A DNA stretch of 64,000 bases from a virus, in IMG/VR virus record IMGVR_UViG_3300021960_006627, positions 1-64,000 of that record; one strand, 5' to 3'. The notes under the pieces are model-generated. The model was given only the letters and a program-made list of their open reading frames with translations, ran no database searches and was not told the origin of the DNA. Shown piece by piece: positions 1-64,000 of the stretch. Within the stretch, counting starts at the first letter, position 1. Every line of letters begins with the position of its first letter. A program made the translations under genes and the position numbers.

Positions 1-2687
1 CAGGATTATATGATCCAAGTGGTTATGCTCCTGATTGGAATACAGATCCAGAGAAAGCGGCAGTGGCATACACAGAATACACTTACTTGGTAAACTGGTC
101 AATGTGGGATATGAGTGTATACTGGGATGGCGGCTCCCTTAGTCCTGAATGGGATGATAGTTTAAAGACCCCAGCAGGTATGTTGGCAAATAACCCATTA
201 GGTTATGCATTGTTCAATACATACTTTGCTCCAGTGTTAAGCAAACCAGATTTTGCCACAATAGAAAGTATCTTTGGCGAAAATGACACAGGCGTGTCAG
301 GATATGTTGTTGATGCATTAGTAGGCGGATCACCAGCAGTACCAGCAGTTGGGGATAGTTCTCTTATAACTAATCGAAACGCAGCAATGCCAACATTTAT
401 TGGTGATGGTTCAACGAATACAATTGAAATAGGACAATATATTTCACTTAATAACGGTGATACTTTAATATTTAGACCTCAGGAAAGTGACGGCAGTGTT
501 ACGATTACTGACCCTAATATTATAGACAGTCAAATTAGTGGTGGTACATTATCTGCAATGGGTGGAGCATATGTAACTGCAACAGGATTACCTGCAGAAG
601 AAATTAAAATAGATGGCGGTATCTTTGTAGATAAGGATCAAGTACCAGCACCCGAAGAAAACGTTCCAGGACAAATCCTTGACAGCCTAAGCATAAAAGT
701 TTTCCATTCAACTTCGAGCGGAGCAGCACCTATTCAAAGCAAAGTTTTAGTAGGTGACGATTCAACAGCAACTTACAGCATTGGTCAGAAAGTAATTGAA
801 AGCAAGAATGTAATAGTTTATGTTGATGGTATCAAGAAGGAACAAGGAACTGCTAATGATGAATATTTCGTTGATATTATTAATAGCACAATTACTCTTA
901 ATACCACTCCTAGCGCAGGAAGCAAGATAGAAATTATTTCAATTGGAATAGGTGGTGTTGCTATACTAGATTATCAAGAATTTATAGCAGACGGTGAAAC
1001 AAGTTTCTTCCTTACGAATGCTAATTTTGCAGACAGCTCAACGATATTTGCAACTATCGATGGAGTTGAAACAGATGCAGGATTTGTTAATAGCACTGAT
1101 ATTGTAGATACCACTGACAGAACACTAGTTCAGTTTGGTACAGTACCTGCAAAGGATAAAATTATAAAAATAATTGTGATGGGAACTGCTGAAGATGTTG
1201 ATAGTACAAGCATACCTATTGTAAGAATAAACCAACAGTCATTATTATTTGACGGAAGCAGTAGATTACTTGATCTAGATAATTTTGTTAATTTAACAAG
1301 AGCCAACGCAGCATCCGCTGTTATAGTTGAAGTTGATGGTGTAAAACTCAAAGGAGTAGATACCACTTTTGCAATTTATGACGGTACAACAAATAAATTT
1401 ATTTTAGGAGTAGATCCTGAAGAAGCACCTGGCGCAATTTTGACTTCAAACATAGAAGTGTATGTTAATGATGTTCAGCAAGAATTTATTAATGATTATG
1501 TTTATAATGGTACAACAAAAGAATTAGAAATTGTTGCTCCACTCACAACAGGCGATGAAATAAAAATAATAAATGATTTAAGATCTGAATACACGGTCAG
1601 CGGAAATTCATTAACAATTAAAGGTTCGGTGTCAATGACAGAAGGATCAACTATTGACGTTACATGGTTTAGCGAGTATCCTTCCATGGGAATAGTAACT
1701 GATAGATTTACGGGAGGTAAGGTAAATTATAAACTTCCATTTGCTCCATTGGCAACCAGTTATGTTTGGGTTTATAAAAATGGTATCAGATTAATTTCTG
1801 ACATTGATTACAGCGTTTCGTTACCAAGAGGAGTTGTTTATCTCACAGATGCAACTACTGAGTCTGATATTATAACAATTACAATATATGGAACTGATGT
1901 ATTTAGATTGCCAGTAGGATACGAAGTAAGCAAGGATATGCTAAACGTTTATCATTTCAATAGATTTAATTACAATAATGAAGTAAGATTATTAACTAAC
2001 CTTAACTATTATGATCAAAGCATTACAGTTACAAATGCTTCCACACTGGCTGTACCATTACCAGAAAGAAATGTTCCAGGTGCAGTAATGATCAATAATG
2101 AAAGAATAGAATATCTAGAAAAGAATGGTAATGTCTTAAGCAAACTGAGAAGAGGAACACAGGGTACAGCAATTAAGGAAACACATTCTGCTAATGATTT
2201 AGTAGTTGATGTAAGCATAGCAGAACAACTTCCTTACACCGAGTCACAGGAAAGACTGGACTATGTGAGTGATGGTAGTAGTTTATTGATTGGCCCATTG
2301 AATTTTGTACCATCACAGACTGAAGATCCTAACTGGTATTCAGAGACAATACCGTCGGAATTTAACAGATGTGATACAATAGAAGTATTTGCTGGTGGAA
2401 AGAGACTTAGAAAAACATCATTAACAGTATTTGATGAAACTCTAGGAGCAACTAGCCCAGCAGGTGATAAACAACTAGAAGCGGAATTTGCAGTTGATGG
2501 AGTTAATCCTTATGTAAGATTAAGTCAATCATTGCCTGCAGGAACTAGAATAACGATAATTAAAAGGGTAGGAAATACTTGGTACGACAGGGGTACAAAT
2601 ACCGCTACATCAGGCGTTACATTGCTTGATAACGCTACTCCAATCAGTCAATTCATTGCTGCTAAGAGTACCGGATTGCCTGAATAA
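1..2687 (+). CDS. Large virion surface/tail-fibre-like protein, 5'-truncated by window edge
   Basis: The reading frame is open from base 3, so the gene begins upstream of the window; about 894 residues are visible. The protein is built of repeated beta-rich units of about 80-100 residues of the type 'V-Y-V-D-G-x-K ... D-Y ... I-x-L ... P-x-A-G-x-x-I-x-I', resembling repeat domains of phage tail fibres. Near residue 700 it carries a segment with an N-x-E-R-I-E-Y core followed by L-R-R-G-T-Q-G-T-A and a histidine, a signature often seen in structural proteins of marine T4-like phages. There are no enzyme motifs. It heads the plus-strand fibre cluster, and its stop codon lies inside a late-promoter-like box. 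A virion structural role is inferred from composition and position; the exact part of the tail is unknown. Confidence 0.75.
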   Translation, partial: GLYDPSGYAPDWNTDPEKAAVAYTEYTYLVNWSMWDMSVYWDGGSLSPEWDDSLKTPAGMLANNPLGYALFNTYFAPVLSKPDFATIESIFGENDTGVSGYVVDALVGGSPAVPAVGDSSLITNRNAAMPTFIGDGSTNTIEIGQYISLNNGDTLIFRPQESDGSVTITDPNIIDSQISGGTLSAMGGAYVTATGLPAEEIKIDGGIFVDKDQVPAPEENVPGQILDSLSIKVFHSTSSGAAPIQSKVLVGDDSTATYSIGQKVIESKNVIVYVDGIKKEQGTANDEYFVDIINSTITLNTTPSAGSKIEIISIGIGGVAILDYQEFIADGETSFFLTNANFADSSTIFATIDGVETDAGFVNSTDIVDTTDRTLVQFGTVPAKDKIIKIIVMGTAEDVDSTSIPIVRINQQSLLFDGSSRLLDLDNFVNLTRANAASAVIVEVDGVKLKGVDTTFAIYDGTTNKFILGVDPEEAPGAILTSNIEVYVNDVQQEFINDYVYNGTTKELEIVAPLTTGDEIKIINDLRSEYTVSGNSLTIKGSVSMTEGSTIDVTWFSEYPSMGIVTDRFTGGKVNYKLPFAPLATSYVWVYKNGIRLISDIDYSVSLPRGVVYLTDATTESDIITITIYGTDVFRLPVGYEVSKDMLNVYHFNRFNYNNEVRLLTNLNYYDQSITVTNASTLAVPLPERNVPGAVMINNERIEYLEKNGNVLSKLRRGTQGTAIKETHSANDLVVDVSIAEQLPYTESQERLDYVSDGSSLLIGPLNFVPSQTEDPNWYSETIPSEFNRCDTIEVFAGGKRLRKTSLTVFDETLGATSPAGDKQLEAEFAVDGVNPYVRLSQSLPAGTRITIIKRVGNTWYDRGTNTATSGVTLLDNATPISQFIAAKSTGLPE

Positions 2688-2691
2688 ATAC
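2683..2691 (+). promoter_or_regulatory. Late-promoter-like box AATAAATAC
   Basis: It matches the T4-type late promoter (TATAAATA) except at the first base. It overlaps the stop codon of the preceding gene and lies four bases before an ATG at 2695. It could drive the 2713 gene or give a leaderless mRNA from 2695. Confidence 0.4.
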
Positions 2692-2712
2692 AGTATGGAA
2701 ACCAAAGAGAAT

Positions 2713-3357
2713 ATGATGCCAAACACTGATAAAAACAACACAGATAAACCTGCTGTAAATGAGACCGGTGGTTTTCATTTCGAAGGTCATATCAAGATAT
2801 TTGACCCTGAAACTGGTGAAGTTTTCCAGGACAAAAGAAACGCTATACACTATGAAAACATGAGTATTGCTATGGTTAATAGTTTAAGTAACCAAGGGCT
2901 AGGTACTGTGTATTCCATGGTATTTGGAAGTGGGGGAACAACAGTTGATCCTACGGGTTTAATTACATATCTAACCCCAAACACTGTAGGAACAAATTCA
3001 AGTTTATATAACCAAACATACTCTAAGGTTGTAGATCAAAATGCTGTTGCAAACGTTGATCCGGTGAGAAATAAAATGGAAATTAGACATGTAAGTGGCG
3101 CAACATACAGTGATATAGTTATTACATGCTTATTAGATTATGGTGAGCCAGATGGCCAACAAGCATTTGACAATTCAGTCAATATGGACGATAACTTTGT
3201 GTTTGATGAATTAGGATTGAAATCATACAATCCAGATGGTGAGGGCAAGTTGCTTACACACGTTGTATTCCATCCAGTTCAAAAGTCTCTTAATAGATTA
3301 CTACAGATTGATTACACTATAAGAGTGCAAAGTTTAACAGGTTTTACTGAGGTATAA
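2713..3357 (+). CDS. Putative virion structural protein in tail-fibre cluster
   Basis: A protein of about 214 residues that I do not recognise by family. It starts with a hydrophilic Asn/Asp/Lys-rich stretch and continues as a beta-rich globular domain with phrases such as H-F-E-G-H-I-K-I and V-F-Q-D-K-R-N-A-I-H, typical of baseplate or fibre-attachment proteins. Tandem ATGs at 2713 and 2716 have a weak AAGAG upstream. An ATG at 2695 is also in frame, but it would lie before the transcript start expected from the AATAAATAC box unless the message is leaderless. It sits between the large fibre-like gene and the first collar-domain fibre, with only three bases before the next ATG, so co-expression with the fibres is likely. 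Function inferred from position. Confidence 0.6.
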   Translation: MMPNTDKNNTDKPAVNETGGFHFEGHIKIFDPETGEVFQDKRNAIHYENMSIAMVNSLSNQGLGTVYSMVFGSGGTTVDPTGLITYLTPNTVGTNSSLYNQTYSKVVDQNAVANVDPVRNKMEIRHVSGATYSDIVITCLLDYGEPDGQQAFDNSVNMDDNFVFDELGLKSYNPDGEGKLLTHVVFHPVQKSLNRLLQIDYTIRVQSLTGFTEV

Positions 3358-3360
3358 TAG

Positions 3361-5508
3361 ATGCCATATATTGTAAATTTTACAGATAGAGAAAATAAGA
3401 CGCCAATTACGGTATTTGATAATACTTCCAGTCAGGATACAAGTTTAACTTTTCCAGGAAGAAACGTAACAGGTTACGGTCAGATTATTGCGGAAAATTT
3501 CCTAGCAATTTTAGAAAACTTTGCAAGTGCATCAGAGCCTGTTAATCCGGTTGAAGGACAACTTTGGTATGATACAGAAAATAATGTATTACAGTTATGG
3601 GACAACACAAATTGGAAAGCCGCATCAAATATTCAAAAATCACCAGTTGAACCAAGCGTTGATAATTCAAAGGTTGGCGAACTATGGGTAGATACAACAA
3701 ATCAACAGTTAAGAATTTATACAGGCACAAGATGGTTACTTGTGGGACCTAGCGAAAGTTCGATAGATGGTTTAAGATACGGTCCAGCAGTAGAAAGAAT
3801 TACAGACAGTGATAACAATACGAGAAACATATTAATACTTTATATTGCTGATCAACCTGTCGCAATTGTATCCAAGGATTCATTTACACCCAAGATTGAT
3901 ATTATTGGGTTTGATACTATTAAATCAGGAATCAATATTGCCATACCTGCCAATGACACTGAGATTGCAGCGTTTGCGAGTATTTTCGAAGGAGGTAATC
4001 TTCCTAAGATTATTGGAACAGCATCAGATGCTGATGCGCTAAATGTTGGTGGTACAACTGTTGCAGCAGGAAAATTTTTAAGATCAGATCAAATCAACAC
4101 AACTGAATTTGGATTTAACGTTAGAAATAATTCCGGATTAACCGTTGGTGCAGATGGTAACTTCAATCTATCAACATCGACCACTTCTGCAAAAATTTAT
4201 AACTCAACCTCAGGTAGTTCCATTGATTTACAAACAAATAGAAATGGCATTCCTAGTACGATATTAAGAGTAGTTGATAACAAGATAGGAATAAACGTTG
4301 CTGATCCAGATACAGCGTTAGAAGTAGATGGTGACATAAGCCTATCCGGTCAAATCATAATTAATAATACAAATGAATCGATCAATTTACAGACTGGTAG
4401 TTTTATTACCACTGGTGGTGCAGCAATAACTAAAAATTTAAAAGTAGGTACAACTTTAGATGTTGCTGGAGCAACACAACTACGAGATACATATCCAGCC
4501 GTTTCTGATGTAAGCGATCTAGGAAGTACATCCAATAGATGGAAGAATGTTTATGCTGCCAAAATTATTGCTGATGAAATTGAAGGAACTATTAATGGTA
4601 ATATCACAGGTAATGCTAACACAGCAACAAACCTTAAAAATGTAACAAGTTTTTCACTGGCAGGAGACGTAATTTCTCCGGCAGTAAGATTTGATGGTCA
4701 GGTTGATGGATTATCAAAAGTTTTTAACACAGAACTTACAGCCAACATTATTAAAAACAAAGATGAACCAACTCCTAATGAGTCTGAATCAAACGATTTT
4801 GTTTTAGTATATAGAGCATCTGCTGAAACAGGTGGGTCGTCAGGCCTATTAAAACAAACAAGAAACACATTTATTGCAGATCTTGGAGTTCCGATAGGAG
4901 CAATAATGCCATATGCAGGTTCAAATCTTCCAGAAGGATATTTGTTATGCGATGGCGGCGAAGTTGAAAGAGCAAAATTTCCTCAACTGTATGATGTAAT
5001 AGGTACAACATACAATGGTTTAGCAGCACTAAATGGATTTGGAACATTTAGATTGCCTGACTTGAGAGGTCGATTTGCTCTTGGTAGGCATAACATGGAT
5101 AATAATATTTCGGTTCCTACAGCAGCAGGAGGATTTGTTGATAATGGTGGCGGAACACCGGTTCCTGCTAGAGTTGAAGGTACAGAAGCAGAAACACTTG
5201 CAGCAACTAGTGGATCAAGTTCGGTTTCATTGACACTGGGAAATATTCCGGAACACACACATGATATGACTGCTAATGGTATTCAGTACAGTGCAGTTAG
5301 AATTGATACAGCAATTAGTCCTCCAGGTGTAACTGGCTCAGGACCAACTGCTCCTGGACAAGCACAGTATCTACAGGATTCAGGCGGAGTAAAAAAACCA
5401 AGTGCAGACTTTACTCTTGGAAGTCCTGTTGGTATAATGAATCCATACCAAACATTAAATTATATAATTAGATCTGGACCACCAGCATTTGAAACAATAG
5501 GATTATAA
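3361..5508 (+). CDS. Tail fibre protein with C-terminal tail-collar domain (fibre paralog A)
   Basis: A 715-residue fibre. Residues 1-130 form the module shared by four proteins in this cluster (N-terminal motif, G-Y-G-Q-I-x-x-E-N-F-L-x-x-L-E-N-F, then two G-Q/E-L-W-Y/V-D-T repeats). The centre is a low-complexity shaft rich in Gly, Asn, Thr and Ser with trimeric-fibre-like repeats. About residues 515-570 match a phage tail-collar domain: P-I-G-A-I-M-P-Y-A-G, then G-Y-L-L-C-D-G and L-P-D-L-R-G-R-F-A-L-G. The tip domain is probably the receptor-contacting part. The gene is three bases after the previous stop and one base before the next start, so it is part of a fibre operon. It differs from the other three paralogs in having the collar tip. 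Confidence 0.85.
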   Translation: MPYIVNFTDRENKTPITVFDNTSSQDTSLTFPGRNVTGYGQIIAENFLAILENFASASEPVNPVEGQLWYDTENNVLQLWDNTNWKAASNIQKSPVEPSVDNSKVGELWVDTTNQQLRIYTGTRWLLVGPSESSIDGLRYGPAVERITDSDNNTRNILILYIADQPVAIVSKDSFTPKIDIIGFDTIKSGINIAIPANDTEIAAFASIFEGGNLPKIIGTASDADALNVGGTTVAAGKFLRSDQINTTEFGFNVRNNSGLTVGADGNFNLSTSTTSAKIYNSTSGSSIDLQTNRNGIPSTILRVVDNKIGINVADPDTALEVDGDISLSGQIIINNTNESINLQTGSFITTGGAAITKNLKVGTTLDVAGATQLRDTYPAVSDVSDLGSTSNRWKNVYAAKIIADEIEGTINGNITGNANTATNLKNVTSFSLAGDVISPAVRFDGQVDGLSKVFNTELTANIIKNKDEPTPNESESNDFVLVYRASAETGGSSGLLKQTRNTFIADLGVPIGAIMPYAGSNLPEGYLLCDGGEVERAKFPQLYDVIGTTYNGLAALNGFGTFRLPDLRGRFALGRHNMDNNISVPTAAGGFVDNGGGTPVPARVEGTEAETLAATSGSSSVSLTLGNIPEHTHDMTANGIQYSAVRIDTAISPPGVTGSGPTAPGQAQYLQDSGGVKKPSADFTLGSPVGIMNPYQTLNYIIRSGPPAFETIGL

Positions 5509-5509
5509 G

Positions 5510-7396
5510 ATGGCATATCAAATTAATAAAACAGACGGAACTATTGTAGCAACTGTTGCTGACGGTCAGATTGATAACGTATCGACTGATATCACGCTCA
5601 TAGGTAAAAACTATAGTGGATTCGGTGAAGCACTAAATGAAAATTTTATTAAATTATTAGAAAATTTTTCAGGAACTGGCATTCCTGAGCATCCTATTAG
5701 AGGACAGATTTGGTTTGATGCAAATGAATTAAAATTAAAAGTTTATTCTGGTACAGCATTTGTACCTGTTAGTTCTGCAACTATTTCAAATACACAACCA
5801 TCAACACTAGGTGTTGGGGATTTATGGTTTAATGATTCTGCCAAACAGTTATACTTCTTTGATGGAACAAACACAATTCTTCTTGGTCCTGATTATTCAG
5901 AATCACAAGGATTGAGCGGACTTAGAGTATCAAGCATATTAGATTCACTAAACCAAACACGTGTTATTACTTTATTATATAATAACGGTGTCCTATTAGG
6001 AATTTTTGCAAAGGATTCATTTACTCCCAAGAATGCAATAGAAGGATTCAGCGGAAGCATAGCGCCTGGTTTCAACCAGGGAACGCTGTCCGGAATGAAA
6101 TTTGATGTAACATGTACGAACTCCGAACAACTTGGTGGTGCAATTGCAACACAATATGTTAGAAAGGACACTGCTAATAACCTGAGTAACACACTTAGAA
6201 TTGAAAGTGATCTTGGTCTCGTTGTTGGTACTGCTGGTCAGGCAAACTTAACTGTTGATAATGGTAACGTAAAATTATCCAACAGTGCCACGGACAAACA
6301 ATTAATTATTGATGTGCGTAAAGGGATTACGCAGGAACAAGCGATAGTTATCAATGCCTCTACTAGAACTATAGGAATGTATGAAGCATTTTCAAATAGC
6401 CAAATAAACGTTGGCGGCGGCATGGAAGTTAATGGAAATGTTACAATCAAGGGTAGCCTTATTATCAACGATGGTGACATATCTGTAATTAGGGAAACTG
6501 AACTTGCCGTAGAAGACAAATACATTACGCTGGCACAGACTGGAGACAGTGGATCAAATTCAGATTCAATAGCAGATGGTGGTGGCCTTATTCTAAAAGG
6601 AACCACTGACCACGTGTTAATGTGGAGTGAAAATGGTCTAGGAGGAACACCAGAGTATCCAGAACTTGCTGCACAGGCTTGGACTTCCTCAGAACACATA
6701 AACCTAGCAAGCGGAAAAGAATTTAAAATTAACGGTGTAACGGTTATAAGTGGTAATTCATTAGGACCAGGTATTACTAGTATTCCGGGTGTTACTAGTT
6801 TTGGTACTCAGAATGTAATTAACATAGGTCCTGGACTTCCACCAACTGCTGAATTAAAGATAGAATCAGATAGCGGAAGTGGTAATCCAAGAATAACAAC
6901 ACTAAGCGGTAACCTGGATCTTGAACTGGCACCAAACGGAACGGGAAATGTTTCGCTGATAGGATCACCAAAGATAACTGGTATGGCAGATCCTACTGAT
7001 GCACAGGATGCTTCCACCAAGGAATACGTGGATGATACCGTTGAAAGAAGAAACCTTGCATTCTCGATGGATCTATCGGATGGTAAGCCGAACAGTTATA
7101 TTGCAAATACAATTCTAGCAGATCTAGCACCAGTTGCTGAATACAGAGACGGAACAATTGCAAGAATACTATGTACCGTTATAAACATTTCGACCACTTC
7201 ATTGGATATTAATCCTTTGATTAGTCAGAGTACCGCAACATTTAATACGCCTACTGGTACTGCACCCGCTGTAACAAACGTTGCGATTAGCACTGCAACA
7301 GTTTCAGCACCGAGCGTAACAACAACAAGAATTCTAAAGACTTTCCAATTGTTATCGAGCACTTGGACTTTTATTTCGGAAACGGTATTACCATAG
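5510..7396 (+). CDS. Tail fibre protein (fibre paralog B)
   Basis: A 628-residue fibre with the common N-terminal module: M-A-Y-Q-I-N-K-T-D-G-T, then G-F-G-E-A-L-N-E-N-F-x-K-L-L-E-N-F, then G-Q-I-W-F-D and G-D-L-W-F-N-D repeats, ending at L-L-G-P-D. The middle is a glycine- and asparagine-rich shaft. A late segment (L-E-L-A-P-N-G-T-G-N-V, then D-P-T-D-A-Q-D-A-S-T-K-E-Y-V-D) resembles the common shaft-to-tip linker of phage fibres, in which a short helical coiled coil follows an A-x-x-K-x-Y-V-D motif. The C-terminal 100 residues are unlike the collar domain of paralog A and probably form a different tip. It begins one base after the previous gene ends. Confidence 0.8.
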   Translation: MAYQINKTDGTIVATVADGQIDNVSTDITLIGKNYSGFGEALNENFIKLLENFSGTGIPEHPIRGQIWFDANELKLKVYSGTAFVPVSSATISNTQPSTLGVGDLWFNDSAKQLYFFDGTNTILLGPDYSESQGLSGLRVSSILDSLNQTRVITLLYNNGVLLGIFAKDSFTPKNAIEGFSGSIAPGFNQGTLSGMKFDVTCTNSEQLGGAIATQYVRKDTANNLSNTLRIESDLGLVVGTAGQANLTVDNGNVKLSNSATDKQLIIDVRKGITQEQAIVINASTRTIGMYEAFSNSQINVGGGMEVNGNVTIKGSLIINDGDISVIRETELAVEDKYITLAQTGDSGSNSDSIADGGGLILKGTTDHVLMWSENGLGGTPEYPELAAQAWTSSEHINLASGKEFKINGVTVISGNSLGPGITSIPGVTSFGTQNVINIGPGLPPTAELKIESDSGSGNPRITTLSGNLDLELAPNGTGNVSLIGSPKITGMADPTDAQDASTKEYVDDTVERRNLAFSMDLSDGKPNSYIANTILADLAPVAEYRDGTIARILCTVINISTTSLDINPLISQSTATFNTPTGTAPAVTNVAISTATVSAPSVTTTRILKTFQLLSSTWTFISETVLP

Positions 7397-7417
7397 GAAG
7401 GATTAGGAGCGTAAAGT

Positions 7418-9667
7418 ATGGCATATATTATAAACAAGAGTGATGGAACCCAACTAGTAAGCCTAGAGGATGCCAGTCTCGATACCACTACTAGCCTTAC
7501 GCTGGTAGGTAGAAATTACATTGGTTACGGTGAAATTCAAAACGAAAACTTCCTATACCTCCTCGAAAATTTTGCAAACAATACCGCTCCGCTAAGACCC
7601 ATTGCAGGACAGTTATGGTTTGACACGGGATCAAGCGTTCTCAAGAGCTACGACGGAACCAAATGGATAGAAGTTGGTGCGTCTGCCATGAGTGCAACGC
7701 CACCAGTTGATCCACAGTTGGGAGGATTTTGGTTCAAGACCCCTTCAAACACTCTTCATGTTTGGGATGGAACACAGTGGGTGTTCATAGGACCAGAAAC
7801 AGCAGAAGGATTTGGAATTACCAGAGCACAGGCGGATACACTTTTATCAACCACGGGTTCTAGATATCCTGTAATTAAATTAATGGTAAATGGAGTTGCC
7901 ACTGCAATCATTAGTTCGGTAGGGTTCACCATAGATGCCAGCGAAGCAATAGCAGGATTTTCTGATCTAGCAGCAGGAATAACCCTAAGCACGTCACACA
8001 AGGCAAAGGGAAATTTAGAGGGTGTTGCGGACAGGGCAACCATACTAGACACAACAAGATTAATAAATGGTGTAGGATTCAACGGTAGCAGAGACATTAC
8101 CATTAAATCCAGCACAACAAGCAAGTTGATTGGTGGGGATTACATAGTCGGCAGTGATTTCGATGGAAGTACTGCGGAGACCTGGGCAGTTGATGCAACA
8201 GCAAACAACACGATCGGCAAGGTGGTAGCAAGAGATGCAAGCGGAAACTTTGCCGCAGGCACAATCACAGCAGATTTAGTGGGAGACGTTCAGGGTAACG
8301 TTACAGTCACAACTGGAAATAGCACATTTAATACGGTAACAGCAAATGCTTTCATAGGTGCAACGCTAAGTGGTAATTCAAACACCACGACCAAGTTAAG
8401 AACTCCAAGAAATATTAACGGAGTTGCATTTGATGGTACGGCAGACATTACGGTTACTGCTGATGCATTCACCCTTACTGGATCAGCACTGGCAAATAAC
8501 GTAACAACATCAGCACTTGAAAACGTTGGAACGCTAACCAATCTGGGTGTTGCTGGTAACATAACCATAAACAGTAATTTAATCATAAGCAATTCAAGCG
8601 GTGCAATAGTAACAGCAAACAGAACATTTGACATCAAGGCAAGTGATGGTACTGGTAGCACCACTCTTAAATTAATTTCACCGGATGTGTCATCATTGGC
8701 AGGTACCGGAGCAATAGGAGGATTGGTTCCTTCAACAACGCTTGGAGCGGATCTTGGTAAGAGCAATCTTAAGTTCAAGAATGCACATGCGGAAACATTC
8801 AATGGTGATCTAATTGGAAATGCCAGCACGGCAACACTGGCTGGAACTGCAACAAACATAGGTGGAGGCACTGGTGGTGATATTCCTTATCAAACCGCCG
8901 CTGGCGCAACTTCGTTGCTTCCTGCAGGAACCGCGGGGCAGGTTCTTCGAACCGGCGGACCTGGCAATCCACCGACTTGGGGAACAGTTACTTTTGCGAC
9001 ACTTAATGTTGGTGCATACCTAACAGGTTCTAATTACGATGGTATTGCAAACACTACCTTAAACGTCGATGCTGATACTGCAAATGCTGCCAACAAGGTA
9101 GTTGCTAGAGATGGTTCAGGAAATTTTGCAGCAGGAACAATTACAGCAAATCTTACAGGTAACGTTACAGGTAATACGAATGGTACTCATACTGGAAATG
9201 TTGTTGGAAATGTAACAGGAAATGTTGTAGGTGATCTTACAGGAACTGCTACTAATGCAACTAACGCTTCCTTGAGTACGACACAACCTGCAGGAACAAG
9301 CAACACAACGATTGCAACAACGGCATTTGTACAATCAGAAATTAATAGAAATGTTCCTAGAACGATGACGATATCAGGACCATTTCCAAATACAACATCA
9401 CCTGATCCTGAATACATTGATTTGATACAGGCATATATACCTGCTAATTCTGTTGCTTCAGGAACAACTTTTGAATTAATTATCAATCAATTATTTACGA
9501 GTTCGGTTAGTTCGTTTAGTGCGGCTAGATGGATTCTAGCATATAGATGGGCAACTGCGAGTGTAAGTACAAGCACAACACTTTATGAGAGCGGAGTTGA
9601 TTACATATTAACTTACAGCTCGAATGGTAGTGCTTGGTCATACACAGGGACTTGGAGAACGATTTAA
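7418..9667 (+). CDS. Tail fibre protein with G-N-V-T-G-N repeat shaft (fibre paralog C)
   Basis: A 749-residue fibre. Its N-terminal module is close to paralogs B and D (M-A-Y-I-I-N-K-S-D-G-T; G-Y-G-E-I-Q-N-E-N-F-L). The shaft holds many short imperfect repeats, strongest around residues 560-620, where G-N-V-T-G-N, G-T-H-T-G-N and G-N-V-V-G-N alternate, as in beta-helical fibre shafts. A-T-T-A-F-V-Q-S-E-I near residue 640 is a typical helical linker before the tip. A TAGGAG ribosome-binding site lies before the ATG. The stop TAA overlaps the ATG of the downstream oxygenase by one base, which suggests coupled translation of fibre and modifying enzyme. Confidence 0.82.
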   Translation: MAYIINKSDGTQLVSLEDASLDTTTSLTLVGRNYIGYGEIQNENFLYLLENFANNTAPLRPIAGQLWFDTGSSVLKSYDGTKWIEVGASAMSATPPVDPQLGGFWFKTPSNTLHVWDGTQWVFIGPETAEGFGITRAQADTLLSTTGSRYPVIKLMVNGVATAIISSVGFTIDASEAIAGFSDLAAGITLSTSHKAKGNLEGVADRATILDTTRLINGVGFNGSRDITIKSSTTSKLIGGDYIVGSDFDGSTAETWAVDATANNTIGKVVARDASGNFAAGTITADLVGDVQGNVTVTTGNSTFNTVTANAFIGATLSGNSNTTTKLRTPRNINGVAFDGTADITVTADAFTLTGSALANNVTTSALENVGTLTNLGVAGNITINSNLIISNSSGAIVTANRTFDIKASDGTGSTTLKLISPDVSSLAGTGAIGGLVPSTTLGADLGKSNLKFKNAHAETFNGDLIGNASTATLAGTATNIGGGTGGDIPYQTAAGATSLLPAGTAGQVLRTGGPGNPPTWGTVTFATLNVGAYLTGSNYDGIANTTLNVDADTANAANKVVARDGSGNFAAGTITANLTGNVTGNTNGTHTGNVVGNVTGNVVGDLTGTATNATNASLSTTQPAGTSNTTIATTAFVQSEINRNVPRTMTISGPFPNTTSPDPEYIDLIQAYIPANSVASGTTFELIINQLFTSSVSSFSAARWILAYRWATASVSTSTTLYESGVDYILTYSSNGSAWSYTGTWRTI

Positions 9668-10167
9668 TGAGTAAGGTATCATTGATACCTGACTATTGTA
9701 AAAATGTTAATGAAATAATTTCATTGGCAGAAAAATACGAGGACGAATTTTTCGTTCGAGCGCCGGGGGAAGAGTTTAATTTTGTAACTGCCTACGGTGA
9801 AAGTAGTTTGAAAAGCATGTTTCGTTGGAACATGCCAGAGGATTTGAAGGAATTGATTTACGAATCACTTCCTGAGGAAGATAAATCCTGCGATGGTTTC
9901 TGCATAAACAGATACGATCCAGGAGATTACTTGAAGAAGCACAGAGATAGTGCTGGGGGATATTGGAAATTTAAACTGATATTCCTAAGAGCAGATGCTC
10001 CGCACTTCAAGTGGTATGATGATAAAACGGAGATAGGATATTTGGTAGATGAAAAACCAGGAATGTTAATTGATATGCCGGTTAATCTACCACATGAGGT
10101 AACAAAAATAGGAAATAATGAAAGACCTAAGTTTAGTCTTGCATTAAGTTGGGGAAGAACACAATGA
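9667..10167 (+). CDS. 2-oxoglutarate/Fe(II)-dependent oxygenase (prolyl 4-hydroxylase-like)
   Basis: 166 residues. The facial triad of the 2OG-Fe(II) family is visible: His92-x-Asp94 in K-K-H-R-D-S, and His143 in L-P-H-E-V. Arg153 (N-E-R-P-K-F-S-L) is placed to bind the 2-oxoglutarate carboxylate. The family hydroxylates proteins, small molecules or nucleic acids with release of succinate and CO2; the substrate here is not shown by the sequence. The start is the ATG that overlaps the stop of the upstream fibre, and the stop overlaps the next ATG. Lying between fibre genes, it may hydroxylate a fibre residue, which is inference. An in-frame alternative start at 9634 lies inside the fibre gene and is less likely. 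Confidence 0.8.
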   Translation: MSKVSLIPDYCKNVNEIISLAEKYEDEFFVRAPGEEFNFVTAYGESSLKSMFRWNMPEDLKELIYESLPEEDKSCDGFCINRYDPGDYLKKHRDSAGGYWKFKLIFLRADAPHFKWYDDKTEIGYLVDEKPGMLIDMPVNLPHEVTKIGNNERPKFSLALSWGRTQ

Positions 10168-10607
10168 CAAAGATGATTATAGTTTTTAATAGAGATGGAT
10201 CTAAACCGGTCACGGCACAGCCTTATGATTCACAGTTTGAATCTAATCTTGTTGCTGGTAACTTGAAGCACAAGGTTCTTGAATACGATACAGACAACGA
10301 ATATTATTGGGGCGATTTTAATAGTGGTGGAATTCGTTCTCTCAACGATGTTCCTATCATAGAAGAACTAGCAATTGACGAACTAACAAACAAGCAGATT
10401 CTAGTAAAATATCCAGTTCATAAGCAGATCAACATAATTGCTGAGTGTTTGGAACAGGCAGGAATACCTCTAACGGATGCATTTACAGAAATGCGCAATT
10501 ACGTCAATCAGAAGGTAGAAAATCATAATACAGCGGTTGAAACCTATGCGGAAAACCCAAATACGTATAGTTTTAATCCTAAACCACCAGCACCTGCAGA
10601 TGACTAA
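10164..10607 (+). CDS. Small protein of fibre cluster, possible fibre chaperone
   Basis: A 147-residue protein of no family that I can name. It starts with a beta-strand-like M-T-K-M-I-I-V-F-N and ends in a hydrophilic tail, N-P-x-x-Y-S-F-N-P-K-P-P-A-P-A. The middle (about 70-130) is predicted to be helical (I-N-I-I-A-E-C-L-E-Q-A-G-I; A-F-T-E-M-R-N-Y-V-N-Q). The ATG overlaps the stop of the oxygenase in an ATGA arrangement. Small genes in this position, just after or between fibre genes, are often fibre-assembly chaperones or attachment proteins. That role is inferred from context only. Confidence 0.55.
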   Translation: MTKMIIVFNRDGSKPVTAQPYDSQFESNLVAGNLKHKVLEYDTDNEYYWGDFNSGGIRSLNDVPIIEELAIDELTNKQILVKYPVHKQINIIAECLEQAGIPLTDAFTEMRNYVNQKVENHNTAVETYAENPNTYSFNPKPPAPADD

Positions 10608-10611
10608 AGTG

Positions 10612-10620
10612 CATAAATAC
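10612..10620 (+). promoter_or_regulatory. Late-promoter-like box CATAAATAC
   Basis: It matches seven of eight bases of the T4-type late consensus and lies in the 38-base gap before fibre paralog D. The expected start site near 10626 leaves room for the AGGA ribosome-binding site before the ATG at 10646. Confidence 0.55.
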
Positions 10621-10645
10621 AACAGTAAAATAGGAAAAACGCATA

Positions 10646-12409
10646 ATGGCATATCAAGTAGATAAATTTAATGGAACGTTTTTAACATCCGTAGAAGACG
10701 GCACTATCGATACTACCACGGATCTTAGATTCGTAGGTAAGAATTACGCTGGATACGGTGAAGTACAAAACGAAAACTTCCTTCATTTGCTTGAAAATTT
10801 TGCAAACACTTCATCACCACCAAAGGCTATTACTGGTCAAGTATGGTATGATAGTGGAAACAAGAAATTAAAGTTCTATGATGGAAATCAATGGAAATCA
10901 GCGACTGGTTCAGAAGTAAGTGCTACTGCACCTAGCGGATTACAATCAGGAGAACTTTGGTGGGACACATCTGCTAAACAATTATATGCATATTCAGGAA
11001 CTGAATTTATACTAGTTGGACCTGAAGCATCACCAGATTTAGGAACAAGTGGTGTTACAGCACAAGTAGTAAAAGATTCAGGTAATGCCAACCATTCTAT
11101 TTTAAAGATACAAGCCGGCGGAAAAACAATGGCAATTGTGTCTCAAACAGAATTTACTCTTAACACATCAGTAAATCCGATAGATGATTTTACTGTTGTT
11201 AAAAAAGGTATTACACTTGCCAAAGCAAACAGCAGTGGTGTTACGTCAGACAATTATATTTTCTGGGGAACGGCAAGCAATGCATTATCACTTGATGGAT
11301 TTTCAGCATCAGATTTTGTAACTACCGGATCACCCACTCTACCATCCGGATCTAGATTTGTAGATAGTGGATTCACGGTAGGCGATGGTAATGATCTAAG
11401 AGTAAGAGTTGAAAATGATGATGAAATAGTTTTAGAAAGTGTTCTTGGAAATCCAATTAAAATAATTATTAATGAAAATGCTCTAACTAGAAGAACTATC
11501 GCTGAATTAGGTGATACAGGTATTGTTCCTGGATTGACTAACCAGTATGATCTAGGATCAACTACTAAAGCATGGAAAAATGTTTATGCTACAACTGTAA
11601 CTGGAAATCTCGTTGGTAACGTTACTGGAAATACAACAGGAACACATACGGGTAACGTATTAGCAACTGATACACAAATTTTAATAAACGGTACATCAAA
11701 AGAAATTGGTTATTCAGGTGCTACATTAAGAGGAACACTCTTTGGATCAGTACAAGGTAACTTAACAGGAACAGCATCTAATGCAAGTGCATTAAACAGT
11801 ATTCAACCTTCAGAAACAGTGCCGGTAGCACAAAACAGTATCCCTATTAGGAACACTTCTGGTACAATTTTTGCAACAACATTTTCAGGTGTTGCCACAA
11901 AAACAGATAGAGTAAAAATTGATAACACCGCGACAGATTCAGATCCAGACTATAGAAGTGCCAAGACAACAGCAACACCTAGCACGATTGCTGCTAGAGA
12001 TAGTGCAGGCGATCTTACAGCCAATTTATTTAAAGGAACTGCAACAGCAGCAAGATATGCTGACCTAGCAGAAAAATATTTAACAGATGCAGAGTACGAA
12101 GTAGGAACTGTTATTTCTGTAGGCGGAGAAAATGAAGTTACTGCTTGTAATTCAGGCGATAAGGCAATTGGTGTTATTTCAGAAAATCCTGCGTTCATGA
12201 TGAATACGCATTTAGCCGGCGGACAATATGTTGCACTTAAAGGAAGAGTTCCTGTAAAAGTTGTTGGAGCCGTAAGTAAGGGTGACAGATTAGTTGCATC
12301 ACACAATGGTACTGCCGAGCGTTCAGATAGTTCTGCTGATACTTTTGCTATTGCCTTAGAAACAAGTAGTGAAACATCAGAAAAACTAATTGAAGCGGTG
12401 GTACTATAA
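10646..12409 (+). CDS. Tail fibre protein (fibre paralog D)
   Basis: A 587-residue fibre. Its N-terminal module is very close to paralog C (G-K-N-Y-A-G-Y-G-E-V-Q-N-E-N-F-L-H-L-L-E-N-F, then G-Q-V-W-Y-D and G-E-L-W-W-D-T). The shaft has G-N-V-T-G-N-type repeats near residues 325-345. The last 110 residues form a distinct tip that opens with A-E-K-Y-L-T-D-A-E-Y and contains G-D-K-A-I-G-V-I-S-E-N-P-A; I have seen similar ends in fibres of other marine phages. It has its own late-type box and overlaps the next gene by one base (TAATG). Confidence 0.8.
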   Translation: MAYQVDKFNGTFLTSVEDGTIDTTTDLRFVGKNYAGYGEVQNENFLHLLENFANTSSPPKAITGQVWYDSGNKKLKFYDGNQWKSATGSEVSATAPSGLQSGELWWDTSAKQLYAYSGTEFILVGPEASPDLGTSGVTAQVVKDSGNANHSILKIQAGGKTMAIVSQTEFTLNTSVNPIDDFTVVKKGITLAKANSSGVTSDNYIFWGTASNALSLDGFSASDFVTTGSPTLPSGSRFVDSGFTVGDGNDLRVRVENDDEIVLESVLGNPIKIIINENALTRRTIAELGDTGIVPGLTNQYDLGSTTKAWKNVYATTVTGNLVGNVTGNTTGTHTGNVLATDTQILINGTSKEIGYSGATLRGTLFGSVQGNLTGTASNASALNSIQPSETVPVAQNSIPIRNTSGTIFATTFSGVATKTDRVKIDNTATDSDPDYRSAKTTATPSTIAARDSAGDLTANLFKGTATAARYADLAEKYLTDAEYEVGTVISVGGENEVTACNSGDKAIGVISENPAFMMNTHLAGGQYVALKGRVPVKVVGAVSKGDRLVASHNGTAERSDSSADTFAIALETSSETSEKLIEAVVL

Positions 12410-13308
12410 TGGCAAGCGTCGGCAACGATATATTATCAACAGATATAAACACATTACAAACTAAGGCATCAGAAGTCTTAGGACCTGGAAGTGGAACATA
12501 CGGATATGGACAGAGCCTAAATAGTTCTCCTATTTCTTCAGGACAGCAAATTGCTAAGTCAGATTTTGATGCCATTAGATTTGATATTGTTAATATTCTA
12601 GTCCATCAGACTGGCTCCACGCCTAGTGCAGCACTAGCACAAAATAATATTCCTATAAGAGCAGGTGCAGGTGATCCTATCAATAATTATGATTCATTAT
12701 TAACCACGGCACGAAGCAATAGATTCGATATAGATTCAACACAACAAACATTAAGTTCGATAACAACAAAAACATATTCTGGAACATGGAGTACTACTGC
12801 TGAAGCAGTATTGACAGTTACTTTTTCAACAGCCACACAGGCAAGATACTTTTTTAATTCAGGCGGAAAAATAAGATTTTCTGCATCAAGGACAGGTGGA
12901 ACAAGTTCTCAGCAAAATAATGCCTGGACGAATTTACTAGATTCTGTAGGTGATCAAACCTTTGGTGCTAAAAATTCAACTCCGATAGGGTTTTACGAAT
13001 TAACAAATACTTACGAAACTTTTTATACGCTTTCTGCAAGCACTCCTTATTCGGCAAATAATTTTACACTGTCTGCAAAGTGTAATGTTGCTAGTAATTC
13101 TGCAGGAACTGCAACAACTGTTGATATTAAGATCGCTTTAAATGATACCTACGCAGATGCAGGCCCTCCAGCCCCAGGCGATAGTGTTGATGGAAATTTA
13201 GAAATTACAGCAGAAGAATTAAAAGCATCTGGAATACTTCAACCTACTTTGGCTTCATGGGTGATTTCATCACCTAGTTACAGTATGTCAAATATTACAG
13301 CAACGTAA
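12409..13308 (+). CDS. Virion surface protein, paralog 1 of a tandem pair
   Basis: A 299-residue protein rich in Ser, Thr and Asn with little charge, as expected for a secreted or virion-exposed beta protein. It shares a core with the next gene: A-R-Y-F-F-N-S-G-G-x-I-R-F-S-x-S-R-x-G-G-T-S-x-x-Q-N near residues 145-170, and a similar amphipathic N-terminus with E-V-L-G-x-G-S-x-x-x-G-Y-G-Q. It starts within the stop of fibre D. The function is probably adhesion or decoration at the fibre tip or baseplate; this is inferred from composition and neighbours, since no enzyme motif is present. Confidence 0.65.
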   Translation: MASVGNDILSTDINTLQTKASEVLGPGSGTYGYGQSLNSSPISSGQQIAKSDFDAIRFDIVNILVHQTGSTPSAALAQNNIPIRAGAGDPINNYDSLLTTARSNRFDIDSTQQTLSSITTKTYSGTWSTTAEAVLTVTFSTATQARYFFNSGGKIRFSASRTGGTSSQQNNAWTNLLDSVGDQTFGAKNSTPIGFYELTNTYETFYTLSASTPYSANNFTLSAKCNVASNSAGTATTVDIKIALNDTYADAGPPAPGDSVDGNLEITAEELKASGILQPTLASWVISSPSYSMSNITAT

Positions 13309-13317
13309 TATCTGGAT

Positions 13318-13326
13318 ACTAAATAG
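13318..13326 (+). promoter_or_regulatory. Possible late-type box ACTAAATAG
   Basis: A weak TAAATA-containing box lies in the 32-base gap before the second surface paralog. GAGGT before the ATG at 13341 is the probable ribosome-binding site. The box is close to the start and could be chance. Confidence 0.25.
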
Positions 13327-13340
13327 TTTTGAGGTAAATT

Positions 13341-14345
13341 ATGGCCGCAGTACATGAAAAAATAAGAGTTCAAGATTACAACATCATTCAATCCTTAATT
13401 TCTGAAGTATTAGGTACAGGATCGGCAAATTTTGGGTATGGACAGGTTGTTCAAAGCAGCCAGGTGAGCCTTTCTAGCAGAGTCACAGTTAATGAATATG
13501 CTGCTCTGAGATATGACATAATCAATGCCTACAAACATCTTAATAATACAGCACCAAGTGGTGTTGATGCCCAAGTGATTGGATCATTGGTTAGATATAA
13601 TCTTGCTGATGCACCGGTTGAGTACTGGGAAACAATTTGTAATAATATTAGATTCAATAGATTAAACACACCTCCTGCCGGTCAAAGAAGATCTGTTGTA
13701 CATGGTCCCCAGTCAGAATCATGGCCCAATGCAACATACGGAGCATCATGGGGAGGATCAACACCTAACGATGTATTACAATGCAATGTAAATATATTTT
13801 GGCCTACATCTGCAGATGCAAGACATTTTTTTAATTCTGGTTCAGCAGTGCAATTTAGTAGTAGTAGAGTTGGCGGAACTTCTAATAATCAAAATGCATC
13901 TTGGAGTTCAATACTAACTACAGCGGGAACAAGAACTTTCCAAGGAAACTCTCCCGGAACAGGAACCGAACCAAATGATGGAACAAACTATTTTAGACTA
14001 AGCAGTACCTATCAAGTATGGAGCACGGTGACAGGATCATCACCATACACTCTTAATCAATGGAGAATTTCTGCTAGAACACCTACAGTTGCTGACAATA
14101 GTGCAGGAACAGCACGCGAAATAGACTTTTTAGTTGAATGGGTGGACAACCACGTTCCTCTAGGTGGTGATACAGAAAGTGGATCACCCGTAAGACCTGG
14201 ACCGTTTGGACCTGACTTTGTTGATGGAACAATCACACTTAATGTTGATACTCTTGAAGCAACAGGAGTTCTTGAACCCATTACAGCAGGAAACTTTACC
14301 ATAATTACACCAACCGTTACGATTGGTAGCATCATACCAACATAA
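13341..14345 (+). CDS. Virion surface protein, paralog 2 of a tandem pair
   Basis: A 334-residue homologue of the preceding gene, sharing the A-R-H-F-F-N-S-G-S-x-V-Q-F-S-S-S-R-V-G-G-T-S core and the G-Y-G-Q N-terminal motif. It differs by an insertion near residues 115-140 (P-Q-S-E-S-W-P-N-A-T) and a proline-rich loop before the C-terminal strand region. It is the last gene of the fibre block; a late-type box follows before the glycosyltransferase operon. The pair looks like a tandem duplication that has since diverged. Exposed structural protein is the best reading. Confidence 0.65.
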   Translation: MAAVHEKIRVQDYNIIQSLISEVLGTGSANFGYGQVVQSSQVSLSSRVTVNEYAALRYDIINAYKHLNNTAPSGVDAQVIGSLVRYNLADAPVEYWETICNNIRFNRLNTPPAGQRRSVVHGPQSESWPNATYGASWGGSTPNDVLQCNVNIFWPTSADARHFFNSGSAVQFSSSRVGGTSNNQNASWSSILTTAGTRTFQGNSPGTGTEPNDGTNYFRLSSTYQVWSTVTGSSPYTLNQWRISARTPTVADNSAGTAREIDFLVEWVDNHVPLGGDTESGSPVRPGPFGPDFVDGTITLNVDTLEATGVLEPITAGNFTIITPTVTIGSIIPT

Positions 14346-14371
14346 AAATTTTTCCACCCCGCCCAACTCCT

Positions 14372-14380
14372 AATAAATAA
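14372..14380 (+). promoter_or_regulatory. Late-promoter-like box AATAAATAA
   Basis: It sits in the 61-base gap after the fibre block. The expected start near 14386 precedes a strong AAGGAG ribosome-binding site at 14395-14400 and the ATG at 14407. It is the best candidate promoter for the whole glycosyltransferase/radical-SAM operon. Confidence 0.6.
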
Positions 14381-14406
14381 TATGCTACTTTAATAAGGAG
14401 AAGCAT

Positions 14407-14757
14407 ATGCAGGAACAATACAAAAAGGCTTTGGATTTTTCTAAGTATAGACAGACTTTTTCGATCCAAAGAAAAACCCTAAAAGAAAAAATTGATGCCA
14501 AATTAACCTATGGGTTTAATGGTGGCATATTCAAAATTGATAGAACACTATTGAATTTTGTGGAAATGCTGATCTACAAGGATAGATCGGAAAACGTAGT
14601 TCTATTAGATTCTAACGAAACACCAATTTTGATTGAAGATTTGGTTACATTCAGAGAAGAAGTTTTTGATAGATATTTTTCAGCAACCTTTGAATATCAT
14701 GAGGAATATCAAAAAATTAAAAAAGCACGCTCAGTAGAATCATTGCTTGAATCATGA
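14407..14757 (+). CDS. Conserved hypothetical protein, first gene of the glycan/radical-SAM operon
   Basis: A 116-residue, mostly helical, charged protein (Y-K-K-A-L-D-F-S-K-Y near the start; F-K-I-D-R-T-L-L-N-F-V in the middle). No catalytic motif, signal peptide or membrane segment is visible. It has the best ribosome-binding site of the operon (AAGGAG, six bases from ATG), and its stop overlaps the first glycosyltransferase gene by four bases (ATGA). I do not recognise the family; its constant linkage to the following gene suggests an accessory or regulatory subunit, which is inference. Confidence 0.6.
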   Translation: MQEQYKKALDFSKYRQTFSIQRKTLKEKIDAKLTYGFNGGIFKIDRTLLNFVEMLIYKDRSENVVLLDSNETPILIEDLVTFREEVFDRYFSATFEYHEEYQKIKKARSVESLLES

Positions 14758-15614
14758 ATAAAGGTGTCTTAGTTTTCGCTCACAATAGCCGCCAGATCGA
14801 TTATGCAAAGATTGCAATGGTGTGCGGTTCATTAGCCAAGAAAAATCTAAACGTTCCTGTTAGTCTGGCCACTGATTCATCAACGGTTGAGTGGATGAAA
14901 GAGTCTAAAATTTTTAAGAAAGCAAGCGAAATTTTTGACAAGATTATAATAACTGAACCACCTCTTTCAAATCAAAATAGAACATTTTCAGATGGAACTG
15001 AAAAAATTATTGCACCTTTCAGAAATTCAAATAGAAATAGTGTTTGGAACATTACACCCTATGATAGAACATTATTGATAGATTGTGATTATTTTATTTT
15101 TTCTGATACACTTAACAACTTTTGGGATGTTGATAGCGATATTCTTATTTCAAACAAATATAATGACGTGTATGGCGATGACAGGATAGGATACCTTGAT
15201 AAATTTGTTTCTGAAACTAGCGTGAAACTTTTATGGGCTACAACAGTAATGTTTTCTAAAAATGAAAATACAAAAATTTTCTTTGATCTAGTAGAATACA
15301 TTAGAGAAAATTATACATTGTTTGCCGACACATACAGATTTGACAATAGGCTCTATAGGAATGATATATCGTTTAGCATAGCAAGACACATCATGTATGG
15401 ATATGAAACTGATGATGACTATGCATTACCGCCGGTGCTATCAGTTCCTGACAAGGATATTCTATATGATGCTGACGAAACAGGTTTAACTTTTTTAGTA
15501 TCACAACATCTGGATAAAAATTATTTTGCTACAAAGATCAAAGGAAGAGATATTCACATAATGAATAAGCAAAGCATAACAAGAAATATAGATAAGTTAA
15601 TGGAGTTAGCATGA
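14754..15614 (+). CDS. GT-A-like glycosyltransferase 1
   Basis: 286 residues. The N-terminus has an alternating hydrophobic beta-strand (V-L-V-F-A-H), followed by a D-x-D-type metal/nucleotide-sugar site, L-L-I-D-C-D-Y-F-I-F, at residues 107-116 (Asp110, Asp112). This is the layout of GT-A enzymes such as family GT8. Donor and acceptor cannot be told from the sequence. The ATG overlaps the upstream stop, and the stop overlaps the next ATG. No signal or membrane segment is seen, so it should act in the host cytoplasm. Confidence 0.65.
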   Translation: MNKGVLVFAHNSRQIDYAKIAMVCGSLAKKNLNVPVSLATDSSTVEWMKESKIFKKASEIFDKIIITEPPLSNQNRTFSDGTEKIIAPFRNSNRNSVWNITPYDRTLLIDCDYFIFSDTLNNFWDVDSDILISNKYNDVYGDDRIGYLDKFVSETSVKLLWATTVMFSKNENTKIFFDLVEYIRENYTLFADTYRFDNRLYRNDISFSIARHIMYGYETDDDYALPPVLSVPDKDILYDADETGLTFLVSQHLDKNYFATKIKGRDIHIMNKQSITRNIDKLMELA

Positions 15615-16453
15615 ACTTTGGTTATCTAATAATTGTAAGCGACAAGGGTGACACAAACTATGCCAAACTGGCATATGCACTTGCACTTAGCATTAAGAAT
15701 ACTCAACGAGAAGGATACGACAAGGTAGCATTGGTAATCAATGACAAGGAACGAATAAAGAGTTTCACATCAACATGGGTGTTTGATAAAATAATAGAAT
15801 GGGATGGTGCTGAACACTGGGATGGCCGCTCATACATGGATCAACTAACACCTTTTGAACATACAGTGTGTCTTGATGCAGACATGTTATTCCTAAGAGA
15901 TTATAGCCATTGGGCAGAATATTTTATTAAAAATTGCGAATTATATATTGCTAATAAATCATTTACCTACAGGGGAGATGTAGTAACAAATGATTATTAC
16001 AGAAAGTGTTTTACAGCAAACGATTTACCTAATTTATATTCCTTTTATACGTTTTTTGTTAAAGATAGTGCGTTAGCAAAAGATTTCTTTAACTTACAAA
16101 GAGCAATTATTGAGAATCCTAATGAGTATGGTAATTTGTTTTTGACAAATTATAAGCCTAGCGTATTAGGAACGGATGAAGCATTTGCACTTGCTGCAAA
16201 AATATTAGATGTAACTAATGAGATAGCATATCCTTTAGAATTTCCTAGAGTAGTTCATTGCAAGGGAATGATACAAGATTGGCCATGGCCCGCTGAAAGT
16301 GTATTTGATCACGTTGGATTTTATTTTAACACACAAGCACAATTAAAAATAGGAAATTATCAACAGCACGATATTGTTCATTATGTAGAGAAGGATAGAG
16401 TTACACTAGAAACAATAAACATTTTGGAGGAGATAGCATGGAAGAAAAATTAA
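15611..16453 (+). CDS. GT-A-like glycosyltransferase 2
   Basis: 280 residues, same general architecture as the preceding gene: N-terminal strand G-Y-L-I-I-V-S, then a helix with Y-A-K-L-A-Y-A-L-A-L-S-I, then the acidic site V-C-L-D-A-D-M-L-F-L at 87-95 (Asp89, Asp91). A C-terminal R-V-V-H-C-K-G-M-I-Q-D-W segment matches the place where GT8-like enzymes carry a second metal-binding His. It overlaps the next gene by 16 bases. Substrate unknown; probably decorates a virion protein or a host surface glycan. Confidence 0.65.
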   Translation: MNFGYLIIVSDKGDTNYAKLAYALALSIKNTQREGYDKVALVINDKERIKSFTSTWVFDKIIEWDGAEHWDGRSYMDQLTPFEHTVCLDADMLFLRDYSHWAEYFIKNCELYIANKSFTYRGDVVTNDYYRKCFTANDLPNLYSFYTFFVKDSALAKDFFNLQRAIIENPNEYGNLFLTNYKPSVLGTDEAFALAAKILDVTNEIAYPLEFPRVVHCKGMIQDWPWPAESVFDHVGFYFNTQAQLKIGNYQQHDIVHYVEKDRVTLETINILEEIAWKKN

Positions 16454-17073
16454 AACTTCCTGATTTTGACGAATGGTTGAAAAACTATGTCGCACCAGAA
16501 GTAAAGTATCTTGCTGCATATGATAAAGAGACTGGTAGAGTACTAGCAGTTGGCCCAGACTATTCCATTGATACTGATAGATTTAAAAATACAATTTCTA
16601 TAGAAAATAAAATAGCAGAAGACATAATCACAGGTGAAATAAGAATAAGCAAGTGTTTCATTGATGCAATGTCAGGAAAATTAGAAATAACAGAAGTAAA
16701 AAATTTACACAAGATTGATGATATTCTACATAGGATAGTGGAAGTTCAATGGAGTGAAGTTGAAAAACCTGATATATTCTTAACTTACAATAGTAATAAT
16801 TTAATTGTTGAATTGTCGGAAGAATTTAGCGGCACTAAAAAATTAGATGATAAATTCCAACCAGTATCAAAAAGGAATGTATTCTGGGATGGCGAAACTG
16901 AATTAAATTTTTTAATTACTGACTATAATGATCCTCACGTTGTTTATGAGGAAGTAAATGTAAAAATAGGTGATTTAAAAAATGCTGTAGAATTTAAGAA
17001 CTTAAAATTACCTAAAAGGTTTAGCATATACACCAGAAGATTATTTAAGAATTACGTGTTGGATATTAAATGA
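16438..17073 (+). CDS. Conserved hypothetical protein of glycan operon
   Basis: 211 residues with no motif that I can assign. It is rich in Lys, Asp and Glu, with predicted alternating short strands in the second half (I-F-L-T-Y-N-S-N-N-L-I-V-E-L; V-N-V-K-I-G-D-L). It begins inside the end of glycosyltransferase 2 and ends inside the start of the next GT-like gene (AAATGA), so it is translationally embedded in the operon. It may be a binding or scaffold partner of the glycosyltransferases; nothing in the sequence proves this. Confidence 0.55.
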   Translation: MEEKLKLPDFDEWLKNYVAPEVKYLAAYDKETGRVLAVGPDYSIDTDRFKNTISIENKIAEDIITGEIRISKCFIDAMSGKLEITEVKNLHKIDDILHRIVEVQWSEVEKPDIFLTYNSNNLIVELSEEFSGTKKLDDKFQPVSKRNVFWDGETELNFLITDYNDPHVVYEEVNVKIGDLKNAVEFKNLKLPKRFSIYTRRLFKNYVLDIK

Positions 17074-17978
17074 AAAAGGTAGTAGAGTTTGATGTTTTCT
17101 TTCTTAGTTATGATGAGCCCAATGCTGATCTAAACTATGCGGATCTCTGCAACAAGGTGCCTTGGGCCAAAAGAATACACGGTGTAAAGGGTTCGGATCA
17201 TGCACACAAGGCAGCAGCAGAACAATCAGAAACTGATTGGGTATTAACAGTGGATGCGGATAACATTGTGTATCCGGAATTCTTTGACATAGAAATAGAC
17301 ATGGACAATCCGGACATTCGTGCATACAGTTGGTGCGGCCGCAACAACGTGAATGGCCTGCGCTATGGCAATGGTGGATTGAAACTGTGGAATAGAGATC
17401 ACGTGCTAAACATGAAGACGCATGAAAATGCTGATTCAGAAAGGGCACAGGTTGATTTTTGTTGGGAAGAAGGATACAGAAACTTTCCAAGAACATACAG
17501 CGATACCGTAATCAACGCAACACCATACATGGCATGGCGTGCTGGATTCAGAGAAGGTGTCAAGATGACGCTGGATGGCGGACTAAAGGTGCCCGCACAG
17601 GAAATTGAAAAGCGTGTGTGGTGGCATAACATTCATCGCTTAAGGCAGTGGAGCACTGTGGGCAGCCACACAGAGAATGGTCTGTTTGCAATCCTGGGTG
17701 CGAGGCAGGGCAACTATCTTACCAACTGCACGGACTGGGATCATGTGCGTGTGAGGGATTTTGAATTGCTAAAGGAAGAATACGAAACGCATGCCAAGAA
17801 ATTTGAGAATGACGAAACGGCAATGATAGAGGAAATTAAATCATTGGGGGAAAAATTAAAACACGGCCTTGGGTTTAACTATCCGTATCTTGATCCTGCG
17901 ATGAGCAAATACACCGTGGATCTATACAACGAATCCATTAACATGGGAACAACCTACTACAGCCAAACTTATGTATGA
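17070..17978 (+). CDS. GT-A-like protein with one 'DVFFLSY...VDAD' module
   Basis: 302 residues. It opens with F-D-V-F-F-L-S-Y-D-E-P-N-A-D, then A-K-R-I-H-G-V-K-G-S, H-K-A-A-A, and a D-x-D site L-T-V-D-A-D-N at 59-65. This order matches the two-part module found again in the next gene. A C-R-N-x-V-N-G-L-R-Y-G-x-G-G-x-K-L region follows. The family occurs in marine phages and is glycosyltransferase-like, although donor specificity is unknown. Codon use and base composition are somewhat more GC-rich from here to about 20.4 kb than in the flanking genes, suggesting a separately acquired segment. Start by ATGA overlap. Confidence 0.6.
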   Translation: MKKVVEFDVFFLSYDEPNADLNYADLCNKVPWAKRIHGVKGSDHAHKAAAEQSETDWVLTVDADNIVYPEFFDIEIDMDNPDIRAYSWCGRNNVNGLRYGNGGLKLWNRDHVLNMKTHENADSERAQVDFCWEEGYRNFPRTYSDTVINATPYMAWRAGFREGVKMTLDGGLKVPAQEIEKRVWWHNIHRLRQWSTVGSHTENGLFAILGARQGNYLTNCTDWDHVRVRDFELLKEEYETHAKKFENDETAMIEEIKSLGEKLKHGLGFNYPYLDPAMSKYTVDLYNESINMGTTYYSQTYV

Positions 17979-19026
17979 TGTATTTTATGTTAGCAGGGGA
18001 GCGGTAGATCAAGCGGCTTGGGAAAGTTTCAAGCAGCGTGTTCCCAATGCTCAGAAGGCAGAACACTGCGATACATTTGAAAAGGTAGCAAACAAATCAC
18101 TCACAAAACACTTCTGGGCAGTGTGGGATAACATAATCCTGGAGGATAGTTTTGAGTTTGACTATCGCATACCAGAGTGGGATGAAAAATATATCCACGT
18201 GTTCCGCAATGGTGCATACCATGATGGCATCTGCATATTTCCCAAGCGTGCAAGAATATTACAGAGAGAATGGGACTATCGTTTCTTTACCAACAAGAAG
18301 GAAATGGATATTACTGCAAGCCAACCAGTTCCATATGATGTTGCTTTCATATCCTATCATGAAGAAAACGCAGAAACAAATTTTAATAAACTGCTTGAAA
18401 AAGCACCGCATGCGAAATGGACAAGAGATGTCAAGGGCATACACCAAGCACACATAGAAGCAGCAAGGCGTGCAACCACGGACATGTTCTACATAGTTGA
18501 TGCGGATGCTGACGTGTTGGAAGATTTTAACTTTGACATGCAGATACCCTACTATGATTTTAATGCGAGAAAGAGCGTGTATGTTTGGCGCAGCCGTAAT
18601 CCAATAACGGATTTGGAATATGGATACGGTGGAGTAAAACTGTTTCCAAGAGAAGCAACGCTGAACATGGATACAAACACTCCGGACATGACCACGAGCC
18701 TTTCTGACAGTTTCCGTGCAATGGAACAAGTAAGTAACATAACAGCATTTAACACGGATGCATTCAGCACTTGGAAGAGCGCATTCAGAGAGTGTTGCAA
18801 GTTGGCAAGCAGAACCATACGGGGACAGAACGATGATGAAACGGATCAAAGACTTAGCAAGTGGTGTTCGGACTATGGGCGTGACAGACCTTTTGGCGAC
18901 CATGCGATCAATGGCGCCCGTGCTGGCAGGACTTATGGTGTGGCTAACAGTGCTAATCATGATGCTCTTAGGTTAATAAATGATTTTGATTGGTTAAAGG
19001 AACAGTTTGATGCAGGACAAGGATAG
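17971..19026 (+). CDS. Two-module GT-A-like protein, paralog of upstream gene
   Basis: 351 residues with an internal duplication. Residues 1-95 are a shortened module (Y-D-V-F-Y-V-S-R, V-P-N-A-Q-K, F-W-A-V-W-D-N, then F-R-N-G and I-F-P-K-R-A) that has lost the D-x-D site. Residues 120-351 are a complete module: Y-D-V-A-F-I-S-Y, A-P-H-A-K-W, V-K-G-I-H-Q-A-H, and I-V-D-A-D-A-D at 175-181. Only the second half looks able to bind a metal-nucleotide sugar; the first may bind the acceptor. Start overlaps the upstream stop by eight bases, and the stop overlaps the radical-SAM gene. Confidence 0.6.
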   Translation: MYDVFYVSRGAVDQAAWESFKQRVPNAQKAEHCDTFEKVANKSLTKHFWAVWDNIILEDSFEFDYRIPEWDEKYIHVFRNGAYHDGICIFPKRARILQREWDYRFFTNKKEMDITASQPVPYDVAFISYHEENAETNFNKLLEKAPHAKWTRDVKGIHQAHIEAARRATTDMFYIVDADADVLEDFNFDMQIPYYDFNARKSVYVWRSRNPITDLEYGYGGVKLFPREATLNMDTNTPDMTTSLSDSFRAMEQVSNITAFNTDAFSTWKSAFRECCKLASRTIRGQNDDETDQRLSKWCSDYGRDRPFGDHAINGARAGRTYGVANSANHDALRLINDFDWLKEQFDAGQG

Positions 19027-20371
19027 AATACAAAGTTTTGAGCCTATCATGGACGAGATATCGCCCACCTTCTGCATGGCCAAGTGGCACCATACCACAA
19101 TATATCTGCAGACGGGAGAAACGCACAGTTGCTATCATCCCGCACCACACAAGATTCCACTGGAAGGATTGGAAGAGAATCCAAGCCAACTGCATAACAC
19201 TCCACAGAAGAAAGCGGAGCGACAGCAGATGATCAATGGCGAAAAGCCAAGCGGTTGCCAATACTGCTGGAACATTGAATGCATGGGCAAGGATTACATA
19301 AGCGATAGGAAGGAAAGAAATGCGAGTATCCATACTGAAGAAAGATTTGCTGCAATTAAGGCAGACCCTATGGCTGATGTTAATCCGCAGTATGTAGAAA
19401 TTTCATTTGGTAATGAGTGTAACTTCAAGTGCGGTTACTGCCATCCCAAGCACAGCAGCACATATCACAAGGAGATTAGGGATCACGGTCCATACACCAT
19501 GGTCAAGAATCATCGCAACGACATTGACTGGTTCAAGATACACAAGGAAGAGGACAATCCATACGTGAAAGCGTTTTGGAAGTGGTGGCCTGAACTGCGT
19601 AAGACGCTTACAATTTTACGCATCACGGGAGGCGAGCCTCTGCTACAGCAGAGCACGTGGCGCATGTTTGATGAGTTGGAAAAGAATCCAATGCCCAACC
19701 TTGAACTAAACATCAATTCAAACTTTGGTGTCAAGCACATACTGATAGAACGATTTGCTGACAAGGTTAATAGTTTAGTGGAGAAAGGTTGCATCAAGGA
19801 CTTCAAGGTATTCACCAGCATGGACACCTGGGGCGAACAGGCGGAATACATCCGCACTGGATTGGATTTGGAGTTATGGGAAAAGAACTTTGACACATAC
19901 ATGACCAAGACCAATCATCCACTAACGTTCATGGTCACATTCAACATACTAACCGTTACCAACTTTCACAAATTGTTGGAGAAGTTCCTATACTGGCGCA
20001 AGAAGTATAACGGTAATGAACAAACCAAGTGGCAGCGCATACGCTTTGATACACCCTACCTAAAGGAGCCACTACAGTATGACATGAACATACTGCCCAA
20101 GGAATACTTCATGCCCTACATGGAAAAGCATTTGCAGTTCATTAAGGACAACATGGATGATATGGATAGGCACAAGTTCAGCGAACTTGAATATGAAAAG
20201 TTTCGCCGCGTAGTTGATTACATGCGAACAACAAATTACTCTGCTGAGAAACTCGCAGAAGGTCACAAGGATTTTTTTAATTGGTTTGCAGAATACGACC
20301 GCAGACGCGGTCTTGACTTTGTCAAGACGTTTCCTGAACTGGAAGAATTTTATTATGACTGCGCCAAGTAA
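19010..20371 (+). CDS. Radical-SAM protein with auxiliary-cluster cysteines (1)
   Basis: 453 residues. The SAM-binding [4Fe-4S] motif is C137-x3-C141-x2-C144 (N-E-C-N-F-K-C-G-Y-C-H), and T-G-G-E-P at 206-210 is the SAM-contacting strand. Cysteines 22, 41, 83, 86 and 91 before the barrel (F-C-M-A-K-W; S-C-Y-H-P; C-Q-Y-C-W-N-I-E-C) look like an auxiliary cluster domain of the SPASM/twitch type, here N-terminal. Such enzymes usually modify peptides or proteins by radical chemistry. The ATG at 19010 overlaps the upstream stop; a TTG one codon earlier is possible. Adjacent to a second, different radical-SAM gene. Confidence 0.8.
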   Translation: MQDKDRIQSFEPIMDEISPTFCMAKWHHTTIYLQTGETHSCYHPAPHKIPLEGLEENPSQLHNTPQKKAERQQMINGEKPSGCQYCWNIECMGKDYISDRKERNASIHTEERFAAIKADPMADVNPQYVEISFGNECNFKCGYCHPKHSSTYHKEIRDHGPYTMVKNHRNDIDWFKIHKEEDNPYVKAFWKWWPELRKTLTILRITGGEPLLQQSTWRMFDELEKNPMPNLELNINSNFGVKHILIERFADKVNSLVEKGCIKDFKVFTSMDTWGEQAEYIRTGLDLELWEKNFDTYMTKTNHPLTFMVTFNILTVTNFHKLLEKFLYWRKKYNGNEQTKWQRIRFDTPYLKEPLQYDMNILPKEYFMPYMEKHLQFIKDNMDDMDRHKFSELEYEKFRRVVDYMRTTNYSAEKLAEGHKDFFNWFAEYDRRRGLDFVKTFPELEEFYYDCAK

Positions 20372-21545
20372 GACTTTTTGTATTCTACCTTGGATTCATC
20401 TATATTCAAATCCTGATGGAACGGTATTACCTTGCTGCGTTGGAGATTGGCAACAATCTATGGGCAATGTCCAGGATGGCGATCTTGGAACAGTGTTTAA
20501 CAATGAAAGTTTCAAGACAATGCGCAAAAATATGTTGGCTGGAGAAAAATGCAGCCAATGCACTGCATGTTATCGAGATGAGGATGCCGGTAATAGCAGT
20601 TTTCGCAAGCATTCAAATGAACAGTTTTCTAAATACATAGACGATGCAATTGCCAATACCAATCCAGATGGAACCCTTGACGATTTCAAACTGAGATATC
20701 TTGACGTAAGGTGGAGCAATATCTGTAACTTTAAGTGCCGTTCATGTGGTCCGCTTTACTCGAGCAGTTGGGCGCAGGAGCATGGCAGCGAAAAAATCTT
20801 TACCTATGCTGGCGGAGCAAACAATGATGCACTGTATGAACAGTTTTTACCCCATTTTGATACCATAGAGGAGTTTTATTTTGCCGGAGGCGAACCATTA
20901 TTAACTGACAAACATTACGATATCCTCGAATACTTAATTAAGCATGGAAGAACAGATGTAAAATTAAGATACAACACAAACATGAGCGTTTTAAAATACA
21001 AAGATAAGAATGTGTTAGACATGTGGAAGCAGTTTTCTAACGTATATATCGGTGCTAGTTTAGATAGTTGGGGACCGCGTGCTGAATATATTAGGCATGG
21101 AACTATATGGAATGTTATAGAACAAAATATTAGAACTGTAAGAGAACAAGCACCACACGTTCATATGCAAACAAATACAGTTGTATCTATTCTCAATATC
21201 AAAACACTTACTAATTTTATTGACTACATGCTGGACAGTGGTTTGGTTGATACTAAAAATTACAATCCGCATTTTTATGTAATAATGAATCCTGAATTCT
21301 TAAGCCTACAACTTCTTACAGATGAAGAAATAGCAGATACTATAAAAAAATTAACAGAGTATGCTGATAACAAAGGCGGAAATATTAAAGAAGCACTACA
21401 AACTGTTATTAATGGCTTAAAATCGACAAAACATAATCCTGATATTATACATAAATTTAAAATTACCATTGATCATCATGATAGAAAACGTAAAGAAGAC
21501 GGACCTCTTATATTTCCTGAACTAGAGGAGTTGATGGAAGAATGA
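20355..21545 (+). CDS. Radical-SAM protein with auxiliary-cluster cysteines (2)
   Basis: 396 residues. C124-x3-C128-x2-C131 (S-N-I-C-N-F-K-C-R-S-C-G) binds the SAM cluster, and A-G-G-E-P-L-L follows near residue 178. The N-terminus has F-C-I-L-P-W-I-H-L-Y with D-G-T-V-L-P-C-C (Cys9, 27, 28), then C-S-Q-C-T-A-C (66, 69, 72), a second set of cysteines typical of SPASM/twitch-type proteins. The ATG at 20355 lies in the end of the first radical-SAM gene (16-base overlap). Longer upstream in-frame starts would overlap far more and lack a ribosome-binding site. Substrate unknown; a peptide or a sugar-linked acceptor made by the operon is possible. Confidence 0.8.
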   Translation: MTAPSKTFCILPWIHLYSNPDGTVLPCCVGDWQQSMGNVQDGDLGTVFNNESFKTMRKNMLAGEKCSQCTACYRDEDAGNSSFRKHSNEQFSKYIDDAIANTNPDGTLDDFKLRYLDVRWSNICNFKCRSCGPLYSSSWAQEHGSEKIFTYAGGANNDALYEQFLPHFDTIEEFYFAGGEPLLTDKHYDILEYLIKHGRTDVKLRYNTNMSVLKYKDKNVLDMWKQFSNVYIGASLDSWGPRAEYIRHGTIWNVIEQNIRTVREQAPHVHMQTNTVVSILNIKTLTNFIDYMLDSGLVDTKNYNPHFYVIMNPEFLSLQLLTDEEIADTIKKLTEYADNKGGNIKEALQTVINGLKSTKHNPDIIHKFKITIDHHDRKRKEDGPLIFPELEELMEE

Positions 21546-22768
21546 AAATCTACTTTGACACACTGCAAAATAACGACTCTAATCAGAACCAACTAGCCTC
21601 AAACGGTAAAAATGACTATTGGTTAGTTGCACCAGGAGCACCTATCAAACAAAAGTGTATGGAAATGCAGTTAGATGTTTCGAAGTTAACAGATCTTAAC
21701 GAAAAAGGAATATATTTTGTGGATGTAAGGGGAGATCCCAATTGGTGGGCAGGAGTATTGACTAATGCAGGAGTCCCACATAGGCACATATTGTCCAGCC
21801 TAACCAAGGAAATAAGAAAACTAGCCAAGGAAAAGAAGATTAGGATCGTAATTAATGCGGATAGAGAAGGCGGACCCATGATTACACAGCATTGGGATTG
21901 CTTTTTAACCACGCATATCGCAATGGTTGAACTTGGATTGCCCAAGGACAGCGTTCTAATACTACAGGGCAATAAGAAGATAGAGCATCAGTATCGCAGA
22001 TGGCTAAAAGCCAAGGGCCTGGATAGGCTGTATGATGTAATGTATAGCAATCACTTCGGAAACATATTCGGAGATGATAAACTACCAACTGCTCCTGTCA
22101 TAAAATATGCCATGGCAAATCCTAACAGCAAGGATTACAACAGCCTTAATAGAGTTTATCGTCCTCAGCGAGGCGCACACCTATATAGATTAATAAAGGA
22201 TGGAGCATTGAACAAAGGAATAGTAAGTGGCAATGAAATAAGACTAAGAGATAGAGATACCGAAAGTCTAGTAGGAGATTATTCGGACATAGCCAAGGAG
22301 TTTCCTAAATTCATAGACGGAGATTGGAGCAAGATAAATGCTGCCAATCAGTATAATGTTGAAATTTATAAAAATAGTTTGCTTACTGTGATCACAGAAA
22401 CCATATTCCTACACGATGTTGCATTCATCACGGAAAAGATATTCAAACCCATCACAATGGGGCATCCACTAATACTATTTGCCAGCCAAGGAACCCTGAG
22501 ATGCCTGGAGGACATGGGCTTTAGAACGGACTGGTGCGGAATAGATCCTGCATACAATGATATACAAGATAATGTTGAACGCTTTAATGCCACGCAGCAG
22601 ATTCTCAATGATTGGATCGCACTGCCACAGGAAGAAAAGATAGCAAGATTAGAAAAGAGCATGGATACAATTCAGCACAATTTTGATTTAATAAGGCGTA
22701 GTGACTTCTATGCGGATGCAATTAGAGAAGCAGTTGCCAGAACGGAGAAGTATTATGAAACCGTTTAA
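21542..22768 (+). CDS. Putative glycosyltransferase, long paralog of the 23516 gene
   Basis: 408 residues. The C-terminal third carries V-I-T-E-T-I-F-L, then F-I-T-E-K-I-F-K-P-I-T-M-G-H-P-L-I-L-F, then L-E-D-M-G-F-R-T-D and D-P-A-Y-N-D-I. The same order of motifs occurs in the 23516 gene. Their E-K-x-F-K-x-I-x-x-G-x-P pattern resembles the nucleotide-sugar-binding half of some GT-B enzymes such as fucosyltransferase-like families. An N-terminal domain has R-I-V-I-N-A-D-R-E-G-G-P. No membrane segment. ATG overlaps the upstream stop (ATGA). Confidence 0.55.
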   Translation: MKIYFDTLQNNDSNQNQLASNGKNDYWLVAPGAPIKQKCMEMQLDVSKLTDLNEKGIYFVDVRGDPNWWAGVLTNAGVPHRHILSSLTKEIRKLAKEKKIRIVINADREGGPMITQHWDCFLTTHIAMVELGLPKDSVLILQGNKKIEHQYRRWLKAKGLDRLYDVMYSNHFGNIFGDDKLPTAPVIKYAMANPNSKDYNSLNRVYRPQRGAHLYRLIKDGALNKGIVSGNEIRLRDRDTESLVGDYSDIAKEFPKFIDGDWSKINAANQYNVEIYKNSLLTVITETIFLHDVAFITEKIFKPITMGHPLILFASQGTLRCLEDMGFRTDWCGIDPAYNDIQDNVERFNATQQILNDWIALPQEEKIARLEKSMDTIQHNFDLIRRSDFYADAIREAVARTEKYYETV

Positions 22769-23516
22769 TGAATACAAGAGATTCTTTGCGTTTGGTTGCA
22801 GCCTAACAAACTACAACTGGCCCACATGGGCTGACATAATAGCAACCGAAGTTCCAGAGTATTACAACTATGGACAGAGTGGTGGCGGCAATCTATTCAT
22901 AGCCAACAGCATTGTGGAAGCAAACCTCACACACAAATTTACTGAAGATGATTTGGTTATCGTTATGTGGAGCAGCGTTAGCAGGGAGGATAGATATAAG
23001 AACAACAGATGGGAAACACCGGGAAACATATACACCCAGGGCGTGATAGACATGGAGTTCGTATATAAGTGGGCAGATGATAGATTCTATCTTATGAGAG
23101 ATCTAGGATTGGTTGAACAGACTAGAGTTTATCTTGAACATCTGCCATGCGACTCGGACATGTTAAAGATGGTGGATTTTGAGGAAACAAAAATGTCTGA
23201 CAATATAAAAGGAAATCATCTAGAGGACATATTAAAACTATATTCATCAACGCTTGAATGCGTAAAACCCGCAGTGGTTGATGTTGTGTATGACGGCGTA
23301 TGGCCCCAAACACCGATCAAGGGTTGGGGAGGCAAGGGTCAGACAGCAGACTATCATCCCACTCCACTGGGCTATCTTAAATATCTTGAAAAGTTTTATC
23401 CAGTCACTGATGGCATGAGAAGTTATGCACAGGAATATGAGAAGAAAGTATTAGAGTGTAAGACACTGGATGACACACTTAAATTCTGGACACCAAGCGG
23501 AGTGAGTAGATTATAA
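22755..23516 (+). CDS. SGNH/GDSL-type hydrolase
   Basis: 253 residues. Block I is F-A-F-G-C-S16-L-T-N-Y with the probable catalytic serine; G-Q-S-G-G-G-N at 40-46 supplies the oxyanion Gly and Asn; D-Y-H-P-T-P-L-G-Y near residue 205 fits the block V Asp-x-x-His. The family hydrolyses esters, for example O-acetyl groups on sugars. Within this operon it may trim or transfer acyl groups on the product glycan (inference). The ATG at 22755 overlaps the end of the glycosyltransferase by 14 bases. No signal peptide is visible. Confidence 0.72.
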   Translation: MKPFNEYKRFFAFGCSLTNYNWPTWADIIATEVPEYYNYGQSGGGNLFIANSIVEANLTHKFTEDDLVIVMWSSVSREDRYKNNRWETPGNIYTQGVIDMEFVYKWADDRFYLMRDLGLVEQTRVYLEHLPCDSDMLKMVDFEETKMSDNIKGNHLEDILKLYSSTLECVKPAVVDVVYDGVWPQTPIKGWGGKGQTADYHPTPLGYLKYLEKFYPVTDGMRSYAQEYEKKVLECKTLDDTLKFWTPSGVSRL

Positions 23517-24667
23517 TGCCCTGCATAAACAAAGATAACCTACCATACGTTTTAACCTACAGCCTGCACGACAAGGAAATTGTTAAAATAAATCCCAATG
23601 TTGGAGTTCGTGCCAAGGATCATGAACCTTATGATTTTTTCTACATACAATTTTCAAATGCTGATAGTTTCAAAATGTTTAGCATAGAAAATATGGTACC
23701 TGAAGATGTTTTGCAGAAAATTAGGAATAGAGAAGTTTTTCTAATGCTTGACAACGGACTGGAACACTTTTATGAATGTGCGGATGCAATTTATCAAGAC
23801 ATTGTCATCAAGCACAACATACCAGCAGAGCAGATAATATTTCTTTCTGCGATTCCTGATATGAATAAACACGTTGCTAAGGTTGCACGCCAATTACAGC
23901 AATCTGAAATAAAAGTAGATTGGTTTAGCCTATTTGAAGCCACGGGCAAGGATGCGGCAAGAAATAGTCCAATGGCTCTGCCAAAGAAAAAAGAATATAC
24001 CAAGAAGTTTTTAAATCTTAATAGGCGTTGGAGGCTACACCGTCCACTGCTTTTAACTCTTCTCAAATCAAAAAATTTATTGGATGAAGGATACATAAGT
24101 TTTGCACCTAGTGATGATAATAAAGGTTGGAATCATGTATATCCCCAACTACAGTATCTACACCGCGACAACAAGAAAATATCCGCAATATTGGAACAGA
24201 ATAAAGACATCGTGGGCATGAAACCCTTGTACCTTGACACAAAGGATCTTGTTACTAACAGAGCAATACATGAAAACTCCATAAATGAATTTTACATGGA
24301 AACCTATTTCAGCATAGTTAATGAAACTACGTATTATGAAGGAGTTCCTTTTTTAAGTGAAAAGATATTTAAAACCATTGCAATGGGGCATCCGTTCATA
24401 ATGGTAACAGCAGCCAACAGCCTACAGTATTTGAAGGAACTTGGATATAAAACTTATGCTCCATTCATAGATGAATCCTATGATACCATAAAGGATGATG
24501 GTGATAGGATGCTGGCTATTTTGGATGAGGTTAATAGGCTTTGCAAAATGAGTCCAAAGGAATTGCGCAAGACATGGTTGCCAAACGTAAGAACAATAGC
24601 AAGGCACAATAGAAGCATTTTGGTAGGCAAGGATTATGAAAAATTAATAAGGACCATGAACTACTAG
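23516..24667 (+). CDS. Putative glycosyltransferase, short paralog of the 21542 gene
   Basis: 383 residues. Shares with the 21542 gene the C-terminal order V-N-E-T-T-Y, F-L-S-E-K-I-F-K-T-I-A-M-G-H-P-F-I-M-V, L-K-E-L-G-Y-K-T-Y and D-E-S-Y-D-T-I. The N-terminal half is different (P-Y-V-L-T-Y-S-L-H-D-K-E near the start), so donor-site and acceptor-site domains seem to have diverged separately. It starts at the last base of the hydrolase gene (TAATG) and is the last gene of the overlapping operon. Confidence 0.55.
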   Translation: MPCINKDNLPYVLTYSLHDKEIVKINPNVGVRAKDHEPYDFFYIQFSNADSFKMFSIENMVPEDVLQKIRNREVFLMLDNGLEHFYECADAIYQDIVIKHNIPAEQIIFLSAIPDMNKHVAKVARQLQQSEIKVDWFSLFEATGKDAARNSPMALPKKKEYTKKFLNLNRRWRLHRPLLLTLLKSKNLLDEGYISFAPSDDNKGWNHVYPQLQYLHRDNKKISAILEQNKDIVGMKPLYLDTKDLVTNRAIHENSINEFYMETYFSIVNETTYYEGVPFLSEKIFKTIAMGHPFIMVTAANSLQYLKELGYKTYAPFIDESYDTIKDDGDRMLAILDEVNRLCKMSPKELRKTWLPNVRTIARHNRSILVGKDYEKLIRTMNY

Positions 24668-24822
24668 CACCGTTTTAAGGCGCCTTAAACGCATTTTAAG
24701 CGTCATACAGCGGTGGTATTAGGTGTAGTGCTATAGTTGAACCCAAGCACAAAAACCAGGTTTAAAAGGCGCTTAAATGCGTTTTTGTAAATACTTTTGG
24801 TATAACGGTAAAGGAACGATAA
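24668..24822 (+). other. Structured non-coding gap with nested inverted repeats
   Basis: No convincing reading frame. A perfect 16-base palindrome lies at 24674-24689 (TTTAAGGCGCCTTAAA). A second, long-range inverted repeat pairs GCATTTTAAGCG at 24691-24702 with CGCTTAAATGC near 24770-24780, enclosing about 67 bases. The sequence then passes a TGTAAATAC box and AAAGGA before the ATG at 24823. It may be an end-of-operon hairpin, a processing site or a leader RNA for the dehydrogenase. Confidence 0.5.
24786..24794 (+). promoter_or_regulatory. Late-type box TGTAAATAC
   Basis: A TAAATA-containing box 28 bases before the dehydrogenase ATG. The AAAGGA ribosome-binding site lies downstream of the expected start. 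The second base deviates from the usual A or C. Confidence 0.3.
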
Positions 24823-25998
24823 ATGAAAATTGGATTTATAGGATTGGGTAAATTGGGCTTGCCCTGCGCAGAAGTAGTAGCCCAAAAAGGACATGACGTA
24901 ACCGGGTATGATATAGTTGATGTCCAAACAGATAAAGTCCAATTTAAGACTACCATAGAAGATTGTGTTAAGGATAGAGAAATAGTATTTGTTGCTGTTC
25001 CTACACCACACGATCCTGCATATGATGGCAGGGCACCTACGGCACACCTTGAACCAAAGGATTTTTCATACGATATAGTCCAAAGTGTTCTCAAGGAAGC
25101 AAATGAATACATGAACAAGGATCAATTGCTTGTTCTTATATCAACTGTGTTACCTGGAACAGTACGCCGAGAATTTTATCCGTTAGTAACTAATACTAGA
25201 TTTGTTTATAATCCATATCTTATTGCAATGGGAACAGTGGCATGGGATATGGTCAATCCTGATATTGTTATGATAGGAACTGAAGATGGAAGCGCCACAG
25301 GTGATGCGATTGAACTGGTTAGATTCTATCAAACCATAATGGAAAACAATCCCAAGTATGAAATCGGAACCTGGGATGAATGTGAATGCATCAAGGTATT
25401 CTACAACACATTCATTTCAACCAAGATTGGTTTAGTTAATATGATGCAGGATGTTGCTGAGCGACAGGGCAACATAAACGTGGATAAGGTTACCGAAGCA
25501 TTATCAAACTGCACAAAGAGAATTACAAGTTCAGCATACATGAAGGCAGGCATGGGAGATGGCGGCGGCTGCCATCCAAGAGACAATATCGCACTTCGTT
25601 ATATGGCAGACAAATTAAATCTAGGTTACGATTTGTTTGATGCCGTGATGAATGCACGTGAAAAGCAAGCCAAGAACATGGCTGAAAAATTAGTCGCACT
25701 TGCCAAGGAACATGACCTTCCTATATTATTAAATGGAATAGCATACAAGCCAGGAGTCCCATATCAGGACGGTAGTTACAGTCTATTGGTAGGTCATTAT
25801 TGCCATGAATTAGGAAGAGGTCCAATGACTATTGATCCTGCTATTGATTTGGGCAATGGAATGGAATTTAGAGCAGTCGTTCTTCTTGCTCATCCTACTC
25901 TTTATGTTAAACTCTCAAGTGATAGCATTGTGGTCGATCCTTGGAGAGAACATACTTCGGACAATTATAAAGTTATTCATTACGGAAATACCAGATAA
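24823..25998 (+). CDS. UDP-glucose/GDP-mannose dehydrogenase-family protein
   Basis: 391 residues. The N-terminal Rossmann motif G-F-I-G-L-G-K-L-G binds NAD; the catalytic cysteine is Cys250 in G-D-G-G-G-C-H-P-R-D-N, where family members have G-G-S/x-C-x-P-K-D. The C-terminal third resembles the UDP-binding domain (N-G-I-A-Y-K-P-G-V near 245-255 from the start of that domain). The family oxidises a UDP- or GDP-sugar twice to the uronic acid. It may supply an acidic sugar to the upstream glycosyltransferases. It is separated from them by a structured gap and ends at a bidirectional terminator. Confidence 0.75.
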   Translation: MKIGFIGLGKLGLPCAEVVAQKGHDVTGYDIVDVQTDKVQFKTTIEDCVKDREIVFVAVPTPHDPAYDGRAPTAHLEPKDFSYDIVQSVLKEANEYMNKDQLLVLISTVLPGTVRREFYPLVTNTRFVYNPYLIAMGTVAWDMVNPDIVMIGTEDGSATGDAIELVRFYQTIMENNPKYEIGTWDECECIKVFYNTFISTKIGLVNMMQDVAERQGNINVDKVTEALSNCTKRITSSAYMKAGMGDGGGCHPRDNIALRYMADKLNLGYDLFDAVMNAREKQAKNMAEKLVALAKEHDLPILLNGIAYKPGVPYQDGSYSLLVGHYCHELGRGPMTIDPAIDLGNGMEFRAVVLLAHPTLYVKLSSDSIVVDPWREHTSDNYKVIHYGNTR

Positions 25999-26000
25999 AA

Positions 26001-26026
26001 AAAGGGCCATTTAGGCCCTTTCTTGT
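26001..26026. terminator. Bidirectional intrinsic terminator
   Basis: An eight-base-pair stem AAAGGGCC/GGCCCTTT with a five-base loop lies between convergent genes. A-rich sequence precedes it and T-rich sequence follows it, so it can work in both directions. Confidence 0.85.
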
Positions 26027-26040
26027 TTTAGTTGGAGAAA

Positions 26041-26349
26041 CTAAAATATTTTATCTGTGCGATTTTTTATTTCGTCTTTCAATTTTTGAATATTAATCTT
26101 AAAGTCTATCTTTTTAATCGTATCTTTGTATTCAGATAGAGTATCCAACAACCTCTTTGCAACATCATTTGGATCTGCATCTTTGAGTTGTTCTCTAATA
26201 TCTATCTGCCAAACACGACCATCGTTAAATTCTAAGATCATAGTATCCACATAAGCGACCGGCATGGTATTCATATACAAATCTTCGAATACTTCTGGCC
26301 ACTCCTTAACAATGTGCTTCGGCGGTCTAAAGTACTGCCTATGCGTCAC
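26041..26349 (-). CDS. Conserved hypothetical T4-like marine phage protein
   Basis: 102 residues. Begins M-T-H-R-Q-Y-F-R-P-P-K-H-I-V-K-E-W-P-E-V-F and continues with a short strand region and an amphipathic helical C-terminus rich in Lys and Asp. I recall similar proteins in other marine T4-like phages but know no function. It is the last gene of the long minus-strand block and lies three bases from the next upstream gene; the shared terminator follows it. No membrane or enzyme motif. Confidence 0.65.
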   Translation of the reverse strand: MTHRQYFRPPKHIVKEWPEVFEDLYMNTMPVAYVDTMILEFNDGRVWQIDIREQLKDADPNDVAKRLLDTLSEYKDTIKKIDFKINIQKLKDEIKNRTDKIF

Positions 26350-26352
26350 TGT

Positions 26353-26982
26353 TTATGCTTCTGCTTTAGCCTTAGTTGTAGTCTTTTTCTTTGGCGGATC
26401 TAGTTCGTCTGCTTCTCTGCGTAAGCGAGCCGCTTCCTTGTACATAGCATCAGCCTGACTACGATATGACCTTGCAAGATCAGAGTCCGAAAGAACACCG
26501 TCAGTTGCAGGAGCCGCAATAGGCTCTTCACTAGGTGTTGTTTCTGGTACAACTGGTTCTGCCACAGTTTCACCTGCTTTTGGAGCACCACTAACAAATG
26601 TGTAAAGTTCATCAACTGCAACATTTTTTTGTTCTGCAATCAAAACGTTTAGTTCAGAAAGAGCAATCTCTTGTGTTGGAGTTGGAGTCATCATTACAGT
26701 ATCAGTATCTACTTTCTTAAGTCTTCCCTGTTGCTGAACTCTCTGTAGCATAGGAGTCCCATCAGAGAAATACTTATGGAACATGATCTCACCAAGTTCA
26801 AATGTTTCTTGCGCTTGTTCTGATTCAATCAGTTTCATTAGTCCATCATGATATTCATCTGGTAAAGTTGCTGTTGGTAATACCAACGCTTTGTTTGACT
26901 CACCCGGTACGGTTCTAAAAACCACGGCAACTTTATCGCCGGTATTTTTCATTTTACCTACGTGTTTTGTTGTTTTAGCCAT
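26353..26982 (-). CDS. Conserved hypothetical protein with Pro/Glu-rich linker and Lys-rich tail
   Basis: 209 residues in three parts: a compact N-terminal domain (M-A-K-T-T-K-H-V-G-K-M-K-N-T-G, then V-V-F-R-T-V-P-G-E); a Pro/Glu/Thr-rich linker at about 135-165; and a helical, charged C-terminus ending in K-K-K-T-T-T-K-A-K-A-E-A. A T-P-T-P segment divides the first part from a helix. AGGAAGAG precedes the ATG. It overlaps the next upstream gene by eight bases. The basic tail could bind nucleic acid. Function unknown; similar proteins occur in marine T4-like phages. Confidence 0.65.
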   Translation of the reverse strand: MAKTTKHVGKMKNTGDKVAVVFRTVPGESNKALVLPTATLPDEYHDGLMKLIESEQAQETFELGEIMFHKYFSDGTPMLQRVQQQGRLKKVDTDTVMMTPTPTQEIALSELNVLIAEQKNVAVDELYTFVSGAPKAGETVAEPVVPETTPSEEPIAAPATDGVLSDSDLARSYRSQADAMYKEAARLRREADELDPPKKKTTTKAKAEA

Positions 26983-27286
26983 TGTTCTCTTCCTTAGGTT
27001 CTTGATTTGCTTGTTGTTGTTTTGTTACATGATCTAGGAATGCTGTAAGTTTATTATATGTCTTACCAACTGCTTCTAGTTCATTTGCCTTAAATGCACC
27101 TCTTTGTGTAGCAATATCAATAATGCTACGAACTGAATTTAGATCGCTAACATTAAGATCTGGTGCTACAGGTGCCTGTGCATTTTGTGCGTCGGGTGTA
27201 GGAACGGGTCCTGATCCTGCCGCAGGTTGTGTATCTTGTTTTGGAGTTGATTGTTCTGTATCAACTGCTTTTGCTTCTTCTGCCAT
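26975..27286 (-). CDS. Small acidic hypothetical protein
   Basis: 103 residues. The first 45 are low-complexity (Ala, Pro, Gln, Glu) and probably disordered; the rest forms one or two helices (D-L-N-S-V-R-S-I-I-D-I-A-T-Q-R-G-A-F; Y-N-K-L-T-A-F-L). AAGGAG lies eight bases before the ATG. It overlaps the downstream gene by eight bases. Such a layout suits a small adaptor or core protein, but this is a guess. Confidence 0.6.
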   Translation of the reverse strand: MAEEAKAVDTEQSTPKQDTQPAAGSGPVPTPDAQNAQAPVAPDLNVSDLNSVRSIIDIATQRGAFKANELEAVGKTYNKLTAFLDHVTKQQQANQEPKEENNG

Positions 27287-27287
27287 A

Positions 27288-27563
27288 TTAGTTTCTCCTT
27301 AAGTATGGGCAACCTAACATAAAGTAGGTTAGTTCTTTTTCATCTTCAAAACCCACAAACGTAGAGTTTTTGAATCTGTTTCCATTATCAATGGAAGGAT
27401 AATTTACAATACAATATCTTCCATTCAATTTCGCCTTGATCCATCCAACAATATTGCTGTCATATCTTTCCCCATCCGAAATTTTGATGGTAGAAAAATG
27501 AGGAGGTAACGTTTTGCTTTCACGCACATTAAGCACGTCTAATGGATTAAGTTCTATCATCAT
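27288..27563 (-). CDS. Hypothetical protein, possible leaderless start
   Basis: 91 residues, beginning M-M-I-E-L-N-P-L-D-V-L-N-V. It is beta-rich with a hydrophobic C-terminal segment F-M-L-G-C-P-Y-L. No motif recognised. The first ATG lies four bases after an AATAAATA box and has no clear ribosome-binding site, so the mRNA may be leaderless; the second ATG is at 27560. The gene ends one base before the next start. Confidence 0.55.
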   Translation of the reverse strand: MMIELNPLDVLNVRESKTLPPHFSTIKISDGERYDSNIVGWIKAKLNGRYCIVNYPSIDNGNRFKNSTFVGFEDEKELTYFMLGCPYLRRN

Positions 27564-27566
27564 AAA

Positions 27567-27575
27567 ATATTTATT
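27567..27575 (-). promoter_or_regulatory. Late-type box AATAAATAT four bases from ATG
   Basis: Reads AATAAATA on the minus strand immediately before the 27563 gene. The expected transcript start falls on or beside the ATG, which suggests leaderless translation. Confidence 0.4.
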
Positions 27576-27595
27576 AACTGCTACTATAATTCTGA

Positions 27596-27988
27596 TTAAT
27601 CTTGGCTGAGTCTTTTGGATAGTGCTTTGTTGTATCCCATCTTTTTAACATCACCCGAAAACAAATAAAGTTCAAAAGCGGCTTTTTCCTTTAAAACTGT
27701 AATTGATTTCTTAGTAATATAATACGGAGATTCGATGAAATTGTCAAGCCATAAAAGCACTTGTGGAGTAATTGAGAAGTCTTTTGGAAAATCAATCTTA
27801 TAAATTTTTATTTTGGCAATTAATTCTATATACTTAATTGCATCGTCAGTTAATCTTAATCCACCAGAATCCTTGCTTCTGATATTCCACCACCATACTA
27901 ATTTGTGTTTTTTTATTTCTTCTTCGGTAATTGGATCGTGATTTGCTGCTTTTAAAAATGTTTCCGTGTATTGGTCTTTAACATCCAT
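27596..27988 (-). CDS. Hypothetical charged protein
   Basis: 130 residues from the ATG at 27988 (M-D-V-K-D-Q-Y-T-E-T-F). Longer in-frame starts at 28009 and 28036 would overlap the upstream gene by up to 46 bases. The protein is Lys/Glu/Ile-rich and predicted helical, with W-W-W-N-I-R in the middle. No known family. A sigma70-like promoter lies inside it and may serve the downstream genes. Confidence 0.5.
   Translation of the reverse strand: MDVKDQYTETFLKAANHDPITEEEIKKHKLVWWWNIRSKDSGGLRLTDDAIKYIELIAKIKIYKIDFPKDFSITPQVLLWLDNFIESPYYITKKSITVLKEKAAFELYLFSGDVKKMGYNKALSKRLSQD
27719..27747 (-). promoter_or_regulatory. Sigma70-type promoter, TTGACA-N17-TATTAT
   Basis: Exact -35 hexamer at 27742-27747 and TATTAT at 27719-27724 with a 17-base spacer, inside the 27596 gene and reading toward the small genes at 26-27.6 kb. 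Confidence 0.5.
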
Positions 27989-27989
27989 T

Positions 27990-28274
27990 TCATTTTTCTT
28001 TTGCACCATCAGTAAGTTTATAAACTCCAAACTCATCTGTTTTAAAAAGTCTGTTTAATTTTTTTGCAAGATTTCTAGCATGACCTGGATTTGAAAAGGA
28101 AACTTTTTTATACTTAGGTCCAGGATAACTGGATACCATGCTGCCGCTCTTAAGATTGAAAGGTTTTCCTTGGTAGAAAACTGCCCATATGGCTTCGCTC
28201 TCAAGTATCTGTTCTAATTTATATGTTTCTCGATTTGTATGTTCGAGTATAACATTAGGTTTAGGTCTGCTCAT
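27990..28274 (-). CDS. Hypothetical protein
   Basis: 94 residues with a lysine-rich second half (Y-K-K-V-S-F-S-N-P-G-H-A-R-N-L-A-K-K-L-N-R-L-F) that could form a DNA- or RNA-binding helix. AAAGGA lies before the ATG, and a GATAAATAT box lies further upstream. The short gap also holds a TACGTA repeat pair. Function unknown. Confidence 0.55.
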   Translation of the reverse strand: MSRPKPNVILEHTNRETYKLEQILESEAIWAVFYQGKPFNLKSGSMVSSYPGPKYKKVSFSNPGHARNLAKKLNRLFKTDEFGVYKLTDGAKEK

Positions 28275-28304
28275 TATATACGTAATCCTTTATTAACTAC
28301 GTAT

Positions 28305-28313
28305 ATATTTATC
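28305..28313 (-). promoter_or_regulatory. Late-promoter-like box GATAAATAT
   Basis: Minus-strand box in the 43-base gap upstream of the 28274 gene. The expected start near 28299 precedes AAAGGA and the ATG. Confidence 0.5.
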
Positions 28314-28317
28314 CTTT

Positions 28318-28566
28318 TTAGAAAGATCCCCCGTCCATCTTTACATCTACTTCAGTAGTTGATTGCTTTAAATCCTGTAGCATTTGATGTATTTCACCCA
28401 CTGTTTTTCCTAGTTTTGACGTTATGAGTGCTAGTTCAGTAGTAAGGGCTCTTGCTTCTTCAATACTGATTCTAATCTCTTTTTGTTGTGATTTTTCCGC
28501 AACAGCCGCACGCTGTAACAGCCTCTCAACGCTGGGTAATGAATCGGGTATGTTATTTTGAGACAT
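28318..28566 (-). CDS. Small coiled-coil-like protein
   Basis: 82 residues. After a short N-terminus it is almost entirely helical with heptad-like spacing (I-S-I-E-E-A-R-A-L-T-T-E-L-A-L-I; V-G-E-I-H-Q-M-L-Q-D-L-K). It ends V-D-V-K-M-D-G-G-S-F, as do similar small proteins in marine T4-like phages as I recall them. It overlaps the upstream gene by 14 bases. Role unknown; an oligomeric adaptor is plausible. Confidence 0.6.
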   Translation of the reverse strand: MSQNNIPDSLPSVERLLQRAAVAEKSQQKEIRISIEEARALTTELALITSKLGKTVGEIHQMLQDLKQSTTEVDVKMDGGSF

Positions 28567-29026
28567 TTGCTAGTACCTGTTTCATTTCTATGTCTGTTTT
28601 AAATGGGCCTCTATATTCATAGCGTTGTAGTGTTATAAGTTTAGGACAGAAACTTTTTACCCATCCTTTTTCAAATTTAATGGTATAATATCCTGCACAG
28701 TATAGACTCTTACTATCCTTGCTCTTTGTGAATAACGGAAGTTTCTTTTGTATATCGTACATGCTATTGTGTGGTTTAGTACTGCAAGAATATCCATGAA
28801 CTTCATTTGGAAGCGAATTATCTGCTTCTTTAATAATCTTTGCAAAAAATCCCTTGCCAAATTGTTGTGTTACGCTTTCTTTATTATTAAAAACTTTCAC
28901 ACCTTGTTCATTGCTCAATATAAATTTATTTTCTTCGTTCTTTCTAAGTGTTGCTACCTTAAATCCATCTTCTTCTACGATCCAAAATTTGTTTGCAATA
29001 ATTGGTTTTGCTTGAATGATAGTCAT
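28553..29026 (-). CDS. Conserved hypothetical protein next to RNase H
   Basis: 157 residues. The N-terminal A-N-K-F-W-I-V-E-E-D-G-F-K-V-A-T-L-R is a beta-hairpin-like start found in proteins at the same place in other marine T4-like phages. Two cysteines (S-C-S-T-K-P; L-Y-C-A-G-Y) and a basic C-terminal half (F-E-K-G-W-V-K-S-F-C-P-K) are present. It overlaps the nuclease gene by four bases, so it is probably translated with it and may have a replication-related task. Not proven. Confidence 0.6.
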   Translation of the reverse strand: MTIIQAKPIIANKFWIVEEDGFKVATLRKNEENKFILSNEQGVKVFNNKESVTQQFGKGFFAKIIKEADNSLPNEVHGYSCSTKPHNSMYDIQKKLPLFTKSKDSKSLYCAGYYTIKFEKGWVKSFCPKLITLQRYEYRGPFKTDIEMKQVLANVSK

Positions 29027-30018
29027 CCGTTATACCTCGCATTTAATGGCTCAGAATAAGCCTGTGCTTGATCTGAAATCTTTTTCAAATCATAAAGGTG
29101 ACAAAACTTCATTAGTCTAATACCCACCTGGCTTATATTTTTATCTGCTGAAACAGCCTTGTTAATAGTTTCCTTAATAATTTCTTTTATATCATTAGGT
29201 TGATGAGCTAAATCTATTAGCACTCTATTTCTTTCATAGTCTTCAAGAACTCGATGCTCTTTACCATTATGATCAACCCAACGTTGTAACATAAGATTGT
29301 TCCAACTAAATCCTTTAGTTTGCCTGTCATTAAATGCTTCTTGTAAGCCCACTTTGTTTTTAGTGCCTTTTGTACGCACACCTGGATAAGCACTGAATAC
29401 ATTATCACTAGTGTCACCTCTCATGCATTTTTCAAATAGTAACCATTCTGGATTAGGAACGGCCTTAGGTTCTTTAGTTTTTTTATCAATTACAACTTGT
29501 CCTTTTTTATCAAAGAAGCCTTCGTGTGTTGTTGTGATTTCTTGCACACCATTGTATAGTTTTACATTAGGTGCAATTAACTGTTGAAAGTCTGTGTCTG
29601 TTGAAATAATCACGTGTTTGCTATCAGGATGTTGCTGTATCCAGCCTGCAATAAGATCATCTGCTTCCAGTTGTGGGTGCTGTAGTACCGTGCAGTTAGT
29701 CTTATCTGTTACGAATTCCTTAAATGTATCAAACGCTTCCCAGAATACAGTTTCCTCATCCTGCTGTTTTTCAGTAAGAGCATCACGTGCTTCTTGCCTA
29801 TTACGCTTGTAAGGCTCATAATGGTCCTTACGCCAACTGCGTCCTTCTAAGCAAAACACAACATGACTGCCATTAAAATCTTGCCAAGCCTTCTTGATGC
29901 TGTTTAGCGTGATATGAAAAGCCATGCCCAACTTAATGTCAGCATCTCCATTTATTACATGCCTCGCACGAAAGAACGTGTTCGCAGTATCTACTATTAT
30001 ATGACACATTTTACTCAT
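29023..30018 (-). CDS. rnh: RNase H-like 5'-3' exonuclease/flap nuclease (T4 rnh type)
   Basis: 331 residues from the ATG that overlaps the upstream stop (ATGAGTAA). Metal-binding acidic motifs of the FEN/T4 RNase H family are visible: I-I-V-D10-T-A near the start, Q-L-E-A-D-D-L-I-A-G-W near residue 117, S-T-D-T-D-F-Q-Q-L near 140, and a G-D-T-S-D-N motif near 205 that opens the helix-three-turn-helix. Length is close to the T4 protein (305). In T4 it removes RNA primers during lagging-strand synthesis. A longer in-frame start at 30042 is less likely because of the overlap. Confidence 0.88.
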   Translation of the reverse strand: MSKMCHIIVDTANTFFRARHVINGDADIKLGMAFHITLNSIKKAWQDFNGSHVVFCLEGRSWRKDHYEPYKRNRQEARDALTEKQQDEETVFWEAFDTFKEFVTDKTNCTVLQHPQLEADDLIAGWIQQHPDSKHVIISTDTDFQQLIAPNVKLYNGVQEITTTHEGFFDKKGQVVIDKKTKEPKAVPNPEWLLFEKCMRGDTSDNVFSAYPGVRTKGTKNKVGLQEAFNDRQTKGFSWNNLMLQRWVDHNGKEHRVLEDYERNRVLIDLAHQPNDIKEIIKETINKAVSADKNISQVGIRLMKFCHLYDLKKISDQAQAYSEPLNARYNG

Positions 30019-30358
30019 TATCTCTTTTAACAGCACTGGCATCTATGCTACCAGTGTCAAGTGGTCCTCCGTAGTCACCATCGACTACAACGTTTGCACA
30101 AAGTTCTCGGAACCAACGATCAACAATTTCCTCATCCTTGTCGCCTTCTACTCCGTAACCCTGTTGTTTTAATTGTACTATGAAATGTTCATTCCAGTCA
30201 AGTTCAAAAAAGCCATTTCGAACATTTTCCTTATTAACGTGAGTATTCAAAACACCCACCCAAGGTTCCTTCTTCATCGTTGCCTTTTCCTTTTCTGTAA
30301 GTCCAGGCTTAGATGTGTCCGGCTCTTTCTTCTTGAACATTTTCTTTATAAAGTCCAT
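30011..30358 (-). CDS. Conserved hypothetical marine T4-like phage protein
   Basis: 115 residues from the second ATG, which has AAGGA at the proper distance; an ATG two codons earlier sits directly on that site. Begins M-D-F-I-K-K-M-F-K-K-K-E-P and has a compact core T-H-V-N-K-E-N-V-R-N-G-F-F-E-L-D-W-N, then E-E-I-V-D-R-W-F-R-E-L-C-A-N-V-V. I recall this pattern in cyanophages and pelagiphages, without a function. It is followed by RNase H with an eight-base overlap and preceded by queE. Confidence 0.65.
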   Translation of the reverse strand: MDFIKKMFKKKEPDTSKPGLTEKEKATMKKEPWVGVLNTHVNKENVRNGFFELDWNEHFIVQLKQQGYGVEGDKDEEIVDRWFRELCANVVVDGDYGGPLDTGSIDASAVKRDNE

Positions 30359-30367
30359 ACTCATTCC

Positions 30368-31288
30368 TTATGTTCCGATCGCATTACCAAAAAGATAAAC
30401 ATGAACCCTTGCCGCCACGTTGTATCCTCTTTGGAAAGCCATCTTAGCAACTGCTCCGGCCGTTGCTGTTTGTTCTTCTTCTCTGGCACCAACGGGCATT
30501 ACCCATATTGGATAATCAACACCCTGTGCCTTAAATTGTGCGATGACACTCTCCATCTCATCCCACTGTTGCTGTTCGGAACCTACAACAAATTTTAGTT
30601 GTCCTCTGTCACTCAAACTTCTGTATTCTGCTACCACTTCAGGCTTAATCGCCTTCTTCGCAGTCTCACCTGCCACCGTCCATAGTTTAGGACTCACACT
30701 AAAGAACAATTCAACGTCCTTGGTAACTTCGTTATCCACGTGCCAAAAGTCCTTGAACTCCTGTGTAAGTGCCTGTGTGCCGTTAGTTTCAAACGTAACA
30801 CTTGCTGGCATATTGTTTAATCTTTTAAATTCTGTCATGATACCGATGAACGCTTCCTGTGCGTGTTTCATCAGCGGCTCGCCGCCCGTAACACAGAAGT
30901 GCTGTCTCTGTCCTGTTACAGGATGTAAAAATAAACCTTCTGGATTACTATCCGTTCTAAGTGTGTCAATTAGTTGATGTGCAAGTTCAACTGCGGTCTT
31001 TTGCCCCATTAGGTGCTTAAACTTCTTGCTCCACGTGTAACTGCTGTCACAACCCTTATCCCATACAGGCAAATCTTCAACACGAGTTACCGTGCTTGTG
31101 TCAAACTTTTCAAACGGCAAATCATGAGTATCAGGATTAGTAGGATCAGTCTGTCCAAAACCATTGCACTGTAGATTGCACAAAAAGAAACGCACCCAAG
31201 CAGTGGGCACACCCGTGTAATGTCCTTCACCCTGTATGCTGTGAAAGATTTCGCTATAGTAATATTTCTTGTCAGTTGCTATTGTCAT
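30368..31288 (-). CDS. queE: QueE-like 7-carboxy-7-deazaguanine synthase (radical SAM)
   Basis: 306 residues. QueE turns 6-carboxy-tetrahydropterin into 7-carboxy-7-deazaguanine using SAM and Mg. The N-terminal S-E-I-F-H-S-I-Q-G-E-G and the V-T-G-G-E-P-L strand near 129 are typical. The cluster cysteines appear to be Cys37-x3-Cys41 (L-C-N-L-Q-C) and Cys80 in G-C-D-S-S-Y-T-W, equivalent to C-D-T-x-x-T-W of standard QueE. About 36 residues are inserted before the third cysteine. A consensus sigma70 promoter ends seven bases before the ATG, so early and possibly leaderless expression is predicted. It works with folE, the queD-like gene and the dpdA-like gene at 35-40 kb. Confidence 0.85.
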   Translation of the reverse strand: MTIATDKKYYYSEIFHSIQGEGHYTGVPTAWVRFFLCNLQCNGFGQTDPTNPDTHDLPFEKFDTSTVTRVEDLPVWDKGCDSSYTWSKKFKHLMGQKTAVELAHQLIDTLRTDSNPEGLFLHPVTGQRQHFCVTGGEPLMKHAQEAFIGIMTEFKRLNNMPASVTFETNGTQALTQEFKDFWHVDNEVTKDVELFFSVSPKLWTVAGETAKKAIKPEVVAEYRSLSDRGQLKFVVGSEQQQWDEMESVIAQFKAQGVDYPIWVMPVGAREEEQTATAGAVAKMAFQRGYNVAARVHVYLFGNAIGT

Positions 31289-31487
31289 TATCTATATTAT
31301 ACGCTTTCTGTCCTGAATTGTCAAGAACTTTCTTGAGTGACCACGTGCCATTGCCGTTATCAGCCCAATCCAAAGTATCTCCAATTTGCCATCCAATTGA
31401 TTCAAGCATATCCGGGGGAAGTGGCAAAACCAAATTGTCCTCATCCTCCGGATCCTGCTCCACTGTTACGGTCCAAGTCTTGGACAT
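31272..31487 (-). CDS. AbrB/MazE-like small protein
   Basis: 71 residues. W-T-V-T-V-E-Q-D-P then L-P-P-D-M-L-E-S-I-G-W-Q-I-G-D-T-L-D-W has the swapped-hairpin pattern of AbrB/SpoVT-type DNA-binding or antitoxin domains (L-P-x-x-x-L-x-x-x-G-x-x-x-G-D). No toxin partner is adjacent. AAGGAG precedes the ATG. The queE promoter lies inside its coding region and the two genes overlap by 17 bases, so it may regulate queE; that is inference. Confidence 0.55.
   Translation of the reverse strand: MSKTWTVTVEQDPEDEDNLVLPLPPDMLESIGWQIGDTLDWADNGNGTWSLKKVLDNSGQKAYNIDNDNSN
31296..31324 (-). promoter_or_regulatory. Perfect sigma70 promoter for queE, TTGACA-N17-TATAAT
   Basis: TTGACA at 31319-31324 and TATAAT at 31296-31301 on the minus strand, 17-base spacer. 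Seven bases separate the -10 from the queE ATG at 31288, so the transcript should start at or beside the A of the ATG. Confidence 0.8.
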
Positions 31488-31498
31488 GTTTCAACTCC

Positions 31499-31717
31499 TT
31501 ATTCGATGAAGTATTTTTTCAAGACTGACAGTTGATCATCATATTCCGCAATAATTTTCAACTCCTTCTCGATCGCTTCCAAAATGTCTGGATGCTCACC
31601 AACGCCCGCAGCACGTTTTAGATAGACTTCAACGTTCATTGCGTGTTTGGCAATATGACCTTCCGCATGCTGTTTAATAGCGTTGATCATATTATCTCGA
31701 TTGTATTCCTTAGCCAT
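31499..31717 (-). CDS. Small conserved helical phage protein
   Basis: 72 residues from the ATG at 31717, chosen because AAAGGAG lies eight bases upstream. It is fully helical (A-I-K-Q-H-A-E-G-H-I-A-K-H-A-M-N-V; E-A-I-E-K-E-L-K-I-I-A) and reads H-A-x-x-N-V-E-V-Y-L in the middle, a pattern I have seen in cyanophage proteins of unknown role. A histidine-rich face is notable. It overlaps neither neighbour. Confidence 0.6.
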   Translation of the reverse strand: MAKEYNRDNMINAIKQHAEGHIAKHAMNVEVYLKRAAGVGEHPDILEAIEKELKIIAEYDDQLSVLKKYFIE

Positions 31718-31728
31718 TGTTTTCTCCT

Positions 31729-32133
31729 TTAACACCCTTCACCATTCACAATGTCTTCTATGTCCATTTGTGATGGATCGGGTTCATTTTTTCTGTAATT
31801 GCCCTTTTCGGGTATTACGTGTCTTACTCCACCCCGAGGATCTTCCATGTCACCCTTGCGGCGTGGGATTAGATGTACGTGTGGCCACATGACTGTTTGT
31901 CCTGCTGCCTCACCGATGTTCTGCCCTAAGTTATAGGCATCACAGTATCCCCTTTGCACCCAATCGTATCCCCAGGCATATGCGGCCTTGTAACAGGCAG
32001 CAAGTTTATCCCAGGTTTCTTCCTTGGGCACAAAAAGAATGTGTCCTTCCGTTACCGGAAAACCATCCTTAAAAACGGTAAAATCTCTCGTGTCAATCAC
32101 GATGTCCGTCCAAGGTATGTCCTTAAATTCCAT
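31729..32133 (-). CDS. HIT-family protein (nucleotide hydrolase/transferase-like)
   Basis: 134 residues. W-P-H85-V-H87-L-I-P-R is the histidine-triad end; the first His of the triad seems to be replaced (M-W-P), leaving the H-V-H pair with the catalytic His. N-L-G-Q-N-I-G-E-A-A-G-Q-T-V before it matches the phosphate-binding strand of HIT proteins. These act on nucleoside phosphoramidates or dinucleotides. The phage substrate is unknown; with PRTase and MazG-like genes nearby, nucleotide metabolism is a fair guess. It touches the next upstream gene at one base. Confidence 0.75.
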   Translation of the reverse strand: MEFKDIPWTDIVIDTRDFTVFKDGFPVTEGHILFVPKEETWDKLAACYKAAYAWGYDWVQRGYCDAYNLGQNIGEAAGQTVMWPHVHLIPRRKGDMEDPRGGVRHVIPEKGNYRKNEPDPSQMDIEDIVNGEGC

Positions 32134-32459
32134 TATTCAGTCTCAACCTCTGCAATGTGTTCCTCGAATTCCTCATAACCATACCAAGACTTTAGGTCCT
32201 CCGCAAAGTCATCATCCTTCTTGGCCCACTGCCAAATGGCGTCCTGTTGGTCTTGTTTGAGTTCATTGAAACTGGCTCGGAAGTATCCTGCCTGCTCGGC
32301 GCTGGCTTCCTCACGAAGTTCTTCCGCTGATGCCCAATCCTCTTCCTCATCACTCTCGCTCAATTCGTCAGCCTCAACCCAACTGTCCCAAGCGGCCGAG
32401 TGTGCTTCTTCATTTAGATTGCTTATGATGCTATGAGCCTCATCCTTGCTTATTGTCAT
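32133..32459 (-). CDS. Highly acidic small hypothetical protein
   Basis: 108 residues, about one third Asp and Glu, with repeated Trp (S-A-A-W-D-S-W-V-E; I-W-Q-W-A-K-K; L-K-S-W-Y-G-Y). Predicted helical. Net charge is strongly negative, as in DNA-mimic or inhibitor proteins made early by phages. Nothing else supports that role. It overlaps the preceding 54-residue gene by 20 bases. Confidence 0.6.
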   Translation of the reverse strand: MTISKDEAHSIISNLNEEAHSAAWDSWVEADELSESDEEEDWASAEELREEASAEQAGYFRASFNELKQDQQDAIWQWAKKDDDFAEDLKSWYGYEEFEEHIAEVETE

Positions 32460-32604
32460 TCATGTACTCCCTTTTGTACCATTTATAAAATTCTGGATTC
32501 TCATTAAAAATTAGTGGAATTTGATCCGCTGGAACCTGCTCGGATCTAATGCAGGTTGCGAGTGCTTCCCAATCTTCCTTTCTGTAGATAACCTTGATTG
32601 CCAT
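32440..32604 (-). CDS. 54-residue small protein
   Basis: A short gene not obvious from length alone: M-A-I-K-V-I-Y-R-K-E-D-W-E-A-L-A-T-C-I-R, then A-D-Q-I-P-L-I-F-N-E-N-P-E-F-Y-K-W-Y. AGGGGG lies six bases before the ATG, the gene fills the gap between its neighbours exactly, and it overlaps the next ATG in a different frame. The beta-helix-helix pattern looks like a folded domain. Function unknown. Confidence 0.55.
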   Translation of the reverse strand: MAIKVIYRKEDWEALATCIRSEQVPADQIPLIFNENPEFYKWYKREYMNDNKQG

Positions 32605-32835
32605 CTAAAACCCCCTACCTCTGTTTATTTGATATACCTTTGGACCGGGTGTTGTAAATTCAAAACCCATCTTGTTGCCAACATAAACTCTACCATTGTA
32701 TTCCATGTGAATCTTGTTTGTTGCTAACCAAATATCTAAAAATTGTTTTTCTTCAAATCTTTCAACTTCTGCTTCTGCTACCTTGTCATTGTCAGTGCAG
32801 GTTACGGTGCAGGTTTTATCGTATTCTGTTGGCAT
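32605..32835 (-). CDS. Small conserved hypothetical protein
   Basis: 76 residues from the ATG that overlaps the stop of the PRTase gene (TAATG). Sequence M-P-T-E-Y-D-K-T-C-T-V-T-C-T-D-N-D, then V-E-R-F-E-E-K-Q-F-L-D-I-W-L-A-T-N-K-I and G-N-K-M-G-F-E-F-T-T-P-G-P. The last phrase and the overall plan recur in cyanophage proteins that I recall as unassigned. Two N-terminal cysteines are close together. Coupled translation with the PRTase suggests linked function. Confidence 0.6.
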   Translation of the reverse strand: MPTEYDKTCTVTCTDNDKVAEAEVERFEEKQFLDIWLATNKIHMEYNGRVYVGNKMGFEFTTPGPKVYQINRGRGF

Positions 32836-33392
32836 TAATATTCTCCTACGTTTTCCCAAGGATAAACTAACCATACATCTTCCTCGGCTTTGTTTACTTC
32901 ATTACAATAGTACGAAACACCATCAAAATTACTTGCTAGATTTTCTGTTAATACTGCGAAACGTACATTGTCTCCCCAAATCTGATCCCATACAGGACTA
33001 TGTGATAAACAACTGCTCTTCCAATCTTGTTTAATCCAATTAAATGTTGCACCAGTATCATTAATGTCGTCTATGATAAGAATGTTCTTGCCCATTGGCG
33101 TATTTTTAAACTGTCCCATCTCCGGAGCAAATGATCCTTCGTTGTCATAACCGTAGGCATCCTCGGCCATCCAAGCATTGCTTTCTAAATGGCTTGTATC
33201 ATCACGTAGTGCAACCTTGAGTGCTTCACAACGAATGCCTGTCATATTACTAATAATAGTAGCAGGAACATTACCTCCACGTGTAATGCCCACGATGTAG
33301 TCTGGCTTCCAGTTATCCTTGTACATTTGTGTGACTATATTTACACACATTTTTTCTACGTCCTGCCATGTGTAATAAACTTTTTTAACCAT
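32835..33392 (-). CDS. Type I phosphoribosyltransferase
   Basis: 185 residues. The PRPP-binding loop I-L-I-I-D-D-I-N-D-T-G-A-T-F at 104-117 is diagnostic (two acidic residues followed by D-T-G-x-T). A G-I-T-R-G-G-N-V-P stretch at 35-43 is the pyrophosphate loop. The layout resembles xanthine/hypoxanthine-type enzymes, which join a purine base to PRPP. The base used is not known; with a 7-deazaguanine pathway in the same block it could act on a deazapurine, but ordinary purine salvage is as likely. Confidence 0.8.
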   Translation of the reverse strand: MVKKVYYTWQDVEKMCVNIVTQMYKDNWKPDYIVGITRGGNVPATIISNMTGIRCEALKVALRDDTSHLESNAWMAEDAYGYDNEGSFAPEMGQFKNTPMGKNILIIDDINDTGATFNWIKQDWKSSCLSHSPVWDQIWGDNVRFAVLTENLASNFDGVSYYCNEVNKAEEDVWLVYPWENVGEY

Positions 33393-33693
33393 TTTGCTCC
33401 CCTAGAGTAAAATCAATTTTCTTTACATTTGCCCAGAGGAAACTTCTCCAGCCCTTGGCATTAACATCATAAACAGCCAATGACGTAGGAACTTTATCTT
33501 CCTTTTTATCTTCTGTTACCTGGGTCTTGGGATGAAACTCTTTTGGTATTAGATCAAAGTTAAGAGTGGAATTCATTTTTCTTTCCTCGCCATCCTTTTT
33601 AGTAAAGGTAACAACTACTTCCTGCTTCCTTAGAAGACCCAATAACCAATCACGTCCCTCAGGCGTGTCTATTTCATTATGTGTTTCTTGCAT
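33385..33693 (-). CDS. Conserved phage protein, SH3-like beta-barrel candidate
   Basis: 102 residues. V-V-V-T-F-T-K-K-D-G-E-E-R-K-M-N-S-T-L then L-A-V-Y-D-V-N-A-K-G-W-R-S-F-L-W matches a small beta-barrel family common in T4-like phages (K-D-G-x-x-R-x-M near the start, V-x-D-x-x-x-x-x-W-R-S-F at the end). The family's function is not settled. Overlaps the PRTase start by eight bases and the upstream gene by 17. Confidence 0.65.
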   Translation of the reverse strand: MQETHNEIDTPEGRDWLLGLLRKQEVVVTFTKKDGEERKMNSTLNFDLIPKEFHPKTQVTEDKKEDKVPTSLAVYDVNAKGWRSFLWANVKKIDFTLGEQNG

Positions 33694-34174
33694 TCAAATA
33701 TTCCTCATTGTGTATCCACTTGTAACCACGGTCCATGTCTTCTGTATCGACGTATGGAAGGAATCCCCATTCCTTCTTTTTCTTGCCCATGAAGAACAGG
33801 CTCCAGCACGGAATCTCATTTCCCGCTTCATCCTTCTCCAGTTCAAGCCAGTGTAGATCATCTGCTGATCTAATGCGGAAGTGTCCAGGACCTCTCCATA
33901 CTCTGGTGCTGCCTATCACGCCTCCCGTTGTTTCGTTGGTTAGTGGAATGTGTTCCCAGTATCCACCCTTTAGTATCAGTGTTGCATATCCCCAGGGATG
34001 ATCGTGTAGCACGGGTTCATCACTTACCATTACCTTGTGAAGGGTAATGTTGAAAGGAAAACGATTCCTGTCCTTTAAAAAAACATAATAGCGGTCAAGA
34101 TAGGGTATCTTGCCGTCTCTGTCATATATGGTTCGCTTGCGACCAATCTTATCAAGCAGTTTCAAAAACATCAA
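33677..34174 (-). CDS. Cupin-like conserved phage protein
   Basis: 165 residues. L-H-D-H-P-W-G-Y-A-T-L-I-L-K-G-G-Y-W-E-H near residue 57 is a cupin-type metal-binding stretch (H-x-H ... G-x-x-x-x-x-x), and a later I-R-S-A-D-D-L-H-W-L-E holds another His. The start may be either of two adjacent ATGs. It overlaps the DNA glycosylase gene by 23 bases. Substrate unknown; a small dioxygenase, isomerase or binding protein are options. Confidence 0.6.
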   Translation of the reverse strand: MMFLKLLDKIGRKRTIYDRDGKIPYLDRYYVFLKDRNRFPFNITLHKVMVSDEPVLHDHPWGYATLILKGGYWEHIPLTNETTGGVIGSTRVWRGPGHFRIRSADDLHWLELEKDEAGNEIPCWSLFFMGKKKKEWGFLPYVDTEDMDRGYKWIHNEEYLNARNT

Positions 34175-34586
34175 TGCCTCTTTCTTTTAGATAGCGTTTC
34201 AGTTCCTTGTCCGTGGGCTGAACGCCATAGTTTTGCTTGAAAAATATCTCGTAACTATCACTGCCATACTTTCCAATGCCATATAACATTGTAGCATCAT
34301 TTCCGTCCCATGTCAAGTAGTCTTGTGACATTTGGCGCAGAGCACGTTCTCGCCTGTTATAAAAGCCCAATTCTCGTATGATTTCTATCACCTGTTCTGG
34401 TGTGCTTTTTAGGAACTTTCGTGGAGTATTCCATTTGGATAGGAATTTTGGAAGCACTCGCTTTACCTGCACTCGATCAGTTTGGTTGAGCATGATCACT
34501 CCAACCATGTGCTGCCAGGCGCCATCAATCTGTTCCTGCACCATTAGATCATCACGCAAGGGTTTTCCAGGGCTGAACTTTCGCAT
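34152..34586 (-). CDS. HhH-GPD DNA glycosylase, MBD4-like
   Basis: 144 residues. The order M-L-N-Q-T ... L-G-F-Y-N-R-R-E-R-A ... Y-L-T-W ... L-Y-G-I-G-K-Y-G-S-D-S-Y-E-I-F ... P-T-D126-K-E-L-K-R-Y-L is very close to the glycosylase domain of vertebrate MBD4 (H-G-I-G-K-Y-G-N-D-S-Y, then H-P-E-D-H-K-L-N-K-Y). The HhH hairpin is at 101-112 and the presumed catalytic Asp at 126. MBD4 removes T or U from G mispairs. No Fe-S loop is present, unlike endonuclease III. GAAGGAAG precedes the ATG. It may protect or proofread modified DNA. Confidence 0.8.
   Translation of the reverse strand: MRKFSPGKPLRDDLMVQEQIDGAWQHMVGVIMLNQTDRVQVKRVLPKFLSKWNTPRKFLKSTPEQVIEIIRELGFYNRRERALRQMSQDYLTWDGNDATMLYGIGKYGSDSYEIFFKQNYGVQPTDKELKRYLKERGIDVFETA
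34288..34316 (-). promoter_or_regulatory. Sigma70-type promoter TTGACA-N17-TACAAT
   Basis: Consensus -35 at 34311-34316, TACAAT at 34288-34293, 17-base spacer, inside the glycosylase gene and pointing to the cupin-like and PRTase genes. Confidence 0.5.
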
Positions 34587-34749
34587 ATACTTCCTTCACT
34601 CTCTTGTTATACTCGTCCTCGTTAACAGCAAGATTATTTAGGTGCTGTTTCCAAATCCTCTTCATATCGTCCGATATGTTCGGAGTTGCAAGTATTAGTT
34701 TTAGATTCTTACAACGCTTCTGCTGTAGTTCTTCCGAATAAGGTCCCAT
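34552..34749 (-). CDS. Small hypothetical protein
   Basis: 65 residues, helical and charged (L-Q-Q-K-R-C-K-N-L-K-L-I-L; N-I-S-D-D-M-K-R-I-W-K-Q-H-L-N-N-L). No motif. It overlaps both neighbours by tens of bases, which is more than usual here, but both overlaps are in different frames with a good ATG. Could be a small regulator; unproven. Confidence 0.5.
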   Translation of the reverse strand: MGPYSEELQQKRCKNLKLILATPNISDDMKRIWKQHLNNLAVNEDEYNKRVKEVYAKVQPWKTLA

Positions 34750-34945
34750 AGTCTATTCCTTTCATTGGACAGTGCTTTCTGCTCAGCCTTACCTTGTGAG
34801 GAGTAAGGTCATGTAGTGTGGTCATATCGACTAACTTAATACCACGCAAATTATACATCAGTGCTTCGTTGGGTGTTAGAATCTTGATGTCCGTTTGTGT
34901 CTTCTGTGGTTGAACGGCATACACTCGTTCTTGGTTAAGATTCAT
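34709..34945 (-). CDS. Small hypothetical protein
   Basis: 78 residues: N-Q-E-R-V-Y-A-V-Q-P-Q-K-T-Q-T-D-I-K-I-L-T-P-N-E-A-L, then L-R-G-I-K-L-V-D-M-T-T-L. A compact alpha/beta fold is likely. It begins at the stop of the membrane-protein gene and overlaps the 65-residue gene by 41 bases. Function unknown. Confidence 0.5.
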   Translation of the reverse strand: MNLNQERVYAVQPQKTQTDIKILTPNEALMYNLRGIKLVDMTTLHDLTPHKVRLSRKHCPMKGIDYGTLFGRTTAEAL

Positions 34946-35136
34946 TATACCAACTCCTCTGCAATGCCTAGTATTTCAGCCGCAGCAAGAGCCAGTGCAA
35001 GTAATACTATTGAACCCGTATAGACTGCAACCAAACAACCTATCAGTCTTAAGCCGCTTTTAATTAAACTTACATAAAAATGTCCCTTGCCTGGATCTTT
35101 GGCTGCTGGAACATATACTCTTTCTGGTATTGGCAT
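34945..35136 (-). CDS. Small single-pass membrane protein
   Basis: 63 residues with one strong hydrophobic segment at about 30-58 (S-G-L-R-L-I-G-C-L-V-A-V-Y, then I-V-L-L-A-L-A-L-A-A-A-E). The short, positively charged N-terminus suggests a cytoplasmic N-terminus. GGAG lies before the ATG. Role unknown; perhaps an inner-membrane factor. Confidence 0.6.
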   Translation of the reverse strand: MPIPERVYVPAAKDPGKGHFYVSLIKSGLRLIGCLVAVYTGSIVLLALALAAAEILGIAEELV

Positions 35137-35147
35137 ATTTAATCTCC

Positions 35148-35834
35148 TTATCTTGGTGCAAACTCTTGTTGCAATTTAATATTGTCCATGAACTCTTTCT
35201 TAGTTCCTGGATCATCCTTGAAACTGCCTTCCAACACGGTTGTCTGCGTTAGACTGCTGTGTGCCATGATGCCTCTATTCTCACAGCAACCATGCGTTGC
35301 TTGAATATACACACCAATGTTCTTTGAGTTCGTTGCTTTCTTAATTTCACGTGCAATGTCATTGCACAGTTCTTCCTGTAAGGTTCCACGCCTTGCACAC
35401 CACTGTGCGATACGTGTGTATTTAGAAAGTCCAATTACCTTGCCATTTGGAATAATACCAATGTATGCCACGCCTGTTACTGGTTGATGATGATGCGAAC
35501 AAACACTCTTTAGTTCGCTTCTTACAACCAACATGCCCGTGTAAGCATCTTCACCTTCGTTTGGAAATGCTGTTGCCGTAGGAATCTTATCATAACGACC
35601 CTGCATTAGTTCATTGTAATACATTTTAGCAAGGCGTTTAGCAGTACCGTGGCTGTTAGGATCAGTTGCCCTATCAATGATAAGACTGTCCAAAACACCC
35701 TCAAACTTTTCCGCGGCTTCCTCGATTAGTTTTTCTTTTTCGCCAGCATAGATGAATTCACTAATATTATCGCCGGCCCAGTAACGCTTGTTAGCGTCCT
35801 TAATTCTGCGTGTTACTTCTTCGTATTTTTTCAA
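35148..35834 (-). CDS. folE: GTP cyclohydrolase I
   Basis: 228 residues. FolE turns GTP into dihydroneopterin triphosphate, the first step toward both folate and 7-deazaguanine. Zinc ligands are Cys112 and His115 in V-C-S-H-H-H-Q-P and Cys183 in H-G-C-C-E-N-R-G. The core I-G-L-S-K-Y-T-R-I and Q-E-E-L motifs are intact. The start codon is TTG, with CGGAG eight bases upstream; a 12-codon ATG frame ends at that same place. Length matches bacterial enzymes (about 220). It feeds the queD-like and queE genes in the same minus-strand block. Confidence 0.92.
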   Translation of the reverse strand: MKKYEEVTRRIKDANKRYWAGDNISEFIYAGEKEKLIEEAAEKFEGVLDSLIIDRATDPNSHGTAKRLAKMYYNELMQGRYDKIPTATAFPNEGEDAYTGMLVVRSELKSVCSHHHQPVTGVAYIGIIPNGKVIGLSKYTRIAQWCARRGTLQEELCNDIAREIKKATNSKNIGVYIQATHGCCENRGIMAHSSLTQTTVLEGSFKDDPGTKKEFMDNIKLQQEFAPR

Positions 35835-35874
35835 TTTGTGTCTCCGATGTTAAGGCAGTGGATTGCCATTGTTG

Positions 35875-36915
35875 TTATTTTAAAACCTTTAGTAGATTTC
35901 CGCAACCGAAATAATCTCCATTCAGTTTATACACCTGTTTATTTAGGCTTACGAGATAATCCTTGTAATTTTCCATATAATCAACAATCTTGTCCATTAC
36001 TTGTTTCTTGTGCTTCTTGTAAGATTCCATTGATTCAGTCCATTCTGATGGATACTTGAATCTATCAAGTGCCATCTCACTGTAACTCAATCTGTCCGGA
36101 ACCATGGGCAATGCTCCTACCAGAGCACCCTCATACCAACTAATGCCCAGCGTTTCTTGTAGGTTCGCACTAAACACAAGTTTCGCCTCTCCCAGCAGGT
36201 TGTGGTATTCGTTCTTTGTTAGTGGCCTTTCCTGGCACACCACAAAGTTGTATTGTGGTAAGGATTCTTTTAGATCCTGGAATATGGGCAGTTGCTTTTC
36301 TGGAGCAATTCTGTGCGGAAATAGCACAGTATTAGTTTTCTTCATGCCCTTGTACATTGTGAGTGTTTGATCCATGTATTCAAATGGCCATCCCGTTCTT
36401 ACTACTTTGCTTCTGTCCAATTCTGGAAATGATTCAAAGAACATGTCGATGTGGAATTCACTTGCGAAGAAATTATGATCAAAGCATTCATACATGCTTC
36501 TTTCTGCATTTCTTACCCAAGGTTTATCACCTATAAGCCTGCCAAGGAAATCAGCAGGATCGTAACTACCAGCGTGCCAAAGACCACCGATTCTAATGTT
36601 AATGCCCAGTAACTCAGCCATGTATTTAAGTTGGATAACAGTCGGGTTCCAAGCGTCCGTATATAGGAAATAATCTCCATCCTTCACTTCTCCTTTGCAG
36701 AATGCTTCCGCGATCTGCATCAATTGGTTTGATTTATAAACATTGGTTCCACCAAAGTTGAGGAACGCCCCGGGCGTTGTTGCCTGAGGCGTATCCCCAC
36801 CATTTAATACTCTAACGGTATGGCCGTGAGCCTTCAGCAGTTTGGGAAATTCAGTCTTCCACTGTTTTGTGTAGCGTGTTTCTACTGCTTCGAGATCAAC
36901 CAACCATACATTCAT
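35875..36915 (-). CDS. GT-B glycosyltransferase (GT4-like)
   Basis: 346 residues in two Rossmann-like halves. The donor half shows V-L-F-P-H-R-I-A-P-E-K-Q (phosphate loop) and, near residues 255-285, S-A-N-L-Q-E-T-L-G-I-S-W-Y-E-G-A-L-V-G-A-L-P, the E-x7-E-type signature of family GT4. It is placed between folE and the queD-like gene with a 40-base gap on the folE side. It may glycosylate the modified base or another phage DNA group, as T4 glucosylates hydroxymethylcytosine, but a protein or surface target is equally possible. It touches the next upstream gene at one base. Confidence 0.7.
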   Translation of the reverse strand: MNVWLVDLEAVETRYTKQWKTEFPKLLKAHGHTVRVLNGGDTPQATTPGAFLNFGGTNVYKSNQLMQIAEAFCKGEVKDGDYFLYTDAWNPTVIQLKYMAELLGINIRIGGLWHAGSYDPADFLGRLIGDKPWVRNAERSMYECFDHNFFASEFHIDMFFESFPELDRSKVVRTGWPFEYMDQTLTMYKGMKKTNTVLFPHRIAPEKQLPIFQDLKESLPQYNFVVCQERPLTKNEYHNLLGEAKLVFSANLQETLGISWYEGALVGALPMVPDRLSYSEMALDRFKYPSEWTESMESYKKHKKQVMDKIVDYMENYKDYLVSLNKQVYKLNGDYFGCGNLLKVLK

Positions 36916-37118
36916 TAGTTCTTCCTTTTAAATTTTTTATTCTTTCGATTGCGGTTACTGTACATTCTCCACGCATAACTTGCGTTGTTGTAGAGATCCT
37001 TTTCATTGAAAGGAAGTAAGTTACCGCGGTTGTCAAGATTGAAACGACAGAAGTCCTTAAAACGCTCAAGATCGTTAAAAACTTTATCGTAGGCTTCACG
37101 ATTGAATTGAATAGCCAT
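36915..37118 (-). CDS. Small basic conserved phage protein
   Basis: 67 residues. M-A-I-Q-F-N-R-E-A-Y-D-K-V-F-N-D-L-E-R-F-K-D-F-C-R-F at the start recurs in small proteins of cyanophages at the same site beside queD, as I recall. The C-terminus is strongly basic (S-N-R-N-R-K-N-K-K-F-K-R-K-N). No catalytic motif. It ends at the start of the glycosyltransferase (TAATG). A nucleic-acid-binding accessory of the modification genes is possible. Confidence 0.65.
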   Translation of the reverse strand: MAIQFNREAYDKVFNDLERFKDFCRFNLDNRGNLLPFNEKDLYNNASYAWRMYSNRNRKNKKFKRKN

Positions 37119-37133
37119 TTTATTTCACCTTTA

Positions 37134-37574
37134 TTACTTTGCATACTCAATGTGGGCACCGTTTTCTCCATCTTCACTTACGTCAATATGGACTTCACGG
37201 CCTGGGTGTTTGGCAATGATCTGTTCATACAAATCATCTGCCATCATTTCACAACTCTTATAATCTAACTCAAGTGTCTTCTCCTGATACAGTTTTTCTA
37301 ACCAACGTTTAAATTGAATAAACTCAATATCTCTGTCGTTGTGTGTTACAGTGATACCGACCTTAAAATGGAATATGTGTCTGTGGGGATAACCCAAGAA
37401 CGAAACATCATATTCATCACCTGTTGCAAGACTGGGATCATCCAGTGCCGCAGGATACTTGTGGATACCTTCCTTGCGGAACGTAACCCAAATCATTCTC
37501 TTTGCCGTATTCATGATACGTCTGTGATTGTCTTCTGCCATTGCTTCTTTCATCATTTCATCAGTTATGCTCAT
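37134..37574 (-). CDS. queD: QueD-like 6-carboxytetrahydropterin synthase
   Basis: 146 residues of the T-fold pterin-synthase type. The zinc-binding cluster is Y-P-H64-R-H66-I-F-H69-F, and S-C-E-M-M-A-D-D-L plus S-E-D-G-E-N-G-A-H near the C-terminus fit the QueD active-site Asp/His and Glu. The usual C-x3-H-G-H is not present in standard form, so some change in chemistry is possible. The enzyme class makes 6-carboxy-5,6,7,8-tetrahydropterin from dihydroneopterin triphosphate, the substrate of QueE. It lies 18 bases from the unknown 176-residue gene. Confidence 0.8.
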   Translation of the reverse strand: MSITDEMMKEAMAEDNHRRIMNTAKRMIWVTFRKEGIHKYPAALDDPSLATGDEYDVSFLGYPHRHIFHFKVGITVTHNDRDIEFIQFKRWLEKLYQEKTLELDYKSCEMMADDLYEQIIAKHPGREVHIDVSEDGENGAHIEYAK

Positions 37575-37592
37575 AGTATAGCGCCTTTTCTG

Positions 37593-38123
37593 TTAGTTGT
37601 CATCCACAATCTTATCGTTTTTGTATTCATTCCATTCCGTAAATTTGGAACGGTCCATCAAGTCATGTAGGCTGTGGCACCATACACCTGGATTGGTTGC
37701 TTCAAAACCCTTGTCATCAATTTTGAGCATTGTGTTATAGTTCCAAAGTTTTATGTAAGGTATTGGAACCCTAATCTGTGGAATGAATCTATCATACTCA
37801 ACCAATGGTCCTTCGAGAAACTCCCCGGCAGCATTGATTGGAATATCCAAACTGCAAAACAAATCATCCTTGAGAAATGGTTCAATCATCTTTTCCCATT
37901 CCTCATAATAGTCCGCACTGTGATTCTGTGAAGCAGGATCGAAACTGTGATTGGCACCAAAGAAGATGTGTTTAACATCCTGTGCATGATCCCTAATGAT
38001 GCTCGGATCATTTAGACCCGTAACGAATAGAGTTTGCATTCCGTGTGCAGGAGTTTTTTCAACTTCTACACCTGTAAAAAATCCTACGTCACTTGCACTA
38101 CCAGTTTCATAATCACGTTGCAT
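37593..38123 (-). CDS. Unknown protein linked to 7-deazaguanine genes
   Basis: 176 residues of no family that I can name. V-E-V-E-K-T-P-A-H-G-M-Q-T-L-F-V-T-G-L, then K-H-I-F-F-G-A-N-H-S-F-D-P, then F-C-S-L-D-I-P and a hydrophobic R-F-I-P-Q-I-R-V-P-I-P-Y-I-K-L. The pattern strand-strand-G-A-N-H suggests an alpha/beta enzyme or nucleotide-binding fold, but no QueC signature (G-G-x-D-S-T) is present. I recall similar proteins beside queD in other marine T4-like phages. It may supply a missing step or adaptor in the modification pathway. Confidence 0.6.
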   Translation of the reverse strand: MQRDYETGSASDVGFFTGVEVEKTPAHGMQTLFVTGLNDPSIIRDHAQDVKHIFFGANHSFDPASQNHSADYYEEWEKMIEPFLKDDLFCSLDIPINAAGEFLEGPLVEYDRFIPQIRVPIPYIKLWNYNTMLKIDDKGFEATNPGVWCHSLHDLMDRSKFTEWNEYKNDKIVDDN

Positions 38124-38299
38124 TATGCGTGTTCCTTCTCCAGTTTCTCGATTTCATCCTTCATCTTGAGTCGATCTCGTTTCATTTCGGAAATTTCCTC
38201 ATCAGTAAATTTACCGGTCTTCTCCATAGTATCGATCTTCTTATTTAGGTATTGGTGTGTTTCCCTTAACCATTTCAGCCTTTGTGTATAGTCACCCAT
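38123..38299 (-). CDS. Small coiled-coil protein
   Basis: 58 residues from the ATG at 38299, which has AGGAGG just upstream inside the end of the dpdA-like gene; longer starts would overlap that gene. The sequence L-R-E-T-H-Q-Y-L-N-K-K-I-D-T-M-E-K, then E-E-I-S-E-M-K-R-D-R-L-K-M-K-D-E-I-E-K-L-E-K-E is an antiparallel coiled-coil hairpin. Likely an oligomerisation or adaptor protein; unknown partner. Confidence 0.6.
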   Translation of the reverse strand: MGDYTQRLKWLRETHQYLNKKIDTMEKTGKFTDEEISEMKRDRLKMKDEIEKLEKEHA

Positions 38300-38300
38300 A

Positions 38301-39848
38301 TCACGCCTCCTGTAGTTGTTTCTCCAATTTGTCCAACTCGCCATCTTCTCGATCATCTGACCAAGGCGTTTTCTCTTCTCCATCGTTGTCTACCTCCACG
38401 AACATCCTGTTAAATTCGTTAGTAACACCACCACGCAGCCTTGCACCTTCGAGATCCTTAAGGAAACTGTCTGCTAGTTTAATCATAGCAAATGCTTCAT
38501 CCTTGGTCTTGCACTCAAACAGTTCTTCTACGAATCTATCAAAGTATAGGATGTTGCGTGGCACCCAATCACTGTATTCATCACTCTTGTCTGCTTCTTT
38601 AACTTTTCTCCAACGTCTCCAGTCTGGACGTTCTTTAGCCAATTCAATATCAGTTAAGTTATTAGCACGTTGAACAGCAACAATGTGTTGATAAACATTG
38701 TGTGCCATCATAAGTGCATAACCAAAACTATCCCACGATGTTTTTCCTTCCTTACCGATCTTGTTAAGCATTCCTGGCGCATAGTGGCATATGTCCGCGA
38801 TGCTAAGGCGTCTGCCAATTTCGCTTTCGAACGGGAAAGGAATATCATGCCGCTTGGCAAGACTCTTATTATCAGGGGCCTTGTCCATAATAACTGACCA
38901 ACGCTTACTTGTGTGTTGGGAGTTAGTATATACCAACCCGTGTGCTGTAGCAATAAAAGGACTTGCGCAGTCGAAACTGATTGTAAAGTTTTCATTGATG
39001 TGTTTGCGAACCTGTCTTTGAATTGAAGTTAAGTAGCATGACCAATCAAGTTGTGCCGTGCCTAGGAAGTGCATCCAGTCCTTGCCTTCCAGCATGCCAT
39101 CAAACTTCATAGTCATTAAGCGTCTTAGTGTAATTGGCATCTTGCACATGTTAGCACCACCCATAGCCCAACCTTCGCAGGCCTTGTCCTTCCATATCTT
39201 AGGATCGGAGAATTCTTTAACACCTTCATACCACTTCTCAGCGGTATCCCAGTCTGAACCCTGTAATACGTTTAGGAATTTAGTAGCACCAAGTCTGCGC
39301 TCTAGCCAATACTTGTTGTTAAAACGTGTCTTGTCCAAGCAGTCCTCAAAACTCTTTAGTCCTGTCTTAGGCGAATGAATGTGGTCACATGCCCAAGTCG
39401 GAACGTCAAGTAGCATTGACCAATCTGCTGTTAGTTCAAGCCAATTAAGAATATCATCTCTAACCTTATTAGCAGCCGCACCTTCAAAGTTTAGCCAATC
39501 AAACTTAAGAACACCCTTACCAACCTGATATCCACCCGAGTCACCAAGTATCATGGTCTTTCCTCTATCTCGACTCTGTACCATTGCATCCTGATCCATT
39601 GTCTTATCAAGATTTAATTGTGCGTGTCCTGCTGAATACAATCCATACTTGTATGTAAAGTATCCTTCTTCTTCATTTAAAAAGTTCATACCTTCGATGC
39701 CGCGATCAAAACCCTGCGGAATACGTTCTTTAGGAACAAACTCTTCCTTACGTTGTTTAGCAATATAAGTGCTGAAGAAAGAACTAATAGCAGGCAAATA
39801 CACTGCGTAGTCTTTCTGTAATGGTGTTAGATTGACTGGTTTTTTCAT
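38301..39848 (-). CDS. dpdA: DpdA-like DNA guanine transglycosylase (TGT family)
   Basis: 515 residues. I-L-G-D103-S-G-G-Y-Q matches the substrate-binding motif of tRNA-guanine transglycosylase (S-G-G-F-Q), G-W-A-M-G-G at 226-231 matches G-x-A-V-G-G, and S-F-D293-C-A-S-P matches the nucleophile strand F-D-C-V-x-P. Phage members of this branch (DpdA) swap G in DNA for a 7-deazaguanine. The protein is longer than bacterial TGT (about 375) and lacks an obvious C-x-C-x2-C zinc site in the visible order. It starts five bases after a CCTAAATA box. It pairs with folE, queD and queE of this window. Confidence 0.82.
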   Translation of the reverse strand: MKKPVNLTPLQKDYAVYLPAISSFFSTYIAKQRKEEFVPKERIPQGFDRGIEGMNFLNEEEGYFTYKYGLYSAGHAQLNLDKTMDQDAMVQSRDRGKTMILGDSGGYQVGKGVLKFDWLNFEGAAANKVRDDILNWLELTADWSMLLDVPTWACDHIHSPKTGLKSFEDCLDKTRFNNKYWLERRLGATKFLNVLQGSDWDTAEKWYEGVKEFSDPKIWKDKACEGWAMGGANMCKMPITLRRLMTMKFDGMLEGKDWMHFLGTAQLDWSCYLTSIQRQVRKHINENFTISFDCASPFIATAHGLVYTNSQHTSKRWSVIMDKAPDNKSLAKRHDIPFPFESEIGRRLSIADICHYAPGMLNKIGKEGKTSWDSFGYALMMAHNVYQHIVAVQRANNLTDIELAKERPDWRRWRKVKEADKSDEYSDWVPRNILYFDRFVEELFECKTKDEAFAMIKLADSFLKDLEGARLRGGVTNEFNRMFVEVDNDGEEKTPWSDDREDGELDKLEKQLQEA

Positions 39849-39853
39849 AACTT

Positions 39854-39861
39854 TATTTAGG
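39854..39861 (-). promoter_or_regulatory. CCTAAATA box five bases before dpdA-like ATG
   Basis: Reads CCTAAATA on the minus strand with the sliding-clamp stop codon inside it. The start expected from T4 late promoters would fall on the ATG. Weak match to the consensus; could be chance. Confidence 0.35.
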
Positions 39862-40594
39862 CCGCCTGTGCTGGAATGATATATTTGTATTTTGCCAAAC
39901 CGCTATCTAATTCAATCTGAATGGCCCCTTCGTTTGAAATACTCATCTTGGTGTTATTCACATCAGCAATTTTTAGAATTGCAAGGATGCTCGCAACAGG
40001 CCAAGTCCAACCACGATCCAACTTACCTTCAACATTAGTAGCAAAAATAAATTCACCGCCATGCGTTGAAGCATCACCAAAGATAAACTTCAAATTACCA
40101 TCTTCAGTCTTTGCTAAGAATGTTGGATGTTCTGGATTTGCACCAGCCTGGAAATTAAAACGCTGAACGCCTGCCAGTGTAGGCACAACTTCCACGTCCC
40201 AATTAACTCCACGGAACTTTACCGTTTTCATCTTTTCGTTAATGATTTCCATGTTCATAAAACGATAATCGTTCTTGAAGTCACCATCCTTGTTTTCAAA
40301 GTGAATGCCTACAGGAATAGTTGCACCATTGCGTTCCGCACTTGTGATACTAATCTTTGCATCATCCTTGTATTCACTACCATCTAGCAAATACTTTAGT
40401 TTTTGTAGTTGTGGCATGCCAAATACACCTAGCATATCCGGATAAGGATTGTTTGTATCCGCCTCCATAATTACTGATCTATCATCAGCCATAGAAAACA
40501 TTGCAGTCTTATCTCCCTCACCTGTAACCTTTACAGTTGTAAGAAAGCCTAAGTTCTGTGTATGTCCTACGATATCTTGTAAAATGTCTTTCAT
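39857..40594 (-). CDS. 45: DNA polymerase sliding clamp (gp45)
   Basis: 245 residues, close to T4 gp45 (228). The protein has the two-domain beta plan of trimeric clamps, with M-K-T-V-K-F-R-G-V-N-W near the middle and A-K-Y-K-Y-I-I-P-A near the end. V-F-G-M-P-Q-L-Q-K-L-K-Y-L-L and Y-R-F-M-N-M-E-I-I are typical. It encircles DNA, tethers gp43 and, in T4, also activates late transcription. The gene lies between polymerase and the dpdA-like gene. A weak sigma70-like -10 (TATAAT) lies in the 57-base gap before it. Confidence 0.85.
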   Translation of the reverse strand: MKDILQDIVGHTQNLGFLTTVKVTGEGDKTAMFSMADDRSVIMEADTNNPYPDMLGVFGMPQLQKLKYLLDGSEYKDDAKISITSAERNGATIPVGIHFENKDGDFKNDYRFMNMEIINEKMKTVKFRGVNWDVEVVPTLAGVQRFNFQAGANPEHPTFLAKTEDGNLKFIFGDASTHGGEFIFATNVEGKLDRGWTWPVASILAILKIADVNNTKMSISNEGAIQIELDSGLAKYKYIIPAQAA

Positions 40595-40651
40595 TGAATT
40601 CTCCTATACATTACATTATATTTAGGTTTTGTATAAAACACAAGTCCTTTT

Positions 40652-43315
40652 TTACTCAAAATCAAATAATTTATTAAAGTTATTGTCATTTCGAGTTTGA
40701 CTAATGTCCCATTCCAATACACCAATTAAGTTTTTAAGTTTTTCATCGATAACTGTATTTTCCATAGTAGCATCATCGAATGGTAAATCCTTAAACCATT
40801 CCGGCAGTCTTAGTTCATCTACCGGATATGCCACACTTGTGTAACCCATTGGGTTATCCTTAACCTTACAGACAATGACCTTTGCACCGTCTGTGATATT
40901 CACTGAATACTTGTCACCGTTCATGCGTTTAAGTGTGTTCCAATTAATACTTGCTCGAACGTGTCCAGGCATATTTGCCTTTCCTGCTTTCTTTTCTTTG
41001 GCTTCATACTCAGTAATCTTGTTTGCACGTTTAGGCGAACCTTTTTCCCAACCAGGACGTGCTTTGAATTCTGTTCTAAATTCTGTAATGTAATCCAATA
41101 CATCTTCCTTTTCTTTTCCTGACAGAACCATTTCCAATACGTTACTTAGGAAGTCTTGGATGACAACAGGAGTATCCGAACGCTTGAGATCGAGACCCAT
41201 CGCCTTAATTTTACCTGGCTTGCCCTCTGTGTCTGTTCTAAAACCTTCAATGTCATAGTAGAGAACTGCATATCTTTTCTTTGTAATAAACAGTCCTTTG
41301 CTCGCAACAATTTCTCTAGCAGCCGCAATCACTTCCGAACGCTTCTTGGGACAGTGAAATGCTTGGCTCATAAATTTTCCAAATGTGGCATTTGTAGTTT
41401 CGCCGATAGTGTCATACAGTTCTACAACGCTATCCTTTGTCCAAGGAATAGTTCCTGCGTCAATATCTTTCTTAAGTGTGCTATATGCACTAAAGTATGT
41501 AGAATCTGTATCACCATAAACAATTGCCTTACCTGTATGATCATAGTCGCCTGTTACGATCTCATTGATTTTAGCAGCCATGTGTTTGGTAATGCTTCGT
41601 CCTGTAAGTGTAACACTCTGACCAATCCTGTTGTCGAAAAATCTACAGCCTGGATTTAGGATTGCACCATACAAACTGTTGAGCAAAATCTTCTTGACCA
41701 ACTGTCGCTTTGCCCAGTATTCTTCTTCAATCTTGTTGCCTGCGTTCTGGCTTTCCTTCTGCTTGGCCTGCATCTCCTTACGTTCCTTGTACCAACGTGC
41801 GAGTAGGCCGGGTATCACGCCTTCCTTTTCATAAGTGAAGATTGTGCCATTGGCACTCAGCATCCAAGGTTGGTTGCTTTCATAGATTAAATCATATATC
41901 TGTGCGGCACTTAATGTATCGTTGTCACCGTTCTCCCAATCAATTGTGATCTGTCTGCCTATTTCCTTTTCCATTACAGAACTGTATTCAACACTACCAA
42001 ACATACCTTCCCATGCACTTGCAAAGGATTTGCCCTTGGCCATTTGTCCATCAATGTGTGCTTTGGTACCATCCTGCCGTAGTTGCCCAACAACAGTTTC
42101 AGGCCCCATGTTCAATGCTCTAATAACACTAGGATACAGTGAATTCAAGTCAACCGATCCAATCCACTCGTGTATGCCCTTCTTAGGATACGCAACATAA
42201 GCACCTGCTGCCGGCTCTGAGCCAGGCTCACGTTTCACTCTGTTCGGAACAATCATTCCACGTCTGTGTGCTTCGTTGATAATGCCCTGTTCTGTAACAG
42301 CAACAGCACCCATTGTGGTTTGTATAAGCACAGTGTTTTCGTGTGCAATAGTGTTTGCAAGGTCAATAAACTTTAGTTTCTTGTCCAGTTTATCAAGCAG
42401 TGCAGTATCCTGCCTGTTGTATTCAATGAACGTTCTAAAGTCATTGTTGTATAGTGCATCAAGGCTTCCTTCATACACGGTTTTCTTTTCGCCTACTTCT
42501 AGTTCGCCAATAGCATCTAGTCGATATGTGTGTCTTTCTTCATAGTTGTATTTTCTGTAAAGTTCCAAACTATCCACATGCACACGACCAACTAGATCAT
42601 ATGTTGTAGATTCCTTACCAAACTTTTCATATGTTCTTTTTTTAGGATATTGATCCCACAAGCACAAACGTCTTGTATCTTCTTTGCTTAAAACTTTAAT
42701 AATACGGTTAACAGTGTAGGGCATATCATAACCTTCACTGTTCCAGCCACTTAGCACATCCGCATCCTGTATCAGGTCAAGAAACGCATCAAGCATATCC
42801 GCTTCGTTTTCATAAAGTATTGTGTTTGGAATACCTTCAATTGCCTTTTGTGCTTCTGCCATCGATAGTGTCTTAGGTGGAATAGCAAGACAGATTAGTT
42901 CTTCCATCCACTGCAAATGCACCGCAATGGAAGTGATTGGCATGAATGCATCCTCAGGAGAAGCATAGCCACGCTCCGGATCGAAATCAACCTCAATATC
43001 CCAAAATGCAACATTCAGTTTTGGTGCATCAATGTTTAGATAGTTGTCTTCAAGACAACGATAGATAGGATTAATATCGCTTTCGTATAATTTCTTGTTG
43101 GAATGGATCGCAAGTTCCTTGCGAAGTTCTTTAATATTCTTTGCACTTACTCGCTGTAGTGCTTCACCATAGATTGATTGGTGCTTTCCTCTTGGATCTT
43201 TATAATAGAATATGTGTCGGGGTTGATACTCTGTGAAACTTCTCTTGCCGTTCTTTCTTTCGACAATTCGAATAATGTCTTCGTTGCGATCATAGAACGC
43301 ATCTACGTAACTCAT
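40652..43315 (-). CDS. 43: Family B DNA polymerase (gp43)
   Basis: 887 residues, near T4 gp43 (898). Exonuclease acids Asp106 and Glu108 in F-W-D-I-E-V, and Y-N-R-Q-D near 299; polymerase motif A D-L-N-S-L-Y-P-S at 389-396, motif B K-K-I-L-L-N-S-L-Y-G-A at 541-551, motif C Y-G-D-T-D-S at 600-605. All catalytic aspartates are present, so the enzyme should be active in synthesis and proofreading. The C-terminus ends in acidic-aromatic D-F-E, like the clamp-binding tail of gp43. GGAG lies eight bases before the ATG. Confidence 0.97.
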   Translation of the reverse strand: MSYVDAFYDRNEDIIRIVERKNGKRSFTEYQPRHIFYYKDPRGKHQSIYGEALQRVSAKNIKELRKELAIHSNKKLYESDINPIYRCLEDNYLNIDAPKLNVAFWDIEVDFDPERGYASPEDAFMPITSIAVHLQWMEELICLAIPPKTLSMAEAQKAIEGIPNTILYENEADMLDAFLDLIQDADVLSGWNSEGYDMPYTVNRIIKVLSKEDTRRLCLWDQYPKKRTYEKFGKESTTYDLVGRVHVDSLELYRKYNYEERHTYRLDAIGELEVGEKKTVYEGSLDALYNNDFRTFIEYNRQDTALLDKLDKKLKFIDLANTIAHENTVLIQTTMGAVAVTEQGIINEAHRRGMIVPNRVKREPGSEPAAGAYVAYPKKGIHEWIGSVDLNSLYPSVIRALNMGPETVVGQLRQDGTKAHIDGQMAKGKSFASAWEGMFGSVEYSSVMEKEIGRQITIDWENGDNDTLSAAQIYDLIYESNQPWMLSANGTIFTYEKEGVIPGLLARWYKERKEMQAKQKESQNAGNKIEEEYWAKRQLVKKILLNSLYGAILNPGCRFFDNRIGQSVTLTGRSITKHMAAKINEIVTGDYDHTGKAIVYGDTDSTYFSAYSTLKKDIDAGTIPWTKDSVVELYDTIGETTNATFGKFMSQAFHCPKKRSEVIAAAREIVASKGLFITKKRYAVLYYDIEGFRTDTEGKPGKIKAMGLDLKRSDTPVVIQDFLSNVLEMVLSGKEKEDVLDYITEFRTEFKARPGWEKGSPKRANKITEYEAKEKKAGKANMPGHVRASINWNTLKRMNGDKYSVNITDGAKVIVCKVKDNPMGYTSVAYPVDELRLPEWFKDLPFDDATMENTVIDEKLKNLIGVLEWDISQTRNDNNFNKLFDFE

Positions 43316-43390
43316 CTTTTCTCCTTACATGCCATTTTCGGCTGGCAAATACCAAACAGTCCTTTAGTGGCGGACAAAACCTTCTTCACT

Positions 43391-43419
43391 ATTATATATC
43401 CTTGCAAATCATCATGCAA
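43391..43419 (-). promoter_or_regulatory. Possible sigma70 promoter for DNA polymerase, TTGCAT-N17-TATAAT
   Basis: Perfect -10 at 43391-43396 and a partial -35 at 43414-43419, 17-base spacer, in the 96-base gap upstream of the polymerase gene. Expected start near 43384. Confidence 0.4.
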
Positions 43420-43642
43420 GATAAAACAGGCTAATACCAATAATGCCCACTGCGCTTAGAACCGCATTTGTAACTATCAGTGCAGGTTCCTTCCACATGA
43501 ACGAAACAATCAACCAAACTATACCACCCGCGGCAAGCAGTGCTGGCCCCAGCGGATACAAATTAGGAAATGTTGCATTAACAAATGTTCCTATGATTAA
43601 GATTATAGTTGCTACCCATTTGAGTATTGAATCAATTTTCAT
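43412..43642 (-). CDS. Small membrane protein, three hydrophobic segments
   Basis: 76 residues. Hydrophobic segments at about 9-27 (A-T-I-I-L-I-I-G-T-F-V), 30-50 (G-P-A-L-L-A-A-G-G-I-V-W-L-I-V) and 56-75 (V-T-N-A-V-L-S-A-V-G-I-I-G). It has no catalytic motif. The start overlaps the upstream gene by 11 bases. Similar short proteins are common between replication genes in marine T4-like phages; none is known to me by function. Confidence 0.6.
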   Translation of the reverse strand: MKIDSILKWVATIILIIGTFVNATFPNLYPLGPALLAAGGIVWLIVSFMWKEPALIVTNAVLSAVGIIGISLFYLA

Positions 43643-44012
43643 TTATTTTTTCTTCCACTGTAGCCACAGTTGTATCAGTTTCATTCGATGCTTGAATTCC
43701 TTCTTCTGCGTTTTGGCTATCTTCTGTTCCGTTGTCTTCATCTTCTATGACCTCTGTTGGTTTTAACATTGGAATTCCGGTTCTATCAAACCACCTACCA
43801 TCGTCAGTGACGAAGCAGTGTGATTTAAAATTGTTTCCGTCTATTCCCCTTAGGATAAGTTGCTTCTTGTGTATCTTTCCTTTATAAGTCGAATAATCTG
43901 CCTGTATTAATCTTAACTGACCACCACTTGCTGGGCTTCCGTAAATTCTGTCCGCCGGCTCTCCGTTCATACCTATGTGATTAGAAACAATGATGTAATT
44001 GTTATTTTCCAT
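43632..44012 (-). CDS. Hypothetical protein with acidic tail
   Basis: 126 residues from the ATG at 44012; a TTG four codons earlier is possible. N-terminal domain: Y-I-I-V-S-N-H-I-G-M-N-G, L-I-Q-A-D-Y-S-T-Y-K-G-K-I-H-K-K-Q-L-I-L-R-G. The last 40 residues are acidic and Thr/Asn-rich (E-D-E-D-N-G-T-E-D) and probably disordered. Not recognised. It overlaps the upstream gene by 11 bases. Confidence 0.5.
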   Translation of the reverse strand: MENNNYIIVSNHIGMNGEPADRIYGSPASGGQLRLIQADYSTYKGKIHKKQLILRGIDGNNFKSHCFVTDDGRWFDRTGIPMLKPTEVIEDEDNGTEDSQNAEEGIQASNETDTTVATVEEKINEN

Positions 44013-44229
44013 TGCGTTGATCAATAATTTTCTTTATGTGCATTAGGTTTTCAGGAACTTCCCAACCAAAAACTGATGCTAGATTAACACCACTGTTTTC
44101 GTATTCTAGTTCCTTAGCACCTCTTTTCATTCCAAAACCGAGACCTCCTTTTGTCTTGGTATGTCTCTTAGGGTCGTATTGAGATTCGTCTTTGTATTGC
44201 ACTTTTTTATATCTCTTTCTTTGTCTCAT
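44002..44229 (-). CDS. Small basic hypothetical protein
   Basis: 75 residues, strongly basic in the first half (R-Q-R-K-R-Y-K-K-V-Q-Y-K; K-R-H-T-K-T-K-G-G-L-G-F-G-M-K-R-G). A nucleic-acid-binding role is plausible. A consensus promoter (TTGACA-N17-TACAAT) ends eight bases before the ATG, and no ribosome-binding site fits between, so the message may be leaderless. Confidence 0.6.
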   Translation of the reverse strand: MRQRKRYKKVQYKDESQYDPKRHTKTKGGLGFGMKRGAKELEYENSGVNLASVFGWEVPENLMHIKKIIDQRNGK

Positions 44230-44237
44230 ATGTTAGT

Positions 44238-44266
44238 ATTGTAACACAGACTAGAGTGTCTGTCAA
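44238..44266 (-). promoter_or_regulatory. Sigma70-type promoter TTGACA-N17-TACAAT
   Basis: Exact -35 at 44261-44266 and TACAAT at 44238-44243. The -35 overlaps the stop codon of the zinc-ribbon gene. Expected start is one or two bases before the ATG at 44229. Confidence 0.7.
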
Positions 44267-44430
44267 GAGGGATTTTTAACTTCTTTTGCGTGTCCTGACT
44301 TTTGGCATATTGGACAGGAATATTTGTTTTTTTCTATTTGTAATTTTTCTTCCATGGTTGGCATGGTCCAATAGAATCCACAATTTTGGCATGAAAGGTG
44401 CCATATTATTTCTTTTTGTGCTCTGAACAT
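44263..44430 (-). CDS. Zinc-ribbon-like small protein
   Basis: 55 residues with two C-x2-C pairs: S-C-Q-N-C-G-F-Y-W and S-C-P-I-C-Q-K-S-G-H, which fit a single zinc ribbon. The gene is short and easily missed: it starts at the stop of the membrane-protein gene (TAATG) and fills the gap to the next promoter. Zinc ribbons of this size in phages often contact RNA polymerase or nucleic acid. Function not established. Confidence 0.65.
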   Translation of the reverse strand: MFRAQKEIIWHLSCQNCGFYWTMPTMEEKLQIEKNKYSCPICQKSGHAKEVKNPS

Positions 44431-44717
44431 TACCACAAATTTGCTGCTATGCCAAATCCAAAGATATTGACAATGCTAAAGTAAAAAGTAAGTACCATTA
44501 CCCATGCTGCTCCTCTTCTATATGCAGCGTAGCATTGAGTAATACTACCAATGAAAAAATTAGGATAAACAATAAGCATATTAGGATCACGTGCATTGAA
44601 AGCAAGTGTTAGGCTTGCACCAACCGTAAATATAAAACTTACAAGTTCAAAACAAAATGCAACTTTGTCACTGTGAAAACTGTTTAGCCAGAAGGCTTTT
44701 ATATTAGTGAGAATCAA
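44430..44717 (-). CDS. Small membrane protein, three hydrophobic segments
   Basis: 95 residues with hydrophobic stretches at about 20-40 (A-F-C-F-E-L-V-S-F-I-F-T-V-G-A-S-L), 47-62 (M-L-I-V-Y-P-N-F-F-I-G-S-I) and 70-95 (A-A-W-V-M-V-L-T-F-Y-F-S-I-V-N-I-F-G-F-G). It resembles, in outline, short PnuC-like or unassigned membrane proteins of marine phages; a transport role is not shown. Translationally coupled to the zinc-ribbon gene downstream. Confidence 0.6.
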   Translation of the reverse strand: MILTNIKAFWLNSFHSDKVAFCFELVSFIFTVGASLTLAFNARDPNMLIVYPNFFIGSITQCYAAYRRGAAWVMVLTFYFSIVNIFGFGIAANLW

Positions 44718-44726
44718 AATTTATCC

Positions 44727-45002
44727 TTATTGTGCTGAATTATCTGATGGAAGATTATTTGTGATTCCTAGGATACTTTCAATTTCTTCCCATTCTTCAC
44801 TGTGTCTTGACCAATCACCTTTGTGTGCAATTTTAATTGCCTTGTTAATTGTGCTTGGTTTGATTTGTAATTCTTCTGCTACTGCTTTAACAGTATCTTT
44901 TAAACCTTCATTTAAATCTTCAACTTCTCTTAGTACGTTTGATCCTTCTTTGATTAAGCGATCTAGTTTTGCTTTTTCTTCTGGTCCATAATGTCTTGAC
45001 AT
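44727..45002 (-). CDS. dsbA: DsbA-like double-stranded DNA-binding protein
   Basis: 91 residues. The plan is that of T4 DsbA (89 residues): an acidic/basic helix (L-D-R-L-I-K-E-G-S-N-V-L-R-E-V), then L-K-D-T-V-K-A-V-A-E-E-L-Q-I-K-P-S-T-I-N-K-A-I-K-I-A-H-K, then an acidic C-terminus. In T4, DsbA binds duplex DNA and helps late transcription. TAGGAG precedes the ATG; a promoter embedded in the upstream terminator probably drives it. Confidence 0.75.
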   Translation of the reverse strand: MSRHYGPEEKAKLDRLIKEGSNVLREVEDLNEGLKDTVKAVAEELQIKPSTINKAIKIAHKGDWSRHSEEWEEIESILGITNNLPSDNSAQ

Positions 45003-45026
45003 TTATTTCTCCTAGTTAATGTGTAT

Positions 45027-45055
45027 ATTATATAGTCACAAAAAAAGCCAGTCAA
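45027..45055 (-). promoter_or_regulatory. Sigma70-type promoter TTGACT-N17-TATAAT for dsbA
   Basis: The -35 (45050-45055) lies in the stem and loop edge of the terminator at 45042-45073; the -10 is at 45027-45032, spacer 17. Expected start near 45020, upstream of AGGAG and the dsbA ATG. Confidence 0.6.
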
Positions 45056-45075
45056 CTAATTAACTGGCTTTTTGT
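45042..45075 (-). terminator. Intrinsic terminator
   Basis: An 11-base-pair stem, AAAAAGCCAGT paired with ACTGGCTTTTT, lies downstream of the Cys-rich protein gene on the minus strand and ends in a T-run. It shares sequence with the dsbA promoter. Confidence 0.85.
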
Positions 45076-45091
45076 TAATTTTGGTAAAAAA

Positions 45092-46033
45092 TTATTTGCC
45101 GCAGTTTGGACCACAGTTGCAATCGTCGCCGCAATTGCCTTTGCACTCGCAATCTGGACCACAGTTACAATCCTTTCCTTCGTTTAAGCCTTTTTCAACA
45201 ACGTCATACATTTCAAAACGTCCGCCGTTTCTTTCATATAGCATTGCAGCAAAAATTTCCTGCTTGTTTGTTTCTTCAACTTTTGAAACAGCAACTCTGT
45301 TTGCCCAGTTCCAAAGAACATCGTCCATAGGATCGATAGCCTGCTGTCCGCCGCTTTCGCGTACCATCTTCATCATTTCAACGAATGACATCTTAGGTTC
45401 AACGGATTCCTTGACCGTTTCTTTTTTCTTTTTAGGTTCTTTGGCTTCGTCCATTTCTTTATCATCAGACTTCTTGCCTTTTACCATATTCTTAAATTTT
45501 TCCTGTGCTTTCTTCTGTGCTGCTGATTTCTTAGCCTCAACTATTTCGCCGTCCATGTCTTCAAATGTAACGGATTCGTTTTTCTTTTTCTTCTTGTATT
45601 CTTCCATACAAGACTCAATCATTTCTTTTAATTTTTCTTGATCGCAGCCTGAATATTCCTTGCAAATTGCTGCTTTAGTCATGCCCTTGCCACACATTAA
45701 TAAAACTTCTTTCTTGCTAGGCATTTTTTCTTTGTTGTCGCCTTTTTCTGCTTTGACAACTTGTTCTGCTTCTTTTACAGGCTCTTTCTTTTTCTTAGCA
45801 TCTTTAGCAGCCTTCTTCATAGGCTCTTTCTTGTCGCCATCTTTGTCCATATCAAGAAAGTCTGGTTTTGCTGCTTCTTTTACTTTTGAATCTTTTTTCG
45901 CTTCGGTAACTACTTCTTTAGCACCCAGCGCAATACCTGTTGATTCCGCCAGTTGTGTGAAATGCTGTAAATCCTGACCTGGCGTAGTAGGATCTAATTC
46001 GCGCATCTTTTTAATTATATTTCTAAAGTCCAT
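45092..46033 (-). CDS. Charged putative capsid-cargo protein with metallothionein-like tail
   Basis: 313 residues, mostly Lys/Glu/Asp/Ala-rich and probably partly disordered, as in phage internal core proteins. A central part has C-G-K-G-M-T-K-A-A-I-C-K-E-Y-S-G-C. The last 25 residues hold seven cysteines in C-N-C-G-P-D-C-E-C-K-G-N-C, then C-N-C-G-P-N-C-G-K, a repeated pattern like metallothionein metal sites. It starts after GATAAATAC and AAGGA, heads the minus-strand end of the cargo-like block, and is followed by an intrinsic terminator. Structural/internal head role inferred from block context. Confidence 0.6.
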   Translation of the reverse strand: MDFRNIIKKMRELDPTTPGQDLQHFTQLAESTGIALGAKEVVTEAKKDSKVKEAAKPDFLDMDKDGDKKEPMKKAAKDAKKKKEPVKEAEQVVKAEKGDNKEKMPSKKEVLLMCGKGMTKAAICKEYSGCDQEKLKEMIESCMEEYKKKKKNESVTFEDMDGEIVEAKKSAAQKKAQEKFKNMVKGKKSDDKEMDEAKEPKKKKETVKESVEPKMSFVEMMKMVRESGGQQAIDPMDDVLWNWANRVAVSKVEETNKQEIFAAMLYERNGGRFEMYDVVEKGLNEGKDCNCGPDCECKGNCGDDCNCGPNCGK

Positions 46034-46055
46034 CGTAGTTTCCTTTGTATAGTAA

Positions 46056-46064
46056 GTATTTATC
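46056..46064 (-). promoter_or_regulatory. Late-promoter-like box GATAAATAC
   Basis: Lies 23 bases upstream of the 46033 gene; expected start near 46050 leaves room for the AAGGA ribosome-binding site. Confidence 0.6.
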
Positions 46065-46473
46065 TTCTTACCGGGTTCTCACCAAAAATACTATTCTTCA
46101 TATCCAGCGCATTTTTAGCAGTTCCGTTGGCTGCTTTTGGCTGTTTAACCACAGGTTGTGGTGGTGCTTTTGTACCTGATTTACCAGGACTTCCTGTATA
46201 TGACTTCTTACCACGTGCTTTGCCTGGGCTTAGATGTGGTGCTTCTACACTTGCTATATTACCAGAACTCGTAGCGCCTGCTGTGGCAGATTCCATCTTT
46301 TCTTTATCCTTGTCCAATGCTGCTTTACGCTTCATTATTTCTTTTTTAAGTTCAGGATCCTTTGATGTGTTTGGATCTGCCTGTAGATCCTGTAGTGCTT
46401 TTTGTTTCGCGTGGTAATCAGCCTTGTCTTTTGTAGGCGTATATGCTTCTGAAAATAGTTCGTTTAATTTCAT
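46060..46473 (-). CDS. Putative head-targeted basic protein
   Basis: 137 residues from the ATG at 46473. The N-terminus M-K-L-N-E-L-F-S-E-A resembles T4 capsid-targeting peptides. A charged helical part (A-K-Q-K-A-L-Q-D-L-Q-A-D-P) is followed by a Ser/Gly/Lys/Pro-rich region (A-R-G-K-K-S-Y-T-G-S-P-G-K-S-G). No folded enzyme domain. The ATG is five bases after a GCTAAATA box and lacks a clear ribosome-binding site. An upstream in-frame start at 46518 would overlap the neighbour gene. Role as packaged internal protein is inferred. Confidence 0.6.
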   Translation of the reverse strand: MKLNELFSEAYTPTKDKADYHAKQKALQDLQADPNTSKDPELKKEIMKRKAALDKDKEKMESATAGATSSGNIASVEAPHLSPGKARGKKSYTGSPGKSGTKAPPQPVVKQPKAANGTAKNALDMKNSIFGENPVRR

Positions 46474-46476
46474 ATT

Positions 46477-46485
46477 ATTATTTAG
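46477..46485 (-). promoter_or_regulatory. GCTAAATAA box five bases before ATG
   Basis: Minus-strand box beside the 46473 gene, overlapping the end of the 46482 gene. Leaderless start predicted if used. Confidence 0.35.
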
Positions 46486-46682
46486 CCCTTGTTGCGTCCG
46501 CTTTTCATATTTGCGCACCAGTGATACATTTTAGCACGTTCTCCACTAGCATTTTTAGCCTTTTTACGTAGGCTAGTTACGCTTCCTTTACAACTAGCAC
46601 CAGCACGTTTTACACGTCCTGGACGGCTCTTGCCCTTCTTCTTACCATCAGCAAAGTTTTCAACTAGTTCAAATATTCTCAT
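46482..46682 (-). CDS. Small basic two-cysteine protein with capsid-targeting-like start
   Basis: 66 residues: M-R-I-F-E-L-V-E-N-F then K-K-K-G-K-S-R-P-G-R-V-K-R-A-G-A-S-C-K-G-S, then R-A-K-M-Y-H-W-C-A-N-M-K-S-G. The first eight residues end L-V-E before Asn, a fit to the T4 prohead-protease rule (L/I-x-E). The remainder is very basic with two cysteines, probably DNA-binding. This basic module recurs in other marine phages as I recall. Overlaps the next upstream gene by four bases. Confidence 0.65.
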   Translation of the reverse strand: MRIFELVENFADGKKKGKSRPGRVKRAGASCKGSVTSLRKKAKNASGERAKMYHWCANMKSGRNKG

Positions 46683-47656
46683 TTCTTCTTGCGTCCTGCG
46701 CAGTGTGCTTTTTGGCTAAAGCCCTTTGGATTAGAGCAGTTGATGCTTTTCTTGTATTTGGCACTCCACTTTTCTTCTATGTAATTTCTAATTAGGCTTT
46801 GGAAACTTTCTTCTATCTCTGCCTTTAGTTTTTTAGCAGTCCTCTCAAACTTGTGATCCTTGTGCTTGAACCCTATGCCTCCGGCACTTTCCCACGCTGC
46901 AATATTAACACCATAATCGTCAATGAGGATATTAGGTGTGCCGTCGGGGTTTGTCGCATACTTCGCCTTATCCTTTGTTATGATGACTTCAGTTGGTGGG
47001 AAGAAGTCTAGATTCTTTTCAATCCATTCGCGCTTGTGTGGTTCCGATTTAGGATCGTTAGCCAATGGTGAACTTAGAATCTTGTAGTTTCCTTTAACCT
47101 GTTTAATAATGCCGAGTAATTTTTTTGCGTTTGATGTAAGAGGAATGTTTAACCAAAAGTCTTCCTCGTCTCTAATTTTTTTAAGTGCTGGTTCGATTTC
47201 GTCCTTATTAATTTCTCTCCAGTCCTTGCCTACCAACTTCTTCCACTCACCAAAGAAGTCTGCTAGAACACCATCCATATCAACATATATTTCTGATTTA
47301 GGATTTAGTCCTTGGAACATATCCTCATAGGCTATGCTTTCCTTTTTCTTTTTCTTCTTGGGGAATAATTTCTTAACGTTCATGTATTCGCCGCCTACGG
47401 GAACGTCTGCTGTTGCATTCTGTTTTGTAACTATGCCAACACCTGCTGCTTCTTCAGATGTTTTCTTTTTGGTAGGTAATCCCTTGTGCTTGGTTTTAGC
47501 AAAGTCTTTGACATCACTCTTTTTCATATCTTTAGCAACTTTGCCTGCTTCGCCAGACTTTTTCATATCGCCCTTTTGCATTGCTCTTACAATACCAAAG
47601 AACTGCTGCTGCTTTTTGCTAACTGCTTTTTCAGATATGATCTCGTATGCTCTCAT
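46679..47656 (-). CDS. Composite protein: targeting peptide, DUF3008-like domain, HAD/5'-nucleotidase domain, basic Cys tail
   Basis: 325 residues from the ATG at 47656. The start M-R-A-Y-E-I-I-S-E-K fits a capsid-targeting peptide. Residues about 12-60 (K-K-Q-Q-Q-F-F-G-I-V; K-K-S-D-V-K-D-F-A-K-T-K-H-K-G-L-P) match the small DUF3008-type domain. Then E-I-Y-V-D-M-D-G-V-L-A-D-F is motif I of HAD phosphatases of the 5'(3')-deoxynucleotidase kind, with I-L-I-D-D-Y-G-V-N as the Mg-binding strand later. The end C-S-N-P-K-G-F-S-Q-K-A-H-C-A-G-R-K-K is a basic two-Cys tail. Could enter the head and act on nucleotides or DNA ends; inference. Confidence 0.7.
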   Translation of the reverse strand: MRAYEIISEKAVSKKQQQFFGIVRAMQKGDMKKSGEAGKVAKDMKKSDVKDFAKTKHKGLPTKKKTSEEAAGVGIVTKQNATADVPVGGEYMNVKKLFPKKKKKKESIAYEDMFQGLNPKSEIYVDMDGVLADFFGEWKKLVGKDWREINKDEIEPALKKIRDEEDFWLNIPLTSNAKKLLGIIKQVKGNYKILSSPLANDPKSEPHKREWIEKNLDFFPPTEVIITKDKAKYATNPDGTPNILIDDYGVNIAAWESAGGIGFKHKDHKFERTAKKLKAEIEESFQSLIRNYIEEKWSAKYKKSINCSNPKGFSQKAHCAGRKKK

Positions 47657-47853
47657 TCTATGGGTTTCTCGCCTGTTAGTTTTGGTAGTGCGAACCACAA
47701 CTTAAACCATTCAGGGGTTCCTGGTTGTATGTTGTGTTTCTTTTCTAGATATTGTTTTTCCGTGCCTGTGATCGATAGATTGGGTCCGTCATATGCTTTC
47801 CAGCCATGACGTTCATAGATGCCCGCAAGTCTTTTTAACTCTTCTATCTCCAT
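47653..47853 (-). CDS. Small conserved hypothetical protein
   Basis: 66 residues: M-E-I-E-E-L-K-R-L-A-G-I-Y-E-R, then E-K-Q-Y-L-E-K-K-H-N-I-Q-P-G-T-P-E-W-F-K-L-W-F-A-L-P. The last part recurs in cyanophage proteins, as I recall, with unknown role. The ATG touches the upstream stop and the stop overlaps the composite gene (ATGA), so it is tightly coupled to the block. Confidence 0.6.
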   Translation of the reverse strand: MEIEELKRLAGIYERHGWKAYDGPNLSITGTEKQYLEKKHNIQPGTPEWFKLWFALPKLTGEKPIE

Positions 47854-48794
47854 TACATCTTAACACAATTATCAACTCGTTTGCCACCCTTCATCTTGGT
47901 GCCCATGCGCTTGTAGCCTTTCCAGCATACCTTGCCATCAACGCCCTTTTGCTTTTCTTCATTAACACTTTCATACTGCTTTTGCATTTCTTCTGGTAGT
48001 GCCGTAAAGCGAGCCTTGCCACATTCTGAACATACTGCTTCGTTTGTTCTTTTTAATGCTTTGGCTACACTAGGATGGTCTGCTAGTCCAGGAGCAATTT
48101 TGTTTATCACTTCCACTGCACCCGTGTAGTTACCGCCCTTGTATCTTGGATCGTTTAAAACACCAAAGGCCATCTTGATTTCCTTGTCGGAAAATCCTAT
48201 GTTGTCCTTGTCGTGCATGTCCTCTTCTGTTCTATCTCCATCAACATCAGGAACGTTTAGTTCATTTTCCAAGTAATGTTTGGCCTTGCTGATCATTTGT
48301 AGGCTCTTAACAACCTTTGCCTGCCACCAGTGGGGGAAATCACTGTCAGCGGGTAGGTCTTCTAGCATTTCAAACATCTCTTTGGCATACTTTGCCATTT
48401 GGTAAAGTTCCTTGCGAATCATGTTACGCTCATCATCTGTATGTCCGATAGGGGTATTTTCGGTTGCTACAGATTCTTCTTTTTCATCTTCATCTGGCTT
48501 AGGATCCGGATCCTTAACTTTTTGTAATGAAGTGTCCTTTTGCTGTTGAGCCCATTTCATCATCTTCAAGATCTGTTCCTTACTCAGTCTAACCTTTTTA
48601 GAAAGTTCGTCTATGCTTGATGCTCCGCCAGGCTCACCGTATCTTGTTAGTTCGTCACCGAGTCTACCTAGCACGTTTGATAGTGCGTCATCCTTGACTG
48701 TGACTGATTTATCCATTAGTATTCTTCCCATTCGGGCAAGTTCTCCACCTGCCGGATTAGTATATGCCGATCTTTCTTTATCCATTATACCCAT
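47853..48794 (-). CDS. Multi-part putative internal head protein with basic Cys tail
   Basis: 313 residues. Begins with Y-T-N-P-A-G-G-E-L-A-R-M-G-R-I-L and D-A-L-S-N-V-L-G-R-L-G-D-E-L; then a helical middle (I-R-K-E-L-Y-Q-M-A-K-Y-A-K-E-M-F-E-M-L), a segment A-F-G-V-L-N-D-P-R-Y-K-G-G-N, then C-S-E-C-G-K, and the tail V-C-W-K-G-Y-K-R-M-G-T-K-M-K-G-G-K-R-V-D-N-C. Each part looks like a small module found in other marine phages. GGGG lies before the ATG. No enzyme motif. Structural or packaged role inferred. Confidence 0.6.
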   Translation of the reverse strand: MGIMDKERSAYTNPAGGELARMGRILMDKSVTVKDDALSNVLGRLGDELTRYGEPGGASSIDELSKKVRLSKEQILKMMKWAQQQKDTSLQKVKDPDPKPDEDEKEESVATENTPIGHTDDERNMIRKELYQMAKYAKEMFEMLEDLPADSDFPHWWQAKVVKSLQMISKAKHYLENELNVPDVDGDRTEEDMHDKDNIGFSDKEIKMAFGVLNDPRYKGGNYTGAVEVINKIAPGLADHPSVAKALKRTNEAVCSECGKARFTALPEEMQKQYESVNEEKQKGVDGKVCWKGYKRMGTKMKGGKRVDNCVKM

Positions 48795-48808
48795 TGTTTT
48801 CCCCTTGT

Positions 48809-49423
48809 TTAATCCTCGGTATTATCCGATAATCCCATTCCTTTTCTTACTGCGGCGAATAATTCTTCCGCATGTTCTCCAGCACCTGTGTGTGCTGTGA
48901 AACTTTTTAAATCGTTATTAGCGGCATCTTCTCTTGCTTTGGTTCCGCTTATGCCTTCAACACCCTCTGCTCCGTCCTCTCTTGCGCCTGCGCTTACAAA
49001 CTCAAGAGTTTCAAATTTGTATTTGTTTTCCAAAGGACCCTTCTTTCCCTCTTCCTTTCCGTTGTATGCAACCAATTGATCGTATAAATTCTTTCTATCA
49101 TCTCCACCCACGAATGTTGCATGTGTGTAGCCTTGGTCATTTAGATATTGTGCAACCTTGGTTATTGTGTTTAGGTTCGTGTCCTCAACTACATTATCTG
49201 CATATTCAGAATGTATCTTTCTAATAAAATCTACCTTGGCAGAATAGTCTAGTGGATTCTTTTTTGCGTCCTGGCTCATGGTAGTAAAGATTTTCATGTC
49301 TCCTCCTTGTGCCTTCATTTTTTTGAAAACTTCCTTGTGTCCTAAGGTAGGAGGATTAAACCTTCCAAAGCAGAAGGTTACGTGTTTGTCAGTATCTGCT
49401 TCGAATAATTCTCTAATCTTCAT
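48809..49423 (-). CDS. Nucleotidyltransferase with capsid-targeting-like N-terminus
   Basis: 204 residues from the ATG at 49423 (a GTG three codons earlier is possible). Residues 1-10 M-K-I-R-E-L-F-E-A-D fit a targeting peptide with L-F-E before Ala. From residue 18, F-C-F-G-R-F-N-P-P-T-L-G-H is the nucleotidyltransferase T-x-G-H site, and I-S-G-T-K-A-R-E near residue 160 is the second signature (I-S-x-T-x-x-R). The family includes NMN adenylyl- and cytidylyltransferases; the substrate is unknown. The C-terminus ends in charged residues. It overlaps the upstream gene by 11 bases. Confidence 0.75.
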   Translation of the reverse strand: MKIRELFEADTDKHVTFCFGRFNPPTLGHKEVFKKMKAQGGDMKIFTTMSQDAKKNPLDYSAKVDFIRKIHSEYADNVVEDTNLNTITKVAQYLNDQGYTHATFVGGDDRKNLYDQLVAYNGKEEGKKGPLENKYKFETLEFVSAGAREDGAEGVEGISGTKAREDAANNDLKSFTAHTGAGEHAEELFAAVRKGMGLSDNTED

Positions 49424-49748
49424 AGTCGCCACGCTCTATGTATTTTTCCTGTTCTCCGGAAATAGTTCTCGCTAATGCTATAATATTTTCCTTATTAATT
49501 TTGTCCTGCATGTCTTCTATAGAAAATTTATTACAGTACATTTCTTTACACTGTTCTAATGGCTTGATATATATTTTATAAGCGTCAGGATGACCTTTAT
49601 ATTTCATGTGTTTCTTAATTGCAGGAAACAATACTTTACTCATTACTTCATTATCACTATCGATGAATATCTTTAGATCTTCGATATAGTTTATGTCATC
49701 GTTATCCGATGGTGCGCCTATGGGTGAGAATAATTCATTTAGTTTCAT
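49413..49748 (-). CDS. Conserved hypothetical protein with 'MKLNELFSPIGAP' start
   Basis: 111 residues. After the amphipathic start it has a helical domain: I-E-D-L-K-I-F-I-D-S-D-N, F-P-A-I-K-K-H-M, H-P-D-A-Y-K-I-Y-I-K-P-L-E-Q-C-K-E-M-Y-C. This order is typical of a conserved protein of marine T4-like phages, as I recall. The two cysteines are in the Q-C-K-E-M-Y-C phrase. Position in the block suggests a head or packaging role. Confidence 0.6.
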   Translation of the reverse strand: MKLNELFSPIGAPSDNDDINYIEDLKIFIDSDNEVMSKVLFPAIKKHMKYKGHPDAYKIYIKPLEQCKEMYCNKFSIEDMQDKINKENIIALARTISGEQEKYIERGDYED

Positions 49749-49751
49749 CAG

Positions 49752-50432
49752 TTACCATTTCCTACATGACCAGTATCGTGCTTTTGTTCTTGGACCCGGG
49801 TTATCACAATTGTGTCTAGCACGGAATGATTTTCTACGTGCTGGATTAGATTTTTTAATACGCATATTAGGATCACCAAAATTTACTTTCTTTACATTTT
49901 TAGTCTTTGGATCTCTGACATATACCTTAAACTTTTTAACATCACCCTGCATGGGTTTGCCAAGTTTAACCTTGCGTCCTCTGTATTCTGCTTCATCTAC
50001 AATATCTTCGTGCCAAGGTAAGAAACCATAATACTCGTAGAACTCCTCACCTTCAAATGTTTGTTCGTCGGATTCGTCTGCGCTTTCCCCTTGCGAGTAT
50101 TTGTTATCGGAATTCTTGATAATATCCATAGCATCGTCAAATGCAGCATCCATTGCTGCTTCGTGATCCGGACCATCGGATTGGACAACAGCAGTTGCTA
50201 GTTCGTCGTCTAGTTTATTGTTGCCGTCGCCTTCTGCTTCACCTCTTAGCGAGTTAGGATCAACTTCAGCATAGTAACCATGCTCATCGCTTTGCTTAAT
50301 TTGTGCTTTGTAGTATAGTGTTCCGAAGCCTGTTTCACCATCATCACCAGTAAATTCAAATTCAGTCTCACCCTCCATTTCCTTGGGCATGAAACCTTCT
50401 AATAGTTGTAGTTTGTCCAATAGATCTCGCAT
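49752..50432 (-). CDS. Putative packaged protein with basic Arg/Cys tail
   Basis: 226 residues. Start M-R-D-L-L-D-K-L-Q-L-L-E-G ends L-L-E before Gly, a good prohead-protease rule match. The first 150 residues are acidic. The last 75 are basic: Y-R-G-R-K-V-K-L-G-K-P-M, then K-V-N-F-G-D-P-N-M-R-I-K-K, then R-R-K-S-F-R-A-R-H-N-C-D-N-P-G-P, then R-Y-W-S-C-R-K-W. This C-terminal module recurs in other phages as I recall. It could fold on DNA inside the capsid. An imperfect late-type box lies 28 bases upstream. Confidence 0.65.
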   Translation of the reverse strand: MRDLLDKLQLLEGFMPKEMEGETEFEFTGDDGETGFGTLYYKAQIKQSDEHGYYAEVDPNSLRGEAEGDGNNKLDDELATAVVQSDGPDHEAAMDAAFDDAMDIIKNSDNKYSQGESADESDEQTFEGEEFYEYYGFLPWHEDIVDEAEYRGRKVKLGKPMQGDVKKFKVYVRDPKTKNVKKVNFGDPNMRIKKSNPARRKSFRARHNCDNPGPRTKARYWSCRKW

Positions 50433-50459
50433 AGCATAATCCCTTTATAGATTTATACT

Positions 50460-50468
50460 GTATTTAGC
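50460..50468 (-). promoter_or_regulatory. Late-type box GCTAAATAC
   Basis: Minus-strand box 27 bases before the 50432 gene, with AAAGGG between it and the ATG. Confidence 0.5.
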
Positions 50469-50481
50469 GCAGAATGTAAAG

Positions 50482-50835
50482 TTAATAGTTATAGCGAATT
50501 TCGGTAATAGTACCGTTTTGCAGGTTATATCCTGCCCTAATCCACACAAATTTGCCAGTAAATGTGCGTGTGTATGTGCCCTGAGAGAATAAACTGCTAT
50601 CTCCACCAATTTCTGTAGATCCTATATCAACCCAGTCATTATCTCCGGGATATTGCTCGAGCGTTCCTTGAATTTTGACTGTGCCAACAAAATTATCTAA
50701 TACGTATGCAACTGTATGCACTCCATCACCATTACTATGATATCCAGCCCCCTTAGACTTTTCTCCATAGGAAAATGTGGAATCTGCTGCTACTGCATCG
50801 ATGTTTGATAATAATGTTTTAGTTTCTATAGGCAT
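50482..50835 (-). CDS. Putative virion structural protein
   Basis: 117 residues, low charge, beta-rich: V-G-T-V-K-I-Q-G-T-L-E-Q-Y-P-G-D-N-D-W-V-D-I, then F-S-Q-G-T-Y-T-R-T-F-T-G-K-F-V-W-I-R-A-G-Y. This jelly-roll-like pattern is shared with small structural proteins of marine T4-like phages, as I recall. Four bases separate a GATAAATA box from the ATG; there is no ribosome-binding site, so a leaderless message is predicted. Confidence 0.6.
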   Translation of the reverse strand: MPIETKTLLSNIDAVAADSTFSYGEKSKGAGYHSNGDGVHTVAYVLDNFVGTVKIQGTLEQYPGDNDWVDIGSTEIGGDSSLFSQGTYTRTFTGKFVWIRAGYNLQNGTITEIRYNY

Positions 50836-50838
50836 ACT

Positions 50839-50847
50839 GTATTTATC
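50839..50847 (-). promoter_or_regulatory. Late-type box GATAAATAC four bases from ATG
   Basis: Same spacing (box, CAGT, ATG) as the box at 2683-2691 on the plus strand, at an unrelated gene. Confidence 0.5.
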
Positions 50848-51526
50848 GGTTTATCACGTATTTGTGAACTCTGCCTAGTACTTCTGATGACCTTAATTTA
50901 ATCATTAGTAGTGTGGATTCACTATCAACGTATATGTATCTACGGTCCCAATTTGATTCAGTAGAAAGCAACCACTTTTTAATAGAACTAGTAAATGTAA
51001 TATTTGGTCTTTGATTATCTAACCAATTTGCTAATGCAGCCTTTTCGTCCCGTCTAACTCTATGTGGTTTGAGATATACCTTAAATTGATACTTGTCGTG
51101 TGGTAATTTCTTGCAAAAAATTTCTTTATTGCTTTCTAGCAATTGTTGTTCCTTGCCTTTTTCCGGTTGTGATCTTAATACACAAAATTGTTCGAATTCT
51201 AATCCTATTGTATTATACATAGATTTATCATTGGTGTAAAAATCTATATAATCCCCTTCTAGTCTCTTGGACCATGTCTTATTATCATATTGATTTAATA
51301 TGCCTATAAGTTTTATCCAATGATGTGAATTATCACGTAGTTCCTTAAATACTCTATCTCTCCATTTTGTTCCTTCAGAGAAGTCCTGCTGAACGCATTT
51401 GTTTAATACTTCATCCAATGAATTATATCTAAGAGATGCGCTTCCTTTTAAGTTTAACGTAATTTTATAGATGTATTTGTTATAAAACTTTTTTTTCGTT
51501 TTTTTAGGTGTCGGAAGTTTGTTCAT
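50843..51526 (-). CDS. Basic conserved hypothetical protein
   Basis: 227 residues, with a lysine-rich start (T-P-K-K-T-K-K-K-F-Y-N-K-Y-I-Y) and a C-terminal K-K-W-L-L-S-T-E-S-N-W-D-R-R-Y-I-Y-V-D-S-E-S-T-L-L-M-I-K-L-R that I recall in marine phage proteins of unknown role. Predicted alpha/beta. No catalytic residues identified. It overlaps clpA by 23 bases, so it follows clpA in the same transcript. Confidence 0.55.
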   Translation of the reverse strand: MNKLPTPKKTKKKFYNKYIYKITLNLKGSASLRYNSLDEVLNKCVQQDFSEGTKWRDRVFKELRDNSHHWIKLIGILNQYDNKTWSKRLEGDYIDFYTNDKSMYNTIGLEFEQFCVLRSQPEKGKEQQLLESNKEIFCKKLPHDKYQFKVYLKPHRVRRDEKAALANWLDNQRPNITFTSSIKKWLLSTESNWDRRYIYVDSESTLLMIKLRSSEVLGRVHKYVINR

Positions 51527-53861
51527 TTTCCTGCTGTTCCTTGCTTGCTTTTTCCTCTAGGGCTTTTGCTTTAAGTGCTTTCTTTTCAGCCTTTGTAAGA
51601 GGTTTAGGCATCTCTTGGATGTCAAAAACAGGTTCATTATCCGAAATGCTAATAGTAACCTTTCCGCCATTAACTAAATCGCCAAACAATACTTTTTTAC
51701 TTAAAGGTGTTTTAATCTTGTTATCGATTATTCTTGACAATGGTCTAGCACCCATCTTAGGACTATACCCTTCTTTAGATAACCAATCAATAGCATCCTG
51801 TTCTGCATTAATTAAAATATTTTTATCTTTTAATTGTGCATTTAAGTCGCTTATAAATTTCTTTACAATGCTTGACATAACACTTGATGATAATTTATTG
51901 AACTTAATAGTACCATCTAATCTGTTTCTAAATTCAGGAGTAAAGAATTTTTTAACTGCCTTCTCGTCCTCATCATCTTTTTCGAGGTCATCAAAGCCAA
52001 TTGTATTTGTTTCATTATCGGCAGCACCGAGATTTGATGTCATAATAAGAATTGTGTTTCTACCGTCAGCCTGCTTGCCGTTGCTTCCCGTAACAAATCC
52101 ATTATCCATAAATTGTAAAAGTATGTTAGATACATCTTGGTGTGCTTTTTCTATTTCATCTAATAATAGTATAGCGTTTGGACTTTCTTGCAATTTAGTA
52201 ATCAACTGTCCTGCATTTTCTTCATAACCAACGTATCCCGGAGGAGCACCAATTAATCTTGCCACCGAGTGTTTCTCTTGATATTCACTCATGTCAAAAC
52301 GTAAAAGTGTCATGCCCATTTTTTCAGCAAGTTGTTTCGCTGTTTCGGTCTTACCACAGCCTGTTGGTCCAAGGAATAAGAAACTACCGATTGGTTTATT
52401 AGGTGATTTTAATCCTGCTTGGGCAACAAATATTTTATCCAAGAGTGTTTCAACGGCACTATCCTGGCCATATACCACTGACTTCATTGAGCCTTCAAGG
52501 CCTGAAAGATTTTTACTTTCCTTCTGGGCAACAGTTTCTAAAGGCATATTAATCATCTTAGAAAGTTCGTATGTAATTTGTTCAACATCGACTATCTGTT
52601 GTACTCCTTCTTCAACTGGATCATCATTTAATTTGTATCTTGCTGATGCACAGTCTATGATATCAATAGCCTTGTCAGGTAGTTTTTTATCAGCCATGTA
52701 TTTTACTGATAACTTAACTGCCTGATCGATCGCTTCATCGGTAATGGCAACATTGTGATGATTCTCGTAATACTTTTTTAGGCCCTTGATAATTTTTACA
52801 GTAAGTTCTGCTGTAGGCTCGTCAATGGTCAATCTATGAAAACGTCTCATTAAAGCACGATCCTTTTCAAAGTACTTGCGATATTCCTCCCAGGTAGTTG
52901 AAGCAATCACTTTAAGATTTCCTTTAGCAAGAGCAGGTTTAAGCATGTTTGCTAGATCGTTTGAATTTTGACTCGCAGTTCCTGCACCACTCATCATGTG
53001 TGCTTCATCAATGAAAAGAATAATTTTTCCTTTTCTATCCAGCGCCATAAGAACCGCTTTAATTCTTTCTTCAAAATCGCCACGGTATTTTGAACCAGCA
53101 ACAAGTGCTCCGATATCCAAACTAAAAACGGAATGATCCTGAATAAACTTAGGAACTTTCTTTTCAAAAATCTTTCTTGCTAGTCCTTCTGCTATAGCGG
53201 TTTTACCCACCCCAGGATCACCAACTAATAAAACATTGGATTTATTTCTTCTAGCGAGTACTAGTTCTATGTTTTCTATTTCATCGTCACGTCCAATTAC
53301 AGGATCAATAACTTTTTGTTTTGCTTTTAAGGATAGATTATCACAGAAAGTGTTAATAATTTTATCCATTTGATCGTTTGACAATGCTGCTTCTCTTCCT
53401 TCTTCTGCAAATGGATCTTCATCACCTATGAAATGATCTTGGAAATGCTGTACAAATTTTTCTTTTGTTATACCACCTTTGGTAAGGAAGTAAAATGCAA
53501 ATGAATTCTTTTCAGATAATATGCTTATAATAACATCAGCAGTTTCCATTTGATTACGACCGCTGAATAACACTTGTGTGAAGCATCTATTTAAAACACG
53601 TTCGACGGTGTTTGTTTTTTTAGGAACAAAAATTTCTTCTGTTGTTATAATATCTTTTAGATTGTTCTTTAGATAGTGTTCAATATTTGATCTAATATAT
53701 TCAACATCAGCACCATATGCCTTTAAGCCTTCGTACGAATCTTTATCAGAAAAGATTGCAAAAGTAAGATGTTCAATTGTAATAAGTTTGTGCTTGAACT
53801 TTTTTGCTATTTCAATTGAGTCGTCAAAAATCTTTTGTAGTTGTTGGCTAGGCTCTATCAT
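51504..53861 (-). CDS. clpA: ClpA-type AAA+ unfoldase
   Basis: 785 residues. N-domain (1-140), then Walker A G-D-P-G-V-G-K-T at 214-221 with F-I-D-E-A-H at 283-288, and a second ATPase with G-P-T-G-C-G-K-T at 498-505 and L-L-L-D-E-I-E-K-A near 565. There is no ClpB middle domain. I-G-F at 621-623 lies where E. coli ClpA has the I-G-L that docks on ClpP, followed by the same F-F-T-P-E-F-R-N-R-L-D. So it should load host ClpP. Starts after AAGGAA; overlaps def by 14 bases. The enzyme may degrade host or phage proteins during infection. Confidence 0.93.
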   Translation of the reverse strand: MIEPSQQLQKIFDDSIEIAKKFKHKLITIEHLTFAIFSDKDSYEGLKAYGADVEYIRSNIEHYLKNNLKDIITTEEIFVPKKTNTVERVLNRCFTQVLFSGRNQMETADVIISILSEKNSFAFYFLTKGGITKEKFVQHFQDHFIGDEDPFAEEGREAALSNDQMDKIINTFCDNLSLKAKQKVIDPVIGRDDEIENIELVLARRNKSNVLLVGDPGVGKTAIAEGLARKIFEKKVPKFIQDHSVFSLDIGALVAGSKYRGDFEERIKAVLMALDRKGKIILFIDEAHMMSGAGTASQNSNDLANMLKPALAKGNLKVIASTTWEEYRKYFEKDRALMRRFHRLTIDEPTAELTVKIIKGLKKYYENHHNVAITDEAIDQAVKLSVKYMADKKLPDKAIDIIDCASARYKLNDDPVEEGVQQIVDVEQITYELSKMINMPLETVAQKESKNLSGLEGSMKSVVYGQDSAVETLLDKIFVAQAGLKSPNKPIGSFLFLGPTGCGKTETAKQLAEKMGMTLLRFDMSEYQEKHSVARLIGAPPGYVGYEENAGQLITKLQESPNAILLLDEIEKAHQDVSNILLQFMDNGFVTGSNGKQADGRNTILIMTSNLGAADNETNTIGFDDLEKDDEDEKAVKKFFTPEFRNRLDGTIKFNKLSSSVMSSIVKKFISDLNAQLKDKNILINAEQDAIDWLSKEGYSPKMGARPLSRIIDNKIKTPLSKKVLFGDLVNGGKVTISISDNEPVFDIQEMPKPLTKAEKKALKAKALEEKASKEQQENEQTSDT

Positions 53862-54387
53862 TTTTTATTTTTTTCCTTAACTTATTTAATTTCTTCATTG
53901 CTAATTGTAACTTCAGTTTCCCCACTCTGTCAAGAAAAGTTACGCCATTTAGGTGATCAAACTCATGCTGAAAACATTTGGCTAGATATCCTTCAATTCT
54001 ACCTTCTTTGGTTTCGCCCTTGGCATTTTGCCATTGGCCTACTATCCATGTGGGTCTAGTAACCTTTAATAATAATCCTGGAAAACTTAAACACCCTTCG
54101 GTGTCTAATATTGTTTCTTTGCTGGCTTCTAACACTGTTGGGTTAAAAAGAGCAAATGGTTTTGGAAAGTTAGGCAAATCTTCACTACCCATTACAAAGA
54201 CACGTTTCTTGAGATCAATTTGATTAGCCGCTAACCCTATTCCTTTATGCTGGATCATAAAATTACACATGTCCCATTCTAATTTTTCAGGATCATATTT
54301 TTCCTTATCGAACTCCCAAACATCGCTGGCTTGGTTTAGTGCTTCGTGCAATCCTAATTTATAATCTATGTCTAGTTTATATTCCAT
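53848..54387 (-). CDS. def: Peptide deformylase
   Basis: 179 residues. The three deformylase motifs are complete: G-I-G-L-A-A-N-Q at 49-56, E-G-C-L-S-F-P-G at 97-104 (metal ligand Cys99), and H-E-F-D-H at 141-145. The enzyme removes the formyl group from new polypeptides. Phage deformylases are known from cyanophages. It overlaps dnaJ by 11 bases and clpA by 14, forming a three-gene protein-quality unit. Nothing essential is missing, so it is probably active. Confidence 0.93.
   Translation of the reverse strand: MEYKLDIDYKLGLHEALNQASDVWEFDKEKYDPEKLEWDMCNFMIQHKGIGLAANQIDLKKRVFVMGSEDLPNFPKPFALFNPTVLEASKETILDTEGCLSFPGLLLKVTRPTWIVGQWQNAKGETKEGRIEGYLAKCFQHEFDHLNGVTFLDRVGKLKLQLAMKKLNKLRKKIKNDRA
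53904..53933 (-). promoter_or_regulatory. Sigma70-like promoter TTGACA-N18-TACAAT for clpA
   Basis: Inside def; -35 at 53928-53933, -10 at 53904-53909, spacer 18. Expected start about 36 bases before the clpA ATG. Confidence 0.45.
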
Positions 54388-55225
54388 TTTTTAATTTTGC
54401 AATTATTTCTAATTGATCCTTGGTTAATTTTTTTGGTACCTGTGCCTTAATCCTAATAAGCAGATCACCATTTCTTTTTGTTCTAATGTTTGGTAATCCT
54501 TCGCTTTTACAACTTAGGACAGTATCCGGTTGTGTTCCAGCAGGAATGTTAATTTCTAAATTCTTGCCAGTGAGTGTTTTGATATTTGTTTTGCAACCTA
54601 ACATAAGATCGAAAACATTTATTTTAGACTCACATAGTATATTATCCCCGTGTCTTTCAAACACCGGGTGATTCCGAACACGGATAGTAACAATCAAATC
54701 ACCGGGCCTAAATCCAGGATGTAGATCCTCACCCATTCCTTGATATCTTATTTGTTGTCCCGACTCAATACCTTTTGGTATGTTTATCGTTATCAATTTA
54801 GTTTGACCATTCGACATCTGTAATTCCACGGCAACGTCCTTGCCCGTCATTACATCTTCCAAAAATACATCAAATGCTATATTGGTTGAATGATTTTGTC
54901 TAGGAGCTCTGTTTCTATTTCCAAACCCCATTCCCCTGAATAGGTCTTCCATATCATCAAATGCACTCCCTGCACCACCCCATCTAAAGTCAAATCCTTG
55001 GAAGCCATTTCGGAATTGATCGCCTTTTGGACCTTTATAATCGTAATTTGATTTTGTTTCGGGATTACTAAGACAATCGTATGCTTCCCTAATGTGCATG
55101 AATTTTACTTCATCACCGCCTCTGTCAGGGTGATGTTGCATGGCTAATTTTCTGTAGGCGGCCTTTATTTCAGCAGGTGATGCGTCTCTTTTTACACCTA
55201 AAGTTTCGTAATAATCTCGAGCCAT
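54377..55225 (-). CDS. DnaJ/CbpA-like co-chaperone
   Basis: 282 residues. J-domain at 1-65 with H-P-D at 32-34 (H-H-P-D-R-G-G), a Gly/Phe-rich linker (F-Q-G-F-D-F-R-W-G-G), then two C-terminal beta domains (G-Q-Q-I-R-Y-Q-G-M-G near 155; G-C-K-T-N-I-K-T-L-T-G near 215). There is no C-x2-C-x-G-x-G zinc region, so it is the type II (CbpA-like) form. The H-P-D should stimulate host DnaK. The ribosome-binding site AAGGAGG lies in the loop of a hairpin just upstream. Confidence 0.88.
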   Translation of the reverse strand: MARDYYETLGVKRDASPAEIKAAYRKLAMQHHPDRGGDEVKFMHIREAYDCLSNPETKSNYDYKGPKGDQFRNGFQGFDFRWGGAGSAFDDMEDLFRGMGFGNRNRAPRQNHSTNIAFDVFLEDVMTGKDVAVELQMSNGQTKLITINIPKGIESGQQIRYQGMGEDLHPGFRPGDLIVTIRVRNHPVFERHGDNILCESKINVFDLMLGCKTNIKTLTGKNLEINIPAGTQPDTVLSCKSEGLPNIRTKRNGDLLIRIKAQVPKKLTKDQLEIIAKLKNGI

Positions 55226-55230
55226 AATAA

Positions 55231-55256
55231 AAAGGATCCTCCTTAAGCAATCCTTT
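55231..55256 (-). promoter_or_regulatory. Hairpin with Shine-Dalgarno in the loop, dnaJ leader
   Basis: AAAGGAT pairs with ATCCTTT over a 12-base loop that carries AAGGAGG. The T-run after it and the ATG 12 bases from the Shine-Dalgarno make it either a translation switch or a weak terminator. Confidence 0.5.
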
Positions 55257-55292
55257 ATTATTTAACTGAAATGTTAAGGGGACAAAAATTTT

Positions 55293-55622
55293 TTATTTGT
55301 CAATTTTCTTGCTGGATCCAGTATATAAACCAAACCAAGCAGCACCAGCACCAACAACAATACTAATCAAACCTGATTGTTCCATAGTTGGATTTGGAAG
55401 TTCCATATACCAAATTACACATTTGTATAACAAAATAATGTATGTTGTAATGAATACTCTTGGAAAAATTCTCCAACTATCCACTGCTCTTGCTAAATGG
55501 ATTAACTTTGCGTAAGGATTAGGACCGAGGTCCTTAACTGAAGTATCAACTTCAAGTTGAACATTTACCTTTTTAGAAACAGCATCCTTATCTGCTGGAA
55601 CTACAATTTTATCTTCTGCCAT
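55293..55622 (-). CDS. Holin-like membrane protein
   Basis: 109 residues. Two hydrophobic segments, at about 54-74 (P-R-V-F-I-T-T-Y-I-I-L-L-Y-K-C-V-I-W) and 83-100 (G-L-I-S-I-V-V-G-A-G-A-A-W-F-G-L-Y), with a lysine-rich end S-S-K-K-I-D-K. Its place after the endolysin and spanins, and its size, fit a small holin. The first 45 residues are acidic and soluble. No direct proof; another small membrane protein is possible. AAGGAG precedes the ATG, and AATAAATAT lies upstream. Confidence 0.6.
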   Translation of the reverse strand: MAEDKIVVPADKDAVSKKVNVQLEVDTSVKDLGPNPYAKLIHLARAVDSWRIFPRVFITTYIILLYKCVIWYMELPNPTMEQSGLISIVVGAGAAWFGLYTGSSKKIDK

Positions 55623-55643
55623 TTTACACGCTCCTTAATATAC

Positions 55644-55652
55644 ATATTTATT
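55644..55652 (-). promoter_or_regulatory. Late-promoter-like box AATAAATAT
   Basis: Minus strand, overlapping the stop codon of the o-spanin-like gene; 21 bases before the holin-like ATG. Confidence 0.5.
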
Positions 55653-56034
55653 CTGATTTGGCTGGGTTTTCTTCTGGCTTAACAGCGTTTTCATAATAAA
55701 CGATAATTTGTTTTTGCTGTTCAATGTAACGTCTTAGTTCAGCAAAGTTTAAAGATAAGTTTTCGTAGTCTTTTACGCTAATGGCAATGTATGCATCCGC
55801 TCCATTCTTGGCTTCAAATTCCTTAACGAATTCTTCATAGTTCTCTTTTGAGACCACATAGATCTTAACATCGTTCAATTGAACGGCTTTAGGTTGTGCA
55901 ACGATAGGAACTGTAGTTTTTACAGTATTAGTTACTATTTTTATCTGCGGTTCCGGTCTGAGCAGGCTGCACCCCGATGTTAGCATTAGGGTCAGTGATA
56001 GACTCAAGATCATCCCATAGTTTATCAGTCGCAT
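55648..56034 (-). CDS. o-spanin-like lipoprotein (Rz1 type)
   Basis: 128 residues from the ATG at 56034 (AGAGGA upstream). The signal peptide I-L-S-L-S-L-T-L-M-L-T-S-G-C has a lipobox L-T-S-G-C; after cleavage the Cys would be lipid-anchored in the outer membrane. The rest has V-K-T-T-V-P-I-V and a long helix rich in Glu and Ala near the end (A-E-L-R-R-Y-I-E-Q-Q-K). It overlaps the i-spanin by 107 bases in another frame, the usual nested arrangement of spanin pairs. Confidence 0.75.
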   Translation of the reverse strand: MRLINYGMILSLSLTLMLTSGCSLLRPEPQIKIVTNTVKTTVPIVAQPKAVQLNDVKIYVVSKENYEEFVKEFEAKNGADAYIAISVKDYENLSLNFAELRRYIEQQKQIIVYYENAVKPEENPAKSE

Positions 56035-56359
56035 TTTGCATCCTCTTTTCAATTAAACCTGGCTTCTTGTTAGCCAAGTGTGTTAAGTTATGTTTCTGTA
56101 GAGTAGCACGAAGTTCATCTCCATACTTCTCCGCCTTTTGTAAATCGCTTGATAACTGAAGATTGAGTTCTCCCAATCTAACAGTTTCGGCTCTTTCAAG
56201 TTTCAATGAGTTCTCGCTAGTTTCCAGCGCCACTTCCATCTTTGCTACATTGGCTCTTGCTGTTTCCAAATCACTCTGTAATTTTTTAACATAGAAAAAC
56301 CCTCCAGCGGCTGCTGTGATTACCACTAGTATGATAGCGATTCTAATTGAACTAAACAT
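55928..56359 (-). CDS. i-spanin-like membrane protein (Rz type)
   Basis: 143 residues from the ATG at 56359 (GGAGG upstream). One N-terminal membrane segment (I-A-I-I-L-V-V-I-T-A-A-A-G-G-F-F) is followed by a long coiled coil (L-Q-S-D-L-E-T-A-R-A-N-V-A-K-M-E; L-N-L-Q-L-S-S-D-L-Q-K) through about residue 90. This is the i-spanin plan: inner-membrane anchor with a periplasmic helix that meets the o-spanin. Overlaps the o-spanin gene and the small 51-residue gene. Confidence 0.75.
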   Translation of the reverse strand: MFSSIRIAIILVVITAAAGGFFYVKKLQSDLETARANVAKMEVALETSENSLKLERAETVRLGELNLQLSSDLQKAEKYGDELRATLQKHNLTHLANKKPGLIEKRMQNATDKLWDDLESITDPNANIGVQPAQTGTADKNSN

Positions 56360-56507
56360 GGTTCCTCCAAAATTCATCTAAGGTCATAGTATCATGCCTT
56401 GCGTTTTCACACACTACTATTTCAATAGGTTGGTTGTCGCCATCTGTGAAAGTTTCTACCAACTTACCTTCGTGTTCTCTTCCGCAATTTAGACAGGCTT
56501 TACTCAT
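56352..56507 (-). CDS. Small protein with one C-x2-C pair, within lysis cassette
   Basis: 51 residues: M-S-K-A-C-L-N-C-G-R-E-H-E-G-K-L-V-E-T-F, then V-V-C-E-N-A-R-H-D. The Cys-x2-Cys with a later Cys and His could hold one zinc. Starts in the endolysin stop (ATGA) and ends inside the i-spanin start, so it is surely translated with the cassette if translated at all. Function unknown. Confidence 0.6.
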   Translation of the reverse strand: MSKACLNCGREHEGKLVETFTDGDNQPIEIVVCENARHDTMTLDEFWRNHV

Positions 56508-57016
56508 ACCATTGATAGTGCAAGTTCGGTAGTTTCATCAACTCTGCGAGTCCAACCTCTGCCAAATGTTTCAAAAGTTGAAAGTGATTCGTAGTATGAC
56601 TGTCGTGCTGCTTGGAAGTTCTTAATGGCATTCTCAATACCGTGTTCATCGATGTATTCACCTAACTTTCTAAGTGTGTTAGGACCAATGCCACCGTCAG
56701 CAACAGTGCCAATCATTGTCTGCAAATATTTTGCTGAACGTCCTGTTCCTGCATTGACACCAAAGTCAAATACACATAAGTCAAGACCTGCTGGAATGTC
56801 ATCGCACTTCATACGTCCCCAGTAGTTCTTTTCGTAGATCGGCGCAACGTCTTCGACAGTTAAATCTTTCATGTCCTTGGTACCACCGAAATCTTCGTAA
56901 ACTCTTTTTGTAACACCTAGGTTAGTTTCACCACCTGGATCCTTTGGATGATTTACATATCCACCTTCGTGATGTAAAATTGTTTCTAAACATTTTTGAT
57001 AGTTTTCTTTTGCCAT
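56504..57016 (-). CDS. Endolysin, GH108-type muramidase
   Basis: 170 residues. H-H-E17-G-G-Y-V-N-H-P-K-D-P-G-G-E-T-N-L-G-V-T is the N-terminal signature of glycoside hydrolase family 108, with the catalytic Glu in E-G-G-Y. F-D-F-G-V-N-A-G-T-G-R-S-A and a peptidoglycan-binding-like half (G-G-I-G-P-N-T-L-R-K-L) follow. It cuts the glycan strands of peptidoglycan at lysis. No signal peptide, so the holin-like protein must let it cross. It comes first in the lysis transcript. Confidence 0.88.
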   Translation of the reverse strand: MAKENYQKCLETILHHEGGYVNHPKDPGGETNLGVTKRVYEDFGGTKDMKDLTVEDVAPIYEKNYWGRMKCDDIPAGLDLCVFDFGVNAGTGRSAKYLQTMIGTVADGGIGPNTLRKLGEYIDEHGIENAIKNFQAARQSYYESLSTFETFGRGWTRRVDETTELALSMV

Positions 57017-57019
57017 TGT

Positions 57020-57760
57020 TTATATCCTTTTTAAAACCATTGACTTTGTATCGTTGGTGAATAAGAAATTATCACCAAATTTAGTAATGTTATAGTCTCC
57101 CATAACTTTAGTTAGCCAGAAAATTTCCGCAGTAGAATTATCATCTACCTGCATATCTTCTAAGCCTTCAATAAGTTTGCTATCACCTTCTTGGACAATT
57201 TCAAACTCAACCGAAACATCAAAAGGTTTTAGAATTTTTATTTTGTTATTTTCTAAAACTAAATCGTCCATTAACGTTTTGCTAAAGAAACTTTTTACTT
57301 CATCCGTTCTGAACTTTTGCATTTTTTGTTCGTAAATTTTATTAGAACTAGGAACAATCTCTTTAAGATTTTCCTTTGTTGCTTCTCTTTTCTTCTTGTC
57401 TTTGTAATAGGTAAATTTCCAATCATCTATGTTTGCAATTTTGCTAATTCCAAAAAGCATTTCGGTTATATGATCTGCTATTTTAGAACTTCTTTCAACT
57501 TCTACAAAAATAGAATATTCACCTTCCTCATTTTCGCCTGCGCTTACATCAGCGTCAAGAACAAAAGGATATCCTTTTTCTATAAACTCCATCATGTCCT
57601 TTGCTGGGTATCTGTCTTTTGCCTGGAATGTAAGTACGCAAACATCCTTATCCTCGCCCATCTTTGAACGGAATGTATCTATTTCAAATATAGGATATAT
57701 GGTATCTTCTAAATCACCACGTCGCAAACCTTCATTTATGATCTTATTCTGGTTGCTCAT
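57020..57760 (-). CDS. Conserved protein, possible virion component
   Basis: 246 residues, beginning M-S-N-Q-N-K-I-I-N-E-G-L-R-R-G-D-L-E-D-T-I and running through K-D-M-M-E-F-I-E-K-G-Y-P-F-V-L-D-A-D-V-S. I recall near relatives in marine T4-like phages, always linked to the following gene, but without a function. It is acidic, alpha/beta, without membrane segments. Only three bases separate it from the endolysin; a 17-base overlap joins it to the gene upstream. Confidence 0.6.
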   Translation of the reverse strand: MSNQNKIINEGLRRGDLEDTIYPIFEIDTFRSKMGEDKDVCVLTFQAKDRYPAKDMMEFIEKGYPFVLDADVSAGENEEGEYSIFVEVERSSKIADHITEMLFGISKIANIDDWKFTYYKDKKKREATKENLKEIVPSSNKIYEQKMQKFRTDEVKSFFSKTLMDDLVLENNKIKILKPFDVSVEFEIVQEGDSKLIEGLEDMQVDDNSTAEIFWLTKVMGDYNITKFGDNFLFTNDTKSMVLKRI

Positions 57761-58268
57761 TTTCTGTTCCTTGTGCTGCCTGTTCAGCAGGTTCTAGTTG
57801 TGCATTTACACCTACCTGTGAAAGAATATCTTGAACTTTGTTTTTATCAAGATTAGTATAACCTCTATCGATATTCTTCATTAATCTCTTAGGCATCTTA
57901 ATTCTAACCATCCATATGTTATCGTAGTCTAACTTACCTTTTCTTGTTCCTGGTCTGATATCGTCTGGTGTTTTAATTTTTCTAACGCTGGACATAACAC
58001 TTTCAGCATATCCTACCTTGCATCCGTACTCTAACAGTCTCTTACCTCCCGCAGGCTCCGGCATCTTATCTTTTGGCCACATAAATGTGCATTCGATAAA
58101 ATATCTATCTTCCTTGGGTCCTTCGACTAATTCACCGTCTAACCAGTTGTCGAATACGTATATGTCTAATTCGTCAAATACACGCTCAAAGTCCTTAAGA
58201 AGGTTTAAACTGTTGTTTGAACCATAAATCTGTTCTATGTTTGCTATAATGTCTTTTATTTCGGCCAT
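57744..58268 (-). CDS. Conserved protein, possible virion component
   Basis: 174 residues. Two recognisable stretches: R-V-F-D-E-L-D-I-Y-V-F-D-N-W-x-x-G-E-L-V-E-G-P and W-M-V-R-I-K-M-P-K-R-L-M, with G-C-K-V-G-Y-A-E-S in between. The C-terminus (Q-A-A-Q-G-T-E-N-E-Q-P-E) is disordered. A pair with the 57020 gene in marine phages as I recall; a structural role is possible but unproven. AGGAG and a GATAAATAC box lie upstream. Confidence 0.6.
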   Translation of the reverse strand: MAEIKDIIANIEQIYGSNNSLNLLKDFERVFDELDIYVFDNWLDGELVEGPKEDRYFIECTFMWPKDKMPEPAGGKRLLEYGCKVGYAESVMSSVRKIKTPDDIRPGTRKGKLDYDNIWMVRIKMPKRLMKNIDRGYTNLDKNKVQDILSQVGVNAQLEPAEQAAQGTENEQPE

Positions 58269-58282
58269 ATTAGTCTCCTAAT

Positions 58283-58291
58283 GTATTTATC
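58283..58291 (-). promoter_or_regulatory. Late-promoter-like box GATAAATAC
   Basis: Upstream of the 58268 gene on the minus strand; the ATG follows AGGAG, 15 bases past the box. Probably starts transcription of the two conserved genes and the lysis cassette. Confidence 0.6.
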
Positions 58292-58306
58292 GTTTTTAAT
58301 ATGTTA

Positions 58307-58315
58307 TGCTATAAT
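58307..58315 (+). promoter_or_regulatory. Extended -10 promoter (TGCTATAAT) for phoH
   Basis: Plus strand, about 113 bases before the phoH ATG, in the divergent gap. No good -35, but TG before TATAAT favours an extended -10 promoter. Confidence 0.4.
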
Positions 58316-58427
58316 TTTCCTTTTTATCTATTAAATACTTGTATGTTCGATTACGGACTTTTGACAATTTACACACCTTTAAACTCCGTTGTCGAGCACA
58401 TCTTACAAACGGAGGACATTCCTTAAT

Positions 58428-59147
58428 ATGAAGAGAAAACACAAGGCTCACGCGGCCCATAACGCAGCGTATAACAACATTGTGAATATCAATTCGCGTA
58501 AATCAAAAAGAATAGACATCATCCCAAAAAACTTCAATCAAGAAATTTACCTTAAAAAGTTAAACCAAGAGCATAATCATATATTATTTGCCATTGGTCC
58601 TGCTGGAACGGGTAAAACAATGATTGCAGTTCAATGGGCAATTAATGAGTTTAAGGACAATTTATGCGATAAGATCGTAATCACGAGACCTGCGGTATCG
58701 GTGGATGAACAACATGGATTTTTGCCAGGGGATCTAAATGAAAAGATGGCTCCATGGACTCGTCCAATATTTGACGTTTTTTCGGACAATTTCTGCCAAG
58801 CAGAGATTGAAAGACAAGTAAGGGAGGGGATAGTTGAAGTAGCACCTTTAGCATACATGCGAGGAAGAACATTTAAAAACTCTGTTATCATAGCAGATGA
58901 AATGCAAAACGCAACACCTAGTCAGATGAAAATGCTTTTAACTAGGTTAGGAGAAGGATCGAAGATGGTGGTAACCGGAGACTTGCAACAGGCAGATCGA
59001 CCTAGCAACAACGGATTACTTCAGTTCCTCGAGTTGTATAACAACTTTAGTAACCATCAGTATGTTGATATCTGTCGTTTCTCAAGACAGGATATCGAGA
59101 GACACGAAGCGGTTAAGGAAATTTTAGAAATTTACGGAGACGAGTAA
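58428..59147 (+). CDS. phoH: PhoH-like ATPase
   Basis: 239 residues from the ATG at 58428 with GGAGG upstream; a TTG at 58389 is in frame but lacks a site. Walker A is G-P-A-G-T-G-K-T at 57-64 and Walker B I-I-A-D-E-M-Q-N at 154-161, with T-R-P-A-V and G-D-L-Q-Q typical of PhoH. The start is basic (K-R-K-H-K-A-H-A-A-H-N-A). PhoH genes are widespread in marine phages; the cellular role (RNA-linked ATPase) is uncertain. It is the only long plus-strand gene between 26 and 63 kb. Confidence 0.9.
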   Translation: MKRKHKAHAAHNAAYNNIVNINSRKSKRIDIIPKNFNQEIYLKKLNQEHNHILFAIGPAGTGKTMIAVQWAINEFKDNLCDKIVITRPAVSVDEQHGFLPGDLNEKMAPWTRPIFDVFSDNFCQAEIERQVREGIVEVAPLAYMRGRTFKNSVIIADEMQNATPSQMKMLLTRLGEGSKMVVTGDLQQADRPSNNGLLQFLELYNNFSNHQYVDICRFSRQDIERHEAVKEILEIYGDE

Positions 59148-59154
59148 TAGAATG

Positions 59155-59180
59155 GTGGGGGCTCACGCTCCCACTATTTT
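59155..59180 (+). terminator. Intrinsic terminator after phoH
   Basis: An eight-base-pair stem (GTGGGGGC paired with GCTCCCAC, one G-T pair) and a TCAC loop, then TATTTT. It separates phoH from the convergent ferredoxin gene. Confidence 0.8.
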
Positions 59181-59497
59181 GCTTTAAACAATTTAATTTT
59201 ATCTGAGTGTTTGCCATCTGAATACTCTAGCCAATCTTCCATTGGTTCTTTTTCTTCAGTAATATTTGGCCAAAGATTAGAAAAATATTCATTGTGCTTG
59301 TACCATTTATCATCAACATCATCGGTTTGATAAATTGCTTTTTCAGGACACTCAGGAATACATACTCCGCAATCAATACATTCGTCTGGATTAATTACTA
59401 GCATGTTGGGACCTTCATAAAAACAATCAACTGGACAAACACTTACGCAAGTAGTGTGTTTGCAATTAATACATTTGTCATCTACTAAATGTGCCAT
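59174..59497 (-). CDS. Seven-iron ferredoxin (FdxA type)
   Basis: 107 residues. Nine cysteines at 9, 12, 17, 21, 25, 40, 43, 46 and 50 match the Azotobacter ferredoxin I pattern one residue later: C9, C17 and C50 for [3Fe-4S]; C21, C40, C43 and C46 for [4Fe-4S]. [11 protein letters not shown] and [10 protein letters not shown] are near-identical to bacterial FdxA. The C-terminal P-N-I-T-E-E-K-E-P is also present. It carries electrons; with three radical-SAM enzymes in the phage it may be their donor. sufE lies just upstream. Confidence 0.92.
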
Positions 59498-59506
59498 ATT
59501 ATACTC

Positions 59507-59908
59507 CTAAGCGTTTGCTATTCTTATTATTCTACTAATTAGTTGTCCCAAGCCATTCTGCCTCTGCAGAGTAAGCAGTTCCTTGATTCCCAGTTGTTCA
59601 AAGTCATCAACAGTAAGGTGTGCTACCTCGCTTTTGTGACAACCATTTACTATGTCCGTCACTACCTTGGCAGTTCCCTTTGTTATGAAAGCATCACCAT
59701 CTGCACGATAACGCATCAAGTTATCATTGTCCGCACCGCCTATGATCCATAACTTTGAGGCACAGCCGTGTATTCTGTTTTGTTCTGTCTTGGCTTCTTC
59801 TGGTAGGGGTTCCACTTCGCGTGCCTTATCCACCAAATATTGTAGCCTGTCATGCCCTTCAAGCAACTTAAGATCCTCACCAGCCTCTCTAATTCTGTCC
59901 AAGATCAT
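59507..59908 (-). CDS. sufE: SufE-like sulfur acceptor
   Basis: 133 residues from the ATG at 59908 (overlapping the upstream stop). N-R-I-H-G-C49-A-S-K-L-W is the SufE core with the persulfide cysteine. D-R-L-Q-Y-L-V-D-K-A-R before it and A-K-V-V-T-D-I-V-N-G in the C-terminal half fit the family. SufE accepts sulfur from the cysteine desulfurase SufS and helps make Fe-S clusters. Nine bases from the ferredoxin gene, so the two are probably expressed together. Confidence 0.85.
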   Translation of the reverse strand: MILDRIREAGEDLKLLEGHDRLQYLVDKAREVEPLPEEAKTEQNRIHGCASKLWIIGGADNDNLMRYRADGDAFITKGTAKVVTDIVNGCHKSEVAHLTVDDFEQLGIKELLTLQRQNGLGQLISRIIRIANA

Positions 59909-60153
59909 ACTCCTACCCAATTCCATACTCCTCTTACAGCAAGAAGCAAGTACATTAATTCCATTAACGCCCTCGGAACGTCTTTATCTTTTATTCCCAT
60001 CCATATCCATATGCTACAGGATGCCAACGCAACTGCCCATCCAAGCCACTGCACATTGGGATTACCTCCACTCAGTGTGAATGCACTGACCATTGCCAGT
60101 ATGAATCCCAACCATCTCCAACCATCTATCTTATTATAATATCTTATTTTCAA
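59905..60153 (-). CDS. Small membrane protein with TTG start
   Basis: 82 residues. Start codon TTG with AAGG ahead. Three hydrophobic stretches: W-R-W-L-G-F-I-L-A-M-V-S-A-F, W-L-G-W-A-V-A-L-A-S-C-S-I-W-I-W-M-G, and A-L-M-E-L-M-Y-L-L-L-A-V. It has the look of a half-size PnuC-like protein, but I cannot confirm this. It lies between gp44 and sufE, almost touching both. Confidence 0.55.
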   Translation of the reverse strand: MKIRYYNKIDGWRWLGFILAMVSAFTLSGGNPNVQWLGWAVALASCSIWIWMGIKDKDVPRALMELMYLLLAVRGVWNWVGV

Positions 60154-61068
60154 CTATAACCTTGCCAGTTTAATTAACACTGCGGCAAGATTTATTTCAG
60201 GATCAGCAACCAATGTGTGATCCACGAGTCCCTGTTTAATAATCAAGACAGCCGTGTCCTGTTTTTCTTCTTCACCAAAAATTTCTAAATTGTCATACAG
60301 CCAACGATACACTTCTTCCATTTCTTCTGCTTTTAGTTTTCCGCAAAGCAATTGTCTTGCTTCTGTAATCTTGCCTGCCTTAAACAATTCAACCATGTCA
60401 AATTTCCAATCAGCAGCACCCTCATCGCCCTTGCTTGGAGCATGTAGTTTGCCATCACTGACATTCTGTTGCACCATGTTGATGCATTTTCTCAAATCCG
60501 GATATGTTGCTTTTACGTACAGATCAAGTGTTTCAAGATCAACATCTACTTTTTCTTCTACGAGGATTGTTGCTACTCTTGCCGTAAATTCTGTCTGGTC
60601 AATTCGTTCAATGTGATAGCCCTGGCATCTTGAATGCAGTGCAGGAATAATTCTGTTAGGGTAGTTACAGGTTAAAATAAAACGTGCCGTGTTATGATAC
60701 TCTTCCATAACACCACGCAGTGCTGCCTGTGCGTTTGGACTCAAGTAATCAGCCTCATCAAGTAGCACAACCTTGAATGGACCAAATGGAATCATCTGCA
60801 CAAAGTTTGTGATCTTGTCACGAACAGCATCCACACTGTTTGTTCGACTTGCATTAATCTCTAGCACATCATAGTCGGGTATCTCAAGTTCGTTAATAAG
60901 AATCTTAGCCATTGTGGTCTTACCAATTCCTGCTGCACCACTAAACAATAAATGTGGAATTGATTTTTCTTTGATCCAACTTTGCGCTTGTTTTCGTTGA
61001 TTGTCATCTCTGAAAACATAGCCATCTAGTGACTTGGGACGATATTTTTCAACCCATAATTCTTTCAT
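60154..61068 (-). CDS. 44: Clamp-loader ATPase subunit (gp44)
   Basis: 304 residues (T4 gp44: 319). W-V-E-K-Y-R-P at the start, Walker A G-A-A-G-I-G-K-T at 44-51, Walker B V-V-L-L-D-E-A-D near 100-107, C-N-Y-P-N-R-I, and H-S-R-C with the trans-acting arginine finger. It opens and loads the gp45 ring with gp62. The gp62 partner is not in this window. It begins in the stop of the 58-residue membrane protein (TAATG). Confidence 0.93.
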   Translation of the reverse strand: MKELWVEKYRPKSLDGYVFRDDNQRKQAQSWIKEKSIPHLLFSGAAGIGKTTMAKILINELEIPDYDVLEINASRTNSVDAVRDKITNFVQMIPFGPFKVVLLDEADYLSPNAQAALRGVMEEYHNTARFILTCNYPNRIIPALHSRCQGYHIERIDQTEFTARVATILVEEKVDVDLETLDLYVKATYPDLRKCINMVQQNVSDGKLHAPSKGDEGAADWKFDMVELFKAGKITEARQLLCGKLKAEEMEEVYRWLYDNLEIFGEEEKQDTAVLIIKQGLVDHTLVADPEINLAAVLIKLARL

Positions 61069-61244
61069 TACATTCTCACTCTATTTGATGTTTCTGATGC
61101 AAAGGCCATTAGTATCATAGACACATATAATATAGGCCATGCCCAGCCTGTTAGGTGTCCTAGGATGTGTAATACCATAAGTGAAATGCCTGCTGCACCC
61201 ATAGTTGTTATTCCTGTTTTTTGTAATCCATCTGGTAGTTTCAT
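61068..61244 (-). CDS. Small membrane protein
   Basis: 58 residues with two hydrophobic stretches: G-A-A-G-I-S-L-M-V-L-H-I-L-G-H-L and W-A-W-P-I-L-Y-V-S-M-I-L-M-A-F-A. It starts after three tandem GGATAAA copies that supply the ribosome-binding site. Function unknown; coupled to gp44. Confidence 0.6.
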   Translation of the reverse strand: MKLPDGLQKTGITTMGAAGISLMVLHILGHLTGWAWPILYVSMILMAFASETSNRVRM

Positions 61245-61247
61245 GTT

Positions 61248-61658
61248 TTATCCTTTATCCTTTATCCTTTTTCTTAAGCCGCTTGTGCTGAAAGAGTGTT
61301 TCCTACTATTATAGTATATTTTTATCCCCTTGTCAAGACATAATTGCTTGCCCGTATAATCTTTGGACTTGTATTCCTCTCCAATAAAACGCACATCAAT
61401 TTTATATGTTAGAAATATGTCCAAAAGGTCCTGTTCAGTGGCATAGGGAATAATTTCATCAATATACTTGCAGCCTTCCAATTGCACGTATCTTTCAAAT
61501 ACACTTTGGATGGGTTTGTTCTTTTCGGGTCTATCAATTGTGGGATCAGTTTGTAGTCCTACAATCATATAATCACAGTTTGATCTTGCTTCTTTTAACA
61601 TTGCCACGTGTCCGCTGTGGAACAAATCAAATGCTGATGCCGTGAATCCTACTTTCAC
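61248..61658 (-). CDS. Glycerol-3-phosphate cytidylyltransferase-like nucleotidyltransferase
   Basis: 136 residues. G-F-T-A-S-A-F-D-L-F-H14-S-G-H17 is the H-x-G-H nucleotide-binding site and F-S-T-S-G-L-R-K-R-I is the second motif of TagD/RfaE-type enzymes. They join CTP or ATP to a sugar or alcohol phosphate. The start is GTG in a GTGA overlap, with GGAGG ahead. Acceptor unknown. A perfect promoter lies inside the coding sequence. Confidence 0.75.
   Translation of the reverse strand: MKVGFTASAFDLFHSGHVAMLKEARSNCDYMIVGLQTDPTIDRPEKNKPIQSVFERYVQLEGCKYIDEIIPYATEQDLLDIFLTYKIDVRFIGEEYKSKDYTGKQLCLDKGIKIYYNSRKHSFSTSGLRKRIKDKG
61249..61272 (-). repeat. Three tandem GGATAAA heptamers at ribosome-binding site
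   Basis: Minus strand reads GGATAAA three times directly before the 61244 gene and covers the end of the cytidylyltransferase gene. Copy number could change spacing or strength of translation. Confidence 0.6.
61308..61336 (-). promoter_or_regulatory. Perfect sigma70 promoter TTGACA-N17-TATAAT
   Basis: Inside the cytidylyltransferase gene; -35 at 61331-61336 and -10 at 61308-61313. It should drive the small membrane gene, gp44, sufE and ferredoxin early in infection. Confidence 0.75.
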
Positions 61659-61831
61659 GAAACACCTCCGGGTGGCGTTAGATCAGGAGTAATGCAGTGT
61701 AGTGCAACATATCCTGGGTAGAAATTATTTGCTGTGGCAATGCCTTGATCACAGTTTTCAAATTCACCTACCACAATGGGATTGCCATTGTAGGCTGCGA
61801 TCATCCATACATATACTATAAATGATTTCAA
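61655..61831 (-). CDS. Small putative membrane/secreted protein with TTG start
   Basis: 58 residues: (M)-K-S-F-I-V-Y-V-W-M-I-A-A-Y-N-G-N-P, then F-E-N-C-D-Q-G and V-A-L-H-C-I. Start TTG with AAGGAG seven bases ahead. A hydrophobic N-terminus and two cysteines spaced for a disulfide suggest periplasmic location. The 63283 gene has the same outline. Overlaps the cupin stop and the cytidylyltransferase start. Confidence 0.6.
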   Translation of the reverse strand: MKSFIVYVWMIAAYNGNPIVVGEFENCDQGIATANNFYPGYVALHCITPDLTPPGGVS

Positions 61832-62154
61832 AACTTTCTCCTTCCGTCAAACACACAAACAAAATATAATTCTTCGTTACCTGCATGAACACGATGAAAC
61901 ACACCGTCCTCGATTAATACAGTATCACCCGCTTCAACATTGTGTGTAACATCATCAAGTTCCATGGTTCCACTGCCTTCTAAAAACATATAGACCTCTT
62001 CTTGCCCTTCGTGCTTGTGTCCGCTTGTGCTTTTGCGTGGATTTAATCTTGTGCTACTCACAACAAGATTTTTTAGTGTTGTATTATCTTTTACAATATA
62101 GCGGTCGTCATTCTTAACAACTACGCCTTCTATACTTGAACTTTTAAATTTCAT
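61828..62154 (-). CDS. Cupin-fold protein
   Basis: 108 residues from the ATG at 62154 (ATGA overlap with the upstream stop, GGGAGAG ahead). G-H-K-H-E-G-Q-E-E-V-Y-M-F-L-E-G-S-G is cupin motif 1, with metal ligands His, His and Glu, and V-E-A-G-D-T-V-L-I-E-D-G-V-F-H-R-V is motif 2. Similar to small sugar-phosphate isomerase-like or storage cupins. Substrate unknown. Next to a cytidylyltransferase, so a sugar role is possible. Confidence 0.72.
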   Translation of the reverse strand: MKFKSSSIEGVVVKNDDRYIVKDNTTLKNLVVSSTRLNPRKSTSGHKHEGQEEVYMFLEGSGTMELDDVTHNVEAGDTVLIEDGVFHRVHAGNEELYFVCVFDGRRKF

Positions 62155-62561
62155 TGTCTCTCCCAAGTGCTGTCTGCTGTGAGTTTAAAACTGCCCTTGC
62201 AATCCCAAGAAACTCTTTCCGGTTCTATTATGCTTAGGAACAGTTTATCATCATAACCAACGTATAGATGATATGTCTTACCCACGACAGGAATAAAAGC
62301 ATACTTTGCATTATACACTAGTTCAGTGTCGTTTGCAAGTTCTACCAGTTCAAAATATTGCCGTTTTAGATCTTCAAAACGTGTTTCCAAAAGATGCGTG
62401 GCATTGACTCCTCGTTCATTCTTGTGTTTAAGCACGTCAGGAATGGTAAATGCAGGAGCACCAACATTCGTAGGATATGGTAGTGAGTTTGGATTATCCA
62501 CTACATTATCTGGCTTCTTCTTAGAGATCTCCGTCCTTCCTATTTTCGCTGTAATGCACAT
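62151..62561 (-). CDS. DUF2452-like conserved phage protein
   Basis: 136 residues from the ATG at 62561 (TTG one codon before). P-N-S-L-P-Y-P-T-N-V-G-A-P-A-F-T, V-Y-N-A-K-Y-A-F-I-P-V-V-G-K-T-Y-H-L-Y and F-L-S-I-I-E-P-E-R match a conserved domain of unknown function found in cyanophages and bacteria. Overlaps the MazG-like gene by 41 bases, longer than usual for this genome. Confidence 0.65.
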   Translation of the reverse strand: MCITAKIGRTEISKKKPDNVVDNPNSLPYPTNVGAPAFTIPDVLKHKNERGVNATHLLETRFEDLKRQYFELVELANDTELVYNAKYAFIPVVGKTYHLYVGYDDKLFLSIIEPERVSWDCKGSFKLTADSTWERQ

Positions 62562-62964
62562 CAAACTCTCCGCCTGGATATCGTGCCTTGAGTTTCTCCA
62601 CGTTTTCCTCCACTACTTCGTTAGGGTCAAGATCCAATGCTCTGCAAGTATTAACCCAATACCAAAGAATATCGCCCAGTTCTCGTTTAAGGTGAAAGCG
62701 AACATCCTCGTTCCAAGGTTTGCCTTGGAATATAACCTTTTTAATAATTTCATTTAGTTCTCCAGTTTCTGAACTCAAACCGATGCCACCCGTAAGCAGT
62801 AATGAAACATTGCACGGTGCTTCGTCCTGCACTTCTGCTTCTGTTTTGTGTGCATAGCCACTTAGATATCCCAAGCGTCCATACAAGCGATTTGGATCAT
62901 TTGATTCGTCAGATGTAACCTTTTCTACGAATTCCTTGTATTTGTTTAGATCAATGTTAGACAA
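62521..62964 (-). CDS. MazG-like nucleotide pyrophosphohydrolase
   Basis: 147 residues, starting with TTG after GAGGAG. Mg-binding acids are E66-T-G-E69 in G-L-S-S-E-T-G-E-L and E95-L-G-D98 in R-E-L-G-D-I-L-W-Y. The fold hydrolyses NTP or dNTP to NMP and PPi; in cyanophages it was proposed to act on host alarmone or nucleotide pools. A perfect sigma70 promoter drives the gene early. Confidence 0.8.
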   Translation of the reverse strand: MSNIDLNKYKEFVEKVTSDESNDPNRLYGRLGYLSGYAHKTEAEVQDEAPCNVSLLLTGGIGLSSETGELNEIIKKVIFQGKPWNEDVRFHLKRELGDILWYWVNTCRALDLDPNEVVEENVEKLKARYPGGEFDVHYSENRKDGDL

Positions 62965-62988
62965 TTTAAACTCCTCTAATTTACATAT

Positions 62989-63017
62989 ATTATATACTAT
63001 CTGTTAATACATGTCAA
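62989..63017 (-). promoter_or_regulatory. Perfect sigma70 promoter TTGACA-N17-TATAAT for mazG-like operon
   Basis: -35 at 63012-63017, -10 at 62989-62994. Transcript start near 62982 precedes GAGGAG and the TTG start codon. Confidence 0.85.
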
Positions 63018-63067
63018 GAGTTCTGGTAAATATTTTTATAACAATCGTTATGCAAAAGGAGAATCCC

Positions 63068-63256
63068 ATGATTAGAAATCTTAACGTAAACCTCGAAGTA
63101 GGGCAAGAAATCCTTGTTGGCAAGAACAATAGCAAGGCTAAGATTACCAAAATTGAATTCCATCCAAAGTCAGGGGAGGTATCCATAAACACCACACGTG
63201 GGCCGAGAAAGGCATTGACCTTTAGGCTGTGTCCAGATAAAGCACTCAGTTATTAA
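63068..63256 (+). CDS. Small hypothetical beta protein
   Basis: 62 residues from the ATG at 63068, chosen because AAAAGGAG lies nine bases upstream; an in-frame start at 63011 would overlap the minus-strand promoter. I-R-N-L-N-V-N-L-E-V-G-Q-E-I-L-V-G, then K-A-K-I-T-K-I-E-F-H-P-K-S-G-E-V looks like a small beta-barrel. Function unknown. The gap before it is divergent with the mazG-like operon and contains a short ATAAC/GTTAT inverted repeat. Confidence 0.6.
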   Translation: MIRNLNVNLEVGQEILVGKNNSKAKITKIEFHPKSGEVSINTTRGPRKALTFRLCPDKALSY

Positions 63257-63269
63257 CTGCTAGTTTATA

Positions 63270-63278
63270 TCTAAATAC
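63270..63278 (+). promoter_or_regulatory. TCTAAATAC box five bases before ATG
   Basis: Between the two small plus-strand genes. Same spacing as other leaderless-type boxes in this window. No ribosome-binding site precedes the ATG at 63283. Confidence 0.35.
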
Positions 63279-63282
63279 TATT

Positions 63283-63519
63283 ATGAAATGGTTCATAATA
63301 GTGTTAATGATGGGAACCTATCCCGACGGCAGCAAGGATGTATTCTGGTATCAGCAACCTAAGTTTGATACCGTGGAAGAATGCAAACTTTATGTTGGCT
63401 ACAATGCTGGTTCAATCAAACGAGATATGCAGATAGAGTTTCAACTAAAACCAGTAGAAATGGTCTATTGTGTTCGTGAAGATAAACTTGATGTTTTTGG
63501 AGTTCCTACAGCAATCTAG
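63283..63519 (+). CDS. Small putative exported protein
   Basis: 78 residues: M-K-W-F-I-I-V-L-M-M-G-T-Y-P-D-G-S then F-D-T-V-E-E-C-K-L-Y-V and M-V-Y-C-V-R. Short hydrophobic start and two cysteines resemble the 61655 product, suggesting that both belong to one family. Probably periplasmic or membrane-anchored. No function known. Confidence 0.6.
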   Translation: MKWFIIVLMMGTYPDGSKDVFWYQQPKFDTVEECKLYVGYNAGSIKRDMQIEFQLKPVEMVYCVREDKLDVFGVPTAI

Positions 63520-63908
63520 TTATTGACAAACATTCCAGGGTCGAATGTTGCCTGAGAACCGTCACTGTATTCTTTACCGAAGTATGCAAGATCCGACGGT
63601 GCTTCGTTTTGCCATGCAATAATAGATTCAACTTCCACTTTTTGTAAATCTATCTTTTTGCCCTGCTCGTCTTCTATGTCAATTTTTCTGGTCCATCGAC
63701 CATGCTCGATTAAAATCCAGTCACCCACATTGTATGGATCAGTATTCTCAGGTCCTTTTGCATATACCTGAGCCCATCTTGGTTTTACACCATGTGCCTT
63801 TGCATCATCCGATTGAATGATGATACCGCCTGCTGTTTTAGTTTCTCCGAAGTGCATATTTGTAACTAAAACATCCGCATGAATTGGTCTGATCTTTCCT
63901 TTAATCAT
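63516..63908 (-). CDS. GroES/gp31-like co-chaperonin
   Basis: 130 residues. I-R-P-I-H-A-D-V-L-V, then G-E-T-K-T-A-G-G-I-I-I (mobile-loop region), then A-Q-V-Y-A-K-G-P and V-G-D-W-I-L-I-E-H-G-R-W fit the GroES barrel (R-P-L-x-D-R-V; G-G-I-x-L; G-x-V-x-x-V-G-x-G; V-G-D-x-V). The I-I-I after Gly-Gly is the GroEL-contacting tripeptide. Longer than T4 gp31 (111). It probably replaces host GroES on GroEL for folding of phage capsid proteins. Confidence 0.8.
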   Translation of the reverse strand: MIKGKIRPIHADVLVTNMHFGETKTAGGIIIQSDDAKAHGVKPRWAQVYAKGPENTDPYNVGDWILIEHGRWTRKIDIEDEQGKKIDLQKVEVESIIAWQNEAPSDLAYFGKEYSDGSQATFDPGMFVNN

Positions 63909-63919
63909 GTTCTACCTTT

Positions 63920-64000
63920 CTAAGTATTTTTCTTTGATCTGCTTACTATTTCTTCTTTTACTGCTCTAGGATTGCGCTTATAGTAATCTGCTAAAACTTC
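63920..64000 (-). CDS. Partial gene at right edge, C-terminal 26 residues
   Basis: An open minus-strand frame runs in from the right edge and ends at 63920: E-V-L-A-D-Y-Y-K-R-N-P-R-A-V-K-E-E-I-V-S. The end is basic and helical. Too little is visible to name it. Confidence 0.5.
   Translation of the reverse strand, partial: EVLADYYKRNPRAVKEEIVSRSKKNT

Follow-up and report, generated by a model that had tools for sequence, protein, structure and literature searches.

A putative head-cargo locus with interchangeable capsid-targeting leaders in an uncultured T4-like marine phage

A block of nine minus-strand open reading frames, found in a 64,000-nucleotide window of DNA from an uncultured T4-like marine phage whose named relatives are Kyanoviridae, is best read as a head-cargo locus, in which an interchangeable capsid-targeting leader is placed on unrelated proteins, enzymes included. 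The probability of this reading is estimated to be about 0.8. The proposed cargo set comprises a nucleotidyltransferase, a fusion of a DUF3008-like domain with a 5'-nucleotidase, and small basic proteins. Packaging of the leader proteins is well supported, albeit indirectly, and the enzymes may be delivered together with the phage DNA.

The locus and its surroundings

The block lies between the genes of gp43, the DNA polymerase (40652..43315, minus strand), and of a Clp-type ATPase (51504..53861, minus strand). These two genes border a conserved locus position. Three relatives, G004, G005 and G007, have the same locus plus gp20, gp21, gp22 and gp23. A search for gp21 in the 79.8-kb fragment did not find it, and gp22 and gp23 are also outside the fragment. 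The block gave no match in a search for defence systems (PADLOC). T4-like late-promoter matches are few: the T4 late promoter TATAAATA occurs 0 times in the window compared to 5.3 expected, and TAAATAC variants, which are not enriched overall, are positioned 30-35 nucleotides ahead of P2 and P10.

The leaders and the proteins that carry them

T4-type leaders of 8-12 residues open five of the nine reading frames, those of P2, P4, P7, P8 and P9. The original prediction had quoted the starts MRIFELVE, MRAYEIISE, MKIRELFE, MKLNELF (twice) and MRDLLDKLQLLE as T4-like, and all of them are real starts according to the coordinates of the minus-strand reading frames. Its suggestion that several of them end in L/I-x-E, where the gp21 protease would cut, holds for P2, P4, P7 and P8 and, as a variant, for P9, but not for P3, which has no Glu, nor for P5, P6 and P10, which have no clean leader. 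The rule for gp21 cleavage is L/I-x-E, and the ends in the block are LLE/G in P2, LFE/A in P4, ISE/K in P7 and LVE/N in P8 (the slash marks the cleavage junction). The P9 end, FSE/A, has F in place of L/I at cleavage position P3, and the P3 protein fails the gp21-site test.

All of the block's features are on the minus strand. P2 (226 residues, 49752..50432; phrog_7595, 2e-11) starts with the leader MRDLLDKLQLLE/G (50397-50432), containing the L-L-E site, and ends with the module RRKSFRARHNCDNPGPRTKARYWSCRKW (49755-49838). P3 (111 residues, 49413..49748) begins MKLNELFSP, which is leader-like but lacks the cleavage Glu; small proteins at the equivalent position in relatives have leaders such as MKLFEFVED. 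The nucleotidyltransferase P4 (204 residues, 48809..49423) carries the leader MKIRELFE/A (49400-49423). P5 (313 residues, 47853..48794) is locally similar to the product of G004:5650-6669, which starts MREKDLKE, and ends with the module CWKGYKRMGTKMKGGKRVDNCVKM (47856-47927). P6 (66 residues, 47653..47853) starts with MEIEELKRLAGIYE.

P7 (325 residues, 46679..47656) has the leader MRAYEIISE/K (47630-47656), which retains Y4 and the core E-hydrophobic-hydrophobic-x-E; its reading frame also has an earlier, first start at 47698, ahead of the leader ATG. The leader is followed by a DUF3008-like domain (47465-47626), an NT5C/HAD 5'-nucleotidase domain (46865-47290) and the C-terminal module KSINCSNPKGFSQKAHCAGRKKK (46682-46750). 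The same DUF3008-like domain has no leader in S-SM2 GC1223 (MPAVSKAQQKFFG). The original prediction of a nucleotidyltransferase (PF01467, 1.7e-7) and a HAD phosphatase (PF06941, 4.4e-8) in the block was borne out. In P8 (66 residues, 46482..46682) the leader MRIFELVE/N (46659-46682) is joined directly to a basic module ending in CKGSVTSLRKKAKNASGERAKMYHWCANMKSGRNKG. P9 (137 residues, 46060..46473) has the leader MKLNELFSE/A (46447-46473), an internal segment ESATAGATSSGNIASV (46246-46293) that copies the N-terminal arm of gp23, and the C terminus NALDMKNSIFGENPVRR. P10 (313 residues, 45092..46033) starts with MDFRNIIKKMRELD, has a Cys-rich C terminus and is weakly and locally similar to S-CREM2 ORF111, a virion-detected protein (score 148, possibly compositional).

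The window leaders have 8-9 residues (12 in P2) compared to 10 in T4. The leader pattern is present in 4/9 block genes and in 0/70 of the remaining window genes (Fisher, 8e-5, a value that is only indicative because the pattern was drawn up after inspection of the block). Three large relatives with the same locus have it in 12/30 genes of the locus versus 3/453 elsewhere (1e-13). A pattern derived solely from T4 sequences matches 36 of 1981 gene starts in related loci, compared to 1.3 in shuffles (maximum 4). At cleavage-site position P3, where it was left unconstrained, L or I is found in 52/82 leaders (63%, against a background of 16%; 1e-21), and position P1' is A, G, S, D or N in 161/250 (background 29%; 5e-31). 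In T4 IPIII the targeting residues 4 and 7 are aromatic and F, respectively. Residues 4, 7, 8 and 10 are the positions conserved in the leaders of the cyanophage nucleotidyltransferases, and T4 studies have assigned 4 and 7 to targeting and 8 and 10 to processing (PMC9026906).

The proteins behind the leaders are unrelated: 122 non-redundant leader proteins share a common start, whereas their mean column identity is 3% and their Pfam domains are diverse. In several of these proteins an enzyme domain starts after the leader, namely Cu/Zn superoxide dismutase (SOD), zeta-toxin-like kinase, poly(A)/CCA polymerase or NT5C. Pterin dehydratases were rejected as cargo; their domain begins at residue 1, so that the matches to the leader pattern are accidental.

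It could be supposed that these proteins are building blocks of the prohead core, which enter by means of the leader, serve in scaffolding or size determination, and then disappear at maturation by degradation or loss, as T4 gp67 and gp68 do, never reaching the host. P8 and P9 are indeed small basic proteins, P6 contains the KRLAGI motif with which the gp22 scaffold of relatives ends, and the gp22 of these relatives begins MLDALKxLFE/N. Nevertheless, this explanation is unlikely, because the proteins that bear leaders include intact enzymes, complete with their catalytic motifs, as well as SODs, kinases and a CCA-type polymerase, and because orthologues persist in mature virions.

The nucleotidyltransferase and its relatives in virions

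P4 is a CTP_transf_like nucleotidyltransferase as judged by its motifs, Pfam match and predicted fold. In addition to PF01467 it matches the cytidyltransferase families phrog_3041/395, and its conserved motifs GRFNPPTLGH and SGTKAR are of the (H/T)xGH and ISxTxxR types. The AlphaFold model (pLDDT 86) has a Rossmann-like NaMNAT/PPAT fold according to Foldseek. Residues 1-9 are disordered in the model (pLDDT <50), so the leader is predicted to be a disordered addition outside and ahead of the folded domain. Neither P4 nor P7 has a close homolog of solved structure detectable by sequence.

Members of the P4 family were found by mass spectrometry in virions of S-SM1 (PMC3037559) and S-CREM2 (PMC10665884). 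The leaders are MKKFSAFLNE/A in S-SM1 and MKNFSSFLTE/A in S-CREM2, both of which resemble the 10-mer of T4 IPIII, and MKSFFQFLSE/A in S-SM2, to be compared with T4 MKTYQEFIAE/A; the spacing in the cyanophage orthologues is identical to that of the T4 10-mer. Of the S-CREM2 proteins, 5 of the 43 that were detected in virions have the IPIII-like 10-mer, compared to 0 of the 154 that were not (P=0.0004, with the template relaxed post hoc at positions 4 and 8). The cyanophage virion-protein literature, in the parts consulted, contains no description of the leader, and its authors there leave open whether the virion enzymes are true cargo.

The S-CREM2 authors caution that virion preparations may also take up proteins of high abundance (PMC10665884). 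Such co-purification would agree with the idea that these are late enzymes of the cytoplasm that have an N-terminal helix specific to their lineage, and whose presence in virions is contamination and whose likeness to T4 is coincidental; short motifs also match easily. However, the conserved residues are those mapped experimentally in T4, the 10-mer is missing from the undetected S-CREM2 proteins, the T4-only pattern occurs at 0/8572 internal Met residues, and in S-SM2 the point at which a leader is attached is precisely the gp23 cleavage junction. This makes a cytoplasmic origin very improbable.

Copies of the gp23 arm and C-terminal modules

Two unexpected features lie beyond the original prediction: copies of the gp23 arm, and modules at the C terminus. 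E65, where T4 gp23 is cut, is matched by an invariant E in an alignment with five other gp23s. Relatives of P9 duplicate this cleavage site together with the mature N-terminal arm, and a hidden Markov model (HMM) made from 24 P9-family arms ranks the gp23 proteins of three relatives as the top 3 among 904 proteins. In SSM2_108 of S-SM2 the leader and the arm are fused exactly at the gp23 junction: MKTLKQFLKE/TPTNSVGNGGYTSAGGQTVAG compared to MIAE/QPTNAVGNGGYTSSGGQTVAG in S-SM2 gp23 (score 119, best shuffle 51). For the gp23 arm of G007 an unrelated protein gives a better local match, and that of G005 has no significant match in the G005 proteome; thus the arm copy is absent from some relatives. 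For GC426 of S-SM1 the top-scoring arm is that of S-CREM2 (70), compared to 62 for its own, so the statement that each copy tracks its own gp23 is true in 3/4 cases.

SSM2_108 is located in the gp15-gp17 hypervariable region, and some leader proteins of relatives contain LysM, peptidoglycan-binding or chitinase domains, which are typical of tail enzymes. The leader might accordingly target the tail, neck or baseplate and not be cut by gp21. What the leaders match, however, are sites of gp21 processing and the gp23 junction, where cleavage is specific to the head, and there is little chance that this explanation is correct.

The Cys-containing or basic C-terminal modules recur on unrelated proteins. 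The C terminus of P2 is also found on proteins of C48C1, G005 and L100, which start MKKFKQYIDE, MKKTFKDYLAE and MKTFQEYLKEA, respectively, and the basic module of P8 is present on about 100 different or mosaic proteins of related contigs. A search of 50,697 phage isolates did not find the module KMYHWCANMKSGR, and cultured phages therefore give no clue to its function.

Proposed mechanism and significance

In the head-cargo reading, the leader, M-[K/R]-x-x-[E/D/Q]-[L/I/F]-(x)-x-E, would bind the gp22 prohead core, and the protein would thereby be assembled together with it, by analogy with T4. Gp21 would then cleave after L/I-x-E, releasing the mature protein, as suggested by the fit of the site to the gp21 rule and to the gp23 cut. 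The protein would remain in the DNA-filled head, where mass spectrometry places the nucleotidyltransferase family in cultured cyanophages, and might be delivered with the DNA upon infection. The gp23-arm copies and basic Cys modules probably make extra contacts with the shell, the core or DNA. The original prediction is supported in part. Its central idea, that T4-type leaders with a gp21-like site at their end mark packaged enzymes, has strong indirect support: the leader is added outside the folded domain, is swapped among unrelated proteins, occurs on virion-detected proteins of cultured relatives, the P4 family included, and in one cultured phage is found at the gp23 junction.

The T4 internal proteins used to be pictured as Alt and a handful of small factors against restriction. 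In abundant marine phages this kind of tag appears to have been placed on many proteins, a rapidly changing set in which there are also enzymes. Because the tags are on unrelated proteins and a relative of one of the enzymes was found in cultured virions, these phages probably carry a changeable enzyme kit in their heads. With the tag, virion cargo can be predicted from the sequence by itself, and scattered 'hypothetical' or 'auxiliary metabolic' genes become candidates for proteins that arrive before phage gene expression; the tag also explains the recurrence of cytidylyltransferases among the virion proteins of cyanophages. From the copies of the gp23 arm comes a new idea, specific and testable, of how cargo engages the capsid. 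A broader, tentative proposal, to which we give somewhat less than even odds, is that head cargo in marine T4-like phages is handled by a general system of modules. Its parts would be a capsid targeting sequence (CTS) leader that can be swapped, basic Cys modules at the C terminus, and small adaptor-like proteins in which the mature N-terminal arm of the phage's own gp23 is repeated beside a gp21 site, which would let cargo dock on the shell or be processed with it. The cargo of this system would include antioxidant, nucleotide and RNA-modifying enzymes active in the first minutes of infection.

Comparison with known systems

The block resembles T4 IPI, IPII and IPIII with their CTS in having a short leader that starts M-K/R, contains a pair of hydrophobic residues and ends in Glu, with a small residue next to it, and also in the unrelated mature parts, small basic members and variable locus. 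It differs from them in its leaders, most of which have 8-9 and not 10 residues, in having enzymes and multi-domain mosaics among the cargo, in the additional Cys/basic modules at the C terminus and copies of the gp23 arm, and in its position next to gp43. T4 Alt, a virion ADP-ribosyltransferase, is like the proposed cargo an enzyme packaged by means of an N-terminal propeptide that gp21 cuts, and its leader, MELITELFDE, is similar to MKLNELFSE. The block carries different enzymes, however, and Pfam and PHROGs searches of it found no Alt-like ADP-ribosyltransferase domain. The ejection (E) proteins of phiKZ and SPN3US are similar by description, being head proteins with removable prohead-protease propeptides that are packaged and ejected, but their protease and leaders are different. 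The cytidylyltransferase of cyanophage virions (T4-GC190) belongs to the same family as P4 (phrog_3041/395). It is comparable, as are the SAM hydrolase, kinase and Cas9-like proteins of S-CREM2, to the proposed cargo, and the cyanophage versions bear T4-like 10-mers; the phage of the window is uncultured.

The leader-bearing gene block

The window belongs to a 79,803-base IMG/VR virus record. Inspection of gp43, gp45, gp44, the Clp ATPase and other genes identifies the phage as a T4-like myovirus, and several genes point to Pelagibacter phage HTVC008M and the Kyanoviridae as its closest named relatives. Nine minus-strand ORFs (P2-P10, 45092-50432) lie between the gp43 polymerase gene (40652-43315) and the Clp gene. 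The original prediction placed T4-like capsid-targeting leaders across this block. With corrected starts, putative leaders are found in P2 (49752-50432; MRDLLDKLQLLE↓G), P4 (48809-49423; MKIRELFE↓A), P7 (46679-47656; MRAYEIISE↓K), P8 (46482-46682; MRIFELVE↓N) and P9 (46060-46473; MKLNELFSE↓A), the arrow marking the proposed cut by the prohead protease gp21 after the leader Glu. P3 (49413-49748) has a leader-like start without the Glu (MKLNELFSP), and the starts of P5, P6 and P10 do not fit the leader pattern. The predicted nucleotidyltransferase and HAD phosphatase are both present: P4 is CTP_transf_like, and P7 combines a DUF3008-like domain with an NT5C/HAD 5'-nucleotidase.

The motif [K/R]RLAG[I/L] is common to the N-terminus of small P6-family proteins (47653-47853) and the C-terminal end of the gp22 scaffold in relatives G004, G005 and G007. 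The T4 late promoter TATAAATA occurs 0 times in the 64-kb window against 5.3 expected; TAAATAC variants are found upstream of P1, P2 and P10.

Enrichment of leaders and the putative cleavage site

A leader pattern composed after the block had been inspected matches 4 of 9 block genes and none of the 70 remaining genes of the window (P=8e-5). The same locus lies beside gp43 in three large relatives, of 146-165 kb, with 12/30 matches inside it and 3/453 outside (P=1e-13). A second pattern was built solely from T4 IPII/III, gp22, gp24 and Alt. In 196 related loci, selected by homology to block genes, it matches 36 of 1981 gene starts, compared to 1.3 in composition-preserving shuffles, and none of 8572 internal methionines. 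The looser window-type pattern is found on 278 of 2027 unique genes; at internal methionines its rate is 0.3%.

Cleavage position P3, in the class where the pattern leaves it free, is L/I in 52 of 82 leaders (background 16%). Position P1' is A/G/S/D/N in 161 of 250 (background 29%), and hydrophobics are avoided. These preferences are those of the L/I-x-E rule of T4 gp21 (PMC9026906).

The leader as a swappable module

The 122 non-redundant leader proteins have only their start in common (mean column identity 3%). Several have a recognisable domain downstream of it: Cu/Zn superoxide dismutase at residue 46, zeta-toxin-like kinases at 14-19, poly(A)/CCA polymerase at 38 and peptidoglycan binding at 24, with NT5C and DUF6267 also downstream. 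Fe/Mn SOD, GH19 chitinase and amidoligase occur as well. Pterin dehydratases were false matches because the domain itself begins at residue 1. Two Cu/Zn superoxide dismutases on related contigs (L050:5501-7189 and L097:5681-7711) begin like a leader and show another leader-like stretch (SEA) directly before the SOD domain.

The DUF3008-like domain carries a leader in P7 (MRAYEIISE↓KAVSKKQQQFFG) and none in S-SM2 (MPAVSKAQQKFFG). In the AlphaFold model of P4 (pLDDT 86) residues 1-9 are disordered and the fold, predicted to be of the NaMN adenylyltransferase/phosphopantetheine adenylyltransferase type, starts at about residue 12.

Leader proteins in cyanophage virions

The putative cytidylyltransferase T4-GC190, which is the P4 family, was detected by mass spectrometry in virions of S-SM1 (PMC3037559) and S-CREM2 (PMC10665884 Table 3). 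Its N-termini (S-SM1 MKKFSAFLNE↓A, S-CREM2 MKNFSSFLTE↓A, S-SM2 MKSFFQFLSE↓A) resemble that of T4 IPII and IPIII, MKTYQEFIAE↓A. In the T4 10-mer, residues 4 and 7 serve targeting, and 8 and 10 processing (PMC9026906); exactly these four are conserved in the cyanophage 10-mers. Among 197 readable S-CREM2 proteins the template M..[YFLW]..F[LIMFV].E, broadened at positions 4 and 8 once these proteins had been seen, matches 5/43 virion-detected versus 0/154 undetected proteins (P=0.0004). The five are a SAM hydrolase, a kinase, the cytidylyltransferase, ORF13 and ORF136. Published experiments show that virion preparations of the relatives contain the nucleotidyltransferase family as well as further proteins with the 10-mer; the S-CREM2 authors caution that proteins may co-purify with virions (PMC10665884). 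The virion-detected Cas9-like ORF12 (S-CREM2 OR473000) has a CTS-like stretch, RFASFMAE↓A, at residues 17-25, away from the annotated start, which suggests that the start is wrongly annotated or the leader longer than usual.

Copies of the gp23 arm

The T4 major capsid protein gp23 is cleaved after E65. The aligned Glu is invariant in gp23 of S-SM1, S-CREM2, G004, G005 and G007. P9-family proteins repeat the sequence of this site (E↓xATAGATSAGNIA[ST]V compared to YLAE↓NATAGATSAGNVATL in gp23). An HMM of 24 P9-family arms was run on a set of 904 proteins from five phages, and its top three hits were the gp23s of G005 (3.8e-8), G004 (7.7e-5) and G007 (1e-3), at the cleavage site. Virion-detected S-CREM2 ORF160 has AAGATGFTGAAAPEGPVAGYDPLM versus AVGADGFTGAAAPGGPNAGFDPVM in its own gp23 (score 95; best shuffle 48).

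In S-SM2, SSM2_108 (MKTLKQFLKE↓TPTNSVGNGGYTSAGGQTVAGYD) fuses a T4-type leader and the gp23 arm precisely at the cleavage point of the phage's own gp23 (MIAE↓QPTNAVGNGGYTSSGGQTVAGFD), with a score of 119 compared to 51 for the best shuffle. Of the sequence evidence, this junction speaks most strongly for the leader Glu as a gp21 site. The protein ends in the window P7 C-terminal module, KSIDCSNPKGFSQKAHCAGRKK. Its first 44 residues were found by tblastn against 50,697 phage records in S-SM2 only, at two places, presumably SSM2_108 itself and gp23. The related arm of S-SM1 GC426 is present in 327 cyanophage records. Some relatives lack the arm copy, and the phage's own gp23 is not always its best match. 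Cargo may copy the arm to share a contact with the shell or core.

Small cyanophage proteins of the GC426 family, which share only the gp23 arm, carry the RefSeq name 'major head protein' (e.g. S-ShM2 156492, S-RIM8 148559, Syn9 154447). The S-SM1 gp23 gene sits elsewhere (113 kb), and the name probably arose in annotation as an artefact of the copied arm.

C-terminal modules

Four short, basic, Cys-containing C-terminal modules are reused across unrelated proteins: those of P8 (KMYHWCANMKSGR; 90 proteins, 62 with a leader), P7 ([N/D]C..PKGFSQKAHC; 25 proteins), P5 (CWKGY...NC; 33) and P2 (RHNC...YWSC; 35). P8 and Bellamy gp122 (MKSFKQFQE↓SWSNKYKKSIDCSNPKGF...) are minimal proteins of leader plus module. 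The P8 module is very frequent in uncultured marine phages, with at least 579 IMG/VR matches, and was seen at more than 100 loci; none was found among 50,697 phage isolate records. Our guess is that the modules bind DNA or the core.

Proposed mechanism and comparison with T4

The modular leaders, the processing rule and the gp23 junction are shown at the level of sequence. The leader would bind the gp22 core and be cleaved off; the cargo would be retained in the head and injected into the host. Packaging via the leader has a probability of roughly 0.8, and delivery into the host is likely, with somewhat less confidence. The most likely role is to bring in enzymes active ahead of phage gene expression, and P4 and P7 would act in nucleotide or cofactor metabolism.

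Generalised T4-type capsid targeting in cyanophages was not found in the open-access literature, to which the search was confined and where a single paper mentions capsid targeting together with cyanophages. The known counterpart, which the block would resemble in its working, is the T4 CTS/internal-protein system (PMC3012670, PMC9026906, PMC12373910). In its sequence features the block of this uncultured phage agrees with that system, leader length excepted.
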